Positions 1 through 64,000 of a stretch of DNA of 64,000 nucleotides are shown piece by piece (the first letter of the stretch is position 1; each line of letters begins with the position of its first letter). The notes beneath the pieces are model-generated. The model worked only from the letters and a program-made list of their open reading frames with translations, did not search any database and was not told the DNA's origin. Origin of the DNA: an uncultured Alphaproteobacteria bacterium (GTDB lineage Bacteria > Pseudomonadota > Alphaproteobacteria > Bin95); the NCBI GenBank assembly GCA_938083135.1, contig CALLKY010000066.1, forward strand, positions 1 through 64,000. The letters are read 5' to 3'. The position numbers and the translations under genes are program-made.

Positions 1-8679: not shown

Positions 8680-9318
8680 ATGAGAGCGTCGAGAGAACAG
8701 CAGCAGGGTTTTACCCTGATTGAACTGATGGTGGTTGTCTCCATCATCGGCGTTCTGTCGATCCTGGGCGTCCCCCATTTCCGCGCCTACCTGCTGGATG
8801 CGCGCCTGAGTGATGCAGTGCCATATCTAACAGATATCGCCGCCCGCAATCGCATGCACTTCATCGAAACCGGCAAATACTGCTGCGACTTAGATCCAAC
8901 GAACGAAAAAAATATCATTGGCGAACTGAGGGCACCACTCGATGACGTGGGCGACTTTTGCTTCATGATCGTGTGCAAGGATTCTAACCTTTGCCCAATC
9001 GTAACAGCACCCAATTTCATTGCCGCCGATGAAGCAGCAGACGCTGGTGCCGAGTTCGAGGTTTGGGCACTTCTGCGCCAAGTCTCAACCGGCTCAATTG
9101 ATGGCCCAAGCGGCAGCACCTGCAAAGTACAGGCGACAAAGCGCCCGCCTACGGGCCTGGCTCAGCCAGCCGCGTCAGGAAAGCCAGGACGCCAAGGTCA
9201 AGCTGTTGTGTTGCGCTACCCAGCGCCCGCAAATGGGTTAGACACGACGACTGGAAACGGTGGCCATCGCTACAATTGGGACGCTGGGATCAGCAAGACC
9301 AATGCGCTCCACCCGTAA
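8680..9318 (+). CDS. Type II/type IV prepilin-like protein (pilin 1)
   Basis: 212 residues. The leader is ten residues, then the prepilin peptidase site G|FTLIELM with Glu at +5, then a hydrophobic helix (MVVVSIIGVLSILG). This marks a pseudopilin or pilin that PilD-type enzymes cleave and methylate. The globular part has six to seven cysteines (CC at about 67-68), unusual for a GspG/GspH-like protein. It is the first gene of a six-gene run that includes its own prepilin peptidase. It keeps Glu5, so it may be a main-shaft subunit; which one cannot be told. Confidence 0.85.
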   Translation: MRASREQQQGFTLIELMVVVSIIGVLSILGVPHFRAYLLDARLSDAVPYLTDIAARNRMHFIETGKYCCDLDPTNEKNIIGELRAPLDDVGDFCFMIVCKDSNLCPIVTAPNFIAADEAADAGAEFEVWALLRQVSTGSIDGPSGSTCKVQATKRPPTGLAQPAASGKPGRQGQAVVLRYPAPANGLDTTTGNGGHRYNWDAGISKTNALHP

Positions 9319-10060
9319 ACCCAGCGCCCTGCAGCGGGGCTTTACTTTGATTGAGGCGATGACGGCGGGCCTAGTGCTTTCCATCATCACCATTGGATTG
9401 ATGAGTGCATGGAGCGTCGCTGGCGCCAACGTGAATGATCTAGTCATCCGTGAGAAAGCTATCTGGACTCTAAACGGGCATATGGAACGAATTTCAGCCC
9501 TGTACCAATTCACAGACTTCGGCGCTTTCGGCGTAGCGACATCCACCGCATACGATTATCCAGCAGCTTACAATGACACCCGAATGATCTTTGGCACCTT
9601 CGCTGATTCAGCAATGGCACCGCCCGGAACACTCCCATTGCTCAAGCCATTCGCAGGCGAGGCAAATGGGCTCGTTGAATCACCAAACGCCTTCGAAGCC
9701 AAAGAAGGGTATCCGGTCGTTCTATTCGATTCCCAGCTTTCATCCGTTCGGAGGAATTATGTGTGGATTGACCGCCCTAAGAACATTGTCGGCCGTTTAA
9801 GCTGGGAGTTGACAGATATCGTTGTGGCTCTGTGCGACAGCGACAACCAACCTGGCGGAAACCAAAATTGCCGATGCTTAAATTTCGCACATAATGCAGC
9901 TGACCCTGCTCCGGGGAAAGATAGCGGCGTATTCTGCAAGGAAATCCAATTGGCGTTGGAATTTCCGCTGCGCTGGAATGAAGCGGATAATACCGTTAAG
10001 GCAATGCCGCAACCGACAGAAATCCTCACCCTGCGAACAATTGTGGGGCGTGTCCAATGA
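9302..10060 (+). CDS. Prepilin-like protein (pilin 2, PilV/GspI position)
   Basis: 252 residues from ATG 9302; the gene overlaps pilin 1 by 17 bases. The leader ends in RG|FTLIEAM (Glu at +5), followed by a helix TAGLVLSIITIGLMSAWSVAGA. The C-terminal domain is large, with a Cys cluster near residues 180-200 (CDSDNQ, CRC). By order and motif it fits the minor pilin PilV/GspI slot. An earlier start at 9260 exists but would lengthen the leader without reason. Confidence 0.8.
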   Translation: MRSTRKPSALQRGFTLIEAMTAGLVLSIITIGLMSAWSVAGANVNDLVIREKAIWTLNGHMERISALYQFTDFGAFGVATSTAYDYPAAYNDTRMIFGTFADSAMAPPGTLPLLKPFAGEANGLVESPNAFEAKEGYPVVLFDSQLSSVRRNYVWIDRPKNIVGRLSWELTDIVVALCDSDNQPGGNQNCRCLNFAHNAADPAPGKDSGVFCKEIQLALEFPLRWNEADNTVKAMPQPTEILTLRTIVGRVQ

Positions 10061-10689
10061 TGCGTCGGCGCTCCAAGCAATCTGGGTTCACAACGGTTGA
10101 ACTTGCCTTCGCCGGATTGATCGCAGCTGGCCTGACGCTAGTTGGGTTGAACCTGTTGATCACCAGCATGGATATGAAGGCCGACTTAGACGGGCGCGTG
10201 CGCGCAAACCGCGCCGCCAGAGTGGCTATGACGACCTTAACCGAAGGCGCGGCAATGACATCTGCTGGCACAGATGGGTTCAGCATTGCGCACGGCCTGC
10301 GCAATCGCGCAGGTGCCCCTGCTGTAGCACTGGCAGATGGCGAGGTGCTGGAAATGACATCTAATGGCCTGACAACGTCTGGCGAGAAAAATAGCGCTGT
10401 TAACGTCACTTGCCTGGCACCTGGCGATCCAGCACCTGCCTGCACGATTGCTGGTGAGACCGTAGTGCTAAACGGCCCAATCGCTGCAATGCCGTTGTTT
10501 CAAGACAAATCCCGAACGGTACTTGGCAAAACCGTAGAAATGGAACTACGCGTCCAGGACCCCTGGGCCGCAGCACGGGGCATCCGCCGGATTGAGCGCT
10601 ATGGCGGCATGGCGATCTATAACGCCGCTGAAGGCGAAGGCACGCCCGGTGGCGGCACCGACACAATCAATCCGGCAGGGGGCAACTGA
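10057..10689 (+). CDS. Prepilin-like protein (pilin 3, PilW/GspJ position)
   Basis: 210 residues, ATGA overlap with pilin 2. The leader MMRRRSKQSG precedes FTTVELAFAGLIAAGLTLVG, a processing site with Glu at +5. A PilW/GspJ-like helix (NRAARVAMTTLTEGAAM) follows, then a beta domain with a Cys pair about ten residues apart (CLAPGDPAPAC). The C-terminus is Gly/Thr-rich and probably flexible. Confidence 0.8.
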   Translation: MMRRRSKQSGFTTVELAFAGLIAAGLTLVGLNLLITSMDMKADLDGRVRANRAARVAMTTLTEGAAMTSAGTDGFSIAHGLRNRAGAPAVALADGEVLEMTSNGLTTSGEKNSAVNVTCLAPGDPAPACTIAGETVVLNGPIAAMPLFQDKSRTVLGKTVEMELRVQDPWAAARGIRRIERYGGMAIYNAAEGEGTPGGGTDTINPAGGN

Positions 10690-11325
10690 GTGCGCCAGAC
10701 CGTTCATTCCGCACAGAAGGGCTTTGCATTGCTGCTGGTCATGGTGATCGGCACAGTCGCGCTTTACGCCGCCACCGGCCTGATCGGCAACGGTACCGCT
10801 ACAGAACGCGAGGCCCAGGAACGTGAGCTGCTAAAGCTCCGTGCCTATTGGGCTGGCATGGGTCACATTAACTACGGCATGAGCCGGGCTCGGCAGGGTC
10901 CCCCATGCGGCGGTAAATGTAAAAACATGGTGAACTGGGAAGATTTTTTCGTCGAATCAACGCAGGAACTTAACGAGTACGAGAAGGGCGCTTTTAAGGG
11001 CGCCGGGAATGGTCGAGACCGCCATTGGATCTATCCCGAAATTTCACCGGACTACTTCATGCCCCTGCATTTGCATTCAGAGTTTATCACCGGTGAATCG
11101 AAAATTGAGCTCCGTGTTCACTATCAAGACCCGGGTCCAGGCGGCAAAAATGCCGTCGTATTAAATCACCCCTTCATCAACAGGAATTGGCATATCCGTG
11201 AAGGTTTCGCAGCCATAATCTGCGTTGGATTGGCGGACTTTACGACGCCATGTGCGACCAACAACAAAGATATGGACCAAGAAAGCAGCCTGATGCGCGT
11301 CGTGCGCATGGAGCCCAGAGAGTAA
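10690..11325 (+). CDS. PilX/GspK-like minor pseudopilin (pilin 4)
   Basis: 211 residues starting with GTG directly after the preceding TGA. The cleavage site is KG|FALLLVMVIG and lacks Glu at +5, the feature that sets PilX/GspK tip subunits apart from the others. A basic/acidic helix (EREAQERELLKLRAYWAGMGHINYG) follows, as in PilX. The C-terminal region has four cysteines. In GspK-like systems this subunit caps the pseudopilus and pairs with the two preceding minor pilins. Confidence 0.75.
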   Translation: MRQTVHSAQKGFALLLVMVIGTVALYAATGLIGNGTATEREAQERELLKLRAYWAGMGHINYGMSRARQGPPCGGKCKNMVNWEDFFVESTQELNEYEKGAFKGAGNGRDRHWIYPEISPDYFMPLHLHSEFITGESKIELRVHYQDPGPGGKNAVVLNHPFINRNWHIREGFAAIICVGLADFTTPCATNNKDMDQESSLMRVVRMEPRE

Positions 11326-11705
11326 TGCATGACCAAATCGCTCCAGATCCCGAAATCAAACCGCTAGTTCAATCCAGCGCGGATGAAAGGCGGACTGATG
11401 TTCGCTATGCGCTTGTGGCACCGGGCCTTGTTGCGGACCGAACGGGCGTCCATGACTGCATCGTCGTTGATATTTCGCTTGGTGGCTGCATGTTGGAGGG
11501 GGAATTTCATATGCGGAATGGCATGGAGGTCGCGGTTGGCGTTGATAGCCTGATGGGGCTGCTGGGCGAGATTGTTCACGCAGGCCCAGGCTTTGTCGGC
11601 GTGAAGTTTCACACGTCGCCAGACCGACGGAACGATATCCGCACCTGGATCGCCGCCCGCCTGAAAATCGCCCGCGCAGGCGCAGACCCTGGCACTGGCG
11701 CATAA
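11325..11705 (+). CDS. PilZ-domain protein
   Basis: 126 residues from ATG 11325, overlapping the previous stop (TAATG). A PilZ domain is visible with the two c-di-GMP-binding motifs: RRTDVRY (RxxxR class) near residues 22-28 and DISLGG (D/NxSxxG) near 50-55. It therefore probably binds cyclic di-GMP and may tie the pilus-like system to second-messenger levels. It is a small single-domain protein encoded inside the pilin operon, just ahead of the prepilin peptidase. Confidence 0.85.
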   Translation: MHDQIAPDPEIKPLVQSSADERRTDVRYALVAPGLVADRTGVHDCIVVDISLGGCMLEGEFHMRNGMEVAVGVDSLMGLLGEIVHAGPGFVGVKFHTSPDRRNDIRTWIAARLKIARAGADPGTGA

Positions 11706-11712
11706 CGGTCCC

Positions 11713-12594
11713 ATGGATGCCGCTGCCCAGACCCTACAGGCCTTCGCCAGCCTGCCACCCGCTGCGCTCATCACGTTGAGCGTCGTGTTCGGCTGCTTAA
11801 TCGGCAGTTTCCTGAATGTCGTCGCACACCGATTGCCGCTGATGATCGAGGCAGAGGAAGCGGGCGGTGATGCATCAGGCCTCAGCCTCTCCTACCCTGC
11901 CTCTCGCTGCCCAGACTGCGGCCATAGCCTGAGCTGGTATGAGAATATTCCGCTGGTCAGCTTCCTGTTGCAGGGCGGCAAATGCCGGCATTGCGGCACG
12001 GGTATTTCCTGGCGCTATCCAATGCTGGAAGCCACGGCTGGCGTTCTCGCTGGCCTTGCCGTATGGCAATTCGGCCTCAGCCTCCACGCAGCCGCGATAA
12101 CAGCCTTTCTTCTAGCCCTCCTAGCGCTGACGGCGATTGATCTGGATACGGGCCTGCTGCCAGACCGCATCACCTTGCCACTGCTTTGGCTCGGCCTCAT
12201 CGCAGCCGCTGCCGGCCAAGGGCCAGCGCCCGCAAGCGCAATCCTGGGCGCTGTCATTGGGTACCTAACCCTCGACGCCCTGAACCGGATCGCTCGGCTA
12301 TTGACGGGGCAGGACGGCATGGGCGGCGGGGATATGAAGATGGCGGCGATGATGGGCGCTTGGCTGGGGCCAGAAGCCCTTGCGGTCGCCCTGTTCATCG
12401 CCTGCGCCAGTGGTGCGGCTTACGGCGTCGCCATGCGCCTGATGGGTTCAAGCGGGAGCGCTCTCGACGATACCGATGTTCCCGAGGGCGCAATGCCCTT
12501 TGGTCCATGGCTGGCTTTAGGTGCAGCGATCCTGGCACTTTGGCCAGAGGTCGCGGACTTCGCGATGCAATGGGTGCTTTACGGCAGCTATTGA
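11713..12594 (+). CDS. Prepilin peptidase / N-methyltransferase (A24 family)
   Basis: 293 residues, about eight TM segments. The N-terminal cytoplasmic domain has the two CxxC pairs (CPDC near residue 61, CRHC near 91) that bind zinc and belong to the methyltransferase part. The two catalytic aspartates are in AIDLDTGLLPD and GGGDMKM. It cleaves the leaders of the four prepilins upstream and methylates the new N-terminal Phe. It ends the plus-strand run and overlaps the convergent lipoprotein gene by seven bases. Confidence 0.93.
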   Translation: MDAAAQTLQAFASLPPAALITLSVVFGCLIGSFLNVVAHRLPLMIEAEEAGGDASGLSLSYPASRCPDCGHSLSWYENIPLVSFLLQGGKCRHCGTGISWRYPMLEATAGVLAGLAVWQFGLSLHAAAITAFLLALLALTAIDLDTGLLPDRITLPLLWLGLIAAAAGQGPAPASAILGAVIGYLTLDALNRIARLLTGQDGMGGGDMKMAAMMGAWLGPEALAVALFIACASGAAYGVAMRLMGSSGSALDDTDVPEGAMPFGPWLALGAAILALWPEVADFAMQWVLYGSY

Positions 12595-13433
12595 GGCGGC
12601 GGCGCAAAGACTGGCAGCGGCGCAGAATATTCAAGCGCAATACCATCAGACCGCTGCAATGCGCCCGTACCTTCAGATGGCCGCGTGTTGAGTTGGGCGT
12701 CCTGCTGCGGCTGGCGCGGCCGAATAGGCATTGCTGTCGCCGTTTGTTCAATCGGCGCAGGCTCCCGAATATCAGCGACGAAATCACCACTTGGCGCGAA
12801 GCCCGTTAGGACACGACTACCAATGGGCTTATCGCCATAACGGTATTCCAGCCGCACATAATTGCGGACCTCTGGCGCATACCACCAGCGTTCAAAACCC
12901 GTCCAGCCGGTTTCAGGATTGCGGGTGCGCATGACGATGACATAGCAGTCAAAGTCACCCGCAGGCACGCTGATGCGTTCCTTGCTCTCAACGACCCAAG
13001 ATGTCGAATGCACACGGGTTTTACCATTGGCGGTGAATTCCCGCGTGAACACCAGCGGCGCGCCAGAATTCAGCGTTGCCGCCGCGCTGACCGGGATCGA
13101 CCGATACACCACAGACCGCACTGTCGTAGCCGATTGCGCATCCTGACGGAGGAAGCCTTTGCGGCTGAACCATTGCTCTGGTTCATCCGTCCGCCGGAAC
13201 GACGTAACGCCGCCATCCGCCTGCGCCACTGCAAGGCCGTAGCCGTCACTATAGGTCCAGGTGTCGCCGACCTGCCAGACAGGGGCGGCGACTGTCAGCA
13301 CTTCAGAAGATTGCGCCGCCGGGCGCGCGTCACTTGCACTTGGCCCCTCCTTCAGGGCAACGCAGCCGCTTAGCCCAATCGCAGCAACAAGTGCCGCGGC
13401 GGATACAGTCCAACTTAACTTCCCGCGAGCCAT
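12588..13433 (-). CDS. Lipoprotein of the secretin operon
   Basis: 281 residues. The signal peptide ends in LSGC (Cys24). The middle part (residues about 50-225) looks like a beta-rich domain (WQVGDTWTYSDGYG, VPAGDFDCYVIVMRTRNPETGWTGFERWWYAPEVRNYVRLEYRY) of the type often found in bacterial lipoproteins, and the C-terminus is Pro/Gln-rich and disordered. It is the last gene after the secretin and the one-TM protein. It may act as a secretin-associated lipoprotein (pilotin-like), but this rests only on position. Confidence 0.7.
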   Translation of the reverse strand: MARGKLSWTVSAAALVAAIGLSGCVALKEGPSASDARPAAQSSEVLTVAAPVWQVGDTWTYSDGYGLAVAQADGGVTSFRRTDEPEQWFSRKGFLRQDAQSATTVRSVVYRSIPVSAAATLNSGAPLVFTREFTANGKTRVHSTSWVVESKERISVPAGDFDCYVIVMRTRNPETGWTGFERWWYAPEVRNYVRLEYRYGDKPIGSRVLTGFAPSGDFVADIREPAPIEQTATAMPIRPRQPQQDAQLNTRPSEGTGALQRSDGIALEYSAPLPVFAPPPQ

Positions 13434-13834
13434 TTGCCCTCCGATACTGATCCTTTGAGATCAATCTGGCGCTCATAAATCATGGCCGGCAGCCAAAAAC
13501 TGCTTACGGCTTTAGAGGATGTCATGGCGCGCACTTGCAGGCGGCCCTCATCCAGAATGCGGGCTTGCATGGTGATCCGATTATCTTGGGCTGCCGCCGA
13601 AACTTCAGACGGGCTGAATGCCTCGTGCCGTACCAGTTCCGCCCGCTGCGAGGAGATCGCGGTATCAACAGCAGACATTACATCTTTGCGAAATTCAGCC
13701 ACGTAGAAATGCTCGTGCGCAAGCGGGCCAGCAAACGCCAGCACGAGCAGGCCAAGGCCAATTGCCCATCCGCTTGCCCGCGCTGTTTCCTTCAGCATCG
13801 CCAGTTGGAAGGCGGTTTTGCTGCTCCCCGCCAT
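13415..13834 (-). CDS. One-TM protein between secretin and lipoprotein
   Basis: 139 residues. After a short cytoplasmic start there is one TM segment (about residues 22-41), then a periplasmic helix (YVAEFRKDVMSAVDTAISSQRAELV) and a short beta part. The start codon overlaps the secretin stop (TAATG), and the 3' end overlaps the lipoprotein gene by 19 bases, so the three are translationally coupled. The layout resembles small bitopic assembly proteins (PilN/PilO/GspM-like), but no family is recognised. Confidence 0.65.
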   Translation of the reverse strand: MAGSSKTAFQLAMLKETARASGWAIGLGLLVLAFAGPLAHEHFYVAEFRKDVMSAVDTAISSQRAELVRHEAFSPSEVSAAAQDNRITMQARILDEGRLQVRAMTSSKAVSSFWLPAMIYERQIDLKGSVSEGKWLAGS

Positions 13835-15768
13835 TAGGATTCGTCCTCTTCCAACTCAGAGAGGAGGCGAAACGGTCGGCTGGTGGTCCGCACTTCAGCG
13901 TCTGGATTAGCCAGCATGCTTTCGCTCGCCCGGTCCAGAGTGCGCCTGCGCGACGCCACATAATCTGGCGTGCCAAGGCGGGTCGCGATATCGCTGCCGA
14001 ATGGGCCAGCTCCTTCAACAATGCGCGGCGTAATGAAGAAAATTGTTTCAGACAACGCGCTGCTGGCGGTGTTTTCTTTGAACAGACGCCCAAGCACCGG
14101 CACGTCTTTCAGGCCCGGCACGCCAGATTCCCGCTCGCGTCGTTCATCATCGAACAGGCCGCCAATAATGTATGTGCCGCCATTCGGCACCAGCACTTCG
14201 GTTTGAACCTCCTGGGAGCGCACGTCGATCTGTCCGAACACACCCGCGCCCGGTGCCGAATTGATGGCATTCAAGTTCAAACGGATCAGATTTCCCTCAC
14301 CAAGGGCAATCGCGGGGACGATAGACGGCGTGATCTCAAGCGTTAGCCCAGTTTCAATCTGCTCCAAGCTTTGGCCCTGGTCGCCGCCAGCATCCACCTG
14401 CACGAAAACATCCTGGGATCGTGTGATCCGGGCCGTGCGGTTATCCAATGTCACCAGGCGCGGGGCCGAGAGCACCTGCGCTTTGTTTTCTTCCGCCAGC
14501 GCCTTCAATTGCACCTGCAGAATGCTTGATGCACCGCGCACAACGAAGGCCGCAATCGTGCTGGATGCACCAACTGCGGGAAGCAGAGACAGGGCGTTCA
14601 AGCCATCGGAATCAAATAGATTGGCCGCGTCATTACCGACCTGCCCACCGCTGCTACCAGTATCCCCGGCAGCGCTGCCATTGGCATTACCGCGCTGGGT
14701 CGCGGAACCCCTGAGCGCTACACCCAATTCCTCTGCCACGCCAAGGCTGGCCGTCGCGATAATCACCTCAATCTCAATCATCTTCAGCGGCTGATCGAGT
14801 TCGCGGATAACCTGGGCAATCGTGGCCACGTCGCCCGGGCTGCCGCGCACGATGACGGAATTGGTGCGGCGATCAATCGAAATACGGGGACGGGCCAATT
14901 GTGAGACCCGGCGTTCGAATGCAGCGTCGGTTTCACCAGAACGTGCAGCAGCTGAATCCCCGTCGCCACCAATGTTCAGGTCGCCAATGATCGCTTTCAG
15001 CGTATCGGAGATGCCCGGCACTGTGACGGACCGGCCATGAAACTGCCGCGTCGTTTCACCCACACTGGCAAATCGCAGCGGGATCACGCGGACTTTGGCG
15101 TTGGCGATCTCAGCATAGGTATCCGCTTCCAACTGGTCGCGACGCGCCGCCTGCTGTTGCTTGATCGCTGCCTGATCCGTCTCGATACGAAGGGATGCCG
15201 CTGTTTCGACCTGATTGATCAGAGCGGTGATTTCCTTCACCCGGTCGGACCGGCCCTTAAGGGAAACGGTATTCGTCGCGGCATCAAACGCGACGCCTTC
15301 CAGACCAAGCCCAAACCGGACCAGCATTTCTCTCAGCGCCGGATAGCGGGTATGCGTCAGCGCGATAAAAACCCGCTCCGGCGGATCGAAATTCACGGCG
15401 GCGTCTTTGTAGACAGTAACCGTGCGGGTATCCGCATTATATTCATATGCCAGCCCGCGCTCAGTCATGAGCTGCTCAAACGCCTGGCCCGGGCGCACTT
15501 TATCGAACCGGAGCGAAATTGGCCCTTCAACCCCAGGCCGGAAAATCGCCGAAAGCCCGTTGGCCCGCAGCAAAGAGCGCAGGATAGATCGCACGTCGTC
15601 ATCAACCGAAGTACGGCTAAAACGGACATCTGGGCGCCACGGGATTGTGTCTGCAAAAGCGGGTGCAGACAGGCCCAATAACGCGATGGCCACGATGAGC
15701 TGCGCACATTTTCGCCGCAATCTCCATGCAACGATCCGCGCCAGCGTGTGTTTAAGGTCTAACAACAT
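13834..15768 (-). CDS. Secretin (GspD/PilQ superfamily)
   Basis: 644 residues. A signal peptide ends near residue 39 (AFA|D). Periplasmic N-domains follow: an STN/N0-like part (IRSILRSLLRANGLSAIFRPGVEG), then ALTHTRYPALREMLVRF and ISIDRRTNSVIVRG. The secretin core begins around residue 330 (MIEIEVIIATASLGVAEELGV) and carries the signature VPNGGTYIIGGLFDDE...GVPGLKDVPVLGRLF and SETIFFITPRIV at about 545-600. It should form the outer-membrane channel of the nearby pilin system. No C-terminal pilotin (S) domain is obvious. Confidence 0.92.
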   Translation of the reverse strand: MLLDLKHTLARIVAWRLRRKCAQLIVAIALLGLSAPAFADTIPWRPDVRFSRTSVDDDVRSILRSLLRANGLSAIFRPGVEGPISLRFDKVRPGQAFEQLMTERGLAYEYNADTRTVTVYKDAAVNFDPPERVFIALTHTRYPALREMLVRFGLGLEGVAFDAATNTVSLKGRSDRVKEITALINQVETAASLRIETDQAAIKQQQAARRDQLEADTYAEIANAKVRVIPLRFASVGETTRQFHGRSVTVPGISDTLKAIIGDLNIGGDGDSAAARSGETDAAFERRVSQLARPRISIDRRTNSVIVRGSPGDVATIAQVIRELDQPLKMIEIEVIIATASLGVAEELGVALRGSATQRGNANGSAAGDTGSSGGQVGNDAANLFDSDGLNALSLLPAVGASSTIAAFVVRGASSILQVQLKALAEENKAQVLSAPRLVTLDNRTARITRSQDVFVQVDAGGDQGQSLEQIETGLTLEITPSIVPAIALGEGNLIRLNLNAINSAPGAGVFGQIDVRSQEVQTEVLVPNGGTYIIGGLFDDERRERESGVPGLKDVPVLGRLFKENTASSALSETIFFITPRIVEGAGPFGSDIATRLGTPDYVASRRRTLDRASESMLANPDAEVRTTSRPFRLLSELEEDES

Positions 15769-15916
15769 AGGCTGGATAGAACGCCTGCCGTGGTTAACGT
15801 CGCCCTAAGCGGGACGCGCGAATTACCAACAGGCAACGGTTTGCGCCCTGATCCAAGGGCGCCTATATCGGACTGCACATTCGGCCCCGCTTGCGGGTCC
15901 ATTAGGGAGAGAATTG

Positions 15917-16606
15917 ATGTTTAAGCGCACACTTGCCATGGCTTTGGCCGGAATGGCGTTCGCAGCGGCAGGCGTCGTCGCACCGCACGCGAAAGCAGAC
16001 TATGCCGAAGCGAAAGACATCGTTGATAGCAGCACAATCACAATTCAGCGGCTGATCCGCAGCCCTGAGACACCGCAGGTCAAATCTTTGCTGGCGCGCG
16101 CTAAGGGTGTCCTGATTTTTCCGCAAATTCTAAAAGGTGCGTTCTTCATTGGCGGTGAAGGCGGGTCGGGCGTGATGATGTCCAAATACGCGAATGGCGC
16201 ATGGAGCTATCCTGCCTTCTACACCATGGGCTCCGTCAGCTTCGGTCTGCAGATCGGCGGGCAATCTTCTGAAGCCGTGCTGCTGATCATGACCCAACGT
16301 GGCCTGGATTCCATCATCAATGACCAGGTGAAGTTGGGCGCGGATATCAGCGCTGCGGCTGGCCCCGTCGGCATCGGTACAGAGGCCTCCACCACCACAG
16401 CGACCGGTGCGGATATCTACGTATATTCGCTCAACAAAGGCCTGTTCATTGGCGCAGCGCTTGAAGGTGCTGTGATCGCTAAGCGCAAGGATTGGAACCA
16501 AGTTTTCTATAAGGGAGACTATACACCAACCCAGATCGTGCGTGAGAACCGGGCTTCAAACCCTGATGCAGATACCCTTCGCGCTGCCGTTGAAGCGGGC
16601 GCGTAA
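15917..16606 (+). CDS. SYLF-domain lipid-binding protein (Ysc84 family)
   Basis: 229 residues from ATG 15917, with GGGAGA upstream; a TTG three bases before is less likely. A signal peptide (about 25 residues) ends in AKA. The SYLF/Ysc84 domain covers most of the rest: AKGVLIFPQILKGAFFIGGEGGSGVMM, FGLQIGGQSSEAVLLIMTQRGLDSII, GPVGIGTEAST and IYVYSLNKGLFIGAALEGA. Such domains bind phosphoinositides in eukaryotes; bacterial members are periplasmic and of unclear function. In the leader, GCGCCCT (15843-15849) pairs with AGGGCGC (15856-15862). Confidence 0.9.
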   Translation: MFKRTLAMALAGMAFAAAGVVAPHAKADYAEAKDIVDSSTITIQRLIRSPETPQVKSLLARAKGVLIFPQILKGAFFIGGEGGSGVMMSKYANGAWSYPAFYTMGSVSFGLQIGGQSSEAVLLIMTQRGLDSIINDQVKLGADISAAAGPVGIGTEASTTTATGADIYVYSLNKGLFIGAALEGAVIAKRKDWNQVFYKGDYTPTQIVRENRASNPDADTLRAAVEAGA

Positions 16607-16608
16607 GT

Positions 16609-18657
16609 CTAAAGCGACCGGGCTGCGGCGAGGGTCAGGTTGCCATACCGGTCCACCGTCGCAGCCCACCTTGGCGGCAGCACCGTCGTTGATGTCTTTT
16701 CGGTTATGATGGCGGGGCCCTGAAGGGTATCCCCAGGCTGCAAGCCTTGGCGGTCAAACCGCATAGTTTCAATAGCCCCACCTTCTGTGAAATACACTTT
16801 ACTAGTGCCTGTATGCGCACGCTCATCCACAGGCAGATCGCTCTGCACCTCTATCTGAACCGGACTTGATTTAACCCCATCGACCGTTGCGATGAGGCGA
16901 CAGTTGACGATTTCCACCGCGCGCTCGCGAATGTCATAACCATGCTCCATGGCATGCGCTGTGTGGAACCGCTCAATAAAATCATCAAGCGACAAACCCT
17001 CCTCCACATCGACAGCGGCCTCGAAGCTCTGGCCTTGATAGCGCGCTTCAACGATACGGCGACGGAGGCGGCAAGTTGGGTCCGGCGTTTCCGACGTAAG
17101 CCACGGGTCAGCGTCTGCTGTCATCGCCACAAACGCTTTGTCCGCAGCGTCCCATCCAGCCCCATCTGCCGGTGCCAGCACCGTGCGCACGAAATCCATG
17201 GCGGGATCAGACATAAGAATGCCGCGCGCACAGAGCGTGCCCGGTGCCAGCGGTATAATAACGGCAGGGCAGCCTGCTTCCGCAGCCACATCAGCCGCCA
17301 CCAGCGGCCCTGCACCGCCATAGGCGATTAAGGCCATTTCGCCCAGGTCATAGCCGCGCTCACTCGTTGCAGCCCGAATAGCCCGGGCGATATTGGCAAC
17401 CGCCACGCGCAGCACGCCTGCGGCTGCCGCCTCAACGCCAAGGCCAAGCGGTGCCGCCACTTGCCCCTGAATAACTGCCCGCGCTGCCGTTGCATCCAGC
17501 CCCTGCGCACCTTCCACAAGTCCAGCCGCTGCACTGAGCCTTCCCAGCGCCAAGTTCGCATCTGTCAGTGTCGCTCGCTTGCCGCCCAGGCCGTACGCGG
17601 CAGGGCCAGGGTCTGCGCCCGCGCTCTCTGGGCCGACTTTCAATCCACCTGCCGTATCCACCGTCGCGATTGACCCACCGCCTGCGCCGATCACGGTAAT
17701 ATCGAGACTGGCTGCACGGACTGGATAACCCGCAACATCCCGTTCTGCCGTGACACGTGCGGCACCTTCCGCGATCAAGGCGATATCGGTTGAAGTGCCG
17801 CCAACATCGAATGCGGCAACATTGGGATATCCAGCCGCTGACGCAATCGCGGCAGCCGCCGCTACTCCAGCCGCTGGGCCAGATAAGCATGTGCGGACAG
17901 GTTCAGCAGCCGCTGTATCTAGCGTCATCAACCCGCCGCCGGAATGCACCATATAAGGCGGCGGCTGGATGCCAATGTCGGCCACACGCCGCTGCACCTC
18001 ACCCAGATATTTCGCCATGCGTGGGCCAACGAACGCATTCAGGACGGTTGTTGAGGTACGCTCAAACTCACGGAATTCTGGCGAAACTTCGTGGGAGCAG
18101 GTTATGTACGCATCCGGCAGCAATCCTCGCACAATCGCCGCTGCTTGCTTTTCATGAGCCGCATTCCGGTAGCTGTGGAGGAAGACAATTGCGACAGCCT
18201 CAACGCCATCAGCCGCAAGCGTAATTCCAGCGGCATTCACAGACAGCGCATCAAGCGGCGTCAGCACCGCCCCTGTTTGATCTAACCGCTCCGGGACTTC
18301 AAACCGGCGACGGCGCGGGGCGAGGGGCGGCGGGCGGGTTTCGCGGTAATCATAGAGATTCGGCCTGGTCTGGCGGGCGATCTCCAGCACATCGCGAAAG
18401 CCCTGGGTCGTGATAAGGCCAGTGCGCGCGCCCTTCCGCTCAATCGCCATATTGGTTGCGACTGTGGCCCCATGACCAATCCAATCCACCTGGCTCGGTT
18501 CCACGTCCGCCAATGCAAGTAATTCGCGCAGACCTGTCTCAATCGCTTCCGACGGATCGGCGGGCGTTGAAGGCGTCTTGTGATGCACCGCACGCGCGCC
18601 CTGCAACAGAGTGAGGTCCGTAAACGTGCCGCCAACATCAATACCGATTCTGATCAT
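16609..18657 (-). CDS. Hydantoinase/oxoprolinase subunit A (HyuA-like)
   Basis: 682 residues from ATG 18657, with GTGGGGCG upstream; the extension to 18720 has no site. ASKHA-fold phosphate loops are visible: IGIDVGGTFTDLTLL at the N-terminus, AFDVGGTSTDIALI near 290, and AGGGSIA. The family hydrolyses hydantoins or 5-oxoproline using ATP and usually works with a HyuB subunit. No hyuB gene is nearby, so the partner is elsewhere or the protein works alone. The 3' end is two bases from the convergent SYLF gene. Confidence 0.88.
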   Translation of the reverse strand: MIRIGIDVGGTFTDLTLLQGARAVHHKTPSTPADPSEAIETGLRELLALADVEPSQVDWIGHGATVATNMAIERKGARTGLITTQGFRDVLEIARQTRPNLYDYRETRPPPLAPRRRRFEVPERLDQTGAVLTPLDALSVNAAGITLAADGVEAVAIVFLHSYRNAAHEKQAAAIVRGLLPDAYITCSHEVSPEFREFERTSTTVLNAFVGPRMAKYLGEVQRRVADIGIQPPPYMVHSGGGLMTLDTAAAEPVRTCLSGPAAGVAAAAAIASAAGYPNVAAFDVGGTSTDIALIAEGAARVTAERDVAGYPVRAASLDITVIGAGGGSIATVDTAGGLKVGPESAGADPGPAAYGLGGKRATLTDANLALGRLSAAAGLVEGAQGLDATAARAVIQGQVAAPLGLGVEAAAAGVLRVAVANIARAIRAATSERGYDLGEMALIAYGGAGPLVAADVAAEAGCPAVIIPLAPGTLCARGILMSDPAMDFVRTVLAPADGAGWDAADKAFVAMTADADPWLTSETPDPTCRLRRRIVEARYQGQSFEAAVDVEEGLSLDDFIERFHTAHAMEHGYDIRERAVEIVNCRLIATVDGVKSSPVQIEVQSDLPVDERAHTGTSKVYFTEGGAIETMRFDRQGLQPGDTLQGPAIITEKTSTTVLPPRWAATVDRYGNLTLAAARSL

Positions 18658-18772
18658 ACGCGCCCCACGATCTCGCCATGATCTAAGCCTATCGCAATGG
18701 ACCAAAGGGCGGAATGGCACCTAATTTTGCGGCTAATCCGTTTGTCCATTCGCATTCCTGAAATCCGTAGGT

Positions 18773-20113
18773 ATGGTGGCGACCATGAGTAAGAATTCTA
18801 TCCAAACGGCCATCGCGGAAGCGGATGGGCTGATTAAAGCTGGGCGTCATAGGCAAGCGGATATGCTGCTGTCCTCCGCCATCATGACCGCCTCGAACGC
18901 CCCGGCCCTTCGGCGGCGGCTTGGAATCTTGCGTGCACAGCAGATGGATTATCCAGGCGCACGGCGAGAGCTCGAGGCCGCAGCGTCATTGGCACCGAAC
19001 AATGCATCCGTCCTACAGCCGCTCGCATTCGTTTACGATCGCATGGACCTGCCCGTGCTAGCGCGGGCCGCAGCGGAAAGACTGCTGGAAGTCGCCCCTG
19101 ATAATTCCGCAGCGTTCAGCTTGCTCGCAGGCATGGCGAAGCCGGGTGAAGATCATTCGACTATGCTCGACGGCATCACACGCGCCATCTCGCGCACAGA
19201 AACGCGAGCTAATGATAAAGCCCGCTTAGGATTCGCAGGCGGACGTTTGGCCCACCTAGCTGGTGATCCGGCCCGCGCATTCGCATTTTTCGAATCCGCG
19301 AACCAAGCCCATACCGCCCAGGATGATGCCGCAGGACGTGCAGCCCTTGCCAATCGCTTGATCAACGCGTTCAGCAAAGTCAGCTGGCCAGACTTTCAGC
19401 CCCGCGCCCAGCTCATCCTGCTGACAGGCGCTCCCGGCTCTGGCTAGGCATTCCTGGCGGACGTTGTTGCCAGCCATCCTGATGCAGTCTTGGCGACAGA
19501 TATTGGCCCGCTGGCCGAGGCCGTCGTTGGCCTGAAAGACCGCTCCGGGTCTTCGGATTCGTTCCCAGAATGCGTCGCCGCTGCATCAGCAGAGGTTTGG
19601 CAGGCAGCATCAGATGCGATGTTTGCGGACCTCATGGCGGACTATGGCGAGGCGAAAGTCTACGTTATGAGCGCCCCCGCAGCCTTCCTGCAAGCCGGTG
19701 CTGCTGCTGCACTGGCACCTGGTGCGGTCATCGCAGAATTGCGCCGCACACCAATGGCCTATGCGCTTTCAGGCTTTATGCGGCATGAGGGGGCCAACGC
19801 CGCCTACAGCTATTCAGCAGAAGGACTTGGCCGCCTGTTCCGAACCACAGAGGCGCTCAGCGCATTTTGGGACGGTGCCTTGCCACATGCGCCGATCACT
19901 GTGACGGATAGTGAACTCATCCATGCGCCAGAAGCAGCGGCGGCTAGAGTTTTGGCGGCGGGTGGCTTGGCCATCGATTCTGATTGTGAAGCGCAGATTG
20001 AGGCCGTAGCGCCTGCCGCGCGCTTCGCGGATGACATCGGTTTGGATGGATGGCGGGCTTACGCCCCGCATTTAGGCGTATTTCGGGATGCGCTTTGGCC
20101 CCAAACGCCATAA
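18773..20113 (+). pseudogene. TPR-sulfotransferase gene interrupted by an in-frame TAG
   Basis: One reading frame runs from ATG 18773 (or 18785) to 20113 with a single TAG at 19445-19447. Before it, TPR-like helices (residues about 5-130) end in LILLTGAPGSG, the start of the sulfotransferase PAPS-binding loop. After it the same frame continues with AFL, a helix containing ASHPD, and on to a C-terminal HLGVFRDALW, as in TPR-sulfotransferases. The stop falls where the loop Thr normally is. The loop Arg is Gly, and the second PAPS motif (R-x-P-R-D) is also altered, so the protein had probably decayed already. I call it a pseudogene; a sequencing error is possible. Confidence 0.75.
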
Positions 20114-20222
20114 ATTTCTTCATCTAATGAGGAAACTGGCTATTTCGGCGCTGAAAAGCCATATTCCTGCCATGAGAAATGATAATTATAGCCTCAACAA
20201 CTTAGTCCTAGGAGCGAACGCG

Positions 20223-20414
20223 ATGCACCGATGCGCGCTTTTGTTTGTGGGGCTGGCGGTCTTGGCTGTCTCTGGCTGTGAACCCACAGTGAAATTATCA
20301 GCCCCGGATAAGCCGATCGTTATCAATCTGAATGTCAAGATTGAGCGTGAGGTTCGGGTTAAGGTCGAGCGCGAGATCGATGACGTGATTCGCGAGAATA
20401 AGGAGATATTCTAA
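20223..20414 (+). CDS. ynbE: YnbE-family lipoprotein
   Basis: 63 residues from ATG 20223, with AGGAG upstream. A lipobox (VSGC, Cys19) is followed by EPTVKLSAPDKPIVINLNV and a charged helix. This is close to E. coli YnbE, which has the same length and the same 'P-x-x-P-I-x-I-N-x-N-V-K-I-E' core. In E. coli YnbE is an outer-membrane lipoprotein that works with the AsmA-like protein YdbH in lipid transport between membranes. Here ynbE is followed by ydbL with a TAATG overlap, but no ydbH is next to it. Confidence 0.85.
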   Translation: MHRCALLFVGLAVLAVSGCEPTVKLSAPDKPIVINLNVKIEREVRVKVEREIDDVIRENKEIF

Positions 20415-20767
20415 TGCTCCGCATGCGGTTTTCCCTTGCGGCCCTGGCCGCAGTATTCCTAGCAGCGGCCCTGGCGTTTTCATCGCCGAGCCCGGCTGTC
20501 GCCATTGATTTGCAATCAGCACGCTCTGGCGGTTTAGTTGGCGAAACCTTGTCCGGCTATGTGGCCCCTGTCACAAGCCCATCAGGCGAGGTGTCCAAAC
20601 TCGTGGCCGATGTGAACGCGGCCAGGCGCGCTGAATATATCAAGCTCGCCAAGCGGAATAATGTGCGCGTCGAGGAAGTCGCCGCATTAACCGCGCAGCG
20701 CATCATTGATTCGCTCCCAGGCGGTGCCTATTTCCAAGCGACAAGCGGCGGATGGCGGCGTAAGTAA
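20414..20767 (+). CDS. ydbL: YdbL-family periplasmic protein (DUF1318)
   Basis: 117 residues. A signal peptide ends near residue 30 (AVA). The mature part has the YdbL/DUF1318 pattern: ARSGGLVGETLSGYVAPV, VADVNAARRAEYIKLAKRNNVRVEEVAALTAQRII, then PGGAYF. In E. coli YdbL is a periplasmic partner of the YdbH-YnbE bridge. The start overlaps the ynbE stop, so the two are translationally coupled. The gene ends 39 bases before the MoxR-type ATPase. Confidence 0.85.
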   Translation: MLRMRFSLAALAAVFLAAALAFSSPSPAVAIDLQSARSGGLVGETLSGYVAPVTSPSGEVSKLVADVNAARRAEYIKLAKRNNVRVEEVAALTAQRIIDSLPGGAYFQATSGGWRRK

Positions 20768-20806
20768 CGGGCGGCGTAGAGCGCCTGTTACGGGGGGATT
20801 TCGAAT

Positions 20807-21724
20807 ATGCAGATGGATGCGCTGAACAGCGTGGACGATGTGCGTGCGCTGCTGGCCAGTGGCCGCTACGTCTCAGATGACAGCTTGGCGACGGCGCTCT
20901 ACCTGTCGCTGAAGCTTGGTCGGCCATTATTTCTGGAAGGCGAAGCTGGCGTTGGCAAAACCGAGATTGCCAAAGTCCTTTCGGATACGCTTGGCCGCCG
21001 TTTAATCCGCCTCCAATGCTACGAAGGCCTCGATATCGCATCCGCTGTGTACGAGTGGAACTATCAGCGCCAAATGATCGAAATTCGCGTGGCCGAGGCG
21101 GCTGGTGCCACAGACCGCGATACACTTGGCGGCGATATCTTCAACGAACGCTTCCTGATTGAGCGCCCGATTCTGCAGGCCATGCGCCCGCACCCCGAAG
21201 GTCCGCCAGTTCTGCTGATTGATGAACTTGATCGCGCTGATGAGCCATTTGAAGCCTTCCTGCTCGAAGCATTGTCTGAATTCCAGGTGACGGTGCCAGA
21301 GATCGGCCCGATTAAGGCCGCAGCACCGCCGCTGGTTATCATTACGTCCAACCGCACCCGTGAAATCCACGACGCCTTAAAGCGCCGCTGTTTCTACCAT
21401 TGGGTAGATTTCCCAACCGCTGCCCGTGAACTGCAAATCCTGGCGCTAAAAGCGCCCGATGCGAATGAAGACCTATCCCGCCAAATCGTGACATTCGTGC
21501 ATCGCCTGCGCGCCATGGATATGTTCAAGCAGCCGGGCGTCGCCGAAACCATCGATTGGGCAAATGCGCTGATGCAGTTGAACGCCATCGCCCTTGAGGC
21601 GGATACCGTTTCAAACACGCTCGGCGTATTGCTGAAATATCAGGATGACATCCAGAAGCTCCAAGGTGGTGAGGCCAAGCGGATTCTGGATGAAGTGCGC
21701 CAGGAACTGGCGGCGGCTGACTAA
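20807..21724 (+). CDS. coxD: MoxR-family AAA+ ATPase, CoxD-like
   Basis: 305 residues; GGGGGG lies upstream of the ATG. Walker A GEAGVGKTE (about residues 45-53), Walker B VLLIDELDRAD, sensor 1 ITSNRTRE, and the MoxR lid. In carboxydotrophs CoxD is an ATPase needed to mature the Mo-Cu-S site of CO dehydrogenase, with CoxE and CoxF. The next gene is a CoxE VWA protein, and XdhC genes follow, so a cofactor-maturation role is well supported. Which hydroxylase it serves is unknown. Confidence 0.85.
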   Translation: MQMDALNSVDDVRALLASGRYVSDDSLATALYLSLKLGRPLFLEGEAGVGKTEIAKVLSDTLGRRLIRLQCYEGLDIASAVYEWNYQRQMIEIRVAEAAGATDRDTLGGDIFNERFLIERPILQAMRPHPEGPPVLLIDELDRADEPFEAFLLEALSEFQVTVPEIGPIKAAAPPLVIITSNRTREIHDALKRRCFYHWVDFPTAARELQILALKAPDANEDLSRQIVTFVHRLRAMDMFKQPGVAETIDWANALMQLNAIALEADTVSNTLGVLLKYQDDIQKLQGGEAKRILDEVRQELAAAD

Positions 21725-22974
21725 TGCTGGACGAGCCCGCAAATGTGCTGCGGGAGCCCGCGTCTGAGGATGGCCGACTGGCGGAAAACGTCGCCCATTT
21801 CGTCCGTGCCCTCCGCCGTGCTGGGCTGCCGGTCGGGCCAGGGCATGTCCTCAGAGCGGTCGAGGCGCTTCGCACAATCGATATCATGGACCGTGAAGAA
21901 TTTTATTGGGCGCTGCATGCCAGCCTGATCACGCGGCAAGGCCAGCGCGAAGTTTTCGACCAAGCGTTCCATATGTTCTGGCGCAGCCCAGACTATCTTG
22001 AGCGCATGATGGGCATGCTGCTGCCGACGCTGAAGGTCGAAGACGAAGCGCCCGCAGACAAACGTGAACTTTCCCGCCGTGTCGCCGATGCACTGGCCCC
22101 TGCCCCACCGCAAGCGCCAGAGGGTAAGCCACAGGAAGAGCTTGAAGTCGATGCATCGATGACGTTCTCGACCAGCGAGGTCCTGAAAACTATCGATTTC
22201 GACAGCATGTCGGCAGATGAGGAGGCCGCCGCCAAACGCGCCATGGCCCGCCTCACCCTGCCCTTGCAGGACTTACCAACGCGCCGCTTTCGTCCCGATG
22301 CAGACGGACGCCGTGCCGACCTCCGCGCCAGTTTACGCTCAGCACTTAGGGGCGGGCCCGGCGTCATTCCTTTGAAGCGCAAAACGCCGCGCACCCGCCC
22401 GCCACCCCTGGTCGCACTGTGCGATATCTCAGGCTCTATGGCCCGATACTCCAGGATGCTGCTGCATTTTCTGCACGCGCTGAGCTCAGACCGGGACCGC
22501 GTCCACAGCTTTGTATTCGGCACCCGCCTAACAAATGTCACCCGCCATCTGCGCGGGCGCGACGTTGATTTGGCACTGGAGCAAGTGGCAAAATCCGTGG
22601 ACGATTGGGAAGGCGGCACCCGCATCGGCTGGTGTCTGGAGCGCTTCAACAAGGAATGGTCCCGCCGCGTATTGGGCCAGGGTGCAGTTGTTCTGCTGAT
22701 CACGGATGGCCTTGATCGCGAGTCTAACGAGGTGCTCGCGGCGGAAGCAGAGAGGCTTGCTAAATCGTGCAGAAGGCTTATCTGGCTAAATCCGCTTTTG
22801 CGCTATGATGGGTTTGAGCCGAAGGCTGGCGGCGTGCGCGCAATCCTTCCACATGTGGACGAATTCCGCGCGACGCATAACTTAGAGAGCTTGGAGGCGT
22901 TGGCAGCTGCATTGAGCGGCCCAGCGCCTGTACTTGGGGCAAGAGGAGCAGATCAATGGCTGCGACAGATGTAA
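21724..22974 (+). CDS. coxE: VWA-containing protein, CoxE family
   Basis: 416 residues, overlapping coxD by one base (TAATG). The N-terminal half is helical (FVRALRRAGLPVGPGHVLRAVEAL) with a charged linker. The C-terminal VWA domain has a MIDAS loop (DISGSMARYS, near residue 238), followed by a HSFVFGTRLTNVTRHLRGRD region and LLITDGLDRESN. MoxR ATPases and VWA proteins act together as chaperone pairs; CoxE/CoxD are one such pair. The 3' end overlaps the XdhC gene by 19 bases. Confidence 0.88.
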   Translation: MLDEPANVLREPASEDGRLAENVAHFVRALRRAGLPVGPGHVLRAVEALRTIDIMDREEFYWALHASLITRQGQREVFDQAFHMFWRSPDYLERMMGMLLPTLKVEDEAPADKRELSRRVADALAPAPPQAPEGKPQEELEVDASMTFSTSEVLKTIDFDSMSADEEAAAKRAMARLTLPLQDLPTRRFRPDADGRRADLRASLRSALRGGPGVIPLKRKTPRTRPPPLVALCDISGSMARYSRMLLHFLHALSSDRDRVHSFVFGTRLTNVTRHLRGRDVDLALEQVAKSVDDWEGGTRIGWCLERFNKEWSRRVLGQGAVVLLITDGLDRESNEVLAAEAERLAKSCRRLIWLNPLLRYDGFEPKAGGVRAILPHVDEFRATHNLESLEALAAALSGPAPVLGARGADQWLRQM

Positions 22975-23312
22975 CGTCCACGATAGGACCAGCGGAAACA
23001 CACGAAATTATTGGCCAAGCACAAGTTTGGCGACGCGCCAAGAAAGGCGTGGCCATTGCGACGGTGGTCTCCACCTGGGGCTCCAGCCCCCGCGCAATTG
23101 GCTCACAACTGGTCGTGAATTCGGACGGCGCATTCCTGGGCTCTGTGTCCGGCGGTTGCATTGAAGGCGCTGTCGTCACCGAAGCGTTAGATGTGATTGA
23201 GGACGGCAAACCCCGGATGCTGGATTTCGGCGTCACGGACGCACAGGCCTGGGAAGTTGGTTTGGCATGCGGCGGCAAAGTCGAAGTGTTTGTTGAACGG
23301 GTTGGCCAATGA
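22956..23312 (+). CDS. XdhC-family protein, N-terminal domain (CoxF part 1)
   Basis: 118 residues, ATG 22956 after GAGGAG. This is the XdhC_CoxI domain alone: AKKGVAIATVVSTWGSSPRAIGSQLVVNSDG, GSVSGGCIEGAVV, and GLACGGKVEVFVE with the conserved CGG. XdhC binds molybdenum cofactor and passes it, sulfurated, to xanthine dehydrogenase-type enzymes. The Rossmann half is the next gene (ATGA overlap), so the two probably assemble into a complete CoxF/XdhC. Confidence 0.88.
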   Translation: MAATDVTSTIGPAETHEIIGQAQVWRRAKKGVAIATVVSTWGSSPRAIGSQLVVNSDGAFLGSVSGGCIEGAVVTEALDVIEDGKPRMLDFGVTDAQAWEVGLACGGKVEVFVERVGQ

Positions 23313-24010
23313 GGTCCAAAACACTTGATAGGCTAGCGACCCTTGCCCAGGAAAAGCAGCCAACCGCACGGGTCGTCCGCATCTCTGACGGTCGGGAAAC
23401 GCTTGTACGCCCGGACCGGGTTGAAGGCGACCTTGATGCGCCGTCAGACGTCATTGTAGCAGCCCGCGAAGCCCTTCGGAGCGACCGGTCCGGCATGGTC
23501 CCGCACGGTAATGAGCGGTACTTCATCCATGTGCATAATCCACCGAGACGGATGATCATCGTCGGTGCCGTGCATATCTCGCAGCCTCTAGTCGCAATGG
23601 CGCGGGAGGCTGGGTTCGACGTGACGGTGATTGATCCGCGCGGCGCATTCGCCACCGTCGAGCGGTTTCCTGATGTAACACTGATGGACGATTGGCCGGA
23701 CGACGCCATGGGTGCCCTTAAGCTTGATACACGCACGGCTGTGGTCACCCTAACCCATGACCCCAAGATTGATGATCCAGCCCTCGCTGCTGCAATGCAT
23801 TCGCCTGCCTTCTATATTGGCGCGCTTGGCAGCCGCAAAACCCATGCGAGCCGATTGATCCGCCTTCGGGATCAAGGTTTTGATAGCCGCAAGCTTGACC
23901 GCATTCACGGCCCCATTGGCCTGAATCTTGGTGGGAGAGCACCGGCAGAGATCGCCGTTTCCATTCTGGCGGAAGCGCTGATGACCCTGCATGGCGGCAG
24001 CGTGAAGTGA
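23309..24010 (+). CDS. XdhC-family protein, Rossmann domain (CoxF part 2)
   Basis: 233 residues. The XdhC_C Rossmann fold begins near residue 80 with MIIVGAVHISQPLVAMAREAG and continues DVTVIDPRGAFA, VVTLTHDPKIDDPAL and FYIGALGSRKTHASRL, ending in the conserved GRAPAEIAVSI. The first loop reads GAVH where many XdhC proteins have GAGH. It is coupled to the N-terminal half and overlaps the next gene by four bases. Confidence 0.87.
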   Translation: MRSKTLDRLATLAQEKQPTARVVRISDGRETLVRPDRVEGDLDAPSDVIVAAREALRSDRSGMVPHGNERYFIHVHNPPRRMIIVGAVHISQPLVAMAREAGFDVTVIDPRGAFATVERFPDVTLMDDWPDDAMGALKLDTRTAVVTLTHDPKIDDPALAAAMHSPAFYIGALGSRKTHASRLIRLRDQGFDSRKLDRIHGPIGLNLGGRAPAEIAVSILAEALMTLHGGSVK

Positions 24011-25650
24011 GGTTCGGGCCGGAACCGGCAAGCGAGGCGGCAGGCGCATATCTGGCCCACTCAATCCGGCTGGACCGCCGGACCTTCAAAAAAGGCCGCC
24101 TGCTTTCCGCCGACGACATCAAGGTCTTGGTCGCCGATGGCGTTGGCGAGGTCACTGTCGCGCGGCTTGAAGATAGCGATGTCCATGAAGACAAAGCAGC
24201 CGCGCGCCTGGCGGCAGCCTTGGCAGGCAGCGGCCTAAAGATCAGCGCCGCATTCACCGGCCGCGTGAACCTGATTGCGGATTGCAGCGGCGTGCTGACC
24301 GTAGACGCTGATTGCATTAACCGCATCAACGCCGTGCATGAAAGCGTCACCGTTGCCACACTTGCCGCTTATGCAGCAGTAAGCCCAAGGCAGATGGCAG
24401 CGACGATCAAGATCATTCCGTTTGCAGCGCCGGAATGGGCCGTCGCCGAAGCGGAAGCCATCGCGAGCGCAAGCGCACAAGCCCTCGCCGCCCATCCATA
24501 CCGCCCAATTCGTGCGGCATTGATCCAATCGACCCTGCCAACGGTGAAACCAAGCGTCCTTGATAAAACCGTGGACGTGACTGCAGCCCGGCTTACAGCG
24601 CTTGGCGGCGTTCTCGTTGATGAGCGCCGCGCACCCCACGATGCAACAGCAATCGCCGACGCCATAAAGGCGGCAGATACGGTCGAGGCAGATATCCTGT
24701 TAATCGCGGGCGCATCCGCAATCGTTGATCGGGCCGACGCCCTGCCAGCAGGGATCGAGCAAGCCGGCGGCACTGTGCTGCATTTCGGCATGCCAGTTGA
24801 TCCAGGCAATCTCATTATGCTGGCAGAGCGGAACGGCAAGCCCGTGATCGGCCTGCCCGGCTGCGCGCGCTCCCCCAAATTGAACGGTTTTGACTGGGTG
24901 TTGCAGCGATTTGCAGCAGGCGTGCCAGTAACGCCGCAGGATATTCAGGCCATGGGCGTCGGCGGGCTTTTGGCTGAAATCGGCGCGCGCCCATTGCCCC
25001 GCGCTGAAGCCACCCGCACGCCCGCAGACACGCAGCACGCCCCCAAAGTCGCTGCCATGGTGCTTGCCGCTGGGCAGTCCCGCCGCATGGGCCAAGCGAA
25101 CAAGCTGCTGGAAGCGGTTGATGGCCGGGCGATGGTCGTCACCGCCGTTGAAGCCGCGCTGGCGGCGGACGTTTCCAGCGTTACGGTCATCACGGGCCAT
25201 GAAGCGGATGCGGTGCAGGCAGCCCTTGCAGGCAAACCAGTCCGCTTCGTCCACAATCCGGATTACGCAGACGGCCTCAGCGCATCGCTCAAGACCGCTG
25301 CCGCCAATGCGCCAGACACCGCAGATGCCATGATCGTGCTGCTCGGCGACATGCCAGACGTCACCTCTGCCCATGTCGATCGCCTGATCGCTGCATTTAA
25401 TCCGCTAGAAGGGCGCGCGATTTGCGTGCCGACTGTTGGCGGCAAACGCGGCAATCCCGTGCTTTGGGCCAAGCGATTCTTGGCAGAAATGCTGGCACTG
25501 CGGGGCGATGTTGGTGCCAAACACTTGATCGGCCAAAACGAAGATGTTGTGGCCGAGGTCGAGATGGGCGACGCTGGCGTTCTGAACGATGTTGATACGC
25601 CAGAAGCGCTCGCCACAGTCAGAACACGCAGCAATTCCGGTTCTGAATAA
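24007..25650 (+). CDS. Molybdopterin-binding / MobA-like nucleotidyltransferase fusion
   Basis: 547 residues from GTG 24007, overlapping the previous stop. Residues about 1-330 form a MoaB/MogA-like molybdopterin-binding region (AYLAHSIRL, FKKGRLLSADDI, then LIAGASAIVDRADALPAGIEQAGG and GMPVDPGNLIML, a MoCF pattern). From about residue 345 a MobA-type NTP transferase follows with the LAAGQSRRMG signature (from residue 352) and LLGDMPDVT. Such fusions are found with Mo-hydroxylase genes and probably make or load the cytosine-dinucleotide form of the cofactor. It ends the maturation set. Confidence 0.85.
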   Translation: MRFGPEPASEAAGAYLAHSIRLDRRTFKKGRLLSADDIKVLVADGVGEVTVARLEDSDVHEDKAAARLAAALAGSGLKISAAFTGRVNLIADCSGVLTVDADCINRINAVHESVTVATLAAYAAVSPRQMAATIKIIPFAAPEWAVAEAEAIASASAQALAAHPYRPIRAALIQSTLPTVKPSVLDKTVDVTAARLTALGGVLVDERRAPHDATAIADAIKAADTVEADILLIAGASAIVDRADALPAGIEQAGGTVLHFGMPVDPGNLIMLAERNGKPVIGLPGCARSPKLNGFDWVLQRFAAGVPVTPQDIQAMGVGGLLAEIGARPLPRAEATRTPADTQHAPKVAAMVLAAGQSRRMGQANKLLEAVDGRAMVVTAVEAALAADVSSVTVITGHEADAVQAALAGKPVRFVHNPDYADGLSASLKTAAANAPDTADAMIVLLGDMPDVTSAHVDRLIAAFNPLEGRAICVPTVGGKRGNPVLWAKRFLAEMLALRGDVGAKHLIGQNEDVVAEVEMGDAGVLNDVDTPEALATVRTRSNSGSE

Positions 25651-25695
25651 TCTCCGCTAAGATACAGCGAAATATAATGATGAGGATTCTGTTTC

Positions 25696-26277
25696 ATGTC
25701 TGAAGGCGTCAATCGCCAGGAAGCCATTCCGGCCCTGCTGGCAGACCATAAATCCGCCCTGATTGTGACCGGCCTCGCTGGGTCCGCCAAAGATATTGGC
25801 GCGCTGACAGAAGACGGCGACCACACATTCACCATGGCGGGTGCCATGGGTGGTGCCACTGCCATGGGCCTTGGCCTTGCGTTGGCGCAGCCAGATCGCA
25901 AAGTCATCGTGGTGACAGGCGACGGGGAACTTCTGATGAATGTTTCCTCATTGGCGACCGTCGCCGTTGCCAAAGCGCCAAACCTGTCAATCGTTTGCGT
26001 CGATAATGGCCATTACCAAGAGACCGGCAATCAGGCGAGCCACACCTCCAGAGGTGTTGATCTTGGCGCTATCGCAGCCGGATCGGGCATCAAAACCTGC
26101 CGCACGGTGACGACGATGGCGGAAGTAGAAGACGCCCGCAGCCTGCTCGCCGGTGCCAATGACACCTGCTTCATCCACCTGAAAATTGATGGCACACCGC
26201 CACCGGTGTTCAAGCGCGATATGGATGCAGCCAATGTGAAGACGCGCTTCCGAAAAGCCCTGCTCGGCACAGCCTGA
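25696..26277 (+). CDS. Thiamine-pyrophosphate enzyme, C-terminal domain only
   Basis: 193 residues. The TPP-binding motif is complete: GDG at 75-77, then about 26 residues to Asn104 (VDN). The rest (TMAGAMGGATAMGLGLAL, HLKIDG) matches the beta subunit of two-subunit decarboxylases such as sulfopyruvate or phosphonopyruvate decarboxylase. The partner with the pyrimidine-binding domain is normally encoded next door, but is absent here. It would need an unlinked partner, or it may act differently. The next gene, DinB, follows after six bases. Confidence 0.8.
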   Translation: MSEGVNRQEAIPALLADHKSALIVTGLAGSAKDIGALTEDGDHTFTMAGAMGGATAMGLGLALAQPDRKVIVVTGDGELLMNVSSLATVAVAKAPNLSIVCVDNGHYQETGNQASHTSRGVDLGAIAAGSGIKTCRTVTTMAEVEDARSLLAGANDTCFIHLKIDGTPPPVFKRDMDAANVKTRFRKALLGTA

Positions 26278-26283
26278 CCCTTC

Positions 26284-26781
26284 ATGGCGACACAGGCTTA
26301 TTTCACGTTACTGGCGGACTACAATGCCTGGGCCAATGCCCGGCTCTATGATGCTGCAGCCGAATTGTCAGATACCGACTATCGCAAGGATATGGGTGCC
26401 TTTTTCGGCTCCCTGCACAATACGCTGAACCATATTCTTGTGGGTGACCGGATTTGGTTTCAGCGGGTTGAGGGTGCGGGAGATGCGCCAAGAACGCTTG
26501 ACGCGTTGCTCTTTGAAAATTTCGCAGATCTTCGGACTGCCAGGGAAGCCGAAGACGTCCGCATCAAGAGTGTTATCACTAAACTGAGTGATGCCGCTAT
26601 CGCAGGAACGTTCGATTACACGAACCTCCGCACTGGTGATCATTTCACGGACCAACCGCTTGCGCCAACGCTGGCCCATATCTTCAATCACCAGACGCAT
26701 CATCGTGGGCAGGCGCACACATTACTGTCCCAGCTTGGCAGAAATCCGCCAGAACTCGACATCCTTTATTTCATTCGGTGA
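26284..26781 (+). CDS. DinB family protein
   Basis: 165 residues forming a four-helix DinB/YfiT bundle: YNAWANARLYDAAAEL at the N-terminus, LHNTLNHILVGDRIWFQRV with the first metal-site His, and the C-terminal HIFNHQTHHRGQAHTLLSQLG carrying the other two. The His triad suggests a bound nickel or zinc. Such proteins are often thiol-dependent transferases or hydrolases. Function here is unknown. Confidence 0.88.
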   Translation: MATQAYFTLLADYNAWANARLYDAAAELSDTDYRKDMGAFFGSLHNTLNHILVGDRIWFQRVEGAGDAPRTLDALLFENFADLRTAREAEDVRIKSVITKLSDAAIAGTFDYTNLRTGDHFTDQPLAPTLAHIFNHQTHHRGQAHTLLSQLGRNPPELDILYFIR

Positions 26782-26799
26782 ACCCATTGTGGTCTCGCT

Positions 26800-26998
26800 A
26801 GGTCGCCTTATACTTCCTTGCAGCAAGCGCGCTCGGGGTGTGATTCCCTGGGGCGCACGGGAAGCCGGTGCGGTGGAATTTTCCGCTCAGTCCGGCGCGG
26901 CCCCCGCCGCTGTAACGAATGCGGCTGTGTCCATCACGTCACTGGCGACGAGCTGGGAAGGCGGACGCGGTAACCTTCGGAGCCAGAAGACCGGCTTG
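26800..26998 (+). promoter_or_regulatory. Cobalamin (adenosylcobalamin-type) riboswitch
   Basis: Read in order, the conserved cobalamin aptamer pieces are present: GGGAAGCCGGTGCGG (26869-26883), the core GCCCCCGCCGCTGTAACG (26900-26917, equal to the usual GCCCCCGCAACTGTAA), CACTGG (26939-26944), GGGAAGGCGG and AGCCAGAAGACCGGC (26981-26995). The last is the usual AGCCAGGAGACC box with one change. It sits about 50 bases before the ATG of a 67-residue membrane protein, so B12 binding probably shuts that gene down. The 5' boundary is approximate. Confidence 0.9.
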
Positions 26999-27051
26999 CG
27001 CTAAACCCCTTAACGGAGATGCGGGTGGCGTCTCTCATGGAGAATAAACCT

Positions 27052-27255
27052 ATGCGTATTTTTGCTTCCAGCCTGCTGCTTGCCGCAGTGGCGCTTCCTG
27101 CCTATGCCCATCCAGGCCATGAGGCCGGTGCTTTGGGTGCTGCCCACGACATGCTGCACGCATTTGGCGGCCTCGACACGATCGCGCTGATGGCGTTGGT
27201 TGCTGTTGGTTTCGTGACGTTCCGCATCGCCAAAGCCGCTAAAGCCCGCCGTTAA
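27052..27255 (+). CDS. Riboswitch-controlled 67-residue membrane protein with an HPGHE motif
   Basis: 67 residues from ATG 27052, with GGAG nine bases upstream; starts at 27019 and 27037 are in frame but would spoil the signal peptide. The N-terminal signal ends at AYA, so the mature protein begins with HPGHE, a His/Glu cluster that could bind cobalt or nickel. A second helix (IALMALVAVGFVTFRI) is followed by a basic tail. Small proteins of this type with AH-x-GH near the start occur behind cobalamin riboswitches in alphaproteobacteria (DUF6732-like). A role in cobalt or corrinoid uptake is inferred from the riboswitch. Confidence 0.75.
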   Translation: MRIFASSLLLAAVALPAYAHPGHEAGALGAAHDMLHAFGGLDTIALMALVAVGFVTFRIAKAAKARR

Positions 27256-27270
27256 ACTCGGGCTAAATAC

Positions 27271-27543
27271 CTAAACCCGGCGCTGCCCCTCAGGCAAAGG
27301 CTTGTCATCGGCAGCGTCGGGACCCGAATTGGGGCGTTTTTTGCGGATGATAATATCGCCCTCAGGCGTAATCTCCGGCGCTTCATATCCCGGTATAGCG
27401 CCAATGAAACGCTCCATCAGATTAAGCGCCCGCTGCATAGCCTCATCAACGCGCTGACCAACGGACGGTTCTTCCGCCCGCGCCGCCGGTGACGCTGCCA
27501 AGGCTAGCGCCAACACGGCTACCGCTGCTGTTTTCTTCCACAT
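27271..27543 (-). CDS. Small periplasmic protein with a conserved C-terminal GDIIIRKK motif
   Basis: 90 residues. Signal peptide to about residue 23 (ARA), a helix (VGQRVDEAMQRALNLMERFIGAIPGY), then APEITPEGDIIIRKKRP. Short exported alphaproteobacterial proteins with the ending 'P-E-x-x-P-x-GDI-I-I-R-R-K' are common and often mislabelled as ATPases; no ATP-binding motif is present. The function is unknown. It converges on the riboswitch gene. Confidence 0.7.
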   Translation of the reverse strand: MWKKTAAVAVLALALAASPAARAEEPSVGQRVDEAMQRALNLMERFIGAIPGYEAPEITPEGDIIIRKKRPNSGPDAADDKPLPEGQRRV

Positions 27544-27567
27544 GCCCGAAATATGGCGATTGAGCGC

Positions 27568-28269
27568 TTAAAGTCCAAGCGATCTCTCAAAAAAGGCCTT
27601 GGTCCGGTCATTCGCCAGCATCCGCATGGCTGGCACATCAGCACTTGCTCCCTCGCGGGCGAATGCGTGGTTGGTGTCCTCATAAACATGGGTTTCAACG
27701 CCTGCGATGGGGCCAAGTCCGGCTTCTAGCGCACGCTGAACTGGCAATGGCGTCCAGGGATCAATACCGCCGATATGCAGCAGCATGGGCGTTTTCAGAT
27801 TGTCGGCCTCTTTCAAGTATCCTTCGATCCCAACGCCGTAATAGCTGACATTTGCATCTGCCGATCCGCGCACGCCGGAGAGATAGGCCAGCAGCCCACC
27901 GAGGCAATATCCAGACGTCGCGACCTTGCCAGAACATTCCGACATACCGCGCAAATGCGCCACACAGGCTTCGACATCTTTGGCCGCCAGGTCAACATCC
28001 ATGCCCTCACGGGTTTTCAGGGCCTGTTCACGATGGCCATCGGTCTCCGGGTCCAATTCAATACCGGGCCGAATTCGCCAGTATAGATCTGGCGCCAACA
28101 CAATCAGCCCTTGCTCCGCCCAATGGTCAGCAATGCGACGGATGAAGCGATTGACGCCAAACACCTCCATCAGGATTACCACTGCAGGTGCAGGGCCAGT
28201 GACATTCTTGGGCATGGCCACATATGCGCCCATGGCACCGTCACCGGTCACAACCTTCGCATTCAGCAT
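27568..28269 (-). CDS. Dienelactone hydrolase family protein
   Basis: 233 residues from ATG 28269 with AGGAGAG upstream. The alpha/beta-hydrolase triad is Cys122 (GYCLGG), Asp170 (GGIDPW) and His201 (TNHAFA), plus Glu36 in the helper position (LMEVFGVN), exactly the dienelactone hydrolase set. Members cleave carboxymethylenebutenolides in aromatic catabolism, but many act on other small esters. No other aromatic-pathway genes are close by. Confidence 0.9.
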   Translation of the reverse strand: MLNAKVVTGDGAMGAYVAMPKNVTGPAPAVVILMEVFGVNRFIRRIADHWAEQGLIVLAPDLYWRIRPGIELDPETDGHREQALKTREGMDVDLAAKDVEACVAHLRGMSECSGKVATSGYCLGGLLAYLSGVRGSADANVSYYGVGIEGYLKEADNLKTPMLLHIGGIDPWTPLPVQRALEAGLGPIAGVETHVYEDTNHAFAREGASADVPAMRMLANDRTKAFFERSLGL

Positions 28270-28352
28270 GAATTCTCTCCTGTTGTCTTGATCCATTGTT
28301 CAAGCGCAGCATAGCGGGAATTTGGAAGCCTGCGCGAGAGGGAGCCGCATCA

Positions 28353-28970
28353 ATGGCCATGCACAATTTCACAGATCTGATCACAGCCTATGCCTGGACA
28401 TCCCATGATGGCCGCCGGTCTGCAATCGGGAAAAGCATTTGGCAATGGTATGGCAAAACCAAATCCGTATTGGTCATCGACCTCTGCGGATTCAGCAAGA
28501 GCTCCACGGATAAGGCCAGCATCCTGGATTTCCTGGCCGTTATCCGCCGCATGCAAGCTGCCGCACGCCCACTGGTCTGGCTGTATGAGGGCGACATTGT
28601 GAAGATGGAGGCGGACAATTGCTTCGCCGTATTCGATACCCCGGACCAAGCCGTGATGGCCGCACTTGATCTGGTCAGCGCGTCCGAGACAATTCGCGAA
28701 GATGAAGGTCTGGACCTCAGGCTTTGCTGTGGCATTGAGCATGGAGAAATCTTGTACCTGGAAGAAGAAGACTTCTTCGGAATGCCCGTAAATGCTGCGT
28801 CCAGACTTGGGGAAGATGTAGCAAACGCAGATGAGGTGCTTGTCGGCCCAGGCGCAGTCGCCGCACTTGCGGGGCATGGGGAAGATTGGACTGTGACGCC
28901 GCATCCAGCAGGGACTGTCGCCTTGGAGAGTGAGGTCGTCTGCGTCAAACGCGAATCCACAAAAGCATGA
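28353..28970 (+). CDS. Single-domain class III nucleotide cyclase-like protein
   Basis: 205 residues from ATG 28353, with GGGAG upstream. It is only a cyclase homology domain. Metal-binding Asp43 (VLVIDLCGFS) and Asp88 (EADNCFAVF, where the usual Gly before Asp is Ala), Lys84, and the Asn147/Arg151 transition-state pair (VNAASRL) are all present. The enzyme could therefore make cAMP or cGMP from a homodimer, although the GD-to-AD change may lower activity. There is no sensor or membrane domain. It lies next to the TAXI TRAP genes. Confidence 0.78.
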   Translation: MAMHNFTDLITAYAWTSHDGRRSAIGKSIWQWYGKTKSVLVIDLCGFSKSSTDKASILDFLAVIRRMQAAARPLVWLYEGDIVKMEADNCFAVFDTPDQAVMAALDLVSASETIREDEGLDLRLCCGIEHGEILYLEEEDFFGMPVNAASRLGEDVANADEVLVGPGAVAALAGHGEDWTVTPHPAGTVALESEVVCVKRESTKA

Positions 28971-29041
28971 ACTTGCAGAATCGGCCCGAACCCTTGATAA
29001 ATGCCTCCAGACGAAATCGACAAATGGGAGGTCTCACGACC

Positions 29042-30046
29042 ATGCGTAAGATTCTATTGGCGGCTGTCGCCGCCACCGGCCTGCTCGCGACGAGTGTTGC
29101 ACAGGCGCAGACGCCGACATTCTTCCGGATTGTTTCCGGCAGTGCGGGCGGCAACTACTTCCCGATGGCCGGTCTTTTGGCGAACGCCATCTCTAACCCG
29201 CCCGGTTCACGTGCTTGCGATAAAGGCGGCAGCTGCGGCGTCGCTGGCCTGATCGCTATCGCACAGTCCGCCAATGGCTCCGTTGCGAATGTAAACGCGA
29301 TCCAGTCTGGCGCTGCTGAATCCGGCCTCGCACAGTCCGACGTTGCGTTCTGGGCCTATACCGGCACAGGCGTGTTCGAAGGCAAGGCTCCGCTGAAGAA
29401 GCTGCGCGCTATCGCAACGCTCTATCCTGAGCACATTCATGTTGTTCTGCCGAACGATTCCGTGCTGGCAGCGCCAAAGAGCCTGAAAGGCAAGCGCGTT
29501 GGCGTTGGCCTCCCAGCATCTGGCGCACAGGTTGGCGCTCTGCTCATTCTTGAAGCCGCTGGCCTCAAGAAGAACGTTGACTACATTGCTGAGGAACTGA
29601 ACACCTCACAGTCTGCTGAACGCTTGGCCGATGGTCAGCTTGATGCATTCTTGACCGTGACCGGCGCTCCATCTGCCGGCATTGCACAGCTGGCATCTAC
29701 TGCTGGCATGAAGCTGATGAGCCTGCCGGATCCGATCCAACAGGCCGTTATCGCAAAAGCGCCGTTCTACTTCTCCTCGCCAATTCCACAGTCCGCTTAC
29801 GAAAGCATGCCTACTGATGTGAGCACGCTGGCTGTTGCAGCGCAGTGGTTGGTGTCTTCTGATCAGTCCGAAGAGCTGGTCTATGGCATCACCAAGGCGC
29901 TTTGGAACAAGAACACCCGCAAGCTGCTGGACCGTGGCCACGCCAAGGGCAAAGACGTACAGACAACGTCTGCACTGGACGCCATCGGCATCCCACTGCA
30001 CCCGGGTGCAGAGCGTTTCTACAAAGAAGCTGGCCTCCTCAAGTAA
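29042..30046 (+). CDS. TAXI-family TRAP transporter solute-binding protein
   Basis: 334 residues from ATG 29042, with GGGAGG upstream. A signal peptide ends in AQA. The TAXI pattern is clear: FFRIVSGSAGGNYFPMAGLLANAI, GLAQSDVAFWAYTGTG, LRAIATLYPEHIHVVL and GVGLPASGAQVG. The protein binds an unknown organic acid or amino acid in the periplasm and hands it to the fused membrane component encoded next. A strong hairpin terminator (30073-30113) lies between the two genes. Confidence 0.92.
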   Translation: MRKILLAAVAATGLLATSVAQAQTPTFFRIVSGSAGGNYFPMAGLLANAISNPPGSRACDKGGSCGVAGLIAIAQSANGSVANVNAIQSGAAESGLAQSDVAFWAYTGTGVFEGKAPLKKLRAIATLYPEHIHVVLPNDSVLAAPKSLKGKRVGVGLPASGAQVGALLILEAAGLKKNVDYIAEELNTSQSAERLADGQLDAFLTVTGAPSAGIAQLASTAGMKLMSLPDPIQQAVIAKAPFYFSSPIPQSAYESMPTDVSTLAVAAQWLVSSDQSEELVYGITKALWNKNTRKLLDRGHAKGKDVQTTSALDAIGIPLHPGAERFYKEAGLLK

Positions 30047-30072
30047 GCCGCTTCTAGACGATATCGACTAGC

Positions 30073-30113
30073 GGCCCGGCTGTTCCAATGAGCAGCCGGG
30101 CCGTTCTTTTTTG
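30073..30113 (+). terminator. Rho-independent terminator between binding protein and permease genes
   Basis: A perfect 10-base stem (30073-30082 with 30093-30102) and a 10-base loop are followed by TTCTTTTTT. It ends 27 bases before the permease start codon. It should reduce transcription into the permease gene, giving much more binding protein than permease. Confidence 0.88.
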
Positions 30114-30137
30114 CACGCATTCCGCAGGCATTTCACC

Positions 30138-32408
30138 ATGGCGACAAACGATCCAGCAGGCTCAAATGATAAATCCGTAGGCGCATTCACGCTGACGGAA
30201 GAAGAAGCTGCCCGCATTGAAGAGCTTGAAGCGCAATACGACCCGGAAATGAATTTCCGCACCGTGGCGCCGTGGCTTCGAACAGCAATCACCTGGGCAC
30301 TCGTCCTGCTTGGGCTATATCATTTCTATACCGCTGGGTTCGGCATCCCCCGTGAACAATGGCACAAGGGCATTCACTTGGCTGCCGTGCTCGCACTGAT
30401 TTTCATGAGCTTCAGCGTACTGCGCCGGAATGACCGCGCGGCGTTGAATGTTAGTCCATTCCGCCCAGGCGGCGTCCCCTGGTATGACTGGGCCTTGGCC
30501 TTAGCCGCCCTTGTCGCCGCACTTTATGTGCCCATGACATTCACTGGCATGTCCTGGCCGCTGCAATTGGAAGAAATGAACTTCCGCATCGGCTCACCAA
30601 CAACATCGGACTTGGTGTTCGGCACCGTCTTAGTCATCGTGGCGCTGGAAGCTGTCCGCCGGGCCATGGGTTGGGTGCTGCCGATTGTTGTGATCTGCTT
30701 CATCGCTTACGCGATCTTTGGCTATTTGAGCCCGATCCAAGTTCTCATTATTCCCCCGGCAAGCTGGGGCAATCTGGTCAATCACCTCTACCTGACAACA
30801 GAAGGCCTTTATGGCGTTCCGGTGAAGGTGATTTCGTCCATTGTGTTCCATTTTGTTTTGTTCGGTGTTGTTGCTCAGAAAATGGGGCTAGGGCAGTTCT
30901 TTATTGAACTGGCGCAAGTGGTCGCCGGGCGTTTGTCCGGTGGTCCAGCGAAAGTATCCGTGCTGTCATCATCCCTCTTTGGCACGATCTCCGGCTCTTC
31001 CATCGCGAATACCGTTACAACCGGCTCCCTGACCATTCCCGCCATGAAACGCATCGGCTACCCGCCGCATTTTGCAGGTGCTGTTGAAGCGGCATCATCC
31101 ACTGGCGGGCAGATCACACCACCAATCATGGGTGCCGCCGCCTTCCTCATGGTCGAGTTTCTGGAAATTCAGTACACGACGATTATTCTGGCAGCCGCCA
31201 CACCAGCGCTCATGCACTACATCGCCGTACTCGCGATGGTGCATTTTGAAGCCAAGCGCCTTGGTATTAAGGGCTTGTCACGCGAAGAAGTGCCCAGAAT
31301 TCTTGATGTGCTGAAGCGTGGCGGCCATACGGCTGTGCCGCTGGTCATCCTGGTTTACGTGCTGTTTGCCGGATACACGCCATATCTAGCGGCGTTCTGG
31401 GGCATTACCAGCGCTATCGCTATTGGCTGGCCAAGAATGGCGGCAGGTGCGGCTGTCCTGGTCGCTCCGTTCATATTCTTCGACGTGGTCCAGCTGAAAC
31501 TTGATCCTGTAACGCTCAGCCTGTTTGCCGCTGCATTGGCAATTGGCGCATTACGGTGGTCCAAGCAACTCCGGTGGAATTCGTTGAAAGACGCGTTCGC
31601 TATGGGATCGAAATATGCGCTTGCTGTGGGTGCAGCCGGTGCTGCGGTCGGCATCGTTGTTGGTGTCATTACGCTGACCGGCGTCACGTTCCGGCTTGGC
31701 TTTATGGTGACCCAGGGGGCGTTGGAAACCGTTGATTCCATCCAGGCAATGTTCAGCTTCCTACCATTCAACCTGATCGGTGATGGCTCTACCGGCCCAT
31801 CGCTGTTCGCCGTTGATGAAGCGACGCTGTTCATCTCCCTGCTCTTCATCGCCATTTCCTGCGTGCTGATGGGGGCCGGGTTGCCGACGACGGCGCTCTA
31901 CATCATGCTACAGGCGATCGCGACACCTGCCCTGGCGAACCTAGGCGTGGAGCCATTGGCGGCGCATTTGTTTGTGCTGTACTACGGCGTCCTGGCGGAT
32001 TTGACGCCGCCAGTCTGCGTCTCAGCTTATGCCGCTGGTGGCATCGCTGGTGCCAATCCGTTCAAGACCGGTACCACCGCGTTCCGACTGGGGAATGCCA
32101 AAGTCATGGTGCCGTTCGTGTTCGTCTACGCGCCAACTATGCTGATCGTCATCGGAGACTTCGACATCCTCGAATATCTCTCAGTCGTCGGAACCTGTAT
32201 CGCAGGCATCATGCTGCTCGGTGCCGCCCTAACCGGGTTCATGATTGCGCCTATGGGCATGATCTGGCGCCTGATCCTGGCGGCATCCGCCATCATGATG
32301 GTCGCCCCAAGCTGGTCGTCAAACTGGTGGGGCCTCGCCTTATTGGCGCCTGTCGCAGTGCAACAATTCTTGGCGCGAGGTAAGCAGGCGCCTATACCGG
32401 CTGCATGA
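30138..32408 (+). CDS. TRAP transporter fused permease (DctQM), TAXI type
   Basis: 756 residues from ATG 30138, the first start after the hairpin. About 18 TM segments are visible. The N-terminal DctQ-like part (residues about 50-170) is followed by the DctM part, with SGSSIANTVTTGSLTIPAMKRIGYPPHFAGAVEAASSTGGQITPPIMGAAAFLM, the family's signature. The protein probably uses a sodium gradient to bring in the ligand held by the TAXI protein. The stop overlaps the next gene by four bases (ATGA). Confidence 0.93.
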   Translation: MATNDPAGSNDKSVGAFTLTEEEAARIEELEAQYDPEMNFRTVAPWLRTAITWALVLLGLYHFYTAGFGIPREQWHKGIHLAAVLALIFMSFSVLRRNDRAALNVSPFRPGGVPWYDWALALAALVAALYVPMTFTGMSWPLQLEEMNFRIGSPTTSDLVFGTVLVIVALEAVRRAMGWVLPIVVICFIAYAIFGYLSPIQVLIIPPASWGNLVNHLYLTTEGLYGVPVKVISSIVFHFVLFGVVAQKMGLGQFFIELAQVVAGRLSGGPAKVSVLSSSLFGTISGSSIANTVTTGSLTIPAMKRIGYPPHFAGAVEAASSTGGQITPPIMGAAAFLMVEFLEIQYTTIILAAATPALMHYIAVLAMVHFEAKRLGIKGLSREEVPRILDVLKRGGHTAVPLVILVYVLFAGYTPYLAAFWGITSAIAIGWPRMAAGAAVLVAPFIFFDVVQLKLDPVTLSLFAAALAIGALRWSKQLRWNSLKDAFAMGSKYALAVGAAGAAVGIVVGVITLTGVTFRLGFMVTQGALETVDSIQAMFSFLPFNLIGDGSTGPSLFAVDEATLFISLLFIAISCVLMGAGLPTTALYIMLQAIATPALANLGVEPLAAHLFVLYYGVLADLTPPVCVSAYAAGGIAGANPFKTGTTAFRLGNAKVMVPFVFVYAPTMLIVIGDFDILEYLSVVGTCIAGIMLLGAALTGFMIAPMGMIWRLILAASAIMMVAPSWSSNWWGLALLAPVAVQQFLARGKQAPIPAA

Positions 32409-33397
32409 CAGCGAATCCAACACCGACACGGCGGTCTTTCTTAGCCGAAACAGCGCCTATTGCACTCGCGGCGGCGGCGGTCTTGCTGTTTTTCGGCTGG
32501 ACGCTGCCGATGCTGAACGTCACGAGCTTCTGGGTGTTCACTGACACCCATTCCGTGATCGGCGGCATTGCGCGGTTTTGGCAGGAGGGCGACTGGCTGC
32601 TTTTGGCGGCGATTGGTGGATTTGCTGTGCTCTTTCCCGCCGCCAAAATCCTGGTGGCGGGCTGGGCGGTCGTAGATCCATCCGGTGCGCGATCAACACT
32701 CAAACTGGCCGCCGCCATTTCGAAATGGTCCATGTTGGATGTGTTTGTGGTGGCACTCGTGGTGCTTACCGTGAAGTCGACCGCCGTTGCAGACGCGAGC
32801 GTTGGCCCTGGCGCCTGGTGTTTTGCGGGCGCTGCGATCCTCTCTTCGCTGGCTATTGCAGGTTTGGCCAAACGCCATATGCCACGCGACAGCGCCGCAC
32901 CCAGAACCGCTCTAAACACCCTATCCAAGGCGGGGCGGATCACGAACGAAAGCGCAAACGCGGCAACGATTGTCATTCCCGCACTTTGGATTGGTCTGAT
33001 TATCGGTGCCGGGTTCCTCGCCGTACCAGCCATATTTGCAGGGGACGAAGCCGGGCGCCCATTTGCATACACCGCCGCCGCCCGGGTTTTTGAAAGGCTG
33101 GCTTTTGCGGAATGGGGCTTGGCAGCGCTAACGGTCATTGCCCTTGTAATTCTGAAAAGCCCCAAACGGCGCACAGTCGCGGCAGCTATGTTGATCGCGA
33201 TCCTGACGGTGCAGGCGATCTGGCTCCAGCCAGAATTGGCTGAGCGCGCCTATGCACTTTCAGTAGGGCGAGATGTCCCCCCCTCCCCCGCCCATGCAAT
33301 TTATGCCGGGTTGGAGGTATGCAAGCTGGCATGGCTGATAGGCTTGGCCGTTGCCGGATGGCGGGCTTTTAGCGCGGGGCGCAATCCGCAAGCTTAA
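32405..33397 (+). CDS. PqiA-like / DUF4149-like fusion membrane protein
   Basis: 330 residues. Residues about 15-165 form a PqiA-type unit: TLPMLNV, FTDTHSVIGGI, EGDWLLLAAIGGFAVLFPAAKILV and KWSMLDVFVVALVVLTVK. Residues about 185-325 form a second four-TM unit resembling DUF4149 (WIGLIIGAGFLAVPAIF, AARVFERLAFAEWGLAAL, and an AHAIYAGLEVCKLAWLIGLA ending). PqiA proteins help move lipids across the envelope. It overlaps the TRAP permease by four bases. The two halves are seldom seen as one protein, so the fusion is worth checking. Confidence 0.65.
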   Translation: MTANPTPTRRSFLAETAPIALAAAAVLLFFGWTLPMLNVTSFWVFTDTHSVIGGIARFWQEGDWLLLAAIGGFAVLFPAAKILVAGWAVVDPSGARSTLKLAAAISKWSMLDVFVVALVVLTVKSTAVADASVGPGAWCFAGAAILSSLAIAGLAKRHMPRDSAAPRTALNTLSKAGRITNESANAATIVIPALWIGLIIGAGFLAVPAIFAGDEAGRPFAYTAAARVFERLAFAEWGLAALTVIALVILKSPKRRTVAAAMLIAILTVQAIWLQPELAERAYALSVGRDVPPSPAHAIYAGLEVCKLAWLIGLAVAGWRAFSAGRNPQA

Positions 33398-33776
33398 TCT
33401 CGCCAGAATTCAGCAGCTTGTTCCCGTCAAACCCACTGAAATCCTTGCCCACCAGCGCTTTGTAATCGAACAGTGCAACGTTCACAGGTTTCAATGCCTG
33501 CAAGGTTTGCATCGTGCTGGCGACAGCCACATCAGCCCCGGCATAAACGACACGGAACTGCTTCGTTACGGCAGGCCAACGGCCATCGCCTGTGTGATTG
33601 AAGACTGCGACGGAAACCTTGCCCGTTCCCCAGTCCAGCCACGCTGCATGCACGCCCAGGCCATCACAGGCACCTTCGCCCATGACACTCGCACGGGCAG
33701 CTGGCGACGCAAGCATCAGTGCCAGAACGGCGGGGATAGCAAGGGTAAGGCGGCGGATCACCGGGTTTGCATCCAA
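33369..33776 (-). CDS. Secreted protein of unknown function
   Basis: 135 residues. A signal peptide ends in ARA (about residue 29). The mature protein has one Cys near the start (GEGACDGLG) and one near the end (LADC), which may form a disulfide. The middle is beta-like (GKVSVAVFNHTG, QFRVVYAGADVAVASTMQTLQAL). No family recognised. The 3' end overlaps the PqiA-like gene by 29 bases and its start overlaps the 3' end of the dehalogenase gene by 19 bases. Confidence 0.6.
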   Translation of the reverse strand: MDANPVIRRLTLAIPAVLALMLASPAARASVMGEGACDGLGVHAAWLDWGTGKVSVAVFNHTGDGRWPAVTKQFRVVYAGADVAVASTMQTLQALKPVNVALFDYKALVGKDFSGFDGNKLLNSGEIKLADCAPR

Positions 33777-34639
33777 TCTGCGAGGGCCGCACCAATCTCA
33801 TGCGGGCTGTCTTCCTGAATAAAGTGGCTACCCTTCACTGTGACCTCGCGCTGATTTGGCCAAGTCCGGCAGAACGCCCGTTGCGCGCCGATTAGAATGG
33901 CACCCGGCTCAGCCTTGATGAAGAGCTTGGGGAAGGACGTATCCTTAATCCAATCCGCGTAGGCTTGAACAATCTGCACAACATCCTCTGGCGCGCCCTC
34001 AATCGGGATCTGGCGCGGCCATGTCAGAGTAGGGCGGCGATCTTCGCCTGCCTCCGCAAAGGGGCGGCGGTATACGGCCATTTCAGCATCACTCAAGCCC
34101 CGCAGGACGGACCCGGGCAATACCTTCTCCACAAAAATATTCTTCTCCAGCACCATCGCCTCGCCAGCGTCAGACCGGAAGCCTTGGAAGACCGGCGTTG
34201 CCTGTGGGCTCCATTCACTCCATTGAACGGGGCGGACGATGCCTTCCATGTAACAAATGCCCGCGATTGCATCCGGGTGACGGTGCGCCCAGTCAAACCC
34301 AAGCGCCGAGCCCCAGTCATGGATGACCAGCGTCACATTCTCCGTAACGCCAAGGGCAGCCAGAAACCCATCAAGATAGTCACGATGTTCGACGAAGCGA
34401 TATCGGTCTGGGCCGCTATTGGGCAACTTATCTGAATCACCCATGCCAATAAGGTCAGGCACAATGATGCGGCCCATTTCCTGCACATGCGGCCAAACAT
34501 TGCGCCACAGATATGATGATGTCGGGTTGCCATGCAGAAACACGATGGGCGCGCCATTCGGGTCGCCCGCTTCGGTATAGGCCATACGTTGGCCCATAAT
34601 CTCTACAAACGCTTTTGCCGGTTCTGTCGTGTCGAACAT
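33758..34639 (-). CDS. Haloalkane dehalogenase, LinB-like (HLD-II)
   Basis: 293 residues, close to LinB (296). All catalytic positions match LinB numbering without a shift: Asn38 (HGNPTSSYLWR) and Trp109 bind halide, Asp108 (VIHDWGSALGFDW) is the nucleophile, Glu132 (YMEGIVRP) the acid and His272 (GSHFIQEDSP) the base. It should convert haloalkanes to alcohols plus halide in the cytoplasm. Close LinB kin also act on hexachlorocyclohexane. No other lin gene is near. Confidence 0.92.
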   Translation of the reverse strand: MFDTTEPAKAFVEIMGQRMAYTEAGDPNGAPIVFLHGNPTSSYLWRNVWPHVQEMGRIIVPDLIGMGDSDKLPNSGPDRYRFVEHRDYLDGFLAALGVTENVTLVIHDWGSALGFDWAHRHPDAIAGICYMEGIVRPVQWSEWSPQATPVFQGFRSDAGEAMVLEKNIFVEKVLPGSVLRGLSDAEMAVYRRPFAEAGEDRRPTLTWPRQIPIEGAPEDVVQIVQAYADWIKDTSFPKLFIKAEPGAILIGAQRAFCRTWPNQREVTVKGSHFIQEDSPHEIGAALADWMQTR

Positions 34640-34774
34640 ATGCCTCTATCCAATGCGGCTTTCTCGCTCAGCATTCTAGCATAGCCATCCGCGCTTGACA
34701 GATTGGGCCTAAGCCCCCTTCTTTCAAACGAATAAGACGATTATGTGACAAGCAAACATGAAGGATATCAGGCA

Positions 34775-35716
34775 ATGACGCGGGCGTTCGTATTTCCGGG
34801 GCAAGGATCGCAGGCAGTCGGTATGGGAAAGGCTTTGAGTGAGGCGTTTCCAGCCGCGAAAGAAGTGTTTCAGGAGGTGGATGATGCGCTTGGTCAAAAC
34901 CTTTCCAAAATGATGTTTGAGGGTCCAATGGAAGACCTGACGCTGACCGAGAACACCCAACCAGCCCTGATGGCTGCCAGTGTCGCAGTGATGCGCGTGC
35001 TGCAGTCCGAAGGCGGGATTGAAATTGCGGACAAAGCGAAATTCATCGCGGGCCATTCGCTTGGCGAGTATTCCGCCCTTGCCGCCGCTGGCGCACTCGA
35101 CCTTGCGGACACCGCTCGGCTGCTAAAGCTCCGCGGCCAGGCAATGCAGACCGCCGTTCCTGCCGGTGAAGGCGCGATGGCAGCACTGCTTGGTCTTGAG
35201 CTTGAACCCGCGCTCGAAGCCGCCGCTGAGGCCGCAGAGGGAGACGTATGCGAAGTTGCTAACGATAACGCGCCGGGCCAAGTGGTTGTCAGTGGCGCAA
35301 AAGCAGCCGTGGAGCGCGCAATTGACATCGCCAAAGGCAAAGGTGCCCGCCGCGCGATCCTACTGCCCGTTTCCGCACCATTCCATTGCTCACTTCTGCA
35401 ACCGGCCGCAGACGCTATGGCGAAGGCTTTCGAGACGACGAACATGGCCGCCCCCGCAGCACCATTGATGTCCAACGTGACAGCAGCACCCGTTGCAGCA
35501 CCGGACGACATCAAGAGCCTGCTGGTTCAGCAGGTCACAGCGACCGTCCGCTGGCGGGAATGCGTGCTCGCCATGCGCGCCGCTGGGGTCGAGGAGCTTG
35601 TTGAGATTGGCTGCGGCAAGGTCCTGTCTGGCATGGTCAAACGCATCGACAAGGAAATGACGGCCCGCAATGCCGAAACGCCCGCAGATATCGAAGCACT
35701 ACTCGCAGCACTTTAG
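34775..35716 (+). CDS. fabD: Malonyl-CoA:ACP transacylase
   Basis: 313 residues from ATG 34775, with AAGGA upstream. It loads malonyl groups on acyl carrier protein for fatty-acid synthesis. The N-terminal FPGQGSQ, the active site GHSLGEYSALAA (Ser95) and the second catalytic His in APFHCSLL are in place. fabG, acpP and fabF normally follow, but none is present here; a convergent terminator follows instead. A TTGACA at 34695-34700 could be the -35 box, though no clear -10 follows. Confidence 0.95.
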   Translation: MTRAFVFPGQGSQAVGMGKALSEAFPAAKEVFQEVDDALGQNLSKMMFEGPMEDLTLTENTQPALMAASVAVMRVLQSEGGIEIADKAKFIAGHSLGEYSALAAAGALDLADTARLLKLRGQAMQTAVPAGEGAMAALLGLELEPALEAAAEAAEGDVCEVANDNAPGQVVVSGAKAAVERAIDIAKGKGARRAILLPVSAPFHCSLLQPAADAMAKAFETTNMAAPAAPLMSNVTAAPVAAPDDIKSLLVQQVTATVRWRECVLAMRAAGVEELVEIGCGKVLSGMVKRIDKEMTARNAETPADIEALLAAL

Positions 35717-35743
35717 GCCGTCTTTCCACCCAGAAACGAATGA

Positions 35744-35771
35744 GGCCCCGGATCATCGCTGATCCGGGGCC
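35744..35771. terminator. Bidirectional hairpin between fabD and the RTX gene
   Basis: A perfect 12-base stem (35744-35755 with 35760-35771) with a TCGC loop. It sits between the stops of two convergent genes. The plus-strand side has no T-run; the minus-strand side continues with TCATTCGTTTC, a weak one. It probably ends transcription from both sides. Confidence 0.75.
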
Positions 35772-35798
35772 CGCACATTCAGATAGTCAGAACTTCAT

Positions 35799-36929
35799 TT
35801 AGAGAATGATGAAGTCCCCAGCGTCGAGTGCGTTAACGCCAACGTTCTGCAAGCGGATCGTATCGCCTGCGCCGAGGTCAATAACCGTATCAACGCCGTC
35901 CTGAGTTGTCGCAGCCAGCACCGCGTTGAAGTCCGCGAAGCCACTGTTGTCGAGACGGATGTGGTCGATGTTGACTTCGAAGTCCGTGATCACGTCAACG
36001 CCCGTAGCGATAGCAACATTGAACACGAAGAAGTCACCGCCGGTACCGCCGGTCATCGTGTCGTTACCTTCGCCACCGCGCAGGATGTCACGACCGCCTT
36101 CGCCGCTCATCTGGTCATCACCACCAAGGCCGACAAGAAGATCGTCGCCTTCGCCAGCAAACATCGTGTCATCACCAGCGCCGCCGTTCATGCGGTCATT
36201 GCCGCCATCGCCGGTCATGAAATCCGCACCATCGCCACCAGCCATGAAGTCAACGCCTTCGCCGCCGAACATCTGGTCGTCGCCAGCGCCGCCATTCATA
36301 CGGTCAACACCGCTGTCGCCAGCCATGAAGTCGTTGCCAGAGCCGCCAATGATCGTGTCATTGCCATCATTGCCGAACAGCAGATCGTTATCGCTGCCGC
36401 CATTGATGATGTCGTTGCCGGAGCCACCACTGATCTGGTCATCGCCATCATTGCCGATCAGACGATCATCGCCTGCTTCGCCATTAACCTGGTCATTGCC
36501 GCCGCTACCAAATGCGCGGTCATTGCCATTGCCGCCAACGATCAGATCGTCACCGGTCTGGCCGTTCATGACATCGTCGCCTTCAGCGCCGAACAGCTGG
36601 TCAATCCCTGCCCCGCCAAGCAGAACGTCATTGCCGTTGCCGCCGTCGAGTTGGTCATTGCCGTTCTGGCCATTCAGGATATCGTTGCCGTTATTGCCGC
36701 CGAGACGGTCATCATCGTCCCCGCCCAAGATGATGTCATTGCCTTCGCCGCCATCAAGCTGATCATTGCCGTTTTGGCCGAACAGACGGTCATCGCCGTT
36801 TTCGCCAAAAAGCTGATCGTCGCCATCCCGGCCACGGAGATCATCATTGCCAGCACGGCCAAAAATTTGGTCAGACTGCGGTGTGCCGATCAACAGATCG
36901 TTCCCGCCTGCACCCTCAATAAACGCCAT
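35799..36929 (-). CDS. RTX calcium-binding repeat protein, type I secreted
   Basis: 376 residues from ATG 36929, with GGGAG nine bases upstream. From residue about 6 to 285 it is almost only GGxGxDxUx nonapeptides, roughly thirty in a row, folding into parallel beta-rolls that bind Ca2+ outside the cell. A serralysin-type C-terminal domain (FFVFNVAIATGVDVITDFE) carries the secretion signal ending in LDAGDFIIL. There is no enzyme domain, so it may serve as a structural or surface-layer-like protein. The T1SS pump genes are not in the window. The antisense strand is also open, but only as an artefact. Confidence 0.9.
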   Translation of the reverse strand: MAFIEGAGGNDLLIGTPQSDQIFGRAGNDDLRGRDGDDQLFGENGDDRLFGQNGNDQLDGGEGNDIILGGDDDDRLGGNNGNDILNGQNGNDQLDGGNGNDVLLGGAGIDQLFGAEGDDVMNGQTGDDLIVGGNGNDRAFGSGGNDQVNGEAGDDRLIGNDGDDQISGGSGNDIINGGSDNDLLFGNDGNDTIIGGSGNDFMAGDSGVDRMNGGAGDDQMFGGEGVDFMAGGDGADFMTGDGGNDRMNGGAGDDTMFAGEGDDLLVGLGGDDQMSGEGGRDILRGGEGNDTMTGGTGGDFFVFNVAIATGVDVITDFEVNIDHIRLDNSGFADFNAVLAATTQDGVDTVIDLGAGDTIRLQNVGVNALDAGDFIIL

Positions 36930-37113
36930 TGTATTTTCTCCCACCTGGTGTAATCGCCAAAGAATTAGGCTAAGGCCTCTTGGCCGATTGCCTTAAGCTA
37001 TTTGGCTCGCAGGATGCATACAACAGATGCGTTGGCTTAATCCTCTGAATTAGCCCCTAATACGGGGCGTATATTTGGCGCTCTTTTGGCTTAATACCAG
37101 CTTTAAAACCCGG

Positions 37114-38532
37114 TTAACTTAAGACCTTGCCTGGATTCATCCGGCCATCGGGGTCAATTGCAGATTTGAGCGCCTGCATCAGCTTGTACTCCACGGGAGA
37201 CTTGTATCGCTCAAGCTCTGTCGTGCGCTTCTGGCCAATACCGTGTTCGGCACTGAATGAGCCGTCATACGACACCACAAGATCATAAAGCGCGCGATCC
37301 AAGACCTCTTTCATATCCTTAATATCGTCTGATGTGGCGAGATAGTGCAGGTTTCCATCCCCCATATGCCCAAAGCCGTAGAATCCGACATGGGGTGCGA
37401 CTTCAGCCATTTTCTTTTCCGCCGCCGCATAGAAGTCCGGCAATGCAGACAGCGGCAAGGTTACGTCCCACGAAATTCGCGGTCCAATCCGTTGCAGGGC
37501 TTCCGGCGCTTGCTCACGAATCTTCCAGAAATCGGCGCGTTGCTGCTCTGACTGTGCAATCAGCGCATCTGTCGCGAGGCCCCGCTCAAATGCTTGCGCC
37601 AAAGCGCCCTCCAGCACATCCACAGGGGACTGGCCATTATCGCCACGCCGGGTGGTGGAGACTTCCATCAGCACATAGAAGGGCGAATCATCTGGCAGCG
37701 GGTCGCGCACATCGTCCATTTTCGCAACGACGGTTTCCACCAGGGAACGGGTGATCAGTTCAGACGTCTCGACGGCATCACCGGTCTCAGCCCGCGCCAC
37801 GTCCAGTAGCTCAAGTGCAGTCGCAACAGATGGTGTCGCCACCCATGCGGACGCTGTGGCAGTTGGTTTTGGGAAAAGCTTGAGCGCAGCAGCAGTGATC
37901 ACACCAAGCGTGCCCTCCGCGCCCATAAACATCTCTTTAAGGTGATAGCCAGTGTTATCTTTGCGGAGTGTGCGGAGGCCATTCCAAATCTCCCCATCGG
38001 GCAGCACAACTTCCAGCCCCAGCACGAGGGCCCGCGCATTGCCGTAGCGGATGACATTCACACCACCCGCATTGGTAGAAATATTGCCGCCAACGGTGCA
38101 ACTGCCCTCAGCGCCCAGGGACAGCGGGAAGAACCGGTCCGCATCAAGGGCAGCCTTCTGGGCGTCCTGCAAGATGACGCCCGCTTCGGCGATCATGGTA
38201 TAATTGGCGGGGTCAATCTTCCGCACCTGGTTCATGCGCTTCAGCGACAGCACGATCTTCCGCCCATCGCTGAACGGCGTGCCCCCACCGACGAGCCCTG
38301 TGTGTCCGCCCTGTGGCACCACCGCCACACCTTCAGCAGCAGCCCACCGCATCACCGCCTGCACTTCCTCAACAGAAGATGGCCGCGCAACACCGATTGC
38401 CGTGCCCGTATAGGCTTGGCTCCAGTCCGTCAGATAGGGTGCCGCATCATCCGACGCCCCATCAATCCAGCCATGCTGGCCAAGTGCTGCGGTAAGCGCT
38501 TCAAGAGCGGCGGGGCCAAGACGATCGGGCAT
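37114..38532 (-). CDS. FAD-linked D-2-hydroxyacid dehydrogenase (GlcD/D2HGDH-like)
   Basis: 472 residues. The PCMH-type FAD domain (residues about 40-225) shows VVPQGGHTGLVGGGTP, SLGAEGSCTVGGNISTNAGG and GAEGTLGVITAA. The C-terminal FAD-oxidase domain has GFYGFGHMGDGNLHYL and SAEHGIGQKR, with conserved His residues for metal and substrate. Members oxidise D-2-hydroxyglutarate, D-lactate or glycolate and pass electrons to ETF or quinone. It is flanked by two RTX genes but looks unrelated to them. Confidence 0.9.
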   Translation of the reverse strand: MPDRLGPAALEALTAALGQHGWIDGASDDAAPYLTDWSQAYTGTAIGVARPSSVEEVQAVMRWAAAEGVAVVPQGGHTGLVGGGTPFSDGRKIVLSLKRMNQVRKIDPANYTMIAEAGVILQDAQKAALDADRFFPLSLGAEGSCTVGGNISTNAGGVNVIRYGNARALVLGLEVVLPDGEIWNGLRTLRKDNTGYHLKEMFMGAEGTLGVITAAALKLFPKPTATASAWVATPSVATALELLDVARAETGDAVETSELITRSLVETVVAKMDDVRDPLPDDSPFYVLMEVSTTRRGDNGQSPVDVLEGALAQAFERGLATDALIAQSEQQRADFWKIREQAPEALQRIGPRISWDVTLPLSALPDFYAAAEKKMAEVAPHVGFYGFGHMGDGNLHYLATSDDIKDMKEVLDRALYDLVVSYDGSFSAEHGIGQKRTTELERYKSPVEYKLMQALKSAIDPDGRMNPGKVLS

Positions 38533-38787
38533 CAGTCGGGTTTCCTCATATCAGTAAAAGTTCTGGAACGAAGCATGCCTCAGGCTCTCACAAGCCGCAA
38601 TCGGGCGGCGTATCGAACCACTTAGCCAAACCTGGAAAGCACACTGAGTTTGTTGCAAAATCAAGCAAACACCACTTTTGAAAACTTGTTTCACGTATGC
38701 AAACATGAAATATTTGCTACCCGTAAACTCAATCTTAATGCAATTGTGTCGCTGCAATGTTGCAAAGAGCCCGAAGGGCCTTCAATC

Positions 38788-41256
38788 ATGCTAAACCCCA
38801 TCCTTCTCGCTGAGCTAGACGGTTCAGACGGTTTTGTTTTGCAAGGGGACCCAGATTTTCCCGCCGCTGAACTTTCAGGCAACGGCAATCGTGGCTTTTA
38901 CTTAGATGGTGGTGGCGACGCTAACGGAGATGGATTCGCTGATATCCTTATCGGCGGATTTGGGAGTCCGTCTCGCGGCGGATTGTTGTTTGGCGACGGG
39001 GATGCTTTTAGCGCCACGATAGACATGAGCTCTTTCGATCTTCCTGGGTCACAAGGCCTTCGTTTCAATGACTTCAACGGTACTGAAAGCGGATTTAATG
39101 TCGGCGTAGGAATGCTGGGCGACATAAATGGCGACGGGCTAGATGACATCGCATTTGGCTCAATCTTCGAGCATACAAACGCCCCAGGATCTGTAAATGA
39201 CGATGGAGTTGTTGCTGTCGTTTTTGGTTCCGCAGATCTGTTCGGCCATCCACCGATTACCGGGACGTCACTTGATGGTTCAGATGGCTTTAGAGCGAAT
39301 GGTTTCAATACCCAGGTAATTGGGACCAACGACGCCGGTATCACTAATGAACAAGGTGCAGGTGAGCACATTGTGAATGCAGGCGACGTCAATGGTGATG
39401 GTATCGCCGATTTTGCCGTAGCCGCCAGCAATAGCGATCCTCGATTGGCGACTGACTCCGGGCAAGCCCATATCGTTTTCGGCGGAACGGCCCCGCGGCC
39501 TGCGGAATTCACACTAGATGACCTGAATGGCGCTGATGGATTTTCAATTACAGGTGTTGCCCGCTTAGACGGCCTAGCAGTTCGTGGCGCATTCGGTGAT
39601 TTTAATGGCGACGGCTTTTCGGATGTTCTTGCCGGTTCGGCGGATGCAAATGCCTACGGCATCGACGACACGGGCGAAGGCTATTTGCTATTTGGTGGAG
39701 CAGCCGCCCGAACACCCAAGATATACGCTGGCTCACTGGACGGAAGCGATGGCTTCTCAATCCATGGCACTGGGGCAGAAAGTCATCTTGGCATAGGACT
39801 TGATGGTTCCGGTGACTTCAATGGCGATGGCTTTGATGATTTATTGATCGGAGCGTATACCGCAACCGCGTTGGGGCGCGACAGTTCTGGCGCTGGATAC
39901 ATCATATTTGGCCATGATCAAGTAACGCCACGGCGATTTGACATTGGAACTTTGGATGGATCTAACGGCTTTGAGATCGCTGGCCATGCGCCCGAAGACC
40001 GGACCGGTCGCGAGATTTCAAATGCTGGAGATTTTAACGGCGACGGCTTCGATGACATCCTAATTGGCGCGGACTTCCTTGACCGTGAATTCACGTCTGA
40101 CCAAGCAGCCGCTTACAATGTAGGTGGCGCATTTCTGATTTATGGCAGCGAATCTGGCACGCCAGCCTCAATAGATCTTGCAAGACTTGACGCAAGCGAG
40201 GGCCTTCGCTTCGAAGGCGAGACCCAGGATGATCGCGCTGGCGTAGGCGCACGTGGCGTGGGAGACGTAAATGGCGATGGTTTCGCCGATATCGCCCTCG
40301 GCGCTGTCAGGGCCGATTCTAACGGTTACAGCGATAACGGCGCCGTCTATGTAGTCTTTGGTCGCGCATCAGACCCAAGAGCAATTGAGGGTACGGCGGT
40401 AAGCGAAACTCTCACAGGCAATGGCGCTGACAATGTGATTGTTGCAGGCCAGGGCAATGATCATATCCGGGCTGGCAACGGCGCAGATGGCGTGCATGGC
40501 GGCCATGGCAATGATGTTCTTTGCGGTCATGCGGGCGACGACCGGTTATTCGGGGACGTCGGGGACGATATTCTGGTCGGCAGCTTAGGCAATGACCTTC
40601 TGCGCGGCGGTAAAGGTGCGGATAAGCTCGCCATTGGTACGGGTGCAGATATTGCCTTCGGTGAAGAAGGCAACGACACCTTCTTCGCCGCTCCCGATGA
40701 ACTTGGCGCTGGTGATCGCTTATTCGGCGGCCTTGGTCAGCAAGATATTCTGATACTGACAGCAGCCGGAACGGTCGACCTTGGCGCACTTGATATGTTT
40801 ACCGGCATCGAACGCATAAAAACGAGCGCTGCTGGAAATATGGTGACTGGCGCTGACAGCACGCAACCAACCACATGGTTCGGCCAGTCTGGCGCGGATG
40901 ATCTAACGGGTGCTGCCGGGCGCGATATCATGCGTGGTGGCAGCGGTGATGATGTGCTCTCCGGCGGTCTCGGCAATGACATACTAGATGGCGACAGTGG
41001 CCGGGACACATTAACCAGTGGTGCTGGCCGGGACATCTTTGTGCTGGGTGTCGGCGAAGGCATTGATACCGCTTTGGATTTTGAAAACGGTAGGGACCGG
41101 ATTGACCTGCAGGCCTTCAATTTCTCCAACTTCGCTGGCGTTCAAACCAAGATAGCGACCGTGAATGGAGAGACAGCTTTTACGGCAAGCGGCTCCCGCC
41201 TATTCCTGATCGGCGTCGATATCAGCGACCTAGATGCCGGAGATTTCATTCTCTAA
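38788..41256 (+). CDS. FG-GAP beta-propeller / RTX repeat protein, type I secreted
   Basis: 822 residues from ATG 38788 with AAGGG upstream; the frame upstream to 38650 is AT-rich and unlikely to be coding. Residues about 15-540 hold seven FG-GAP repeats, each with D-x-N-G-D-G-(F/L/I)-x-D (DANGDGFADI, DINGDGLDDI, DVNGDGIADF, DFNGDGFSDV, DFNGDGFDDL, DFNGDGFDDI, DVNGDGFADI), enough for a full seven-bladed integrin-like propeller. RTX nonapeptides follow in two blocks, then a C-terminal secretion domain ending in DLDAGDFIL, as in the RTX protein at 35799. It is probably a Ca2+-loaded surface adhesin or matrix protein. Confidence 0.9.
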   Translation: MLNPILLAELDGSDGFVLQGDPDFPAAELSGNGNRGFYLDGGGDANGDGFADILIGGFGSPSRGGLLFGDGDAFSATIDMSSFDLPGSQGLRFNDFNGTESGFNVGVGMLGDINGDGLDDIAFGSIFEHTNAPGSVNDDGVVAVVFGSADLFGHPPITGTSLDGSDGFRANGFNTQVIGTNDAGITNEQGAGEHIVNAGDVNGDGIADFAVAASNSDPRLATDSGQAHIVFGGTAPRPAEFTLDDLNGADGFSITGVARLDGLAVRGAFGDFNGDGFSDVLAGSADANAYGIDDTGEGYLLFGGAAARTPKIYAGSLDGSDGFSIHGTGAESHLGIGLDGSGDFNGDGFDDLLIGAYTATALGRDSSGAGYIIFGHDQVTPRRFDIGTLDGSNGFEIAGHAPEDRTGREISNAGDFNGDGFDDILIGADFLDREFTSDQAAAYNVGGAFLIYGSESGTPASIDLARLDASEGLRFEGETQDDRAGVGARGVGDVNGDGFADIALGAVRADSNGYSDNGAVYVVFGRASDPRAIEGTAVSETLTGNGADNVIVAGQGNDHIRAGNGADGVHGGHGNDVLCGHAGDDRLFGDVGDDILVGSLGNDLLRGGKGADKLAIGTGADIAFGEEGNDTFFAAPDELGAGDRLFGGLGQQDILILTAAGTVDLGALDMFTGIERIKTSAAGNMVTGADSTQPTTWFGQSGADDLTGAAGRDIMRGGSGDDVLSGGLGNDILDGDSGRDTLTSGAGRDIFVLGVGEGIDTALDFENGRDRIDLQAFNFSNFAGVQTKIATVNGETAFTASGSRLFLIGVDISDLDAGDFIL

Positions 41257-42581
41257 GCAATAGCCCCTGCCAAACCAATCAACCCAAAATCCCGCCCGTT
41301 ATCTGCAATCAGCTGCATGCCGATGGGCAGGCCGTCCGCGGTCTCGCCGGTTGGGAGGCTGAGGGCGGGGCAGCCGGCGAAGTTGGCGGGGGCGCAGAAG
41401 TCGGCCTGGGTGACCGGATGCTCGCCATCGAAGGGGAATGGGGGCATGGGCGTTGTCGGAAGGGCAATGACATCCGCCTCAATGAAGCTATTGCGCACGA
41501 GGCGACGAACTTCTCGGACCTGACGTTCGGCCTTCACGAGCTTGGCGGCAGGGGCCGTGCGCCCGAAATTCAGCATGTCGCGAAGACCATCTGAGAAGCG
41601 CTCGGGGCGGTGATCCAGATCATCCGAGAGCGCGAAGCCTGCCTCGGCCTCTGATATCAGCAGACCAGCGCGGCGGGCTGGGCTGGCCGCGAAGCCATCC
41701 CAATCAAGCTCGATGATCCTCGCACCTCCCCTGTGCAGGCTTTCCAGGAAGGCCTCATAGGCATCCCGCACATCGACATGCATGTCCGCCTGATTGATCT
41801 GGCGGACATGGCCGACAGTCAAATTGGATGGGTCAAATGGTGTACGATCCAGGGCTATCCGTTCCGAATCAGGCGATGCAGCGTCATATCCGACCAACAC
41901 TTCGAGCAGGATCGCCAGATCCGCTGGGGTTTTAGCCAGTGGACCAACATGATCCAACGTCCAGGCGAGCGGTGCCACGCCACGTGTGCTGACAAGGCCG
42001 TATGTGGGCTTGATGCCATAGCAGCCGCAATAAGCCGCCGGTACCCGGACAGAGCCCATTGTGTCTGACCCGAGTGTGGCTGCGGCAAGCTCCGCGGCTA
42101 CGGCAACGCCTGATCCGCCAGAGGAACCGCCTGGCGTCCAGCCTTGCCTGTGCGGGTTTTGCGCCCGGCCCCAATGGGGATTGTCGGTCGTCGCACCCAG
42201 TGCCGCCTCGTGCATATTCAGCTTGCCAAGAATGACAGCGCCCGCCGTTTTGAGCTTAGCGGATACTGCTGCATCCACGCTAGCGACAGGCCCGAAAGCG
42301 CAGCCATTTGTGGTCGCAACACCGGCAAGGTCGATGTTGTCTTTGATGGCAATCGGCGCACCGTCTAACGCGCCCAATGCGGCCCCCTCCTTCCATCGCA
42401 TGGCAGAGGCTTCAGCCTCCGCTCGGGCGCTGTCGGCGAGGACTGCGATATAGGCATTGAGCGCCGGATTTCGCGCTTCAATCGCTTCTAGATAGGCTGC
42501 CGTAATGTCTCTAGGGTCCAGAGTGCCGGTGCGATAGCCGGCGGCCAATTCAGCCAGGGTGAGCGATGTTAAGCTTGGCAT
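41253..42581 (-). CDS. Amidase signature family enzyme (end of a catabolic run)
   Basis: 442 residues, overlapping the upstream ligase gene by one base. The triad is Lys80 (PIAIKDN), cis-Ser153 (TPGGSSGGS) and Ser177 (GSDTMGSVRV). It hydrolyses an amide or imide bond in the cytoplasm. Its place after the CoA-ligase-like gene suggests a role in the same pathway, perhaps releasing an acid from an amide substrate. It is a different subgroup from the amidase at 5012. Confidence 0.87.
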   Translation of the reverse strand: MPSLTSLTLAELAAGYRTGTLDPRDITAAYLEAIEARNPALNAYIAVLADSARAEAEASAMRWKEGAALGALDGAPIAIKDNIDLAGVATTNGCAFGPVASVDAAVSAKLKTAGAVILGKLNMHEAALGATTDNPHWGRAQNPHRQGWTPGGSSGGSGVAVAAELAAATLGSDTMGSVRVPAAYCGCYGIKPTYGLVSTRGVAPLAWTLDHVGPLAKTPADLAILLEVLVGYDAASPDSERIALDRTPFDPSNLTVGHVRQINQADMHVDVRDAYEAFLESLHRGGARIIELDWDGFAASPARRAGLLISEAEAGFALSDDLDHRPERFSDGLRDMLNFGRTAPAAKLVKAERQVREVRRLVRNSFIEADVIALPTTPMPPFPFDGEHPVTQADFCAPANFAGCPALSLPTGETADGLPIGMQLIADNGRDFGLIGLAGAIA

Positions 42582-43951
42582 TAGTCGCGCTCGTCGATCA
42601 GGCGGATCGGCTTTTGGCGGGTTTCGACTTGAGTGGCGGGTGCGGTGGCCCCAGGTGCGGCAAGCTCCACCAGCACTTCAACACCAAGCCCGCGCTTGAG
42701 GAGGGCCGAGAGATCTGCCTGCAAGGCTGACCCCTGCTCGCGCACTTCGGTCACAACCGTCAGCTCATCCCGGGCACCTGCACGCGTGAGGCGGCAATAG
42801 TATTCACCGGTTGTGGCGGGGTGCGGGTCAAGCATGGCACCGATGGCTGTTGGGTACACATTAATGCCGCGCAACTTCACCATATTGTCGCTACGGCCTT
42901 GGAATCCGGGTATCCGACGGAACTTGATGCCTGACGCTGGGTCAGGTGGCAGCACCGTTGATACATCCTTCGTATCGAAGCGGATGATCGGGTAGACGCC
43001 AGTCTTGAACAGGCATGTGGCGCACATATCGCCTGCGTGACCATCGGGCAGTACGGCACCCGTTTCGGCATCTAGAATTTCCAAAATCTGCGCATCTTCC
43101 CAAATATACAGGCCGTTCTGCGCCGGACCTTCAGCTGCGATCACGCCGGTATCGCCAACGCCGTACCAATCGTAGACGGCAGCCCCGCCCCAAGCATCAG
43201 AAATTGCTTGCTTGTCCTCCTGGCCGATATGGCCGGAGATCATGCGAAGCGGGATATCGACGCCAGGCTTAAGGCCAGCCTCAACAACAGCCTCCGCCAG
43301 CCGCTTGATGTAATCTGCAAAGCCAACAATGGCCGTGGCACCATAACGCTGCATCGCCTCGACCTGCTGGACCGTCGGCGTATCGCGGCCTGTCCCTGCG
43401 GGCACGTACATGGCTTCCGTGAAATGCGCCACAGCCTCCCGCACGTAATGGCCGCCATTAACCATACCGTAGCCGTAAACGGAGTGCACAACATCCCCCC
43501 GGCGCATGCCTTGCAGCAAGTATCCCCGCGCGAGCAGAGCGTTCTGTACCTCACGGTCAAACGGCCCGAAAAACAGCGGTTGCGGCGTGCCCGTCGTGCC
43601 GCTTGTCGTGTGGAAGACCGCATGGGGGAATTCATCATCCCGGCCATGATAATCGCCAAAGGGCGGATAGGCGTCGACGCTTTCCATCAGGTCCGTTTTG
43701 GAAAAGCTGGGCAGTTTCGCCAGATCATCCAGGCCCTTTATGTCACCGGGCTCGATCCCGGCTGCAGACCAGCGGCGCTTGTAGAATGGTACCTGCCATG
43801 CCCGCTGCATAACCGCCCCAAAGCGTTCCTCCTGGAGCGCACGTAGCGTATCCTGGGAAAGCTTGGCTGGGCCGTTTAGGAAGGCTTCGCCGACAGGGTA
43901 CTCCGTCGCAATGCGGGCAGGATCGGCTTCCTGGAAATAGCGGCTAACCAT
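42581..43951 (-). CDS. Phenylacetate-CoA ligase-like (PaaK family) enzyme
   Basis: 456 residues from ATG 43951, preceded by GGGGGGA; the frame to 43978 has no site. Adenylate-forming motifs: TTSGTTGTP (residues 115-123), DWYGVGDTG and a C-terminal GRSDNMVKLRGINVYPTAI. It should activate an acid, aromatic or not, to its CoA thioester via an acyl-AMP. Start and upstream stop overlap as TGATG. The substrate is unknown, but it is not in a paa cluster. Confidence 0.85.
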   Translation of the reverse strand: MVSRYFQEADPARIATEYPVGEAFLNGPAKLSQDTLRALQEERFGAVMQRAWQVPFYKRRWSAAGIEPGDIKGLDDLAKLPSFSKTDLMESVDAYPPFGDYHGRDDEFPHAVFHTTSGTTGTPQPLFFGPFDREVQNALLARGYLLQGMRRGDVVHSVYGYGMVNGGHYVREAVAHFTEAMYVPAGTGRDTPTVQQVEAMQRYGATAIVGFADYIKRLAEAVVEAGLKPGVDIPLRMISGHIGQEDKQAISDAWGGAAVYDWYGVGDTGVIAAEGPAQNGLYIWEDAQILEILDAETGAVLPDGHAGDMCATCLFKTGVYPIIRFDTKDVSTVLPPDPASGIKFRRIPGFQGRSDNMVKLRGINVYPTAIGAMLDPHPATTGEYYCRLTRAGARDELTVVTEVREQGSALQADLSALLKRGLGVEVLVELAAPGATAPATQVETRQKPIRLIDERD

Positions 43952-45357
43952 CAAGCTTTCCCCCCATTGGCCATGCAAAGATCAATCAGCGTGCGGACAT
44001 CTTTTACGTTCTCAATGTCGTCAATTGCAGCGATCAGCGCCTCGCCTTGTGCCGCCGGAACAACTGGAATTGCCGAAGCAAAATTCTTCCGGAACTTGGC
44101 CAGATGGGCCTCATGGGTCATTGGGTTTGCAGGCGCACCGTAAACCTTGTCCAAGTCGATTTCCAAGCGCTGGCCATTTTGCAGGATAATCGCGACCCGC
44201 AGCGGTGCCAGGGCGTTTGGATCTGGATTGTCGTTAATGTCGATATGCACCATTGCGGCGAGCGCAAGCCTCCTGGCATCCATCAGCGCATCAGGTTTGA
44301 AATCCTCAACACCAACGCCGTCGCCCAAAATTGCGCTGGCGACGACATATTGGCCCGAAAGCCTTGCATATCCAGGCGTCATACCCGCTTTAGAAGGGCG
44401 GCCAATCAAACGGTGCGTCAGGCTCGGCACATGGCTTTCCACCCGTGCGACGTCCCGCTCATGGAAGCCATGTTTCTTCTTAAGCTGCAGCACGCCATCG
44501 ACCAACCCGTGGGTCGCGCGGCCAGAAGGAAACGGCTTATGGGCGACTTCAGTAATTCGCCAGGTTTTGCCAAGCGTTTTAGCAACGGCACCCACATCAT
44601 GATCCCCTTCGAACAAGGCAAAATACCCGAACGGGCCTTCCAGAATATTCTTTGGGCCATCTGCACCGTGGGCTGCCATTTCAGCCGCAACAATCGCATT
44701 TCGCGCATTGAAGCCAACCTGCATCGCCAGCAGCATTGACCCTTCCGTGTGCGCCTGCATGGTGCCGCCCATCTGGGCGTATGCAGTGCTCATGGAATTC
44801 ACAATGCCGCCTGTATCCATGCCCTTCATCCGCGCCAAGGCTGCAGCAGCGCCGAACCCACCCGCAGTCGACGGCCGGAAGAATTTAAGCGGCGCATTAG
44901 AAGCGACACCAAGGCCAGCAGCGATGTCTACGCCCGCAATCAGCGCTGTCAGCAGCGCCTTGCCGGAGATTTGGCTTTCGAAATATCCATCACAATCTGC
45001 CGCAGACAGCATCGCGCCAAGCAAAACCGCCATTGGGTGGACGACGGCAGGCTCATGCACGCAATCAAATTCTGAATTGTGGATCTGGAACGCGTTGGCC
45101 AGTGCGGCGGACGGCAGAGCCAATTTCCGCCCGCTGGCGAGCACACGGGCAGACCCTCTGGCGGTATCAACGCCAAACGCTGCCTGGCTCGACCAAAGCT
45201 CATCCACCCAGGGAGCTGCGGAGCCGACGACACCAACCCCCATAGAGTCGAGCAGGAACGTCTTGCCCGCCTTAATGGCATCAGCCGGGATGTCTTCGTA
45301 TTTCAGGGAAGCGGCATGGTCTGCGAAGGCCCATACGGCGTCTTTTTCGGCGCTCAT
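43951..45357 (-). CDS. MmgE/PrpD family protein
   Basis: 468 residues from ATG 45357, with AAGGA upstream. MmgE/PrpD fold: LLDSMGVGVVGSAAPWVDEL, NAFQIHNSEFDCVHEPAVVHPMAVLLG, KFFRPSTAGGFGAAAALARMKG, HKPFPSGRATHGLVDG and RHPLIG-like segments. The family includes 2-methylcitrate dehydratase and cis-aconitate decarboxylase, but many members, including this one outside a prp operon, have unknown substrates. It lies 11 bases from the deacetylase gene. Confidence 0.85.
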   Translation of the reverse strand: MSAEKDAVWAFADHAASLKYEDIPADAIKAGKTFLLDSMGVGVVGSAAPWVDELWSSQAAFGVDTARGSARVLASGRKLALPSAALANAFQIHNSEFDCVHEPAVVHPMAVLLGAMLSAADCDGYFESQISGKALLTALIAGVDIAAGLGVASNAPLKFFRPSTAGGFGAAAALARMKGMDTGGIVNSMSTAYAQMGGTMQAHTEGSMLLAMQVGFNARNAIVAAEMAAHGADGPKNILEGPFGYFALFEGDHDVGAVAKTLGKTWRITEVAHKPFPSGRATHGLVDGVLQLKKKHGFHERDVARVESHVPSLTHRLIGRPSKAGMTPGYARLSGQYVVASAILGDGVGVEDFKPDALMDARRLALAAMVHIDINDNPDPNALAPLRVAIILQNGQRLEIDLDKVYGAPANPMTHEAHLAKFRKNFASAIPVVPAAQGEALIAAIDDIENVKDVRTLIDLCMANGGKA

Positions 45358-45368
45358 GTCGAAAGTCC

Positions 45369-46214
45369 TTAGCTGTTGTGTTGGGCCCAGTGGTCGCGAA
45401 TGTCCTTGCGGGTCGCGATCCATACATCATCATGGCGTTTCACATGTTCCAGGAACGCGTCAAACGCGCCAATCCGCCCAGGACGGCCAATGATGCGCAG
45501 ATGCACGCCGAGCGACATCATTTTGGGGTCGCCCGCTTTGCCTTCCTCATACAGCCAATCAAAACTGTCGATAGCGTATTTCAGCCAGTTTTCAGGCGTA
45601 TAGGCGGGGTCCGTCCACATCTTCATATCGTTGGAATCAAGCGCATAGGGCATGATCACCATGGAGCCGTCTTCGGTCGTATCCCAGAACGGCATGTCGT
45701 CTGAATAATCATCCATATGATATGTATAGCCCTCCTCAATCAGGAGACGGCGGGTGTTTGGCGTCAAGAGATAACGGGACAGCCAGCCATATGGGCGTTG
45801 GCCGGTCGTCCGCTCAATGGATTGGATGGCAGCGCGGATAAACTCGCGCTCCTTCTCTTCACTCATATGGAATTGATGCACCCAGCGATATCCGTGCGCG
45901 CAGACCTCATGACCACCAGCAACGATCTGCTGCGTTAGCTCAGGAGCCCGCTCCAACGCGACGGCAGCGGCAGTGAAAGTTGAGGTGATATTGTGCTTCT
46001 TCAGCAGCGCCATAACCCGCGGCGCACCAGCTTTGATGCCGTATTGGTAATTGCTCTCATTGCCATAATTCCGCATGGCCTTTTTAAGCGTGATCCCCAA
46101 CTCATCGACGGGCTCTGGCCCGCGGTCGCCGTCGGCGATGGTCGCTTCGGCCCCCTCCTCAACGTTCACGACAACGGATAAGGCGAGCTTGGCGTCATTC
46201 GGCCAAATAGACAT
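45369..46214 (-). CDS. Polysaccharide deacetylase family protein (PuuE/allantoinase-like)
   Basis: 281 residues. NodB-type barrel: LALSVVVNVEEGAE, GAPRVMALLKKHNITSTFTAAAVALER, AGGHEVCAHGYRWVHQFHMSEEKEREFIRAAIQSIERTTGQRPYGW and LRIIGRPGR. This is the PuuE/cyclic-imidase branch, whose members hydrolyse allantoin, cyclic imides or N-acylated compounds rather than chitin. It has no signal peptide, so it is cytoplasmic. It heads the PrpD-ligase-amidase run. Confidence 0.88.
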   Translation of the reverse strand: MSIWPNDAKLALSVVVNVEEGAEATIADGDRGPEPVDELGITLKKAMRNYGNESNYQYGIKAGAPRVMALLKKHNITSTFTAAAVALERAPELTQQIVAGGHEVCAHGYRWVHQFHMSEEKEREFIRAAIQSIERTTGQRPYGWLSRYLLTPNTRRLLIEEGYTYHMDDYSDDMPFWDTTEDGSMVIMPYALDSNDMKMWTDPAYTPENWLKYAIDSFDWLYEEGKAGDPKMMSLGVHLRIIGRPGRIGAFDAFLEHVKRHDDVWIATRKDIRDHWAQHNS

Positions 46215-46277
46215 AGCGGCGGAAACTCCGAGAGTGCGAAAATACTGCTCAGAGAGTGACGGCTGTAGCGGGCTGGA

Positions 46278-47192
46278 TCAAGCGTCCATATCACGTGGCA
46301 TGATCGCACCACGCACGCCGATCACTTGATAGGCCAAACCAGCACCAGCCTGCGCTGCCTGTTCCGGTGCCTCATCGCGCATTCGCGCAATAAGATATGC
46401 AGCATTGAAAGAATCGCCCGCTGCTGTTGTATCGACGGGCGCTGGGTGCGGGGTATTTTCAATAACTGACGCGCCACCTTCCGTCGCGACCAGAACACTA
46501 CCGCCTGCATTCTTCACAACAACTTCCTCAACCCCGGCCATCAGCATACGAGCGGCCGTGTCTTCTGGCTCCTGATCGCCATAGAGCGCCTGCTCGTCCT
46601 CAAAGCTCGGCAGTGCGATATCGGCCCAGCTAAGTGCCACTTCAAAGGCTGCGCGAGCCTCCTCAGGGTCTTCCCACAGGCGGGGACGGTAATTGCTATC
46701 GAACACGATCCGCGCGCCATTGTCTCGCGCTTGCCGAAGCGTCTCAAACAGGCGGAGGCGGCCTTCAATCGTTAGAACACCAAGCGTGATGCCGGTGAAA
46801 TACAGCCAATCATATTTGGTAAGCCGGTCCATCAGGACACGACCCGCTCCGCCATCAAACATCTCTTTGGCCGGTGCTGCACTCCGCCAATAATGAAATG
46901 TGCGCTCACCCGCTTTGTCCGTCCGAATCATATAAAGTCCGGGCACGCGGCCTTCTTGGCGCCAAACCAGGTCCGTACCGATGCCCTCGGCCCGCCAGCC
47001 GTCCATCATTTCATCGCTATAGGGATCATCACCGATAGCCGTTGCATAATCGACCTGAATGCCGCGCGCCTCCCCCAGCCGCGCCATATACACGGCGGTG
47101 TTCAGCGTATCGCCGCCATAGCCGCGGCCCATATAATTAGGGCCACGATCCGTAAGCTCAATCATACATTCCCCGATTGCAGCGATCCGCAT
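46278..47192 (-). CDS. kdgK: PfkB-family sugar kinase, probably 2-keto-3-deoxygluconate kinase
   Basis: 304 residues from ATG 47192. Ribokinase-fold features: IAAIGECMIEL, YGGDTLNTAVYMARLG, GLYMIRTDKAGERTFHYWRSAAPAKEM and the C-terminal PVDTTAAGDSFNAAYL with the catalytic Asp. The set is typical of KDG kinase. It is divergent from an eda gene with a 76-base spacer, so the pair makes a short Entner-Doudoroff branch: KDG to KDPG to pyruvate plus glyceraldehyde-3-phosphate. Confidence 0.85.
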   Translation of the reverse strand: MRIAAIGECMIELTDRGPNYMGRGYGGDTLNTAVYMARLGEARGIQVDYATAIGDDPYSDEMMDGWRAEGIGTDLVWRQEGRVPGLYMIRTDKAGERTFHYWRSAAPAKEMFDGGAGRVLMDRLTKYDWLYFTGITLGVLTIEGRLRLFETLRQARDNGARIVFDSNYRPRLWEDPEEARAAFEVALSWADIALPSFEDEQALYGDQEPEDTAARMLMAGVEEVVVKNAGGSVLVATEGGASVIENTPHPAPVDTTAAGDSFNAAYLIARMRDEAPEQAAQAGAGLAYQVIGVRGAIMPRDMDA

Positions 47193-47268
47193 GGCGGCAT
47201 AATCCTTTGTTTCCCGTATCAGAATAAGCGATACACGAGCATCAGAGTTCCAGCAAAAGGGAAACGCC

Positions 47269-47895
47269 ATGCCGGTTCCGTTCGAAATGCCAGACGGCGC
47301 GCCACCTATCATCCCCGTTGTGGTGATTGATGAGGCCGAAAAAGGCCCTGCCCTCGCCCGCGCATTGCTTGCAGGTGGCATTCAAGCGATTGAAGTGACG
47401 TTACGCACACCAACCGCAGCCGAGGCCATTGCCCTAATCGCAACGGAAGTCCCAGAGATTTGCTTAGGTGCCGGAACCGTGATCACGCCGGATGATGTGC
47501 AGCATGTGCGTGCCGCGGGCGTCGATTTCATGGTGAGCCCCGGATGCACGCCGCGTCTCCACCATGCCGCTGAAGCGTCCGGCCTGCCATTCCTTGCCGG
47601 CGCTGTGACAGCCAGCGAAGCGATGGCGATGCAGGAGCTTGGCTATACGCGGCTCAAATATTTCCCTGCCGATGCCAATGGCGGCGTTGCAGGCTTGAAA
47701 GGTTTAGGCGGGCCTCTCCCTGGCCTCAGCTTCTGCCCAACCGGCGGCGTTGGTGCCAAGAATGCGGCCGAATATCTAGCCGCGCCGAACTGTTTTGCCG
47801 TCGGCGGCTCTTGGGTGGCCCCTGCCGACGCGATCCGTTCAGGCGATTGGCAGCGCATTGAAGATTTGGCACGGGAGGCTTCAAGCCTTGTCTAA
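47269..47895 (+). CDS. eda: KDPG/KHG aldolase
   Basis: 208 residues. Class I aldolase with Schiff-base Lys130 (RLKYFPA) and the general base Glu42 (IEVTLRT), plus GAGTVITPDDV, VSPGCTPRL and CPTGGV. It splits 2-keto-3-deoxy-6-phosphogluconate into pyruvate and glyceraldehyde-3-phosphate. It stands alone but is divergent from the KDG kinase gene, with which it shares a pathway. Confidence 0.95.
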   Translation: MPVPFEMPDGAPPIIPVVVIDEAEKGPALARALLAGGIQAIEVTLRTPTAAEAIALIATEVPEICLGAGTVITPDDVQHVRAAGVDFMVSPGCTPRLHHAAEASGLPFLAGAVTASEAMAMQELGYTRLKYFPADANGGVAGLKGLGGPLPGLSFCPTGGVGAKNAAEYLAAPNCFAVGGSWVAPADAIRSGDWQRIEDLAREASSLV

Positions 47896-47944
47896 AATTC
47901 CAGGCGCGCCAAATATCGGGGTGGAACCGAAGGGAGCAACTGAC

Positions 47945-48514
47945 GTGTTGTATGAACTCCGCTGCGCCGCAATGGCCGGCATCATGGCCTGCGCCGCCGT
48001 TATCGCCCCTGGCCCTGCTGGTGCCGCCACAGGCCAGACAGCGCATGAATTCGCGTTCACTTCTATTGATGGTGAGCCATTGTCGATGGAGCAGTTCGCG
48101 GGCAAAGCCGTATTGGTCGTGAATACAGCAAGCCGCTGCGGGTTCACGCCGCAATATGAAGGCCTGCAAACGCTTTGGGAAACCTATCGGGACCAAGGCC
48201 TAGTCGTGCTCGGCGTGCCGTCTGGCGATTTTGGCAATCAGGAGCTTTCAAGCTCTGGTAAGATCAAGGAATTCTGTGAGGTCAACTTCGCTATCGACTT
48301 CCCGCTGACGGAGAAGACCGAAGTATCCGGCGACCGAGCGCATCCATTCTACGCCTGGGCAGGCACAGAACTTGGCGCCGCCGCCAAGCCACGCTGGAAC
48401 TTTCACAAATATCTGGTCGGCAAAGATGGCCGCTTGATCACTTGGTTCTCAACAACCACAGGCCCATCATCTGAGCGTGTGCAGTTGGCGATTGAAGCGG
48501 CGCTGGCGGAGTAG
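47945..48514 (+). CDS. Glutathione peroxidase-like, exported
   Basis: 189 residues starting at GTG 47945, with AAGGGAG eight bases upstream; no ATG is in place. The N-terminus has a signal peptide (about residues 1-28, ending in AGA), unusual for this family in bacteria. The active site uses Cys65 (NTASRCGFTPQYEGLQ) in place of selenocysteine, with the companion WNFHKYLV and GVPSGDFGNQEL. It reduces peroxides, most likely with thioredoxin rather than glutathione as donor. Confidence 0.88.
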   Translation: MLYELRCAAMAGIMACAAVIAPGPAGAATGQTAHEFAFTSIDGEPLSMEQFAGKAVLVVNTASRCGFTPQYEGLQTLWETYRDQGLVVLGVPSGDFGNQELSSSGKIKEFCEVNFAIDFPLTEKTEVSGDRAHPFYAWAGTELGAAAKPRWNFHKYLVGKDGRLITWFSTTTGPSSERVQLAIEAALAE

Positions 48515-48552
48515 GTTGACGGGGCTCAGAGGCTTGCTTTTACCGGCAGCCT

Positions 48553-48681
48553 CCCCCCTCACCCTGATCCCTCTCCCCCCGCCATATGTCTATTGGGGCG
48601 GGCGAGGGGACTCACACATAGGCCGCCGCCCTATTTGAACCCTCTCCACCCACAGGGGGGGAGAGGGCAGGGAGAGGGGGG
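48553..48681. repeat. GC-rich imperfect inverted repeat
   Basis: The arms are 48553-48580 (C-runs around CTCACCCTGATCCCTCTCC) and 48655-48681 (the near reverse complement), enclosing about 74 bases. Short G/C runs such as CCCTCACCC and GGGAGAGGG occur widely between genes in many proteobacteria as dispersed palindromic repeats. It lies between two convergent genes and may also act as their terminator. Nothing else is seen in 48515-48714. Confidence 0.7.
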
Positions 48682-48714
48682 AAGGTTGCGGGCTACAGAA
48701 TGGCTTAGCCCGAT

Positions 48715-51126
48715 CTAACCCCGCAGGCTGCCGCCCGTCGCATTTTCAACTGCCGCAACGACTTTAGCGGACAGTGCATCAATCTCCGCGTCCGTCAGCG
48801 TCGCGTCTTTCGGCTGGAAGGTGACGGCGATCGCAAGGGATTTTTTGCCCTCATCAACGCCCTTGCCTTGATACGCGTCAAAAGCCTGCACGTCCGTGAT
48901 CATCTTTTTGTCGGACAGGCGCGCGGCGCGGACGGCATTCTCTGCCGGGATATCCGCATCAACGAAGAATGCGAAGTCACGTTCAACTGGCAGCAATGCG
49001 TCTAGCTTCAGGAAGCTCCGCGTCTTGCCACTTGACTTGCGTTTTGGTTCGGGAACGGCGCTCAAGAATGCCTCGAACGCCACGACAGGAACGTCGATGT
49101 CGTAGGCGGCAAGCACAGCCGGATGGATTTCCCCAAAGCGCGCCAGCACGTTTTTGCCAAGCCGAATGTGGCCAGACCGCCCTGGATGTTGCCAAGGTTC
49201 AGCCGCAGCTTCCACAGGTGCCGTTTCGATCGGCGCGCCAGCAGCACCGAGCGCGGCCAACACATCTGATTTCGCATCAAACACATCAACGGCGCGCGCC
49301 GGCCCCGTCCAGTGGCGCGGCTTAGCGCTACCCCAACGGAGGCCCGCTGCCGACCAGTCTTGGCCGGTCTCGCTTGGGTCCCGGTATGTCGGGCCAACTT
49401 CGAACAATGCGCCATCACGCTGGGCACGGGCAAAGTTACGGGATGCAGCCGCCAGCAGGTTCGGAATGATAGATGGGCGCATGCAATCCAGATCAGCGCT
49501 GATCGGGTTGTCCAACAACAACGCATCATCGCCGCCGCCAAAGCGCTTGGCGTCTTCCTGCTTCAGGAAGGAGAATGTGACCGCTTCAACCATGTCCCGG
49601 CCCGCCAATGTGCGGCGCACACGGACGCGGCGCGCTTGGCCCAAATTCAACGCGGGCGCTGGCTGATTGGCTTTGCGCGGCAAGGGCGTTTCCGGGATCG
49701 TATCGAACCCGACAATGCGGGACACTTCTTCAACGAGATCCGCTTCGCCAACAATGTCTGGGCGCCACGAGGGCGGCGTCGTTTTGATACCATCGCCTGC
49801 GACTTCAGGCTGGAACCCGAGCGCCTGCAAAATACGGACCTGCTCACCTTCGGCAACATGAATGCCAACCAACGTTTCAACCCGATTTGGGCGCAATGCC
49901 ACGGACCGCCGCCATTCTGGCGCGGCACCCGCAACAACGGTCTCACTCGCTTCGCCGCCGCATAGCTCCAGAATCATTGCCGTTGCAGCTTCAATGCCTG
50001 GAACCAGCGATTCTGGATCAACGCCGCGTTCAAAGCGGTAACGCGCATCTGAATGGATGCCCAGCTTCCGGCCAGTCGCCGCCGTGCGCAGCGGGTCAAA
50101 CAGGGCGCATTCGACGAATACATCCGTCGTATCTTCGGTGCAGCCGGATAGCTCACCGCCCATGATTCCGCCAAGCGCCTGCGGGCCCATGGCATCACAT
50201 ACAGCCGTCATGCCGGGCTGGAGTGTGTAGGTTTTGTTGTCGAGCGCAGGCATTTCCTCGCCGCCTTTGGCAAGACGCACGGTGATATCGCCCTGCAGCT
50301 TACCGGCGTCAAACACATGCAACGGGCGGGCTGCGTCCATCGTGAAGAAATTGGTGATATCAACCAGCGCGGAGATCGGACGAAGACCAACCGCCATCAA
50401 CCGGTCCTGCAGCCATTTCGGGCTTGGGCCGTTCTTAACGCCGCGAATGTAGCGGCCAGCGAAGGCTGGGCACGCATCCGCAGTATCCGCTTCAAAATCC
50501 AAGTGGACTTTGACGGGGCTTTCGAATTGGCCAGGAACGGGCGCGTCCCACCCAGTCATACGCTTGAGCGACCCGAGGCCCGCCGCCGCCAAATCTCGCG
50601 CAATGCCGCGCACACCGGCACAGTCGCCGCGATTGGGTGTCAGGCCAACTTCGATGATGGGGTCGTCCAGGCCCGCAATCTTGGCGAAAGGCGCACCGAT
50701 GGGGCTATCCGCTGGCAGGTCTATGATGCCGTCATGTTCGTCTGAAATCTCAAGCTCACGCTCTGAACAGAGCATGCCTTCGGACGCAACGCCGCGAATT
50801 TCCGTTGGCTTCAGCACCATGTCGGAACCGGGGATATACGTGCCGGAGGGTGCGAACACGCCAACCAACCCAGTCCTGGCATTCCGCGCGCCGCATACAA
50901 CCTGCACTTCTTCCGTGCCGGTATCGACGATGCATACGCGCAAGCGGTCTGCATTCCGATGCTGCGTCGCGGAGATAACCCGGGCGACGGTAAAATCTGT
51001 CAGTTTCGAGCCGCGATCTGTGATGCCATCGACCTCAAGGCCGATCATCGTCAGTTTCGCCGAGATTTCTTCAAGCGATGCATCCGTATCCAGATGCTCT
51101 TTCAGCCAACCAAGGGTGAACTTCAT
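48715..51126 (-). CDS. pheT: Phenylalanyl-tRNA synthetase beta subunit
   Basis: 803 residues from ATG 51126, overlapping the pheS stop by four bases. Domains in order: tRNA-binding OB fold (about 40-150; [24 protein letters not shown]), B3/4 editing domain (about 210-385; [19 protein letters not shown]), B5 (about 400-475), a synthetase-like core (LLPLIDNPIS-type segment [19 protein letters not shown]) and the C-terminal FDX-ACB anticodon domain (about 705-803). Essential; it forms an alpha2beta2 enzyme with PheS. Confidence 0.97.
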
Positions 51127-52202
51127 CGGTGCAGTCCCCCAAGCGCGCCCGGAATATCCAGGGACGCGAAGCCATAATGGCGCATCCAACGCAGGTCTGA
51201 ATCATAGAATGTACGAAGATCGGGGATGCCGTATTTCAGCATCGCAATCCGCTCAATACCCATGCCGAACGCGAAGCCTTGGTACTTGGCCGGGTCCAGC
51301 CCGCAATTCTCGATAACCTTTGGGTGGACCATGCCGGAGCCTAAGATTTCCAGCCAATCATCACCTGCGCCGATCTTCAACTCACCACTATCCCGCGTGC
51401 AGCCGATATCGACTTCTGCACTGGGTTCCGTGAATGGAAAGTGGCTATTGCGGAAGCGGACCGGAAGGTCATGCACTTCGAAATATGTGCGGCAAAACTC
51501 GATCAAGCAGCCTTTAAGGTGGCCCATATGGATCGCTTCATCGATCACCAAACCTTCGACCTGATGGAACATTGGCGAATGGGTTGCGTCATGGTCTGAG
51601 CGGTAGGTGCGACCAGGCGCGATAATGCGGATGGGCGGCGCTTCGTTCATCATGGTGCGGATTTGGACGGGGCTGGTATGGGTCCGCAGCACCGGGCGAT
51701 TCCCCTCAGCATCTGCACGGAGATAGAACGTGTCCATCTCCTGACGGGCCGGGTGTTCTTCCGGGATGTTAAGGGCTGTGAAATTCCGCCAGTCATTCTC
51801 CAAGTCTGGTCCTTCGGCCACGCGGAAGCCCATCTCGCCAAAGATCTGCACGATCTCATCAATCGTCTGGCTGATGGGGTGGATGCGGCCTTCACTCTCC
51901 GGCCTGACCGGCAGGGTGACATCGACCCGTTCCGCTGCAAGCCGGGCATCAAGTGCGCCGGATTGCAGGGTATCTTTACGGGCTGCAATCGCCGCTTCAA
52001 CTGCCTGCTTAACGGCGTTGACGCTCTGGCCGAAGTCTTTGCGTTCCTCAGCCGGGAGAGCGCCGAGTTGCTTCATCAGCGCGCCGACGCGTCCCTTTTT
52101 GCCCACAGCTGCAACGCGCGCAGCCTCTAGGGTGTCCAGGGAATCGGCTGCGTCCACGCTGGCGATAAGCTCAGCGCGGACAGAGTCCAAATCAGTCGTC
52201 AT
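51123..52202 (-). CDS. pheS: Phenylalanyl-tRNA synthetase alpha subunit
   Basis: 359 residues. N-terminal coiled coil (about 1-90), then the class II core: motif 1 near [19 protein letters not shown], motif 2 (TSPVQIRTM...[25 protein letters not shown]), and motif 3 [19 protein letters not shown]. Together with PheT it charges tRNA-Phe. It follows rplT and rpmI in the same direction, the usual order for this cluster. Confidence 0.98.
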
Positions 52203-52263
52203 GGTGCAGGGCCTTTTCAGGCACCGGCAGACTTAGGCGACAGCCGGCGCCGGTATGCGCAGG

Positions 52264-52620
52264 TTACGCGAGTGCGGCTTTAGCTTGGTCGACGATGGCT
52301 TTGAAGCCTGCATCGTCGGAATACGCCAGCTCGGCCAGAACCTTACGGTCCACTTCGATACCGGCTTTGTTCACGCCGTTCATAAACTGGCTATAGCTCA
52401 TGTCATGGGCGCGGACAGCGGCGTTGATGCGCTGAATCCACAGAGCGCGGAAGTTCCGCTTCTTAACCCGACGGTCGCGATAGGCGTATTGCATCGCCTT
52501 TTCGACCCGCTCGAGCGCCAAGCGGTAGTTGTTATTCGACCGGCCGCGATAGCCTTTGGCGAGTTTGATAACTTTTTTATGACGTGCGCGGCTTGTGACG
52601 CCGCCTTTTACGCGGGACAT
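52264..52620 (-). CDS. rplT: 50S ribosomal protein L20
   Basis: 118 residues, the normal length. It opens with [35 protein letters not shown] and continues [19 protein letters not shown], both typical of bL20. It binds 23S rRNA early in 50S assembly and in many bacteria represses its own operon. It comes 45 bases after rpmI. Confidence 0.99.
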
Positions 52621-52665
52621 ATCAGTATCTCCGGAATTCTAGAGTGTTGAAGCTATTCAGATCGC

Positions 52666-52866
52666 TTAGCGGTCATACGGCATGAACTGGCGGACGATTT
52701 TCGTATCGCCGTCAGACAAAAGCCGTGTGCCGCGCGCCTGGCGCCGCATCTTTACTGATTTGCTATCAAGGCAATGGCGCTTAAACGCGACGTTACGCTT
52801 GATCTTTCCGCTGGCCGTTCTGGAGAAGCGGCCTTTGATGCTGCTCTTGGTTTTGAGCTTGGGCAT
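52666..52866 (-). CDS. rpmI: 50S ribosomal protein L35
   Basis: 66 residues from ATG 52866, with GAGG upstream (a longer frame to 52887 exists). MPKLKTKSSIKGRFSRTASGKI is the bL35 signature, and KRHCLDSKS follows. It is the first gene of the rpmI-rplT-pheS-pheT unit. infC, usually just upstream, is not here; an MFS gene is. The leader holds a short hairpin (CCTGGC at 52922-52927 with GCCAGG at 52939-52944) that may matter for control. Confidence 0.98.
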   Translation of the reverse strand: MPKLKTKSSIKGRFSRTASGKIKRNVAFKRHCLDSKSVKMRRQARGTRLLSDGDTKIVRQFMPYDR

Positions 52867-52995
52867 TTTGTACCTCGCTATAGTCAATTTGTCTTATGGC
52901 GGATCGCCGTTTTCGCGCAGCCCTGGCATGCCCTTCAAGCCAGGCCGCGCACATAGAACGGCGGGTTATACGGGGGTCCGCGCCGAAGGGCAAGC

Positions 52996-54189
52996 TTAAC
53001 GAACGGCGCGATTTGGCCGCAGCATCGCCTGGGCTACGAAAAGCGCTGGGATGGCGATGACAATATACGCTACCAGATGCCCATCTAGTCGTAGCCCAAT
53101 GCCGAAAATCAGTGGAAAGATGATTTGGCCAGCAGAGCCAAACGCCAATACGCCGCCGGTCAACCGCCCTGCATGGCCGGGCGGCGCGAGGCGTGCCGCT
53201 TCCGATAGCAGGATGCCATGCCAGGACAGCACTGTCAGGCTGACAAAGCCTGAAACGCCAAGCAATTCCCACCATGACCACGTTTTGTCGAACCAACCCA
53301 TCCATATGATGGCACCCGCCATCAGGACAGCCAAGAAAGCGAGCAAGTGGCGGGGTTTTACATATGTGCTGCCCAACCAGCCCCAGAAAATACGTGCTGG
53401 AACAGCAATCCCAACCGCAATGCCGAACAGCACGCCCGCATCATCCAATTTATAGCCAAGCTCTGTGAAATAGGTGATCGTGAAAGCCATAAAGACGGCC
53501 TGGATACCGACAAATACAAAGGCAGCGCCAGCGAGCAAACGCAGTTCTGTGGATGCCAATACTTCGCGGATTGTATTCGGAAAATCTGTCCAGCTAGGCT
53601 TGGCGTGGGGGTCTCTATCCTGGTCGAATTCCTTGCGGACAGGCTGCAATCCGGCACCAATAAGTAGGCAAACAACGGCAAGGGCCAGCAAAGCGAAGCG
53701 CCAACCCTGGTCATGGGCGAGCGGCGCCAGCACCAAACCGCTAATCGCCAAGCCCATGGGCACACCGGTTTGCTTAATCGAAAACACCAATGGCGCCCAT
53801 TTCGGCGGTGCATACCGCTGCAATATCTGACTGCTTGCAGGGGTTGCGACCGTCGAGCCAGAGCTGTTCAGCAGCACCGCCAGCAAGAGCGGCCCGAGTG
53901 CCAGCCAAGGCTGCGCCAGAATTGCAGCCGCCGCCATGCCCGCCGCCATCAACACACATCCGACCTGGCTGACCCTGAGTGCGCCCCACCGCCGGATGGC
54001 ACCACCGCAGCCTGCCATCACTAATATGCCAACGGCAGCGTTAGCGGCCGTGAGCACCAGCACGAATTCTGGATCAAACCCAAGTTCTTCCGACGCCGCC
54101 GGAAAAATAGCTGGCAGCCCAAGCTTCGCCGTCGTGGCGACGGTTTGCTGGATCAGCATGGCGGCGATGGCGACTATCAGGATGGGCAT
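52996..54189 (-). CDS. MFS transporter
   Basis: 397 residues, twelve predicted TM segments. The N-half shows AANAAVGILVMAGCGGAIRRWGALRVSQ, a typical MFS loop 2-3 (G-x-x-x-D/R-R-x-G-R-like). The C-half has AVGIAVPARIFWGWLGSTYVKPRHLLAFLAV, the second copy. No family-specific signature lets me name the cargo. It lies between rpmI and an acyl-CoA dehydrogenase, which is divergent. Confidence 0.85.
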   Translation of the reverse strand: MPILIVAIAAMLIQQTVATTAKLGLPAIFPAASEELGFDPEFVLVLTAANAAVGILVMAGCGGAIRRWGALRVSQVGCVLMAAGMAAAAILAQPWLALGPLLLAVLLNSSGSTVATPASSQILQRYAPPKWAPLVFSIKQTGVPMGLAISGLVLAPLAHDQGWRFALLALAVVCLLIGAGLQPVRKEFDQDRDPHAKPSWTDFPNTIREVLASTELRLLAGAAFVFVGIQAVFMAFTITYFTELGYKLDDAGVLFGIAVGIAVPARIFWGWLGSTYVKPRHLLAFLAVLMAGAIIWMGWFDKTWSWWELLGVSGFVSLTVLSWHGILLSEAARLAPPGHAGRLTGGVLAFGSAGQIIFPLIFGIGLRLDGHLVAYIVIAIPALFVAQAMLRPNRAVR

Positions 54190-54251
54190 TGCGGCGGGAC
54201 GGCCCTAACGGCATACAAAAGGCAGGACAAACGCCCCCAAGGAGCGATCAC

Positions 54252-55409
54252 ATGGCCGACTATAAGACCTTTGGCTTCACAGACGAACAGGTCATGATCC
54301 GCGATAATGTGCTGGGTCTACTGAAGCGGGTGCTGCCGCAGTCCAAGATCGCCGAACTGGACGCCGCGAAACAGGAACCAGACGAAGCATTCCAAGCACT
54401 CGCCGCTGATGGGTGGCTGGCATTGCCCTTCGGTGAAGAATGGGGCGGTGCCAATGCTTCCAATAAAGATATGGCAGTATTCATCGAGGCATTAGGCTAC
54501 TGGCACTTCGGCATCCGCTCCGCCTACATGACGTCTGCCATCTATGGCGGCGGGCATTTGGCGCATCATGCGAACCCGGACGTCCGGGCTGAAATGCTAC
54601 CAAAGCTGATCGAAGGCAAGCTGAAGATGGCGATTGCCTATTCGGAGCCAGAAAGCGGGTCAGACGCAGCCGGAATCCGCACCCGCGCGGTTCGTGATGG
54701 GGATGGCTACAGGATAACGGGCCAAAAGATCTACATCACCAACGCCCATGTGGCGGATTATATCGTTGTTTCCGTGAAGACAGACCCGGATGCCGGGCGG
54801 CGCGGCCTCTCGCTCATCATTGTGGACACGAAGGCGGAAGGCGTTGAAATTCGCCCCATGAATTCGCTCGGCACGCTGACCAGTCGCCCGAATGAAGTAT
54901 TTCTGGATAATGTTTATGCACCCAAAGAATATTTGCTGGGTGAAGAAGGCGGCGGGTGGCCCATGCTCATGCGCGGCCTGAACCAGGAGCGTCTGCTGCT
55001 GGCAGCAAATGGCGGCGGTGCATCTTTGCGCTGTATTGATGTCGCAAGGGATTTTGCACGGGACCGGGTCGCGTTTGGTTCGAAGATCGCAAAGTATCAG
55101 GCCGTCAGCCATAAATTCGCCGACATGCATAACCTGGCGGAAACGGCCCGCCTCGCCGTATTTCATGCCGCTGACATGTTGGATGCGGGCGAAGATGCCG
55201 TGATGGAAACCACCACCGCGAAGATCGTTTCGACGGACAATAATTACCGCGTCGCTGACCTCGCGATGCAGGTCATGGGGGGTGCCGGATATATAGAAGG
55301 TGAGATGCAACGCCTGTTCCGCGAAGCCCGTCTTGGTCCCATCGGCGGTGGATCGAATGAAGTACTCAGAAATGTGATCGCGGGACGGATGGACCTTAAC
55401 GCGTCATAA
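54252..55409 (+). CDS. Acyl-CoA dehydrogenase
   Basis: 385 residues from ATG 54252, with AAGGAGCG upstream. ACAD features: FTDEQVMIRDNVLGLLKR, AIAYSEPESGSDAAGIRTRA (flavin loop), GQKIYITNAHVADYIVV, GGGWPMLMRGLNQERLLLAA, RVAFGSKIAKYQAVSHKFADM and a C-terminal MQVMGGAGYIEGEMQRLFREARLGPIGGGSNEVLRN with the likely catalytic Glu. It oxidises an acyl-CoA to the enoyl-CoA, passing electrons to ETF. The substrate is unknown. Confidence 0.92.
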   Translation: MADYKTFGFTDEQVMIRDNVLGLLKRVLPQSKIAELDAAKQEPDEAFQALAADGWLALPFGEEWGGANASNKDMAVFIEALGYWHFGIRSAYMTSAIYGGGHLAHHANPDVRAEMLPKLIEGKLKMAIAYSEPESGSDAAGIRTRAVRDGDGYRITGQKIYITNAHVADYIVVSVKTDPDAGRRGLSLIIVDTKAEGVEIRPMNSLGTLTSRPNEVFLDNVYAPKEYLLGEEGGGWPMLMRGLNQERLLLAANGGGASLRCIDVARDFARDRVAFGSKIAKYQAVSHKFADMHNLAETARLAVFHAADMLDAGEDAVMETTTAKIVSTDNNYRVADLAMQVMGGAGYIEGEMQRLFREARLGPIGGGSNEVLRNVIAGRMDLNAS

Positions 55410-55460
55410 ATCTATAAAGGGCCACAGTTTAGGCTTGAAAGTTCATGTGGAGGCCGTTCG

Positions 55461-56030
55461 TTGAGGCGTCGCTTGCTCATAGCGTCAGCGATTATCGCAC
55501 TATCCCTGCCCGCCGTCCCGGCGCTGGCGGAGGATAAGCCTGACGATTCGCCTACCTTCATAATGCAATATTTCGACAGCACCGATGAGAAGAAGCCGAA
55601 CACGCTGCAACTTGAGCAATCGATTGGCAGCGTGAAGGTCGGTGCTTCCGCATCCTTCCAGAAGCCAGATTCTAGAAACGTCGCAGCCGGCGACGATGCT
55701 GAGAAGCTCGGTGTTGGCGTGCGCTTAGGTTTTGGCGGCTTCACGGTCGAAGGCGCTTATGAAGGCGCTGAGGGCGAGAACACCGGACCAAAGAAAAGCT
55801 ACGGTGCCAGTGTCGGCTATTCCGGTGGGCCATTTTCCGCGACCGTTGGCTACGTCTATGACCAAGATATCGCAGCCGGCAAAGAAAAGGACGCGCTGGA
55901 AGTTGGCGCGACCTACCGGCTAAGCCCTGGCATAGCGGCCCATGGCAGCCTTCAGTACAGTGAGCAAGGCTCCGCTACTGAAAAGACAGACGGCGTGGCC
56001 GTAACCGGCGGCATCGCATTGTCATTCTGA
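55461..56030 (+). CDS. Small porin-like beta-barrel protein
   Basis: 189 residues from TTG 55461, with GGAGG upstream; no in-frame ATG exists. A signal peptide ends in ALA (about residue 23). The mature part of about 165 residues alternates short strands and acidic loops, as in general porins (LGVGVRLGFGGFTVEGAYEG, YGASVGYSGGPFSATVGYVYD, LEVGATYRLSPGIAAHGSLQYS) and ends in IALSF. A terminal Phe is the BAM recognition signal. It is about half the length of a 16-strand porin and may form a smaller barrel or be a truncated paralogue. Confidence 0.65.
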   Translation: MRRRLLIASAIIALSLPAVPALAEDKPDDSPTFIMQYFDSTDEKKPNTLQLEQSIGSVKVGASASFQKPDSRNVAAGDDAEKLGVGVRLGFGGFTVEGAYEGAEGENTGPKKSYGASVGYSGGPFSATVGYVYDQDIAAGKEKDALEVGATYRLSPGIAAHGSLQYSEQGSATEKTDGVAVTGGIALSF

Positions 56031-56064
56031 TACTGGGAACAGGCCGCATAGTTGAGGCCACCCC

Positions 56065-57096
56065 ATGCGTATCGAACTGCATCTCCCCAATACTGATCTT
56101 CTAGCGGCACAATCAACAGCCATAGCTGCAGAGCAAGCTGGATTCGACAGCGTCGTAGCGCTGGAGAACGCGCACGGGCCATTCCCGCCGCTCGCGGTTG
56201 CCGCATTGGCGACGAAACGGGTGGAGATCGGCACGGCCGTCGCCATCGCCTTTCCTCGTAGCCCGACAATCATGGCCCATGCCGCATGGGATTTGCACAA
56301 AGCCTCAAATGGGCGAATGCATCTTGGCATTGGCTCCCAAGTCAAAGGTCATAATGAACGCCGATACGGCCTAGAATGGACCCCGCCAGCACCGCGCATG
56401 CGAGACTATATCGGCGCGCTCAGAGCGCTTTGGCAGGCATGGGAAACAGAGACCCCGATTGACTATCACTCTGACGCCTACACGCTGACGCTGACGACGC
56501 CCAATTTCTCGCCGAAGCCATCAGGCCTGCCAGCAATTCCTATATCCATGTCCGCCGTTGGTCCTGCCATGCTGAGTGTTGCCGGGGAAGTCGCTGACGG
56601 CGTTCGGCTGCATCCGTTCAGCACGCGGCGCTATCTGGAAGACGTATCGCTTGAACGCATTGGCGCTGGGCTTGCGAAGACTGGGCGCGAACGGTCAGAC
56701 ATTGAAGTCATCTCCGGCGCATTCATCGCCACGGGCGCAGATGAAGCCGCAGTCATGAAAATGCGCGAATATGTGCGCTTCCGCATCGCTTTCTATTGCT
56801 CGACCCGCGCTTACTGGAACGTTCTGCGCCTGCATGGACTGGAAGAACTGGGTGAGCGCCTCCGCCCCTACCCAGCGCAGAACCGTTGGGATGAAATGGC
56901 GGCGCTAATCCCCGATAACATCGTGGACCTTTTCGCAATCGTCGGAACCCATGAAGAATTGGCAGCAAAGGCCGCCGCCAAATATGAAGGCTTAGCGGAC
57001 CGTCTTTCGCTCTTCATGCCAACAGATACAGCACCCGGGCCGTTGGGTGACGTCATCCAAGACTTACAGCGTATCCCAACCCGGTTTGCAGGCTGA
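56065..57096 (+). CDS. LLM-class flavin-dependent oxidoreductase (TIGR03617-like)
   Basis: 343 residues, ATG 56065 with GAGG upstream. Luciferase-like fold: LAAQSTAIAAEQAGFDSVVALENAHGPFPPLAVAAL, RVEIGTAVAIAFPRSPTIMAHAAWDLHKASNGRMHLGIGSQVKGHNERRYG and ISMSAVGPAMLSVAGEVADGVRLHPF. These match the LLM branch predicted to use F420. It ends one base before parC, on the opposite strand. It is only distantly related to the LLM protein at 3622. Confidence 0.85.
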   Translation: MRIELHLPNTDLLAAQSTAIAAEQAGFDSVVALENAHGPFPPLAVAALATKRVEIGTAVAIAFPRSPTIMAHAAWDLHKASNGRMHLGIGSQVKGHNERRYGLEWTPPAPRMRDYIGALRALWQAWETETPIDYHSDAYTLTLTTPNFSPKPSGLPAIPISMSAVGPAMLSVAGEVADGVRLHPFSTRRYLEDVSLERIGAGLAKTGRERSDIEVISGAFIATGADEAAVMKMREYVRFRIAFYCSTRAYWNVLRLHGLEELGERLRPYPAQNRWDEMAALIPDNIVDLFAIVGTHEELAAKAAAKYEGLADRLSLFMPTDTAPGPLGDVIQDLQRIPTRFAG

Positions 57097-57097
57097 T

Positions 57098-59356
57098 TTA
57101 GACGTCAGAATCAACGCCAAACTTCGGCGGTTTCGGGAAGCCGAATGGTGGCGGCGTTCCGGCGGACGCGCGCTTGCCTTGCCATGCGGCCAAGTCCGTT
57201 TCATGGCGCGTTCTGTCACCGGCGGCAGACCACTTCAGGCCGTCTTCTAGCTTGAATGCGATAGCGTCTGCCAATCCGCCGCCTTTATAGCGCTGTAAAA
57301 TAACGCCTTTGCCGCGGCCCATTTCGGGCAAGTCGTCGGTCGAGAAGATCAGCAAGCGACGGTTTTCGCCAACGACAGCGATAGAATCCGCATCTGCCGG
57401 CACCGGATACATAATCGCTGCTTTTGCAGGCGCGGTTACGTTGAGTACCTGCCGCCCAGCGCGCGTTTGTGCGGATAGGCCGGCAGCAGGTGCAAGGAAC
57501 CCGCGCCCGTCACTGGTCGCCATCAGCATTTTACCTTCAGCGGGCGCAATCATCAGGGCCACGATCTCTGCGTCCGCCGCGATATCTGCGGCAAGGCGGA
57601 TTGGTTCGCCAGCACCACGTCCGCCGGGCAGCTTATCGCCCTCCAGCGTGTAGACCCGCCCATCACTTGCGAGGGCAAGCAGGCGGTCCGTCGTTTGAGC
57701 ATGGAACCGGAAGCGCTCCTCGTCGCCCTCGCGGTATTTGATCTCTGCATCTGGCGCCAAATGGCCTTTCATGCCGCGCAGCCAGCCTTCCTTAGAGCAC
57801 ACGACTGTTATCGGCTCGCGCTCTACGTCCGCGGCGCGCGGCACCTCTACATCTGCCGGAGGCCCCTGAATGCCGGTGCGGCGACGGCCAAGGGCGGTAT
57901 CCTTGCCGAAGACTTTGCGCATCTCACGAACTTCAGCGCCGACCCGCCGCCATTGCTTCGCCTCATCGCCGACAAGGTCTGTAAGCTCAGCCTGTTCAGC
58001 TTCAAGGCCGCCAATTTCCTTCTTAATCTCCAGCTCTTCCAAGCGGCGGAGGGAGCGCAGACGCATGTTGAGGATGGCATCCGCCTGGGTTTCGTTCAAT
58101 TCGAACGTCGCCATCAGGGAAGCCCTTGGATTGTCCTCCTCACGGACGATGCGGATCACTTCGTCCAAATTCAGATAGACGATCATGTAGCCAGCGAGAA
58201 TTTCCAGCCGGTGCGCGATCGCAGCAAGGCGGAAGCGGCTGCGGCGCAGCAGAACTTCCTGGCGGTGATCCAGGAATATGCGCAGCAAATCCTTGAGCGA
58301 CATAACGCGCGGGCTGCCTTCGCCATCAAGCGCATTCATATTGATGCCGACCCGGGATTCCAGGTCCGTCAGCTTGAATAGCTGCTCCATCATTGTTTTT
58401 GGATCAACCGTGCGGGCGCGTGGCGTCAGAACGATCCGCACGTCCTCTGCCGATTCATCCTGGATGTCGCCCAGCAGGAACAGCTTCTTTTCTTCCAGCA
58501 GCGTCGCCGTTTTCTCAATCAACCGGCTTTTGGAAACCTGATAGGGAATTTCCGTGACGATGATCTGCCATTGGCCCCGGGGCAGCTCTTCTTTTTCCCA
58601 GCGCGCGCGCAGCCGGAACGAGCCCCGGCCGGTCCGATAAGCTTCAGCAATGGTCTCCGGCGCTTCACAGAGCAGCCCGCCAGTGGGGAAATCTGGCCCT
58701 GGCACCAGTTCCAGCAGCTCATCGGTTGTCGTGGAACGTTTCTTGATCAGCAGCAGCAAGGCTTCACACAGCTCATCCACGTTATGCGGCGGGATATTCG
58801 TCGCCATGCCGACAGCGATGCCTTGAGCGCCGTTCGCCAGCAGGTTTGGGAAGGCCGATGGCAGAACAGTGGGCTCCCGCCCCTCCCCGTCATAGGTCTC
58901 ACGGAAATCAACGGCGTCTTCCTGGATGCCGTCCAGCAGCGCTTCTGCGACAGCGGTTAGCCGTGCTTCGGTGTACCGCATGGCGGCAGGATTATCGCCG
59001 TCGATATTGCCGAAATTGCCCTGACCATCAACCAGCGGATACCGCACGGCGAAATCCTGGGCGAGCCGGGCCATGGCGTCATAAATCGCGCCATCGCCGT
59101 GGGGGTGATATTTACCCATGACGTCGCCAACGACACGGGCGCACTTTTTAAAGGCCGCAGCAGGGTTCAGGCCAAGCTCCCGCATGGCAAAGACGAGCCT
59201 GCGATGGACAGGCTTCAAACCGTCCCGAGCGTCTGGCAAGGACCGTGATGTGATGGTGGAAAGCGCATAGGCCAGATAACGCTCTGATAGCGCGCGTGAA
59301 AACGGCTCGGGGCGAATATCGCCAGAGTCAGGCTGGTCAGGCGTCAGATCGTTCAT
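57098..59356 (-). CDS. parC: DNA topoisomerase IV subunit A
   Basis: 752 residues. Winged-helix and tower region with [29 protein letters not shown] and the active Tyr128 ([10 protein letters not shown]). The C-terminal beta-pinwheel has [13 protein letters not shown] further up and several GRG-like blades ([19 protein letters not shown]). It unlinks daughter chromosomes with ParE. The positions that match E. coli Ser80 and Glu84 are Gly89 and Asp93. It ends the lepB-rnc-era-recO-parC run. Confidence 0.97.
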
Positions 59357-59384
59357 GGGGCATTCCGGCGGCGGGCTGGAGAAT

Positions 59385-60119
59385 TCAGGTCTCTATATCA
59401 GATTCGCGGTACATATCGGCAAGGCGCAGGCGCGCGGGTGGCATGTCCTTGTGGATAGCCCCCAAAACATCCCGCGCCAGGAAGTGTCCTGTTAGCGTCA
59501 ATCCAGCTGCGATATCCGAATCTTCCAAGGCTGGCTCGCCCCGCAGAAAGCCCGGCAGCGGCAGCATTCTGTCCTTGTAAGCCTCACCGGCTGCCGCACA
59601 TACCGCGCGGCCTGTGCGGGGTGAAACATAGATCAGGTCTTCGGTAACGCCTGTTGCTGCGCAGGATGTAAGGTTCAGCGAAAATCCTAAATCCGCCAGC
59701 AACCCAATTTCCCAACGGACATAAGCTGCAGGCCAGAATTCATGTTCGAGTGACGCCAAGAATGCTTCCATGCCGGCAGCAACGCCAGGATGCGATTCCC
59801 GCTCTGGCAGCACGGTTTCGGCCAGTGCGGCAGCGGACGAGAGCCCAGCTAAGCGGCGCTTGTCGTCGAGCCAAAGGGCAGCATGGTCTTTGACCGGCTC
59901 CAAGGTCCAGGCGCCAAGCTGATCTCCCAGCCGCGCCCGCCAAACCAGATCCGCTTCCACACCCGTCTGCAACACATAGCCGCCGCGCCTGCGTTTCGAG
60001 GTCCATCGCGCAAGGCCGGCATGCAGGCCGTGTTCACGGGTAAGCGCCCGCATGACGAGCCCGTCTTCGCCGAAAGGTCGGACGGAGAGGACAACGCCAT
60101 GGTCGCGCCAATCAGCCAT
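59385..60119 (-). CDS. recO: DNA repair protein RecO
   Basis: 244 residues. N-terminal OB fold ([36 protein letters not shown]), then a helical domain, with one SCAATG segment where many RecO proteins have a zinc-binding Cys cluster. RecO loads RecA onto gapped DNA with RecR. The gene follows era after 11 bases, the classic alphaproteobacterial order. Confidence 0.93.
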
Positions 60120-60130
60120 GGCTCAATCCG

Positions 60131-61060
60131 TCATTCTGCGTTGTAGTCAAGCGCCCAGGGGGCATAGCGGTCCGGGTCGTTTGCCCAGTTTTCGCGCACT
60201 TTCACGAAGATAAACAAATGCGCCTTCCGTTCCAGCCCCGCCTGCAATTCCACCTGTGCAGCTTCGCGGATGCTGCGGATACGCGCACCACCCTTGCCGA
60301 TGATAATCGCGCGCTGGGATTGCCGCTCAATGTAGACAGTCTGCTCAATCCGGATATCGCCGTTCTCAAATTCTTGCCACTGATCAGTCTCGATGGTCAG
60401 CGCATAGGGCAACTCATCGCCAAGCTGGATGAAAGCCTGTTCGCGCGTGATTTCAGCAGCAAACAGACGTTCCGCCATGTCCGACATCTGGTCTTCAGGG
60501 AAAAGCCACGGACCTTCCGGCGCATCCTTCGCCAGGGTCGCCGCAAGGTCGGTGACACCATCATCTTTCAATGCGGAAATCATGAAGGTTTCTGTGAAGG
60601 GCAGCCGCGCGTTCAGGCTGGCAGCAAGGTCCAACAGGTTCGAGCGCTTGACCAGATCAATCTTGTTCAGCACCAGCATCAGCTTGCTTTTGCTGGATTT
60701 CAGTCGATCAACCAGCTGATCGAAATTCTTGGGTTGCTTCTTGCTCGCATCATAGATCAGGCAGGTGACATCTGAATCCTCAGCCCCACTCCATGCGGCG
60801 CTGACCATCGCGCGGTCGAGCCTGCGACTTGGGCGAAAAATACCAGGCGTGTCGACGAAGATCAGCTGTGCATCATCTTCCATCCGGATGCCCATGATCC
60901 GCGTGCGTGTGGTCTGCGCTTTAGGGGAAACAATGGCGATCTTTGCGCCCACCAGCGCATTGGCTAGCGTTGATTTACCAGCGTTTGGCGCGCCGACAAG
61001 GGCGATCACGCTGCAACGCTGGCCGTTCCCTGGCTGCATAGAAGTATCGTTTCCGTTCAT
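60131..61060 (-). CDS. era: GTPase Era
   Basis: 309 residues from ATG 61060, overlapping rnc by four bases (the longer frame to 61258 runs inside rnc). G1 GAPNAGKST, switch T in QTTRTRIMG, G3 DTPGI and G4 NKID. The C-terminal KH domain has IIGKGGARIRSIREAAQVELQ. It matures the 16S rRNA 3' end and assembles 30S subunits. The G1 loop carries Ala where E. coli has Val, as is common in this class. Confidence 0.98.
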   Translation of the reverse strand: MNGNDTSMQPGNGQRCSVIALVGAPNAGKSTLANALVGAKIAIVSPKAQTTRTRIMGIRMEDDAQLIFVDTPGIFRPSRRLDRAMVSAAWSGAEDSDVTCLIYDASKKQPKNFDQLVDRLKSSKSKLMLVLNKIDLVKRSNLLDLAASLNARLPFTETFMISALKDDGVTDLAATLAKDAPEGPWLFPEDQMSDMAERLFAAEITREQAFIQLGDELPYALTIETDQWQEFENGDIRIEQTVYIERQSQRAIIIGKGGARIRSIREAAQVELQAGLERKAHLFIFVKVRENWANDPDRYAPWALDYNAE

Positions 61061-61776
61061 GTTCCAACGCTTTCTTCGGCGCGCGCCAGGAGCGCCGTCG
61101 CCGCCGCAGTTTCCGCAATCCGTTTGGACCGGCCAGAAGCGCGTTCCGCCCCGACTGTGTCCAATATAACTTCCACGATAAAGACAGGCTGATGCGCCGG
61201 ACCTTCCGTGCCAATGACAGTGTAGACTGGAAGCTTCAATGCCCTGGCCTGCGCCCATTCTTGGAGCGTGGTCTTAGGGTCCTTCGGCGGCGCTTCATAG
61301 CGGTTGAGCAATGGTTGCCACCAATGCCGGACGAATTCTGCCGCTGCTTGATAACCGCCATCCCGGAAGATGGCACCAATTAACGCCTCGACGCCATCCG
61401 CAGCAGCGGTTTCCTTTTGTCGTGCATAGGCACGCCCAGACCCGGACGATAGAACCACCGCCTCGCCGATCTTAATCTCTTTCGCAACATCGATCAGCGC
61501 TTCCTTACGGACCAGTGCGACGGACCGCTTAGACAAGGCACCTTCATTATCAGCAGGGAAACATTCAAGCAGTAGCTCCGCGATAACCAGGCCGAGCACA
61601 CGATCGCCCAGGAATTCAAGCCGCTCATACCCAGCGCCCAATTCAGCAGCCGCTTTCACGATCCCAGCGCTTGGATGCGTTAGCGCACCTTCAAGGAAGT
61701 GCTGGTTAGCGAACCGATAGCCAATGCGATCCTGCAGGGCTGCCCGCGGGTTTGGCGCGTCATCCATTCTGCTCAA
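61057..61776 (-). CDS. rnc: Ribonuclease III
   Basis: 239 residues. Nuclease signature ERLEFLGDRVLGL (residues about 52-64) with the catalytic Asp/Glu, and the second site DGVEALIGAIFRDGG. A C-terminal dsRNA-binding domain follows (about residues 165-235). It cuts double-stranded RNA, including the rRNA precursor. The start overlaps the lepB stop by four bases. Confidence 0.98.
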   Translation of the reverse strand: MSRMDDAPNPRAALQDRIGYRFANQHFLEGALTHPSAGIVKAAAELGAGYERLEFLGDRVLGLVIAELLLECFPADNEGALSKRSVALVRKEALIDVAKEIKIGEAVVLSSGSGRAYARQKETAAADGVEALIGAIFRDGGYQAAAEFVRHWWQPLLNRYEAPPKDPKTTLQEWAQARALKLPVYTVIGTEGPAHQPVFIVEVILDTVGAERASGRSKRIAETAAATALLARAEESVGT

Positions 61777-62522
61777 GGCCCGATGGACGTAAACATACGA
61801 TCCCAGCGGAGGCCGAAGTCAAAGTCCATCCAATCGTCGCCTTGCCAATCAATTGACAGGAACAGGATATCCGCACGGCCAACCAAGTTTTCCGCTGGCA
61901 CATACTTCACGGAATAGCGGCTATCGTTGGAATTATCGCGATTATCGCCCATGAAGAAATAGTGTTCCGCTGGCACCTTAAAGACCTCTGTATTGTCGAG
62001 GCTCTGGTTGTCGTCGATCTCCAAAATCTTGTGCTCGACGCCGTTGGGCAGTGTTTCGATGTATTGGTTATAGGTCTGGCCGCCAGCTGAAAATTCACCA
62101 TCAGGTCTACGGTCGGTCATCGCGCCGTTGATATAAAGGCGGCCACCTTTCATCTGCACCGTATCGCCGGGCAGGCCGACAAGGCGTTTGATATAATCCG
62201 TCCGGGTAATTGTCGTCTCTCCGCCACGCCACTTTTCTTCGATGAACTTGAACACAATGACGTCGCCACGATCTGGCACGCCATTTGGCACGCGGCCATC
62301 GTAGAGATTTGGGCTCATCGGTAGTGAATGCTTGGAATACCCATAGGTCCATTTAGAAACAAACAGATGGTCGCCGATCAGCAATGTCGGCTGCATGGAC
62401 CCTGACGGAATACTGAAAGGTTCGTACACGAAAGATCGGAATATACCCGCCAGGAGCAGCGCCCAGAACAGTGCGCGCACGTAATCCCACACACTGTCTT
62501 TTTTCTCAATCATATCGCTCAA
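61773..62522 (-). CDS. lepB: Signal peptidase I
   Basis: 249 residues. One N-terminal TM segment (about 15-32), then catalytic Ser42 in PSGSMQPTL and Lys112 in YIKRLVGLPGD, plus the later box GDNRDNSNDSR. It removes signal peptides from exported proteins at the inner membrane. It lies between the uracil-DNA glycosylase (26 bases upstream) and rnc. Confidence 0.98.
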   Translation of the reverse strand: MSDMIEKKDSVWDYVRALFWALLLAGIFRSFVYEPFSIPSGSMQPTLLIGDHLFVSKWTYGYSKHSLPMSPNLYDGRVPNGVPDRGDVIVFKFIEEKWRGGETTITRTDYIKRLVGLPGDTVQMKGGRLYINGAMTDRRPDGEFSAGGQTYNQYIETLPNGVEHKILEIDDNQSLDNTEVFKVPAEHYFFMGDNRDNSNDSRYSVKYVPAENLVGRADILFLSIDWQGDDWMDFDFGLRWDRMFTSIGP

Positions 62523-62548
62523 CGGCGCTGGCCCCAGGTGTTCAAGCG

Positions 62549-63208
62549 TCAGGCCGCAGGGATGCGGCGACGAATTTCCGTGAAGACTGCATCAAACATC
62601 TCTGTCGTCAGCCGTCCGGTGTTCGTGTTGTAGCGGGAGCAGTGGTAGCTGTCAGCTATCGTCAGTGCGCCGATCTGATGCATGGCACCATGACCAAACG
62701 GATGCGCCGCTAATTTTTCGCCAAGCAAACGCAGCACTGCATCATGGGCGATGCGCCCGAGCGCCAGGATAATCTGGAGGTTCGGCATCGCCTGCACTTC
62801 GGATACCAGGAATGGTCCGCACGTTCGGGCTTCAAGTGGCGTTGGTTTGTTCGCGGGCGGCAAGCAGCGAACGGCGTTGGCGATACGGCAATCGTGCAGG
62901 GTCAGGCCGTCATCCGGCGCGCGTTGGTAGGCACCTTCTGCGAAGCCGAACCGCAGCAGCGTGTCGTACAGCGTATCGCCTGCGTAATCGCCAGTGAACG
63001 GGCGTCCTGTTCGATTGGCCCCCTTCATCCCAGGTGCCAACCCCAGAATAAGCATCCGGGCGTCCAGCCCACCAAAGGATGGAACCGGCGCGTTATGCCA
63101 GTCCGGTTCCTTCGCGCGCAGGTCTTCCCGGAACGCAACGAGGCGTGGGCAGAGCGTGCAATTATGGTCCGGTCCGGACCACGCGGTGGCTTCAGCGGCT
63201 ACAGGCAA
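62549..63208 (-). CDS. Family 5 uracil-DNA glycosylase (UdgB type)
   Basis: 219 residues from TTG 63208, six bases after the NYN stop, with no clear ribosome-binding site, so it may be translationally coupled. Iron-sulfur cysteines at CTLC and CRIANAVRC...ARTC, the uracil pocket GLAPGMKGANRTGRPFTGD and the C-terminal DSYHCSRYNTNTGRLT mark the UDGb (family 5) type. It cuts out uracil and some other deaminated bases. In most UDGb proteins the His-Pro-Ser of the last motif reads HPSR; here it is HCSR. Confidence 0.9.
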   Translation of the reverse strand: MPVAAEATAWSGPDHNCTLCPRLVAFREDLRAKEPDWHNAPVPSFGGLDARMLILGLAPGMKGANRTGRPFTGDYAGDTLYDTLLRFGFAEGAYQRAPDDGLTLHDCRIANAVRCLPPANKPTPLEARTCGPFLVSEVQAMPNLQIILALGRIAHDAVLRLLGEKLAAHPFGHGAMHQIGALTIADSYHCSRYNTNTGRLTTEMFDAVFTEIRRRIPAA

Positions 63209-63214
63209 GAGAAA

Positions 63215-63961
63215 TCAGACGTCCTCTTCATCATCAATGAAGCCGCCATCGCGGTAATCGCCAGGGCCCCGAAGCGGCGGTGGCGCATCATCTTCGTCAT
63301 CATCACTGGCCTCATCACCGGGGCGCGTGGCACCCGCAACATAGCCCGTTCCACCGGCAGCGGCAGCAGGCGTCGCACCGCTCCCGGCTGGATCATATCC
63401 TGTGGGCGCGGCACCTGGTGGACGCTCTGGTCCACGTTCGGGCATCCGGCGCTCAATATTTGGGGCAATGACGTGTAGATCCAGGAATTCATCCGCTTGG
63501 CGACGCAGTTCATCCGCGATCATTGGTGGGCTCGTGCGGATGGTGCTGACAACCGTCACACGCACACCTTTCCGCTGCAGTGCAGCAACCATCGCCCGGA
63601 AGTCGCCGTCGCCGCTGATCAAGATCACATGATCCAGGCGGTCCGCCATTTCCAGCGCATCAACAGTGATCTCGACATCCATATTGCCGCGAATACGCCG
63701 ACGGCCCATGGCGTCTACATATTCCTTGGCAGGCTTGGAAACGAGCGTATAGCCATTGTAATCCAACCAATCCGCCAAGGGACGGACGGGCGAATAATCC
63801 TGATCCTCTGCAATGGCCGTATAATAGTAGGCCCGCACCATCCAGCTTCCGGCTTCAAAAAAGTGGCGAAGCTTGCGGTAATCGATATCGAAGCCCAGGT
63901 TTTTCGCGGCCGAATACAGGTTCGAGCCGTCAATAAAAAGTGCGCGCCGTATTTGGTTCAT
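63215..63961 (-). CDS. NYN-domain protein (LabA/DUF88 type)
   Basis: 248 residues. PIN-like NYN domain (residues about 1-165): ALFIDGSNLYSAAKNLGFDIDY, DVEITVDALEMAD and ISGDGDFRAMVAALQRKGVRVTVVS, with the Asp residues of a metal-dependent nuclease. The C-terminus is disordered and acidic (EASDDDEDDAPP). NYN proteins are putative RNases. It is the first gene of the minus-strand run seen here; the region to 64000 is its leader. Confidence 0.92.
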   Translation of the reverse strand: MNQIRRALFIDGSNLYSAAKNLGFDIDYRKLRHFFEAGSWMVRAYYYTAIAEDQDYSPVRPLADWLDYNGYTLVSKPAKEYVDAMGRRRIRGNMDVEITVDALEMADRLDHVILISGDGDFRAMVAALQRKGVRVTVVSTIRTSPPMIADELRRQADEFLDLHVIAPNIERRMPERGPERPPGAAPTGYDPAGSGATPAAAAGGTGYVAGATRPGDEASDDDEDDAPPPLRGPGDYRDGGFIDDEEDV

Positions 63962-64000
63962 AGGTACATGTATCCCATATTGGGGTATCGGAACTGAAAG

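Follow-up and report, generated by a model that had tools for sequence, protein, structure and literature searches.

A pilin and secretin locus in an alphaproteobacterium, very probably one of four islands of a kinase- and FHA-linked type IV filament machine

The window, a stretch of 64,000 nucleotides from an uncultured alphaproteobacterium, carries nine genes in two convergent operons that overlap by 7 bp (Table 1). The original prediction had described four prepilins, three with Glu5 and a GspK-like one without it, followed by a PilZ protein and a prepilin peptidase and facing a convergent trio of secretin, one-TM protein and lipoprotein, all nearly overlapping their neighbours. All nine open reading frames and the pilin motifs are found in this arrangement, the trio lies on the minus strand, and the PilZ protein and the peptidase match the expected Pfam families.

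Table 1. Genes of the window locus (a slash marks the prepilin cleavage site).
Gene	Coordinates	Strand	Features
Prepilin 1	8680..9318	+	212 aa; cleavage context GF/TLIEL; Glu5; 6 Cys
Prepilin 2 (GspI/PilV-like position)	9302..10060	+	Glu5; 4 Cys
Prepilin 3 (GspJ/PilW-like position)	10057..10689	+	GF/TTVEL; Glu5; 2 Cys
Prepilin 4 (GspK/PilX-like)	10690..11325	+	GF/ALLLV (GFALLLVM); without Glu5; 4 Cys
PilZ protein	about 11322..11705	+	PF07238, E 7e-10; RxxxR and DxSxxG motifs
Prepilin peptidase PilD	11713..12594	+	A24_N (PF06750), E 4e-32; Peptidase_A24 (PF01478), E 4e-24
Lipoprotein	12588..13433	-	LSGC lipobox; weak DUF3108_like match, E 5e-5
One-TM protein	13415..13834	-	long N-terminal helix and small beta sheet in model
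Secretin	13834..15768	-	PF00263, E 1e-38

Among the four prepilins, only prepilin 1 exceeds the cut-off of PF07963 (N_methyl); it is the first of a GspH-I-J-K-like set, in which prepilin 4 is the expected tip cap. Sequence inspection favours the ATG at 9302 over the GTG at 9260 as the start of prepilin 2. The CxxC pairs and GxGD motif of PilD are present in the peptidase. The model of the one-TM protein (pLDDT 78.5) has a pilin-like outline, and its fold search returned weak matches that include the pilins 8tum and 5v23, none at E ≤ 0.001. The lipoprotein model, of low confidence (mean pLDDT 58), resembles lipoprotein YmcC (2in5, E 6e-4), and we regard the protein as a candidate secretin partner, possibly with a pilotin-like role.

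As the original prediction had proposed, gene order was compared with that of relatives. The nine-gene set is not a chance assembly, because orthologues of all nine keep the same order and convergent layout in two other alphaproteobacterial genomes, G103 (also listed as L077) and L095. Identity to the corresponding proteins of these genomes is 43–48% for prepilin 1, 31–35% for prepilin 2, 29–31% for prepilin 3 and 45–46% for the secretin; the counterparts of prepilin 4 stand in the same place and likewise lack Glu5, and the two PilZ motifs are retained in three lineages. With 45–48% identity in other alphaproteobacterial lineages and 38–51% in another class, the lipoprotein is, among the accessory genes of the system, one of the best conserved. 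The pilins had also been called Cys-rich, which is real for prepilin 1, because its six cysteines are kept at every position in three lineages.

The locus had further been called minimal and without ATPase or platform protein. The absence holds for the window: inspection around the locus and genome-wide family searches place neither GspE nor GspF on its contig. It does not hold for the genome (99.99% complete), in which the proposed search for gspE/pilB and gspF/pilC finds exactly one gene of each above the cut-offs of PF00437 and PF00482, both on contig C100. The window secretin is the single secretin match genome-wide. No TadA-type ATPase above cut-off and no second platform protein were found in the genome, in which the original prediction had placed a Tad-type gene; the sole PF00437 gene above cut-off is of the GspE/PilB type, and no PilT-type retraction ATPase was found.

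The genes of the system lie in four islands. Island A, in the window, holds the four minor pilins, PilZ, PilD, the secretin, the one-TM protein and the lipoprotein. Island B, on C100, encodes in order a major pilin, a Ser/Thr kinase–FGE fusion (Pkinase E 3e-33, FGE E 5e-48; HRD, DFG and VAIK motifs present), the GspE/PilB motor (Walker A/B and CxxC pairs) and the GspF/PilC platform. Island C, on C5/C49, encodes a PilM–PilN-like fusion and a PilO-like protein whose C-terminal domain is of GspB/C-like type, which partly answers the suggested search for pilMNOP; family and structure searches with both proteins returned remote matches only (PilM, 2ych, E 0.0035; PilN, E 0.17; GspB-type domain, E 0.0024). 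The PilN and PilO assignments are weak at the sequence level. Island D, on C59, encodes a histidine kinase–FHA protein and a PP2C phosphatase (PF13672 E 6e-5, slightly below the Pfam cut-off). Over all islands there are about 17 components, including the PilMN-like and PilO-like proteins, the kinase, the phosphatase and FHA proteins, and 'minimal' no longer applies.

What ties the islands together is G103, a distant alphaproteobacterium in which the whole gene set is contiguous in ~26 kb. The order there is four pilins, PilZ and PilD, convergent with lipoprotein, one-TM protein, secretin, PP2C, histidine kinase–FHA, PilO-like, PilMN, GspF, GspE, kinase–FGE and major pilin. Orthologues and within-island gene order of all four islands match this locus, and because G103 has all the genes together with their order kept, the four islands are therefore one machine broken up. 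In G003, a second species of the genus, the same islands have the same flanking genes where these were read, and dN/dS between the two species is 0.025–0.15. The suggestion that the locus is half of a split system was thus borne out, its motor genes lying on C100 and linked to the pilins and secretin by G103; the same intact locus supplies the tie to ATPase and platform genes that the original prediction had named as counting against its own reading. From the observed gene content, order, dispersion and clade (below), we conclude that the window locus is very probably the tip-pilin and outer-membrane island of a single kinase/FHA-linked type IV filament machine spread over four islands, with its motor elsewhere. 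A single-locus machine can evidently scatter into four islands that each keep their internal gene order, and a pilin/secretin locus can seem to lack a motor simply because the window ends before the motor genes.

The other alternative in the original prediction was a half system with no motor of its own, driven by that of another pilus, Tad or otherwise. L095 would fit such an arrangement: its genome encodes the pilin/secretin half and a truncated PilMN, and the only motor ATPase found there is TadA-type. L095 is the only genome in which a Tad ATPase was found without a GspE, and its assembly may not be complete. In the window's genome, GspE and GspF are both encoded and neither TadA nor a second platform protein was found, and G103 keeps a separate Tad locus besides its complete copy of the kinase-linked machine. 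We consider a borrowed motor extremely unlikely; for the window's genome, borrowing from Tad is rejected, no Tad motor being found there.

A dispersed machine may also be a damaged one. In the window's genome (G000), pilMN is broken by an IS630-type insertion, so this copy may be impaired; in G003, a 65-bp and a 2-bp deletion lie at the N/O end, and the insertion and deletions together mean that island C may be decaying in the genus. It is rather unlikely, in our judgement, that the system is a relic that no longer assembles in either species: all compared parts are under purifying selection, on both sides of the insertion too (dN/dS 0.05–0.08 for M and N), the IS end supplies an ATG from which a separate PilN-like protein could be translated, the assemblies may contain population variants or errors, and PilMNO lies outside the minimal type IV filament core (PMC10191384).

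The single machine in four islands has relatives beyond the class. Searches of the class and of all-genome contigs with the secretin as query found few orthologues, because single-sequence and strict patterns were too narrow; a phylum-wide search with a three-row profile found nine non-alphaproteobacterial genomes. In another class, in the machine found by profile search, the kinase gene adjoins GspE, and three of the five GspE proteins scanned there carry an N-terminal FHA domain (E 5e-12, 1e-14 and 4e-18), a phosphothreonine-reading domain; one relative has an FGE–TIR gene in place of the kinase. Seven system members form one clade of the GspE tree with support of 100/100. Plasmid searches provided anchors for this tree and zero members of the system. 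Acidic-Thr-hydrophobic motifs, defined after some tails had been viewed, number three in the GspE tail of the window's genome, three in that of G103 and four to six in three relatives, whereas the tails of 21 other GspE proteins, 807 residues together, contain none; the kinase-linked tails of L122 and L129 are without the motif, and it precedes the FHA domain in both histidine kinase–FHA proteins. Literature outside subscription papers, searched for bacterial GspE/PilB motors with a kinase/FHA link, yielded only a note on the Tad class III CpaF and the archaeal ArnA. Its relatives place the machine in an apparently unnamed family of the type IV filaments, one that looks undescribed and has its own Ser/Thr phospho-signalling unit.

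The assembly roles of pilins, PilD, GspE/GspF, frame and secretin follow from family knowledge. PilD would cleave the pilins; the four minor pilins would assemble into a tip complex of the H-I-J-K type, with the Glu5-less pilin as its cap; and GspE, acting on GspF, would insert the major pilin beneath this tip by way of the PilMN/PilO frame and secretin. A non-twitching filament, adhesive (MSHA-like) or secretory, is expected because no PilT-type ATPase was found. The kinase would phosphorylate threonines of GspE, within its disordered N-terminal tail (where T68, T145 and T162 are candidate sites), of the histidine kinase–FHA protein or of both; the FHA domain, on the histidine kinase in the window's genome and fused to GspE in several relatives, L123 and L129 among them, would read the mark, PP2C would reset it, and PilZ would add c-di-GMP input. 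Taken by itself, such a phospho-switch seems to us a close call on the sequences. More tentatively, we propose a separate family of the type IV filament superfamily that spans two or more classes of the phylum. In its members the kinase–FGE would phosphorylate the multi-Thr tails of GspE and FHA on the motor or its partner histidine kinase would read them, a eukaryote-like phospho-relay that would switch extension jointly with PilZ c-di-GMP sensing. The on/off control of pilus extension motors is poorly known, and, given a kinase beside the motor together with FHA–motor fusions, purified proteins would suffice to test whether phosphothreonine directly switches a motor of the GspE/PilB class.

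Class III-leader pilins, prepilin peptidase, extension ATPase and platform protein form the core of type IV filaments (PMC10191384), and all four are present in the genome. Within that superfamily, the system shares with MSHA and type IVa pili the HIJK-type minor pilins, PilD, a GspE/PilB with an MshEN domain (PF05157 E 3e-7), as in MshE-type motors, GspF/PilC, a PilMN/PilO-like frame and a PilQ-like secretin. MshM and MshN were seen neither in the G103 locus nor in the four islands; the non-alphaproteobacterial relatives add ExeA/MshM-like and MshN/GspB-like genes. Unlike these pili, the system has no PilT that was found, a retraction ATPase that marks a type IVa pilus, misses the NCBIfam cut-offs for PilB (TIGR02538, 438 of 676 bits), PilQ (TIGR02515, 208 of 284) and MshL, and has PilM fused to PilN, a dedicated kinase–FGE, PP2C and histidine kinase–FHA protein, and a motor that forms a separate clade.

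A scattered and diverged but otherwise ordinary type II secretion system (endopilus), with the kinase as a neighbour of no special role, would share the absence of PilT, the H-I-J-K order of the four minor pseudopilins and the GspB/C-like domain of the PilO-like protein, and GspE and GspF score best with the GspE and GspF models (TIGR02533 GspE 476 bits against 438 for PilB; GspF 246). We think it unlikely: GspE (476/630), GspF (246/424) and the secretin (GspD, 188/351) miss every curated T2SS cut-off, the secretin is nearer PilQ than GspD, GspE does not group in the tree with the T2SS motors of the EtpE/Leisingera clade, and the kinase–FGE gene remains beside GspE across classes. No gspC- or gspL-type gene was recognised; PilMN-like and PilO-like proteins of remote match, the latter with its GspB-type domain, were found instead.

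The signalling unit has its own parallels. TagR of type VI secretion carries an FGE-type domain, as the kinase fusion does here. In type VI secretion a threonine phosphorylation pathway formed by PpkA, PppA, Fha and TagR (PMC5995506) likewise has its Ser/Thr kinase, PP2C and FHA protein encoded with a secretion machine, and the window's genome has the corresponding genes, its PP2C slightly under the Pfam cut-off; here, by contrast, the unit would serve a type IV filament motor, FGE is fused to the kinase, and FHA sits on a histidine kinase or GspE. Class III CpaF/TadA, a Tad motor with an N-terminal FHA domain (PMC12019362), also joins FHA and a disordered linker to a type IV filament ATPase; neither a TadA above cut-off nor a TadB/TadC pair was found in the window's genome, and the motor here is of the GspE/PilB class, with GspF and an adjoining kinase gene, FHA being on the histidine kinase in alphaproteobacterial members. 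Finally, GarA/OdhI and Bdellovibrio DgcB are tail–FHA switches (PMC6733907) in which, as here, an FHA domain lies next to a disordered tail that bears a threonine; those control metabolism or a diguanylate cyclase, whereas the proposed target in the window system would be a pilus motor.

A type IV filament machine in the window's genome (G000) is split over four islands (Table) and is complete once these are summed. All nine genes originally predicted for the window locus are present, in two convergent operons that overlap by 7 bp. Glu5 is found in three of its prepilins and is missing from the fourth, and Pfam confirms PilZ, PilD and the secretin. The PilZ motifs RxxxR and DxSxxG, kept in three lineages, predict c-di-GMP binding.

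Features and their coordinates
Feature	Location	Remarks
Island A	window	
Pilin 2 start	window 9302	more likely start, from the sequence
Other window genes	window 20807-25650	MoxR-like, VWA, XdhC-like and molybdopterin/NTP-transferase genes; resemble CO dehydrogenase maturation clusters
Other window protein, 868 aa	window 38650-41253	FG-GAP and RTX calcium-binding repeats
Island B	C100	
GspE	C100:13994-16327	
Major pilin	L005:17924-18559	
Island C	C5/C49 junction	
Interrupted pilMN	L090:1-145; L091:1-140	C5 end; C49 end
Island D	C59	HK-FHA and PP2C, 4-bp overlap
G003 N and O frames	L092:4823-6311	
G394 PilMN	L095:1-3745	truncated beside hsdR-like fragment
G394 T6SS-like genes	L103:1711-12551	putative TssM, TssL, TagF, PP2C and kinase genes, identified by reading
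FGE-TIR fusion	L124:11546-12982	one relative

The original prediction saw no motor genes in the window and suggested that the locus may borrow the motor of another pilus or form half of a split system. Genome-wide family searches of G000 (4.15 Mb, 163 contigs, 99.99% complete) returned one T2SSE-family gene over the cut-off, with the only T2SSF gene directly after it on contig C100, a single secretin, that of the window, and two N_methyl matches over the cut-off, window pilin 1 and the C100 pilin. On C100 the major pilin (GFTLVELMVVVSIIG) comes first, followed by the Ser/Thr kinase-FGE fusion, GspE and GspF; Walker A, Walker B and two CxxC pairs are all present in GspE. With these motor genes of its own, G000 is neither motorless nor dependent on a borrowed motor, and the split-system reading holds. 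GspE, GspF and the secretin alike miss the curated NCBIfam equivalog/subfamily cut-offs for T2SS and pilus systems.

A class-wide search found a 47% orthologue of the window secretin in an alphaproteobacterium of a different family (G103). One contig there carries four pilins, PilZ and PilD, convergent with lipoprotein, one-TM protein and secretin, together with PP2C, a histidine kinase with an FHA domain (HK-FHA), a PilO-like protein, a PilM-PilN-like fusion (PilMN), GspF, GspE, kinase-FGE and major pilin. Every G103 machine gene has a G000 counterpart, and the four G000 islands keep the internal order; G103 additionally has a separate Tad locus. In a third alphaproteobacterium (G394), PilN-part, PilO, PP2C, secretin, one-TM protein and lipoprotein form one contiguous stretch with PilD, PilZ and four pilins, which run in the opposite, convergent direction. 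The only such ATPase seen in G394 is of TadA type, with no GspE; this is perhaps a true half system, or else an incomplete assembly. In G003, a second species of the G000 genus, islands and flanking genes are the same where read. Because the genes are contiguous in two lineages, the dispersed state in this genus is likely derived; dispersion by itself is not unusual, as T4aP genes usually occupy several loci (PMC6668835).

Run against 398 genomes of the phylum, a three-row secretin profile matched nine genomes outside the class (E 1e-52 to 1e-102). Where contigs allow, their gene set comprises secretin, one-TM protein, lipoprotein, major pilin, kinase-FGE, GspE and GspF, followed by ExeA/MshM-like and MshN/GspB-like genes and, after these, pilins 1-4, PilMN and PilO. 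In a GspE tree, seven proteins from this system group as one clade (100/100), separate from T2SS, HofB and Neisseria PilF. In one relative, an FGE-TIR fusion replaces kinase-FGE beside GspE.

Between G000 and G003, dN/dS is 0.025-0.15 in all parts compared; purifying selection has therefore acted on the machine genes. In dS the major pilin is an outlier (1.13 versus ~0.4 elsewhere), suggestive of either allele replacement or diversifying pressure. G000 pilMN is interrupted by an element with inverted ends GAGCGGATTTGGAT, a duplicated TA and transposase-like ends on both contig ends, by our reading a putative IS630-type element; its end provides an ATG that could permit separate translation of the PilN-like half. 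In G003, loss of 65 bp between GGCCAAGC repeats joins the N frame to O, itself broken by a 2-bp deletion. The lesions of both assembled genomes fall in island C, and may be real in all cells or partly due to assembly.

The unusual features of the system are the conserved kinase-FGE beside the motor, whose kinase has catalytic motifs, and FHA-motor fusions. GspE adjoining the kinase bears an N-terminal FHA in L123, L126 and L129 (E 5e-12 to 4e-18), and that of L130 starts with a similar stretch. Repeats between FHA and motor (for example, EDEATVVR and DDATMVRS) are of the same acidic-Thr-hydrophobic kind as motifs in the GspE tails of G000 (DDDQTFDPD, GDDQTLMDT and ADDETIADD) and G103 (EEDETVFEQ and SSDETVFEP); both HK-FHA proteins have one ~34 residues N-terminal to the FHA domain. 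The L122 and L129 tails, and 807 tail residues of 21 other GspE, have none. Shuffled tails reached the motif counts in 0-4 of 2,000 trials for five proteins and 34 of 2,000 for G003, numbers that are optimistic because the motif was chosen after some tails had been seen; L130 tail residues past the first 60 were unread before that choice. Precedents exist in T6SS, with its threonine phosphorylation pathway (PMC5995506), in Tad pili, whose class III CpaF bears FHA (PMC12019362), and in the tail-FHA switches of GarA/OdhI/DgcB (PMC6733907).
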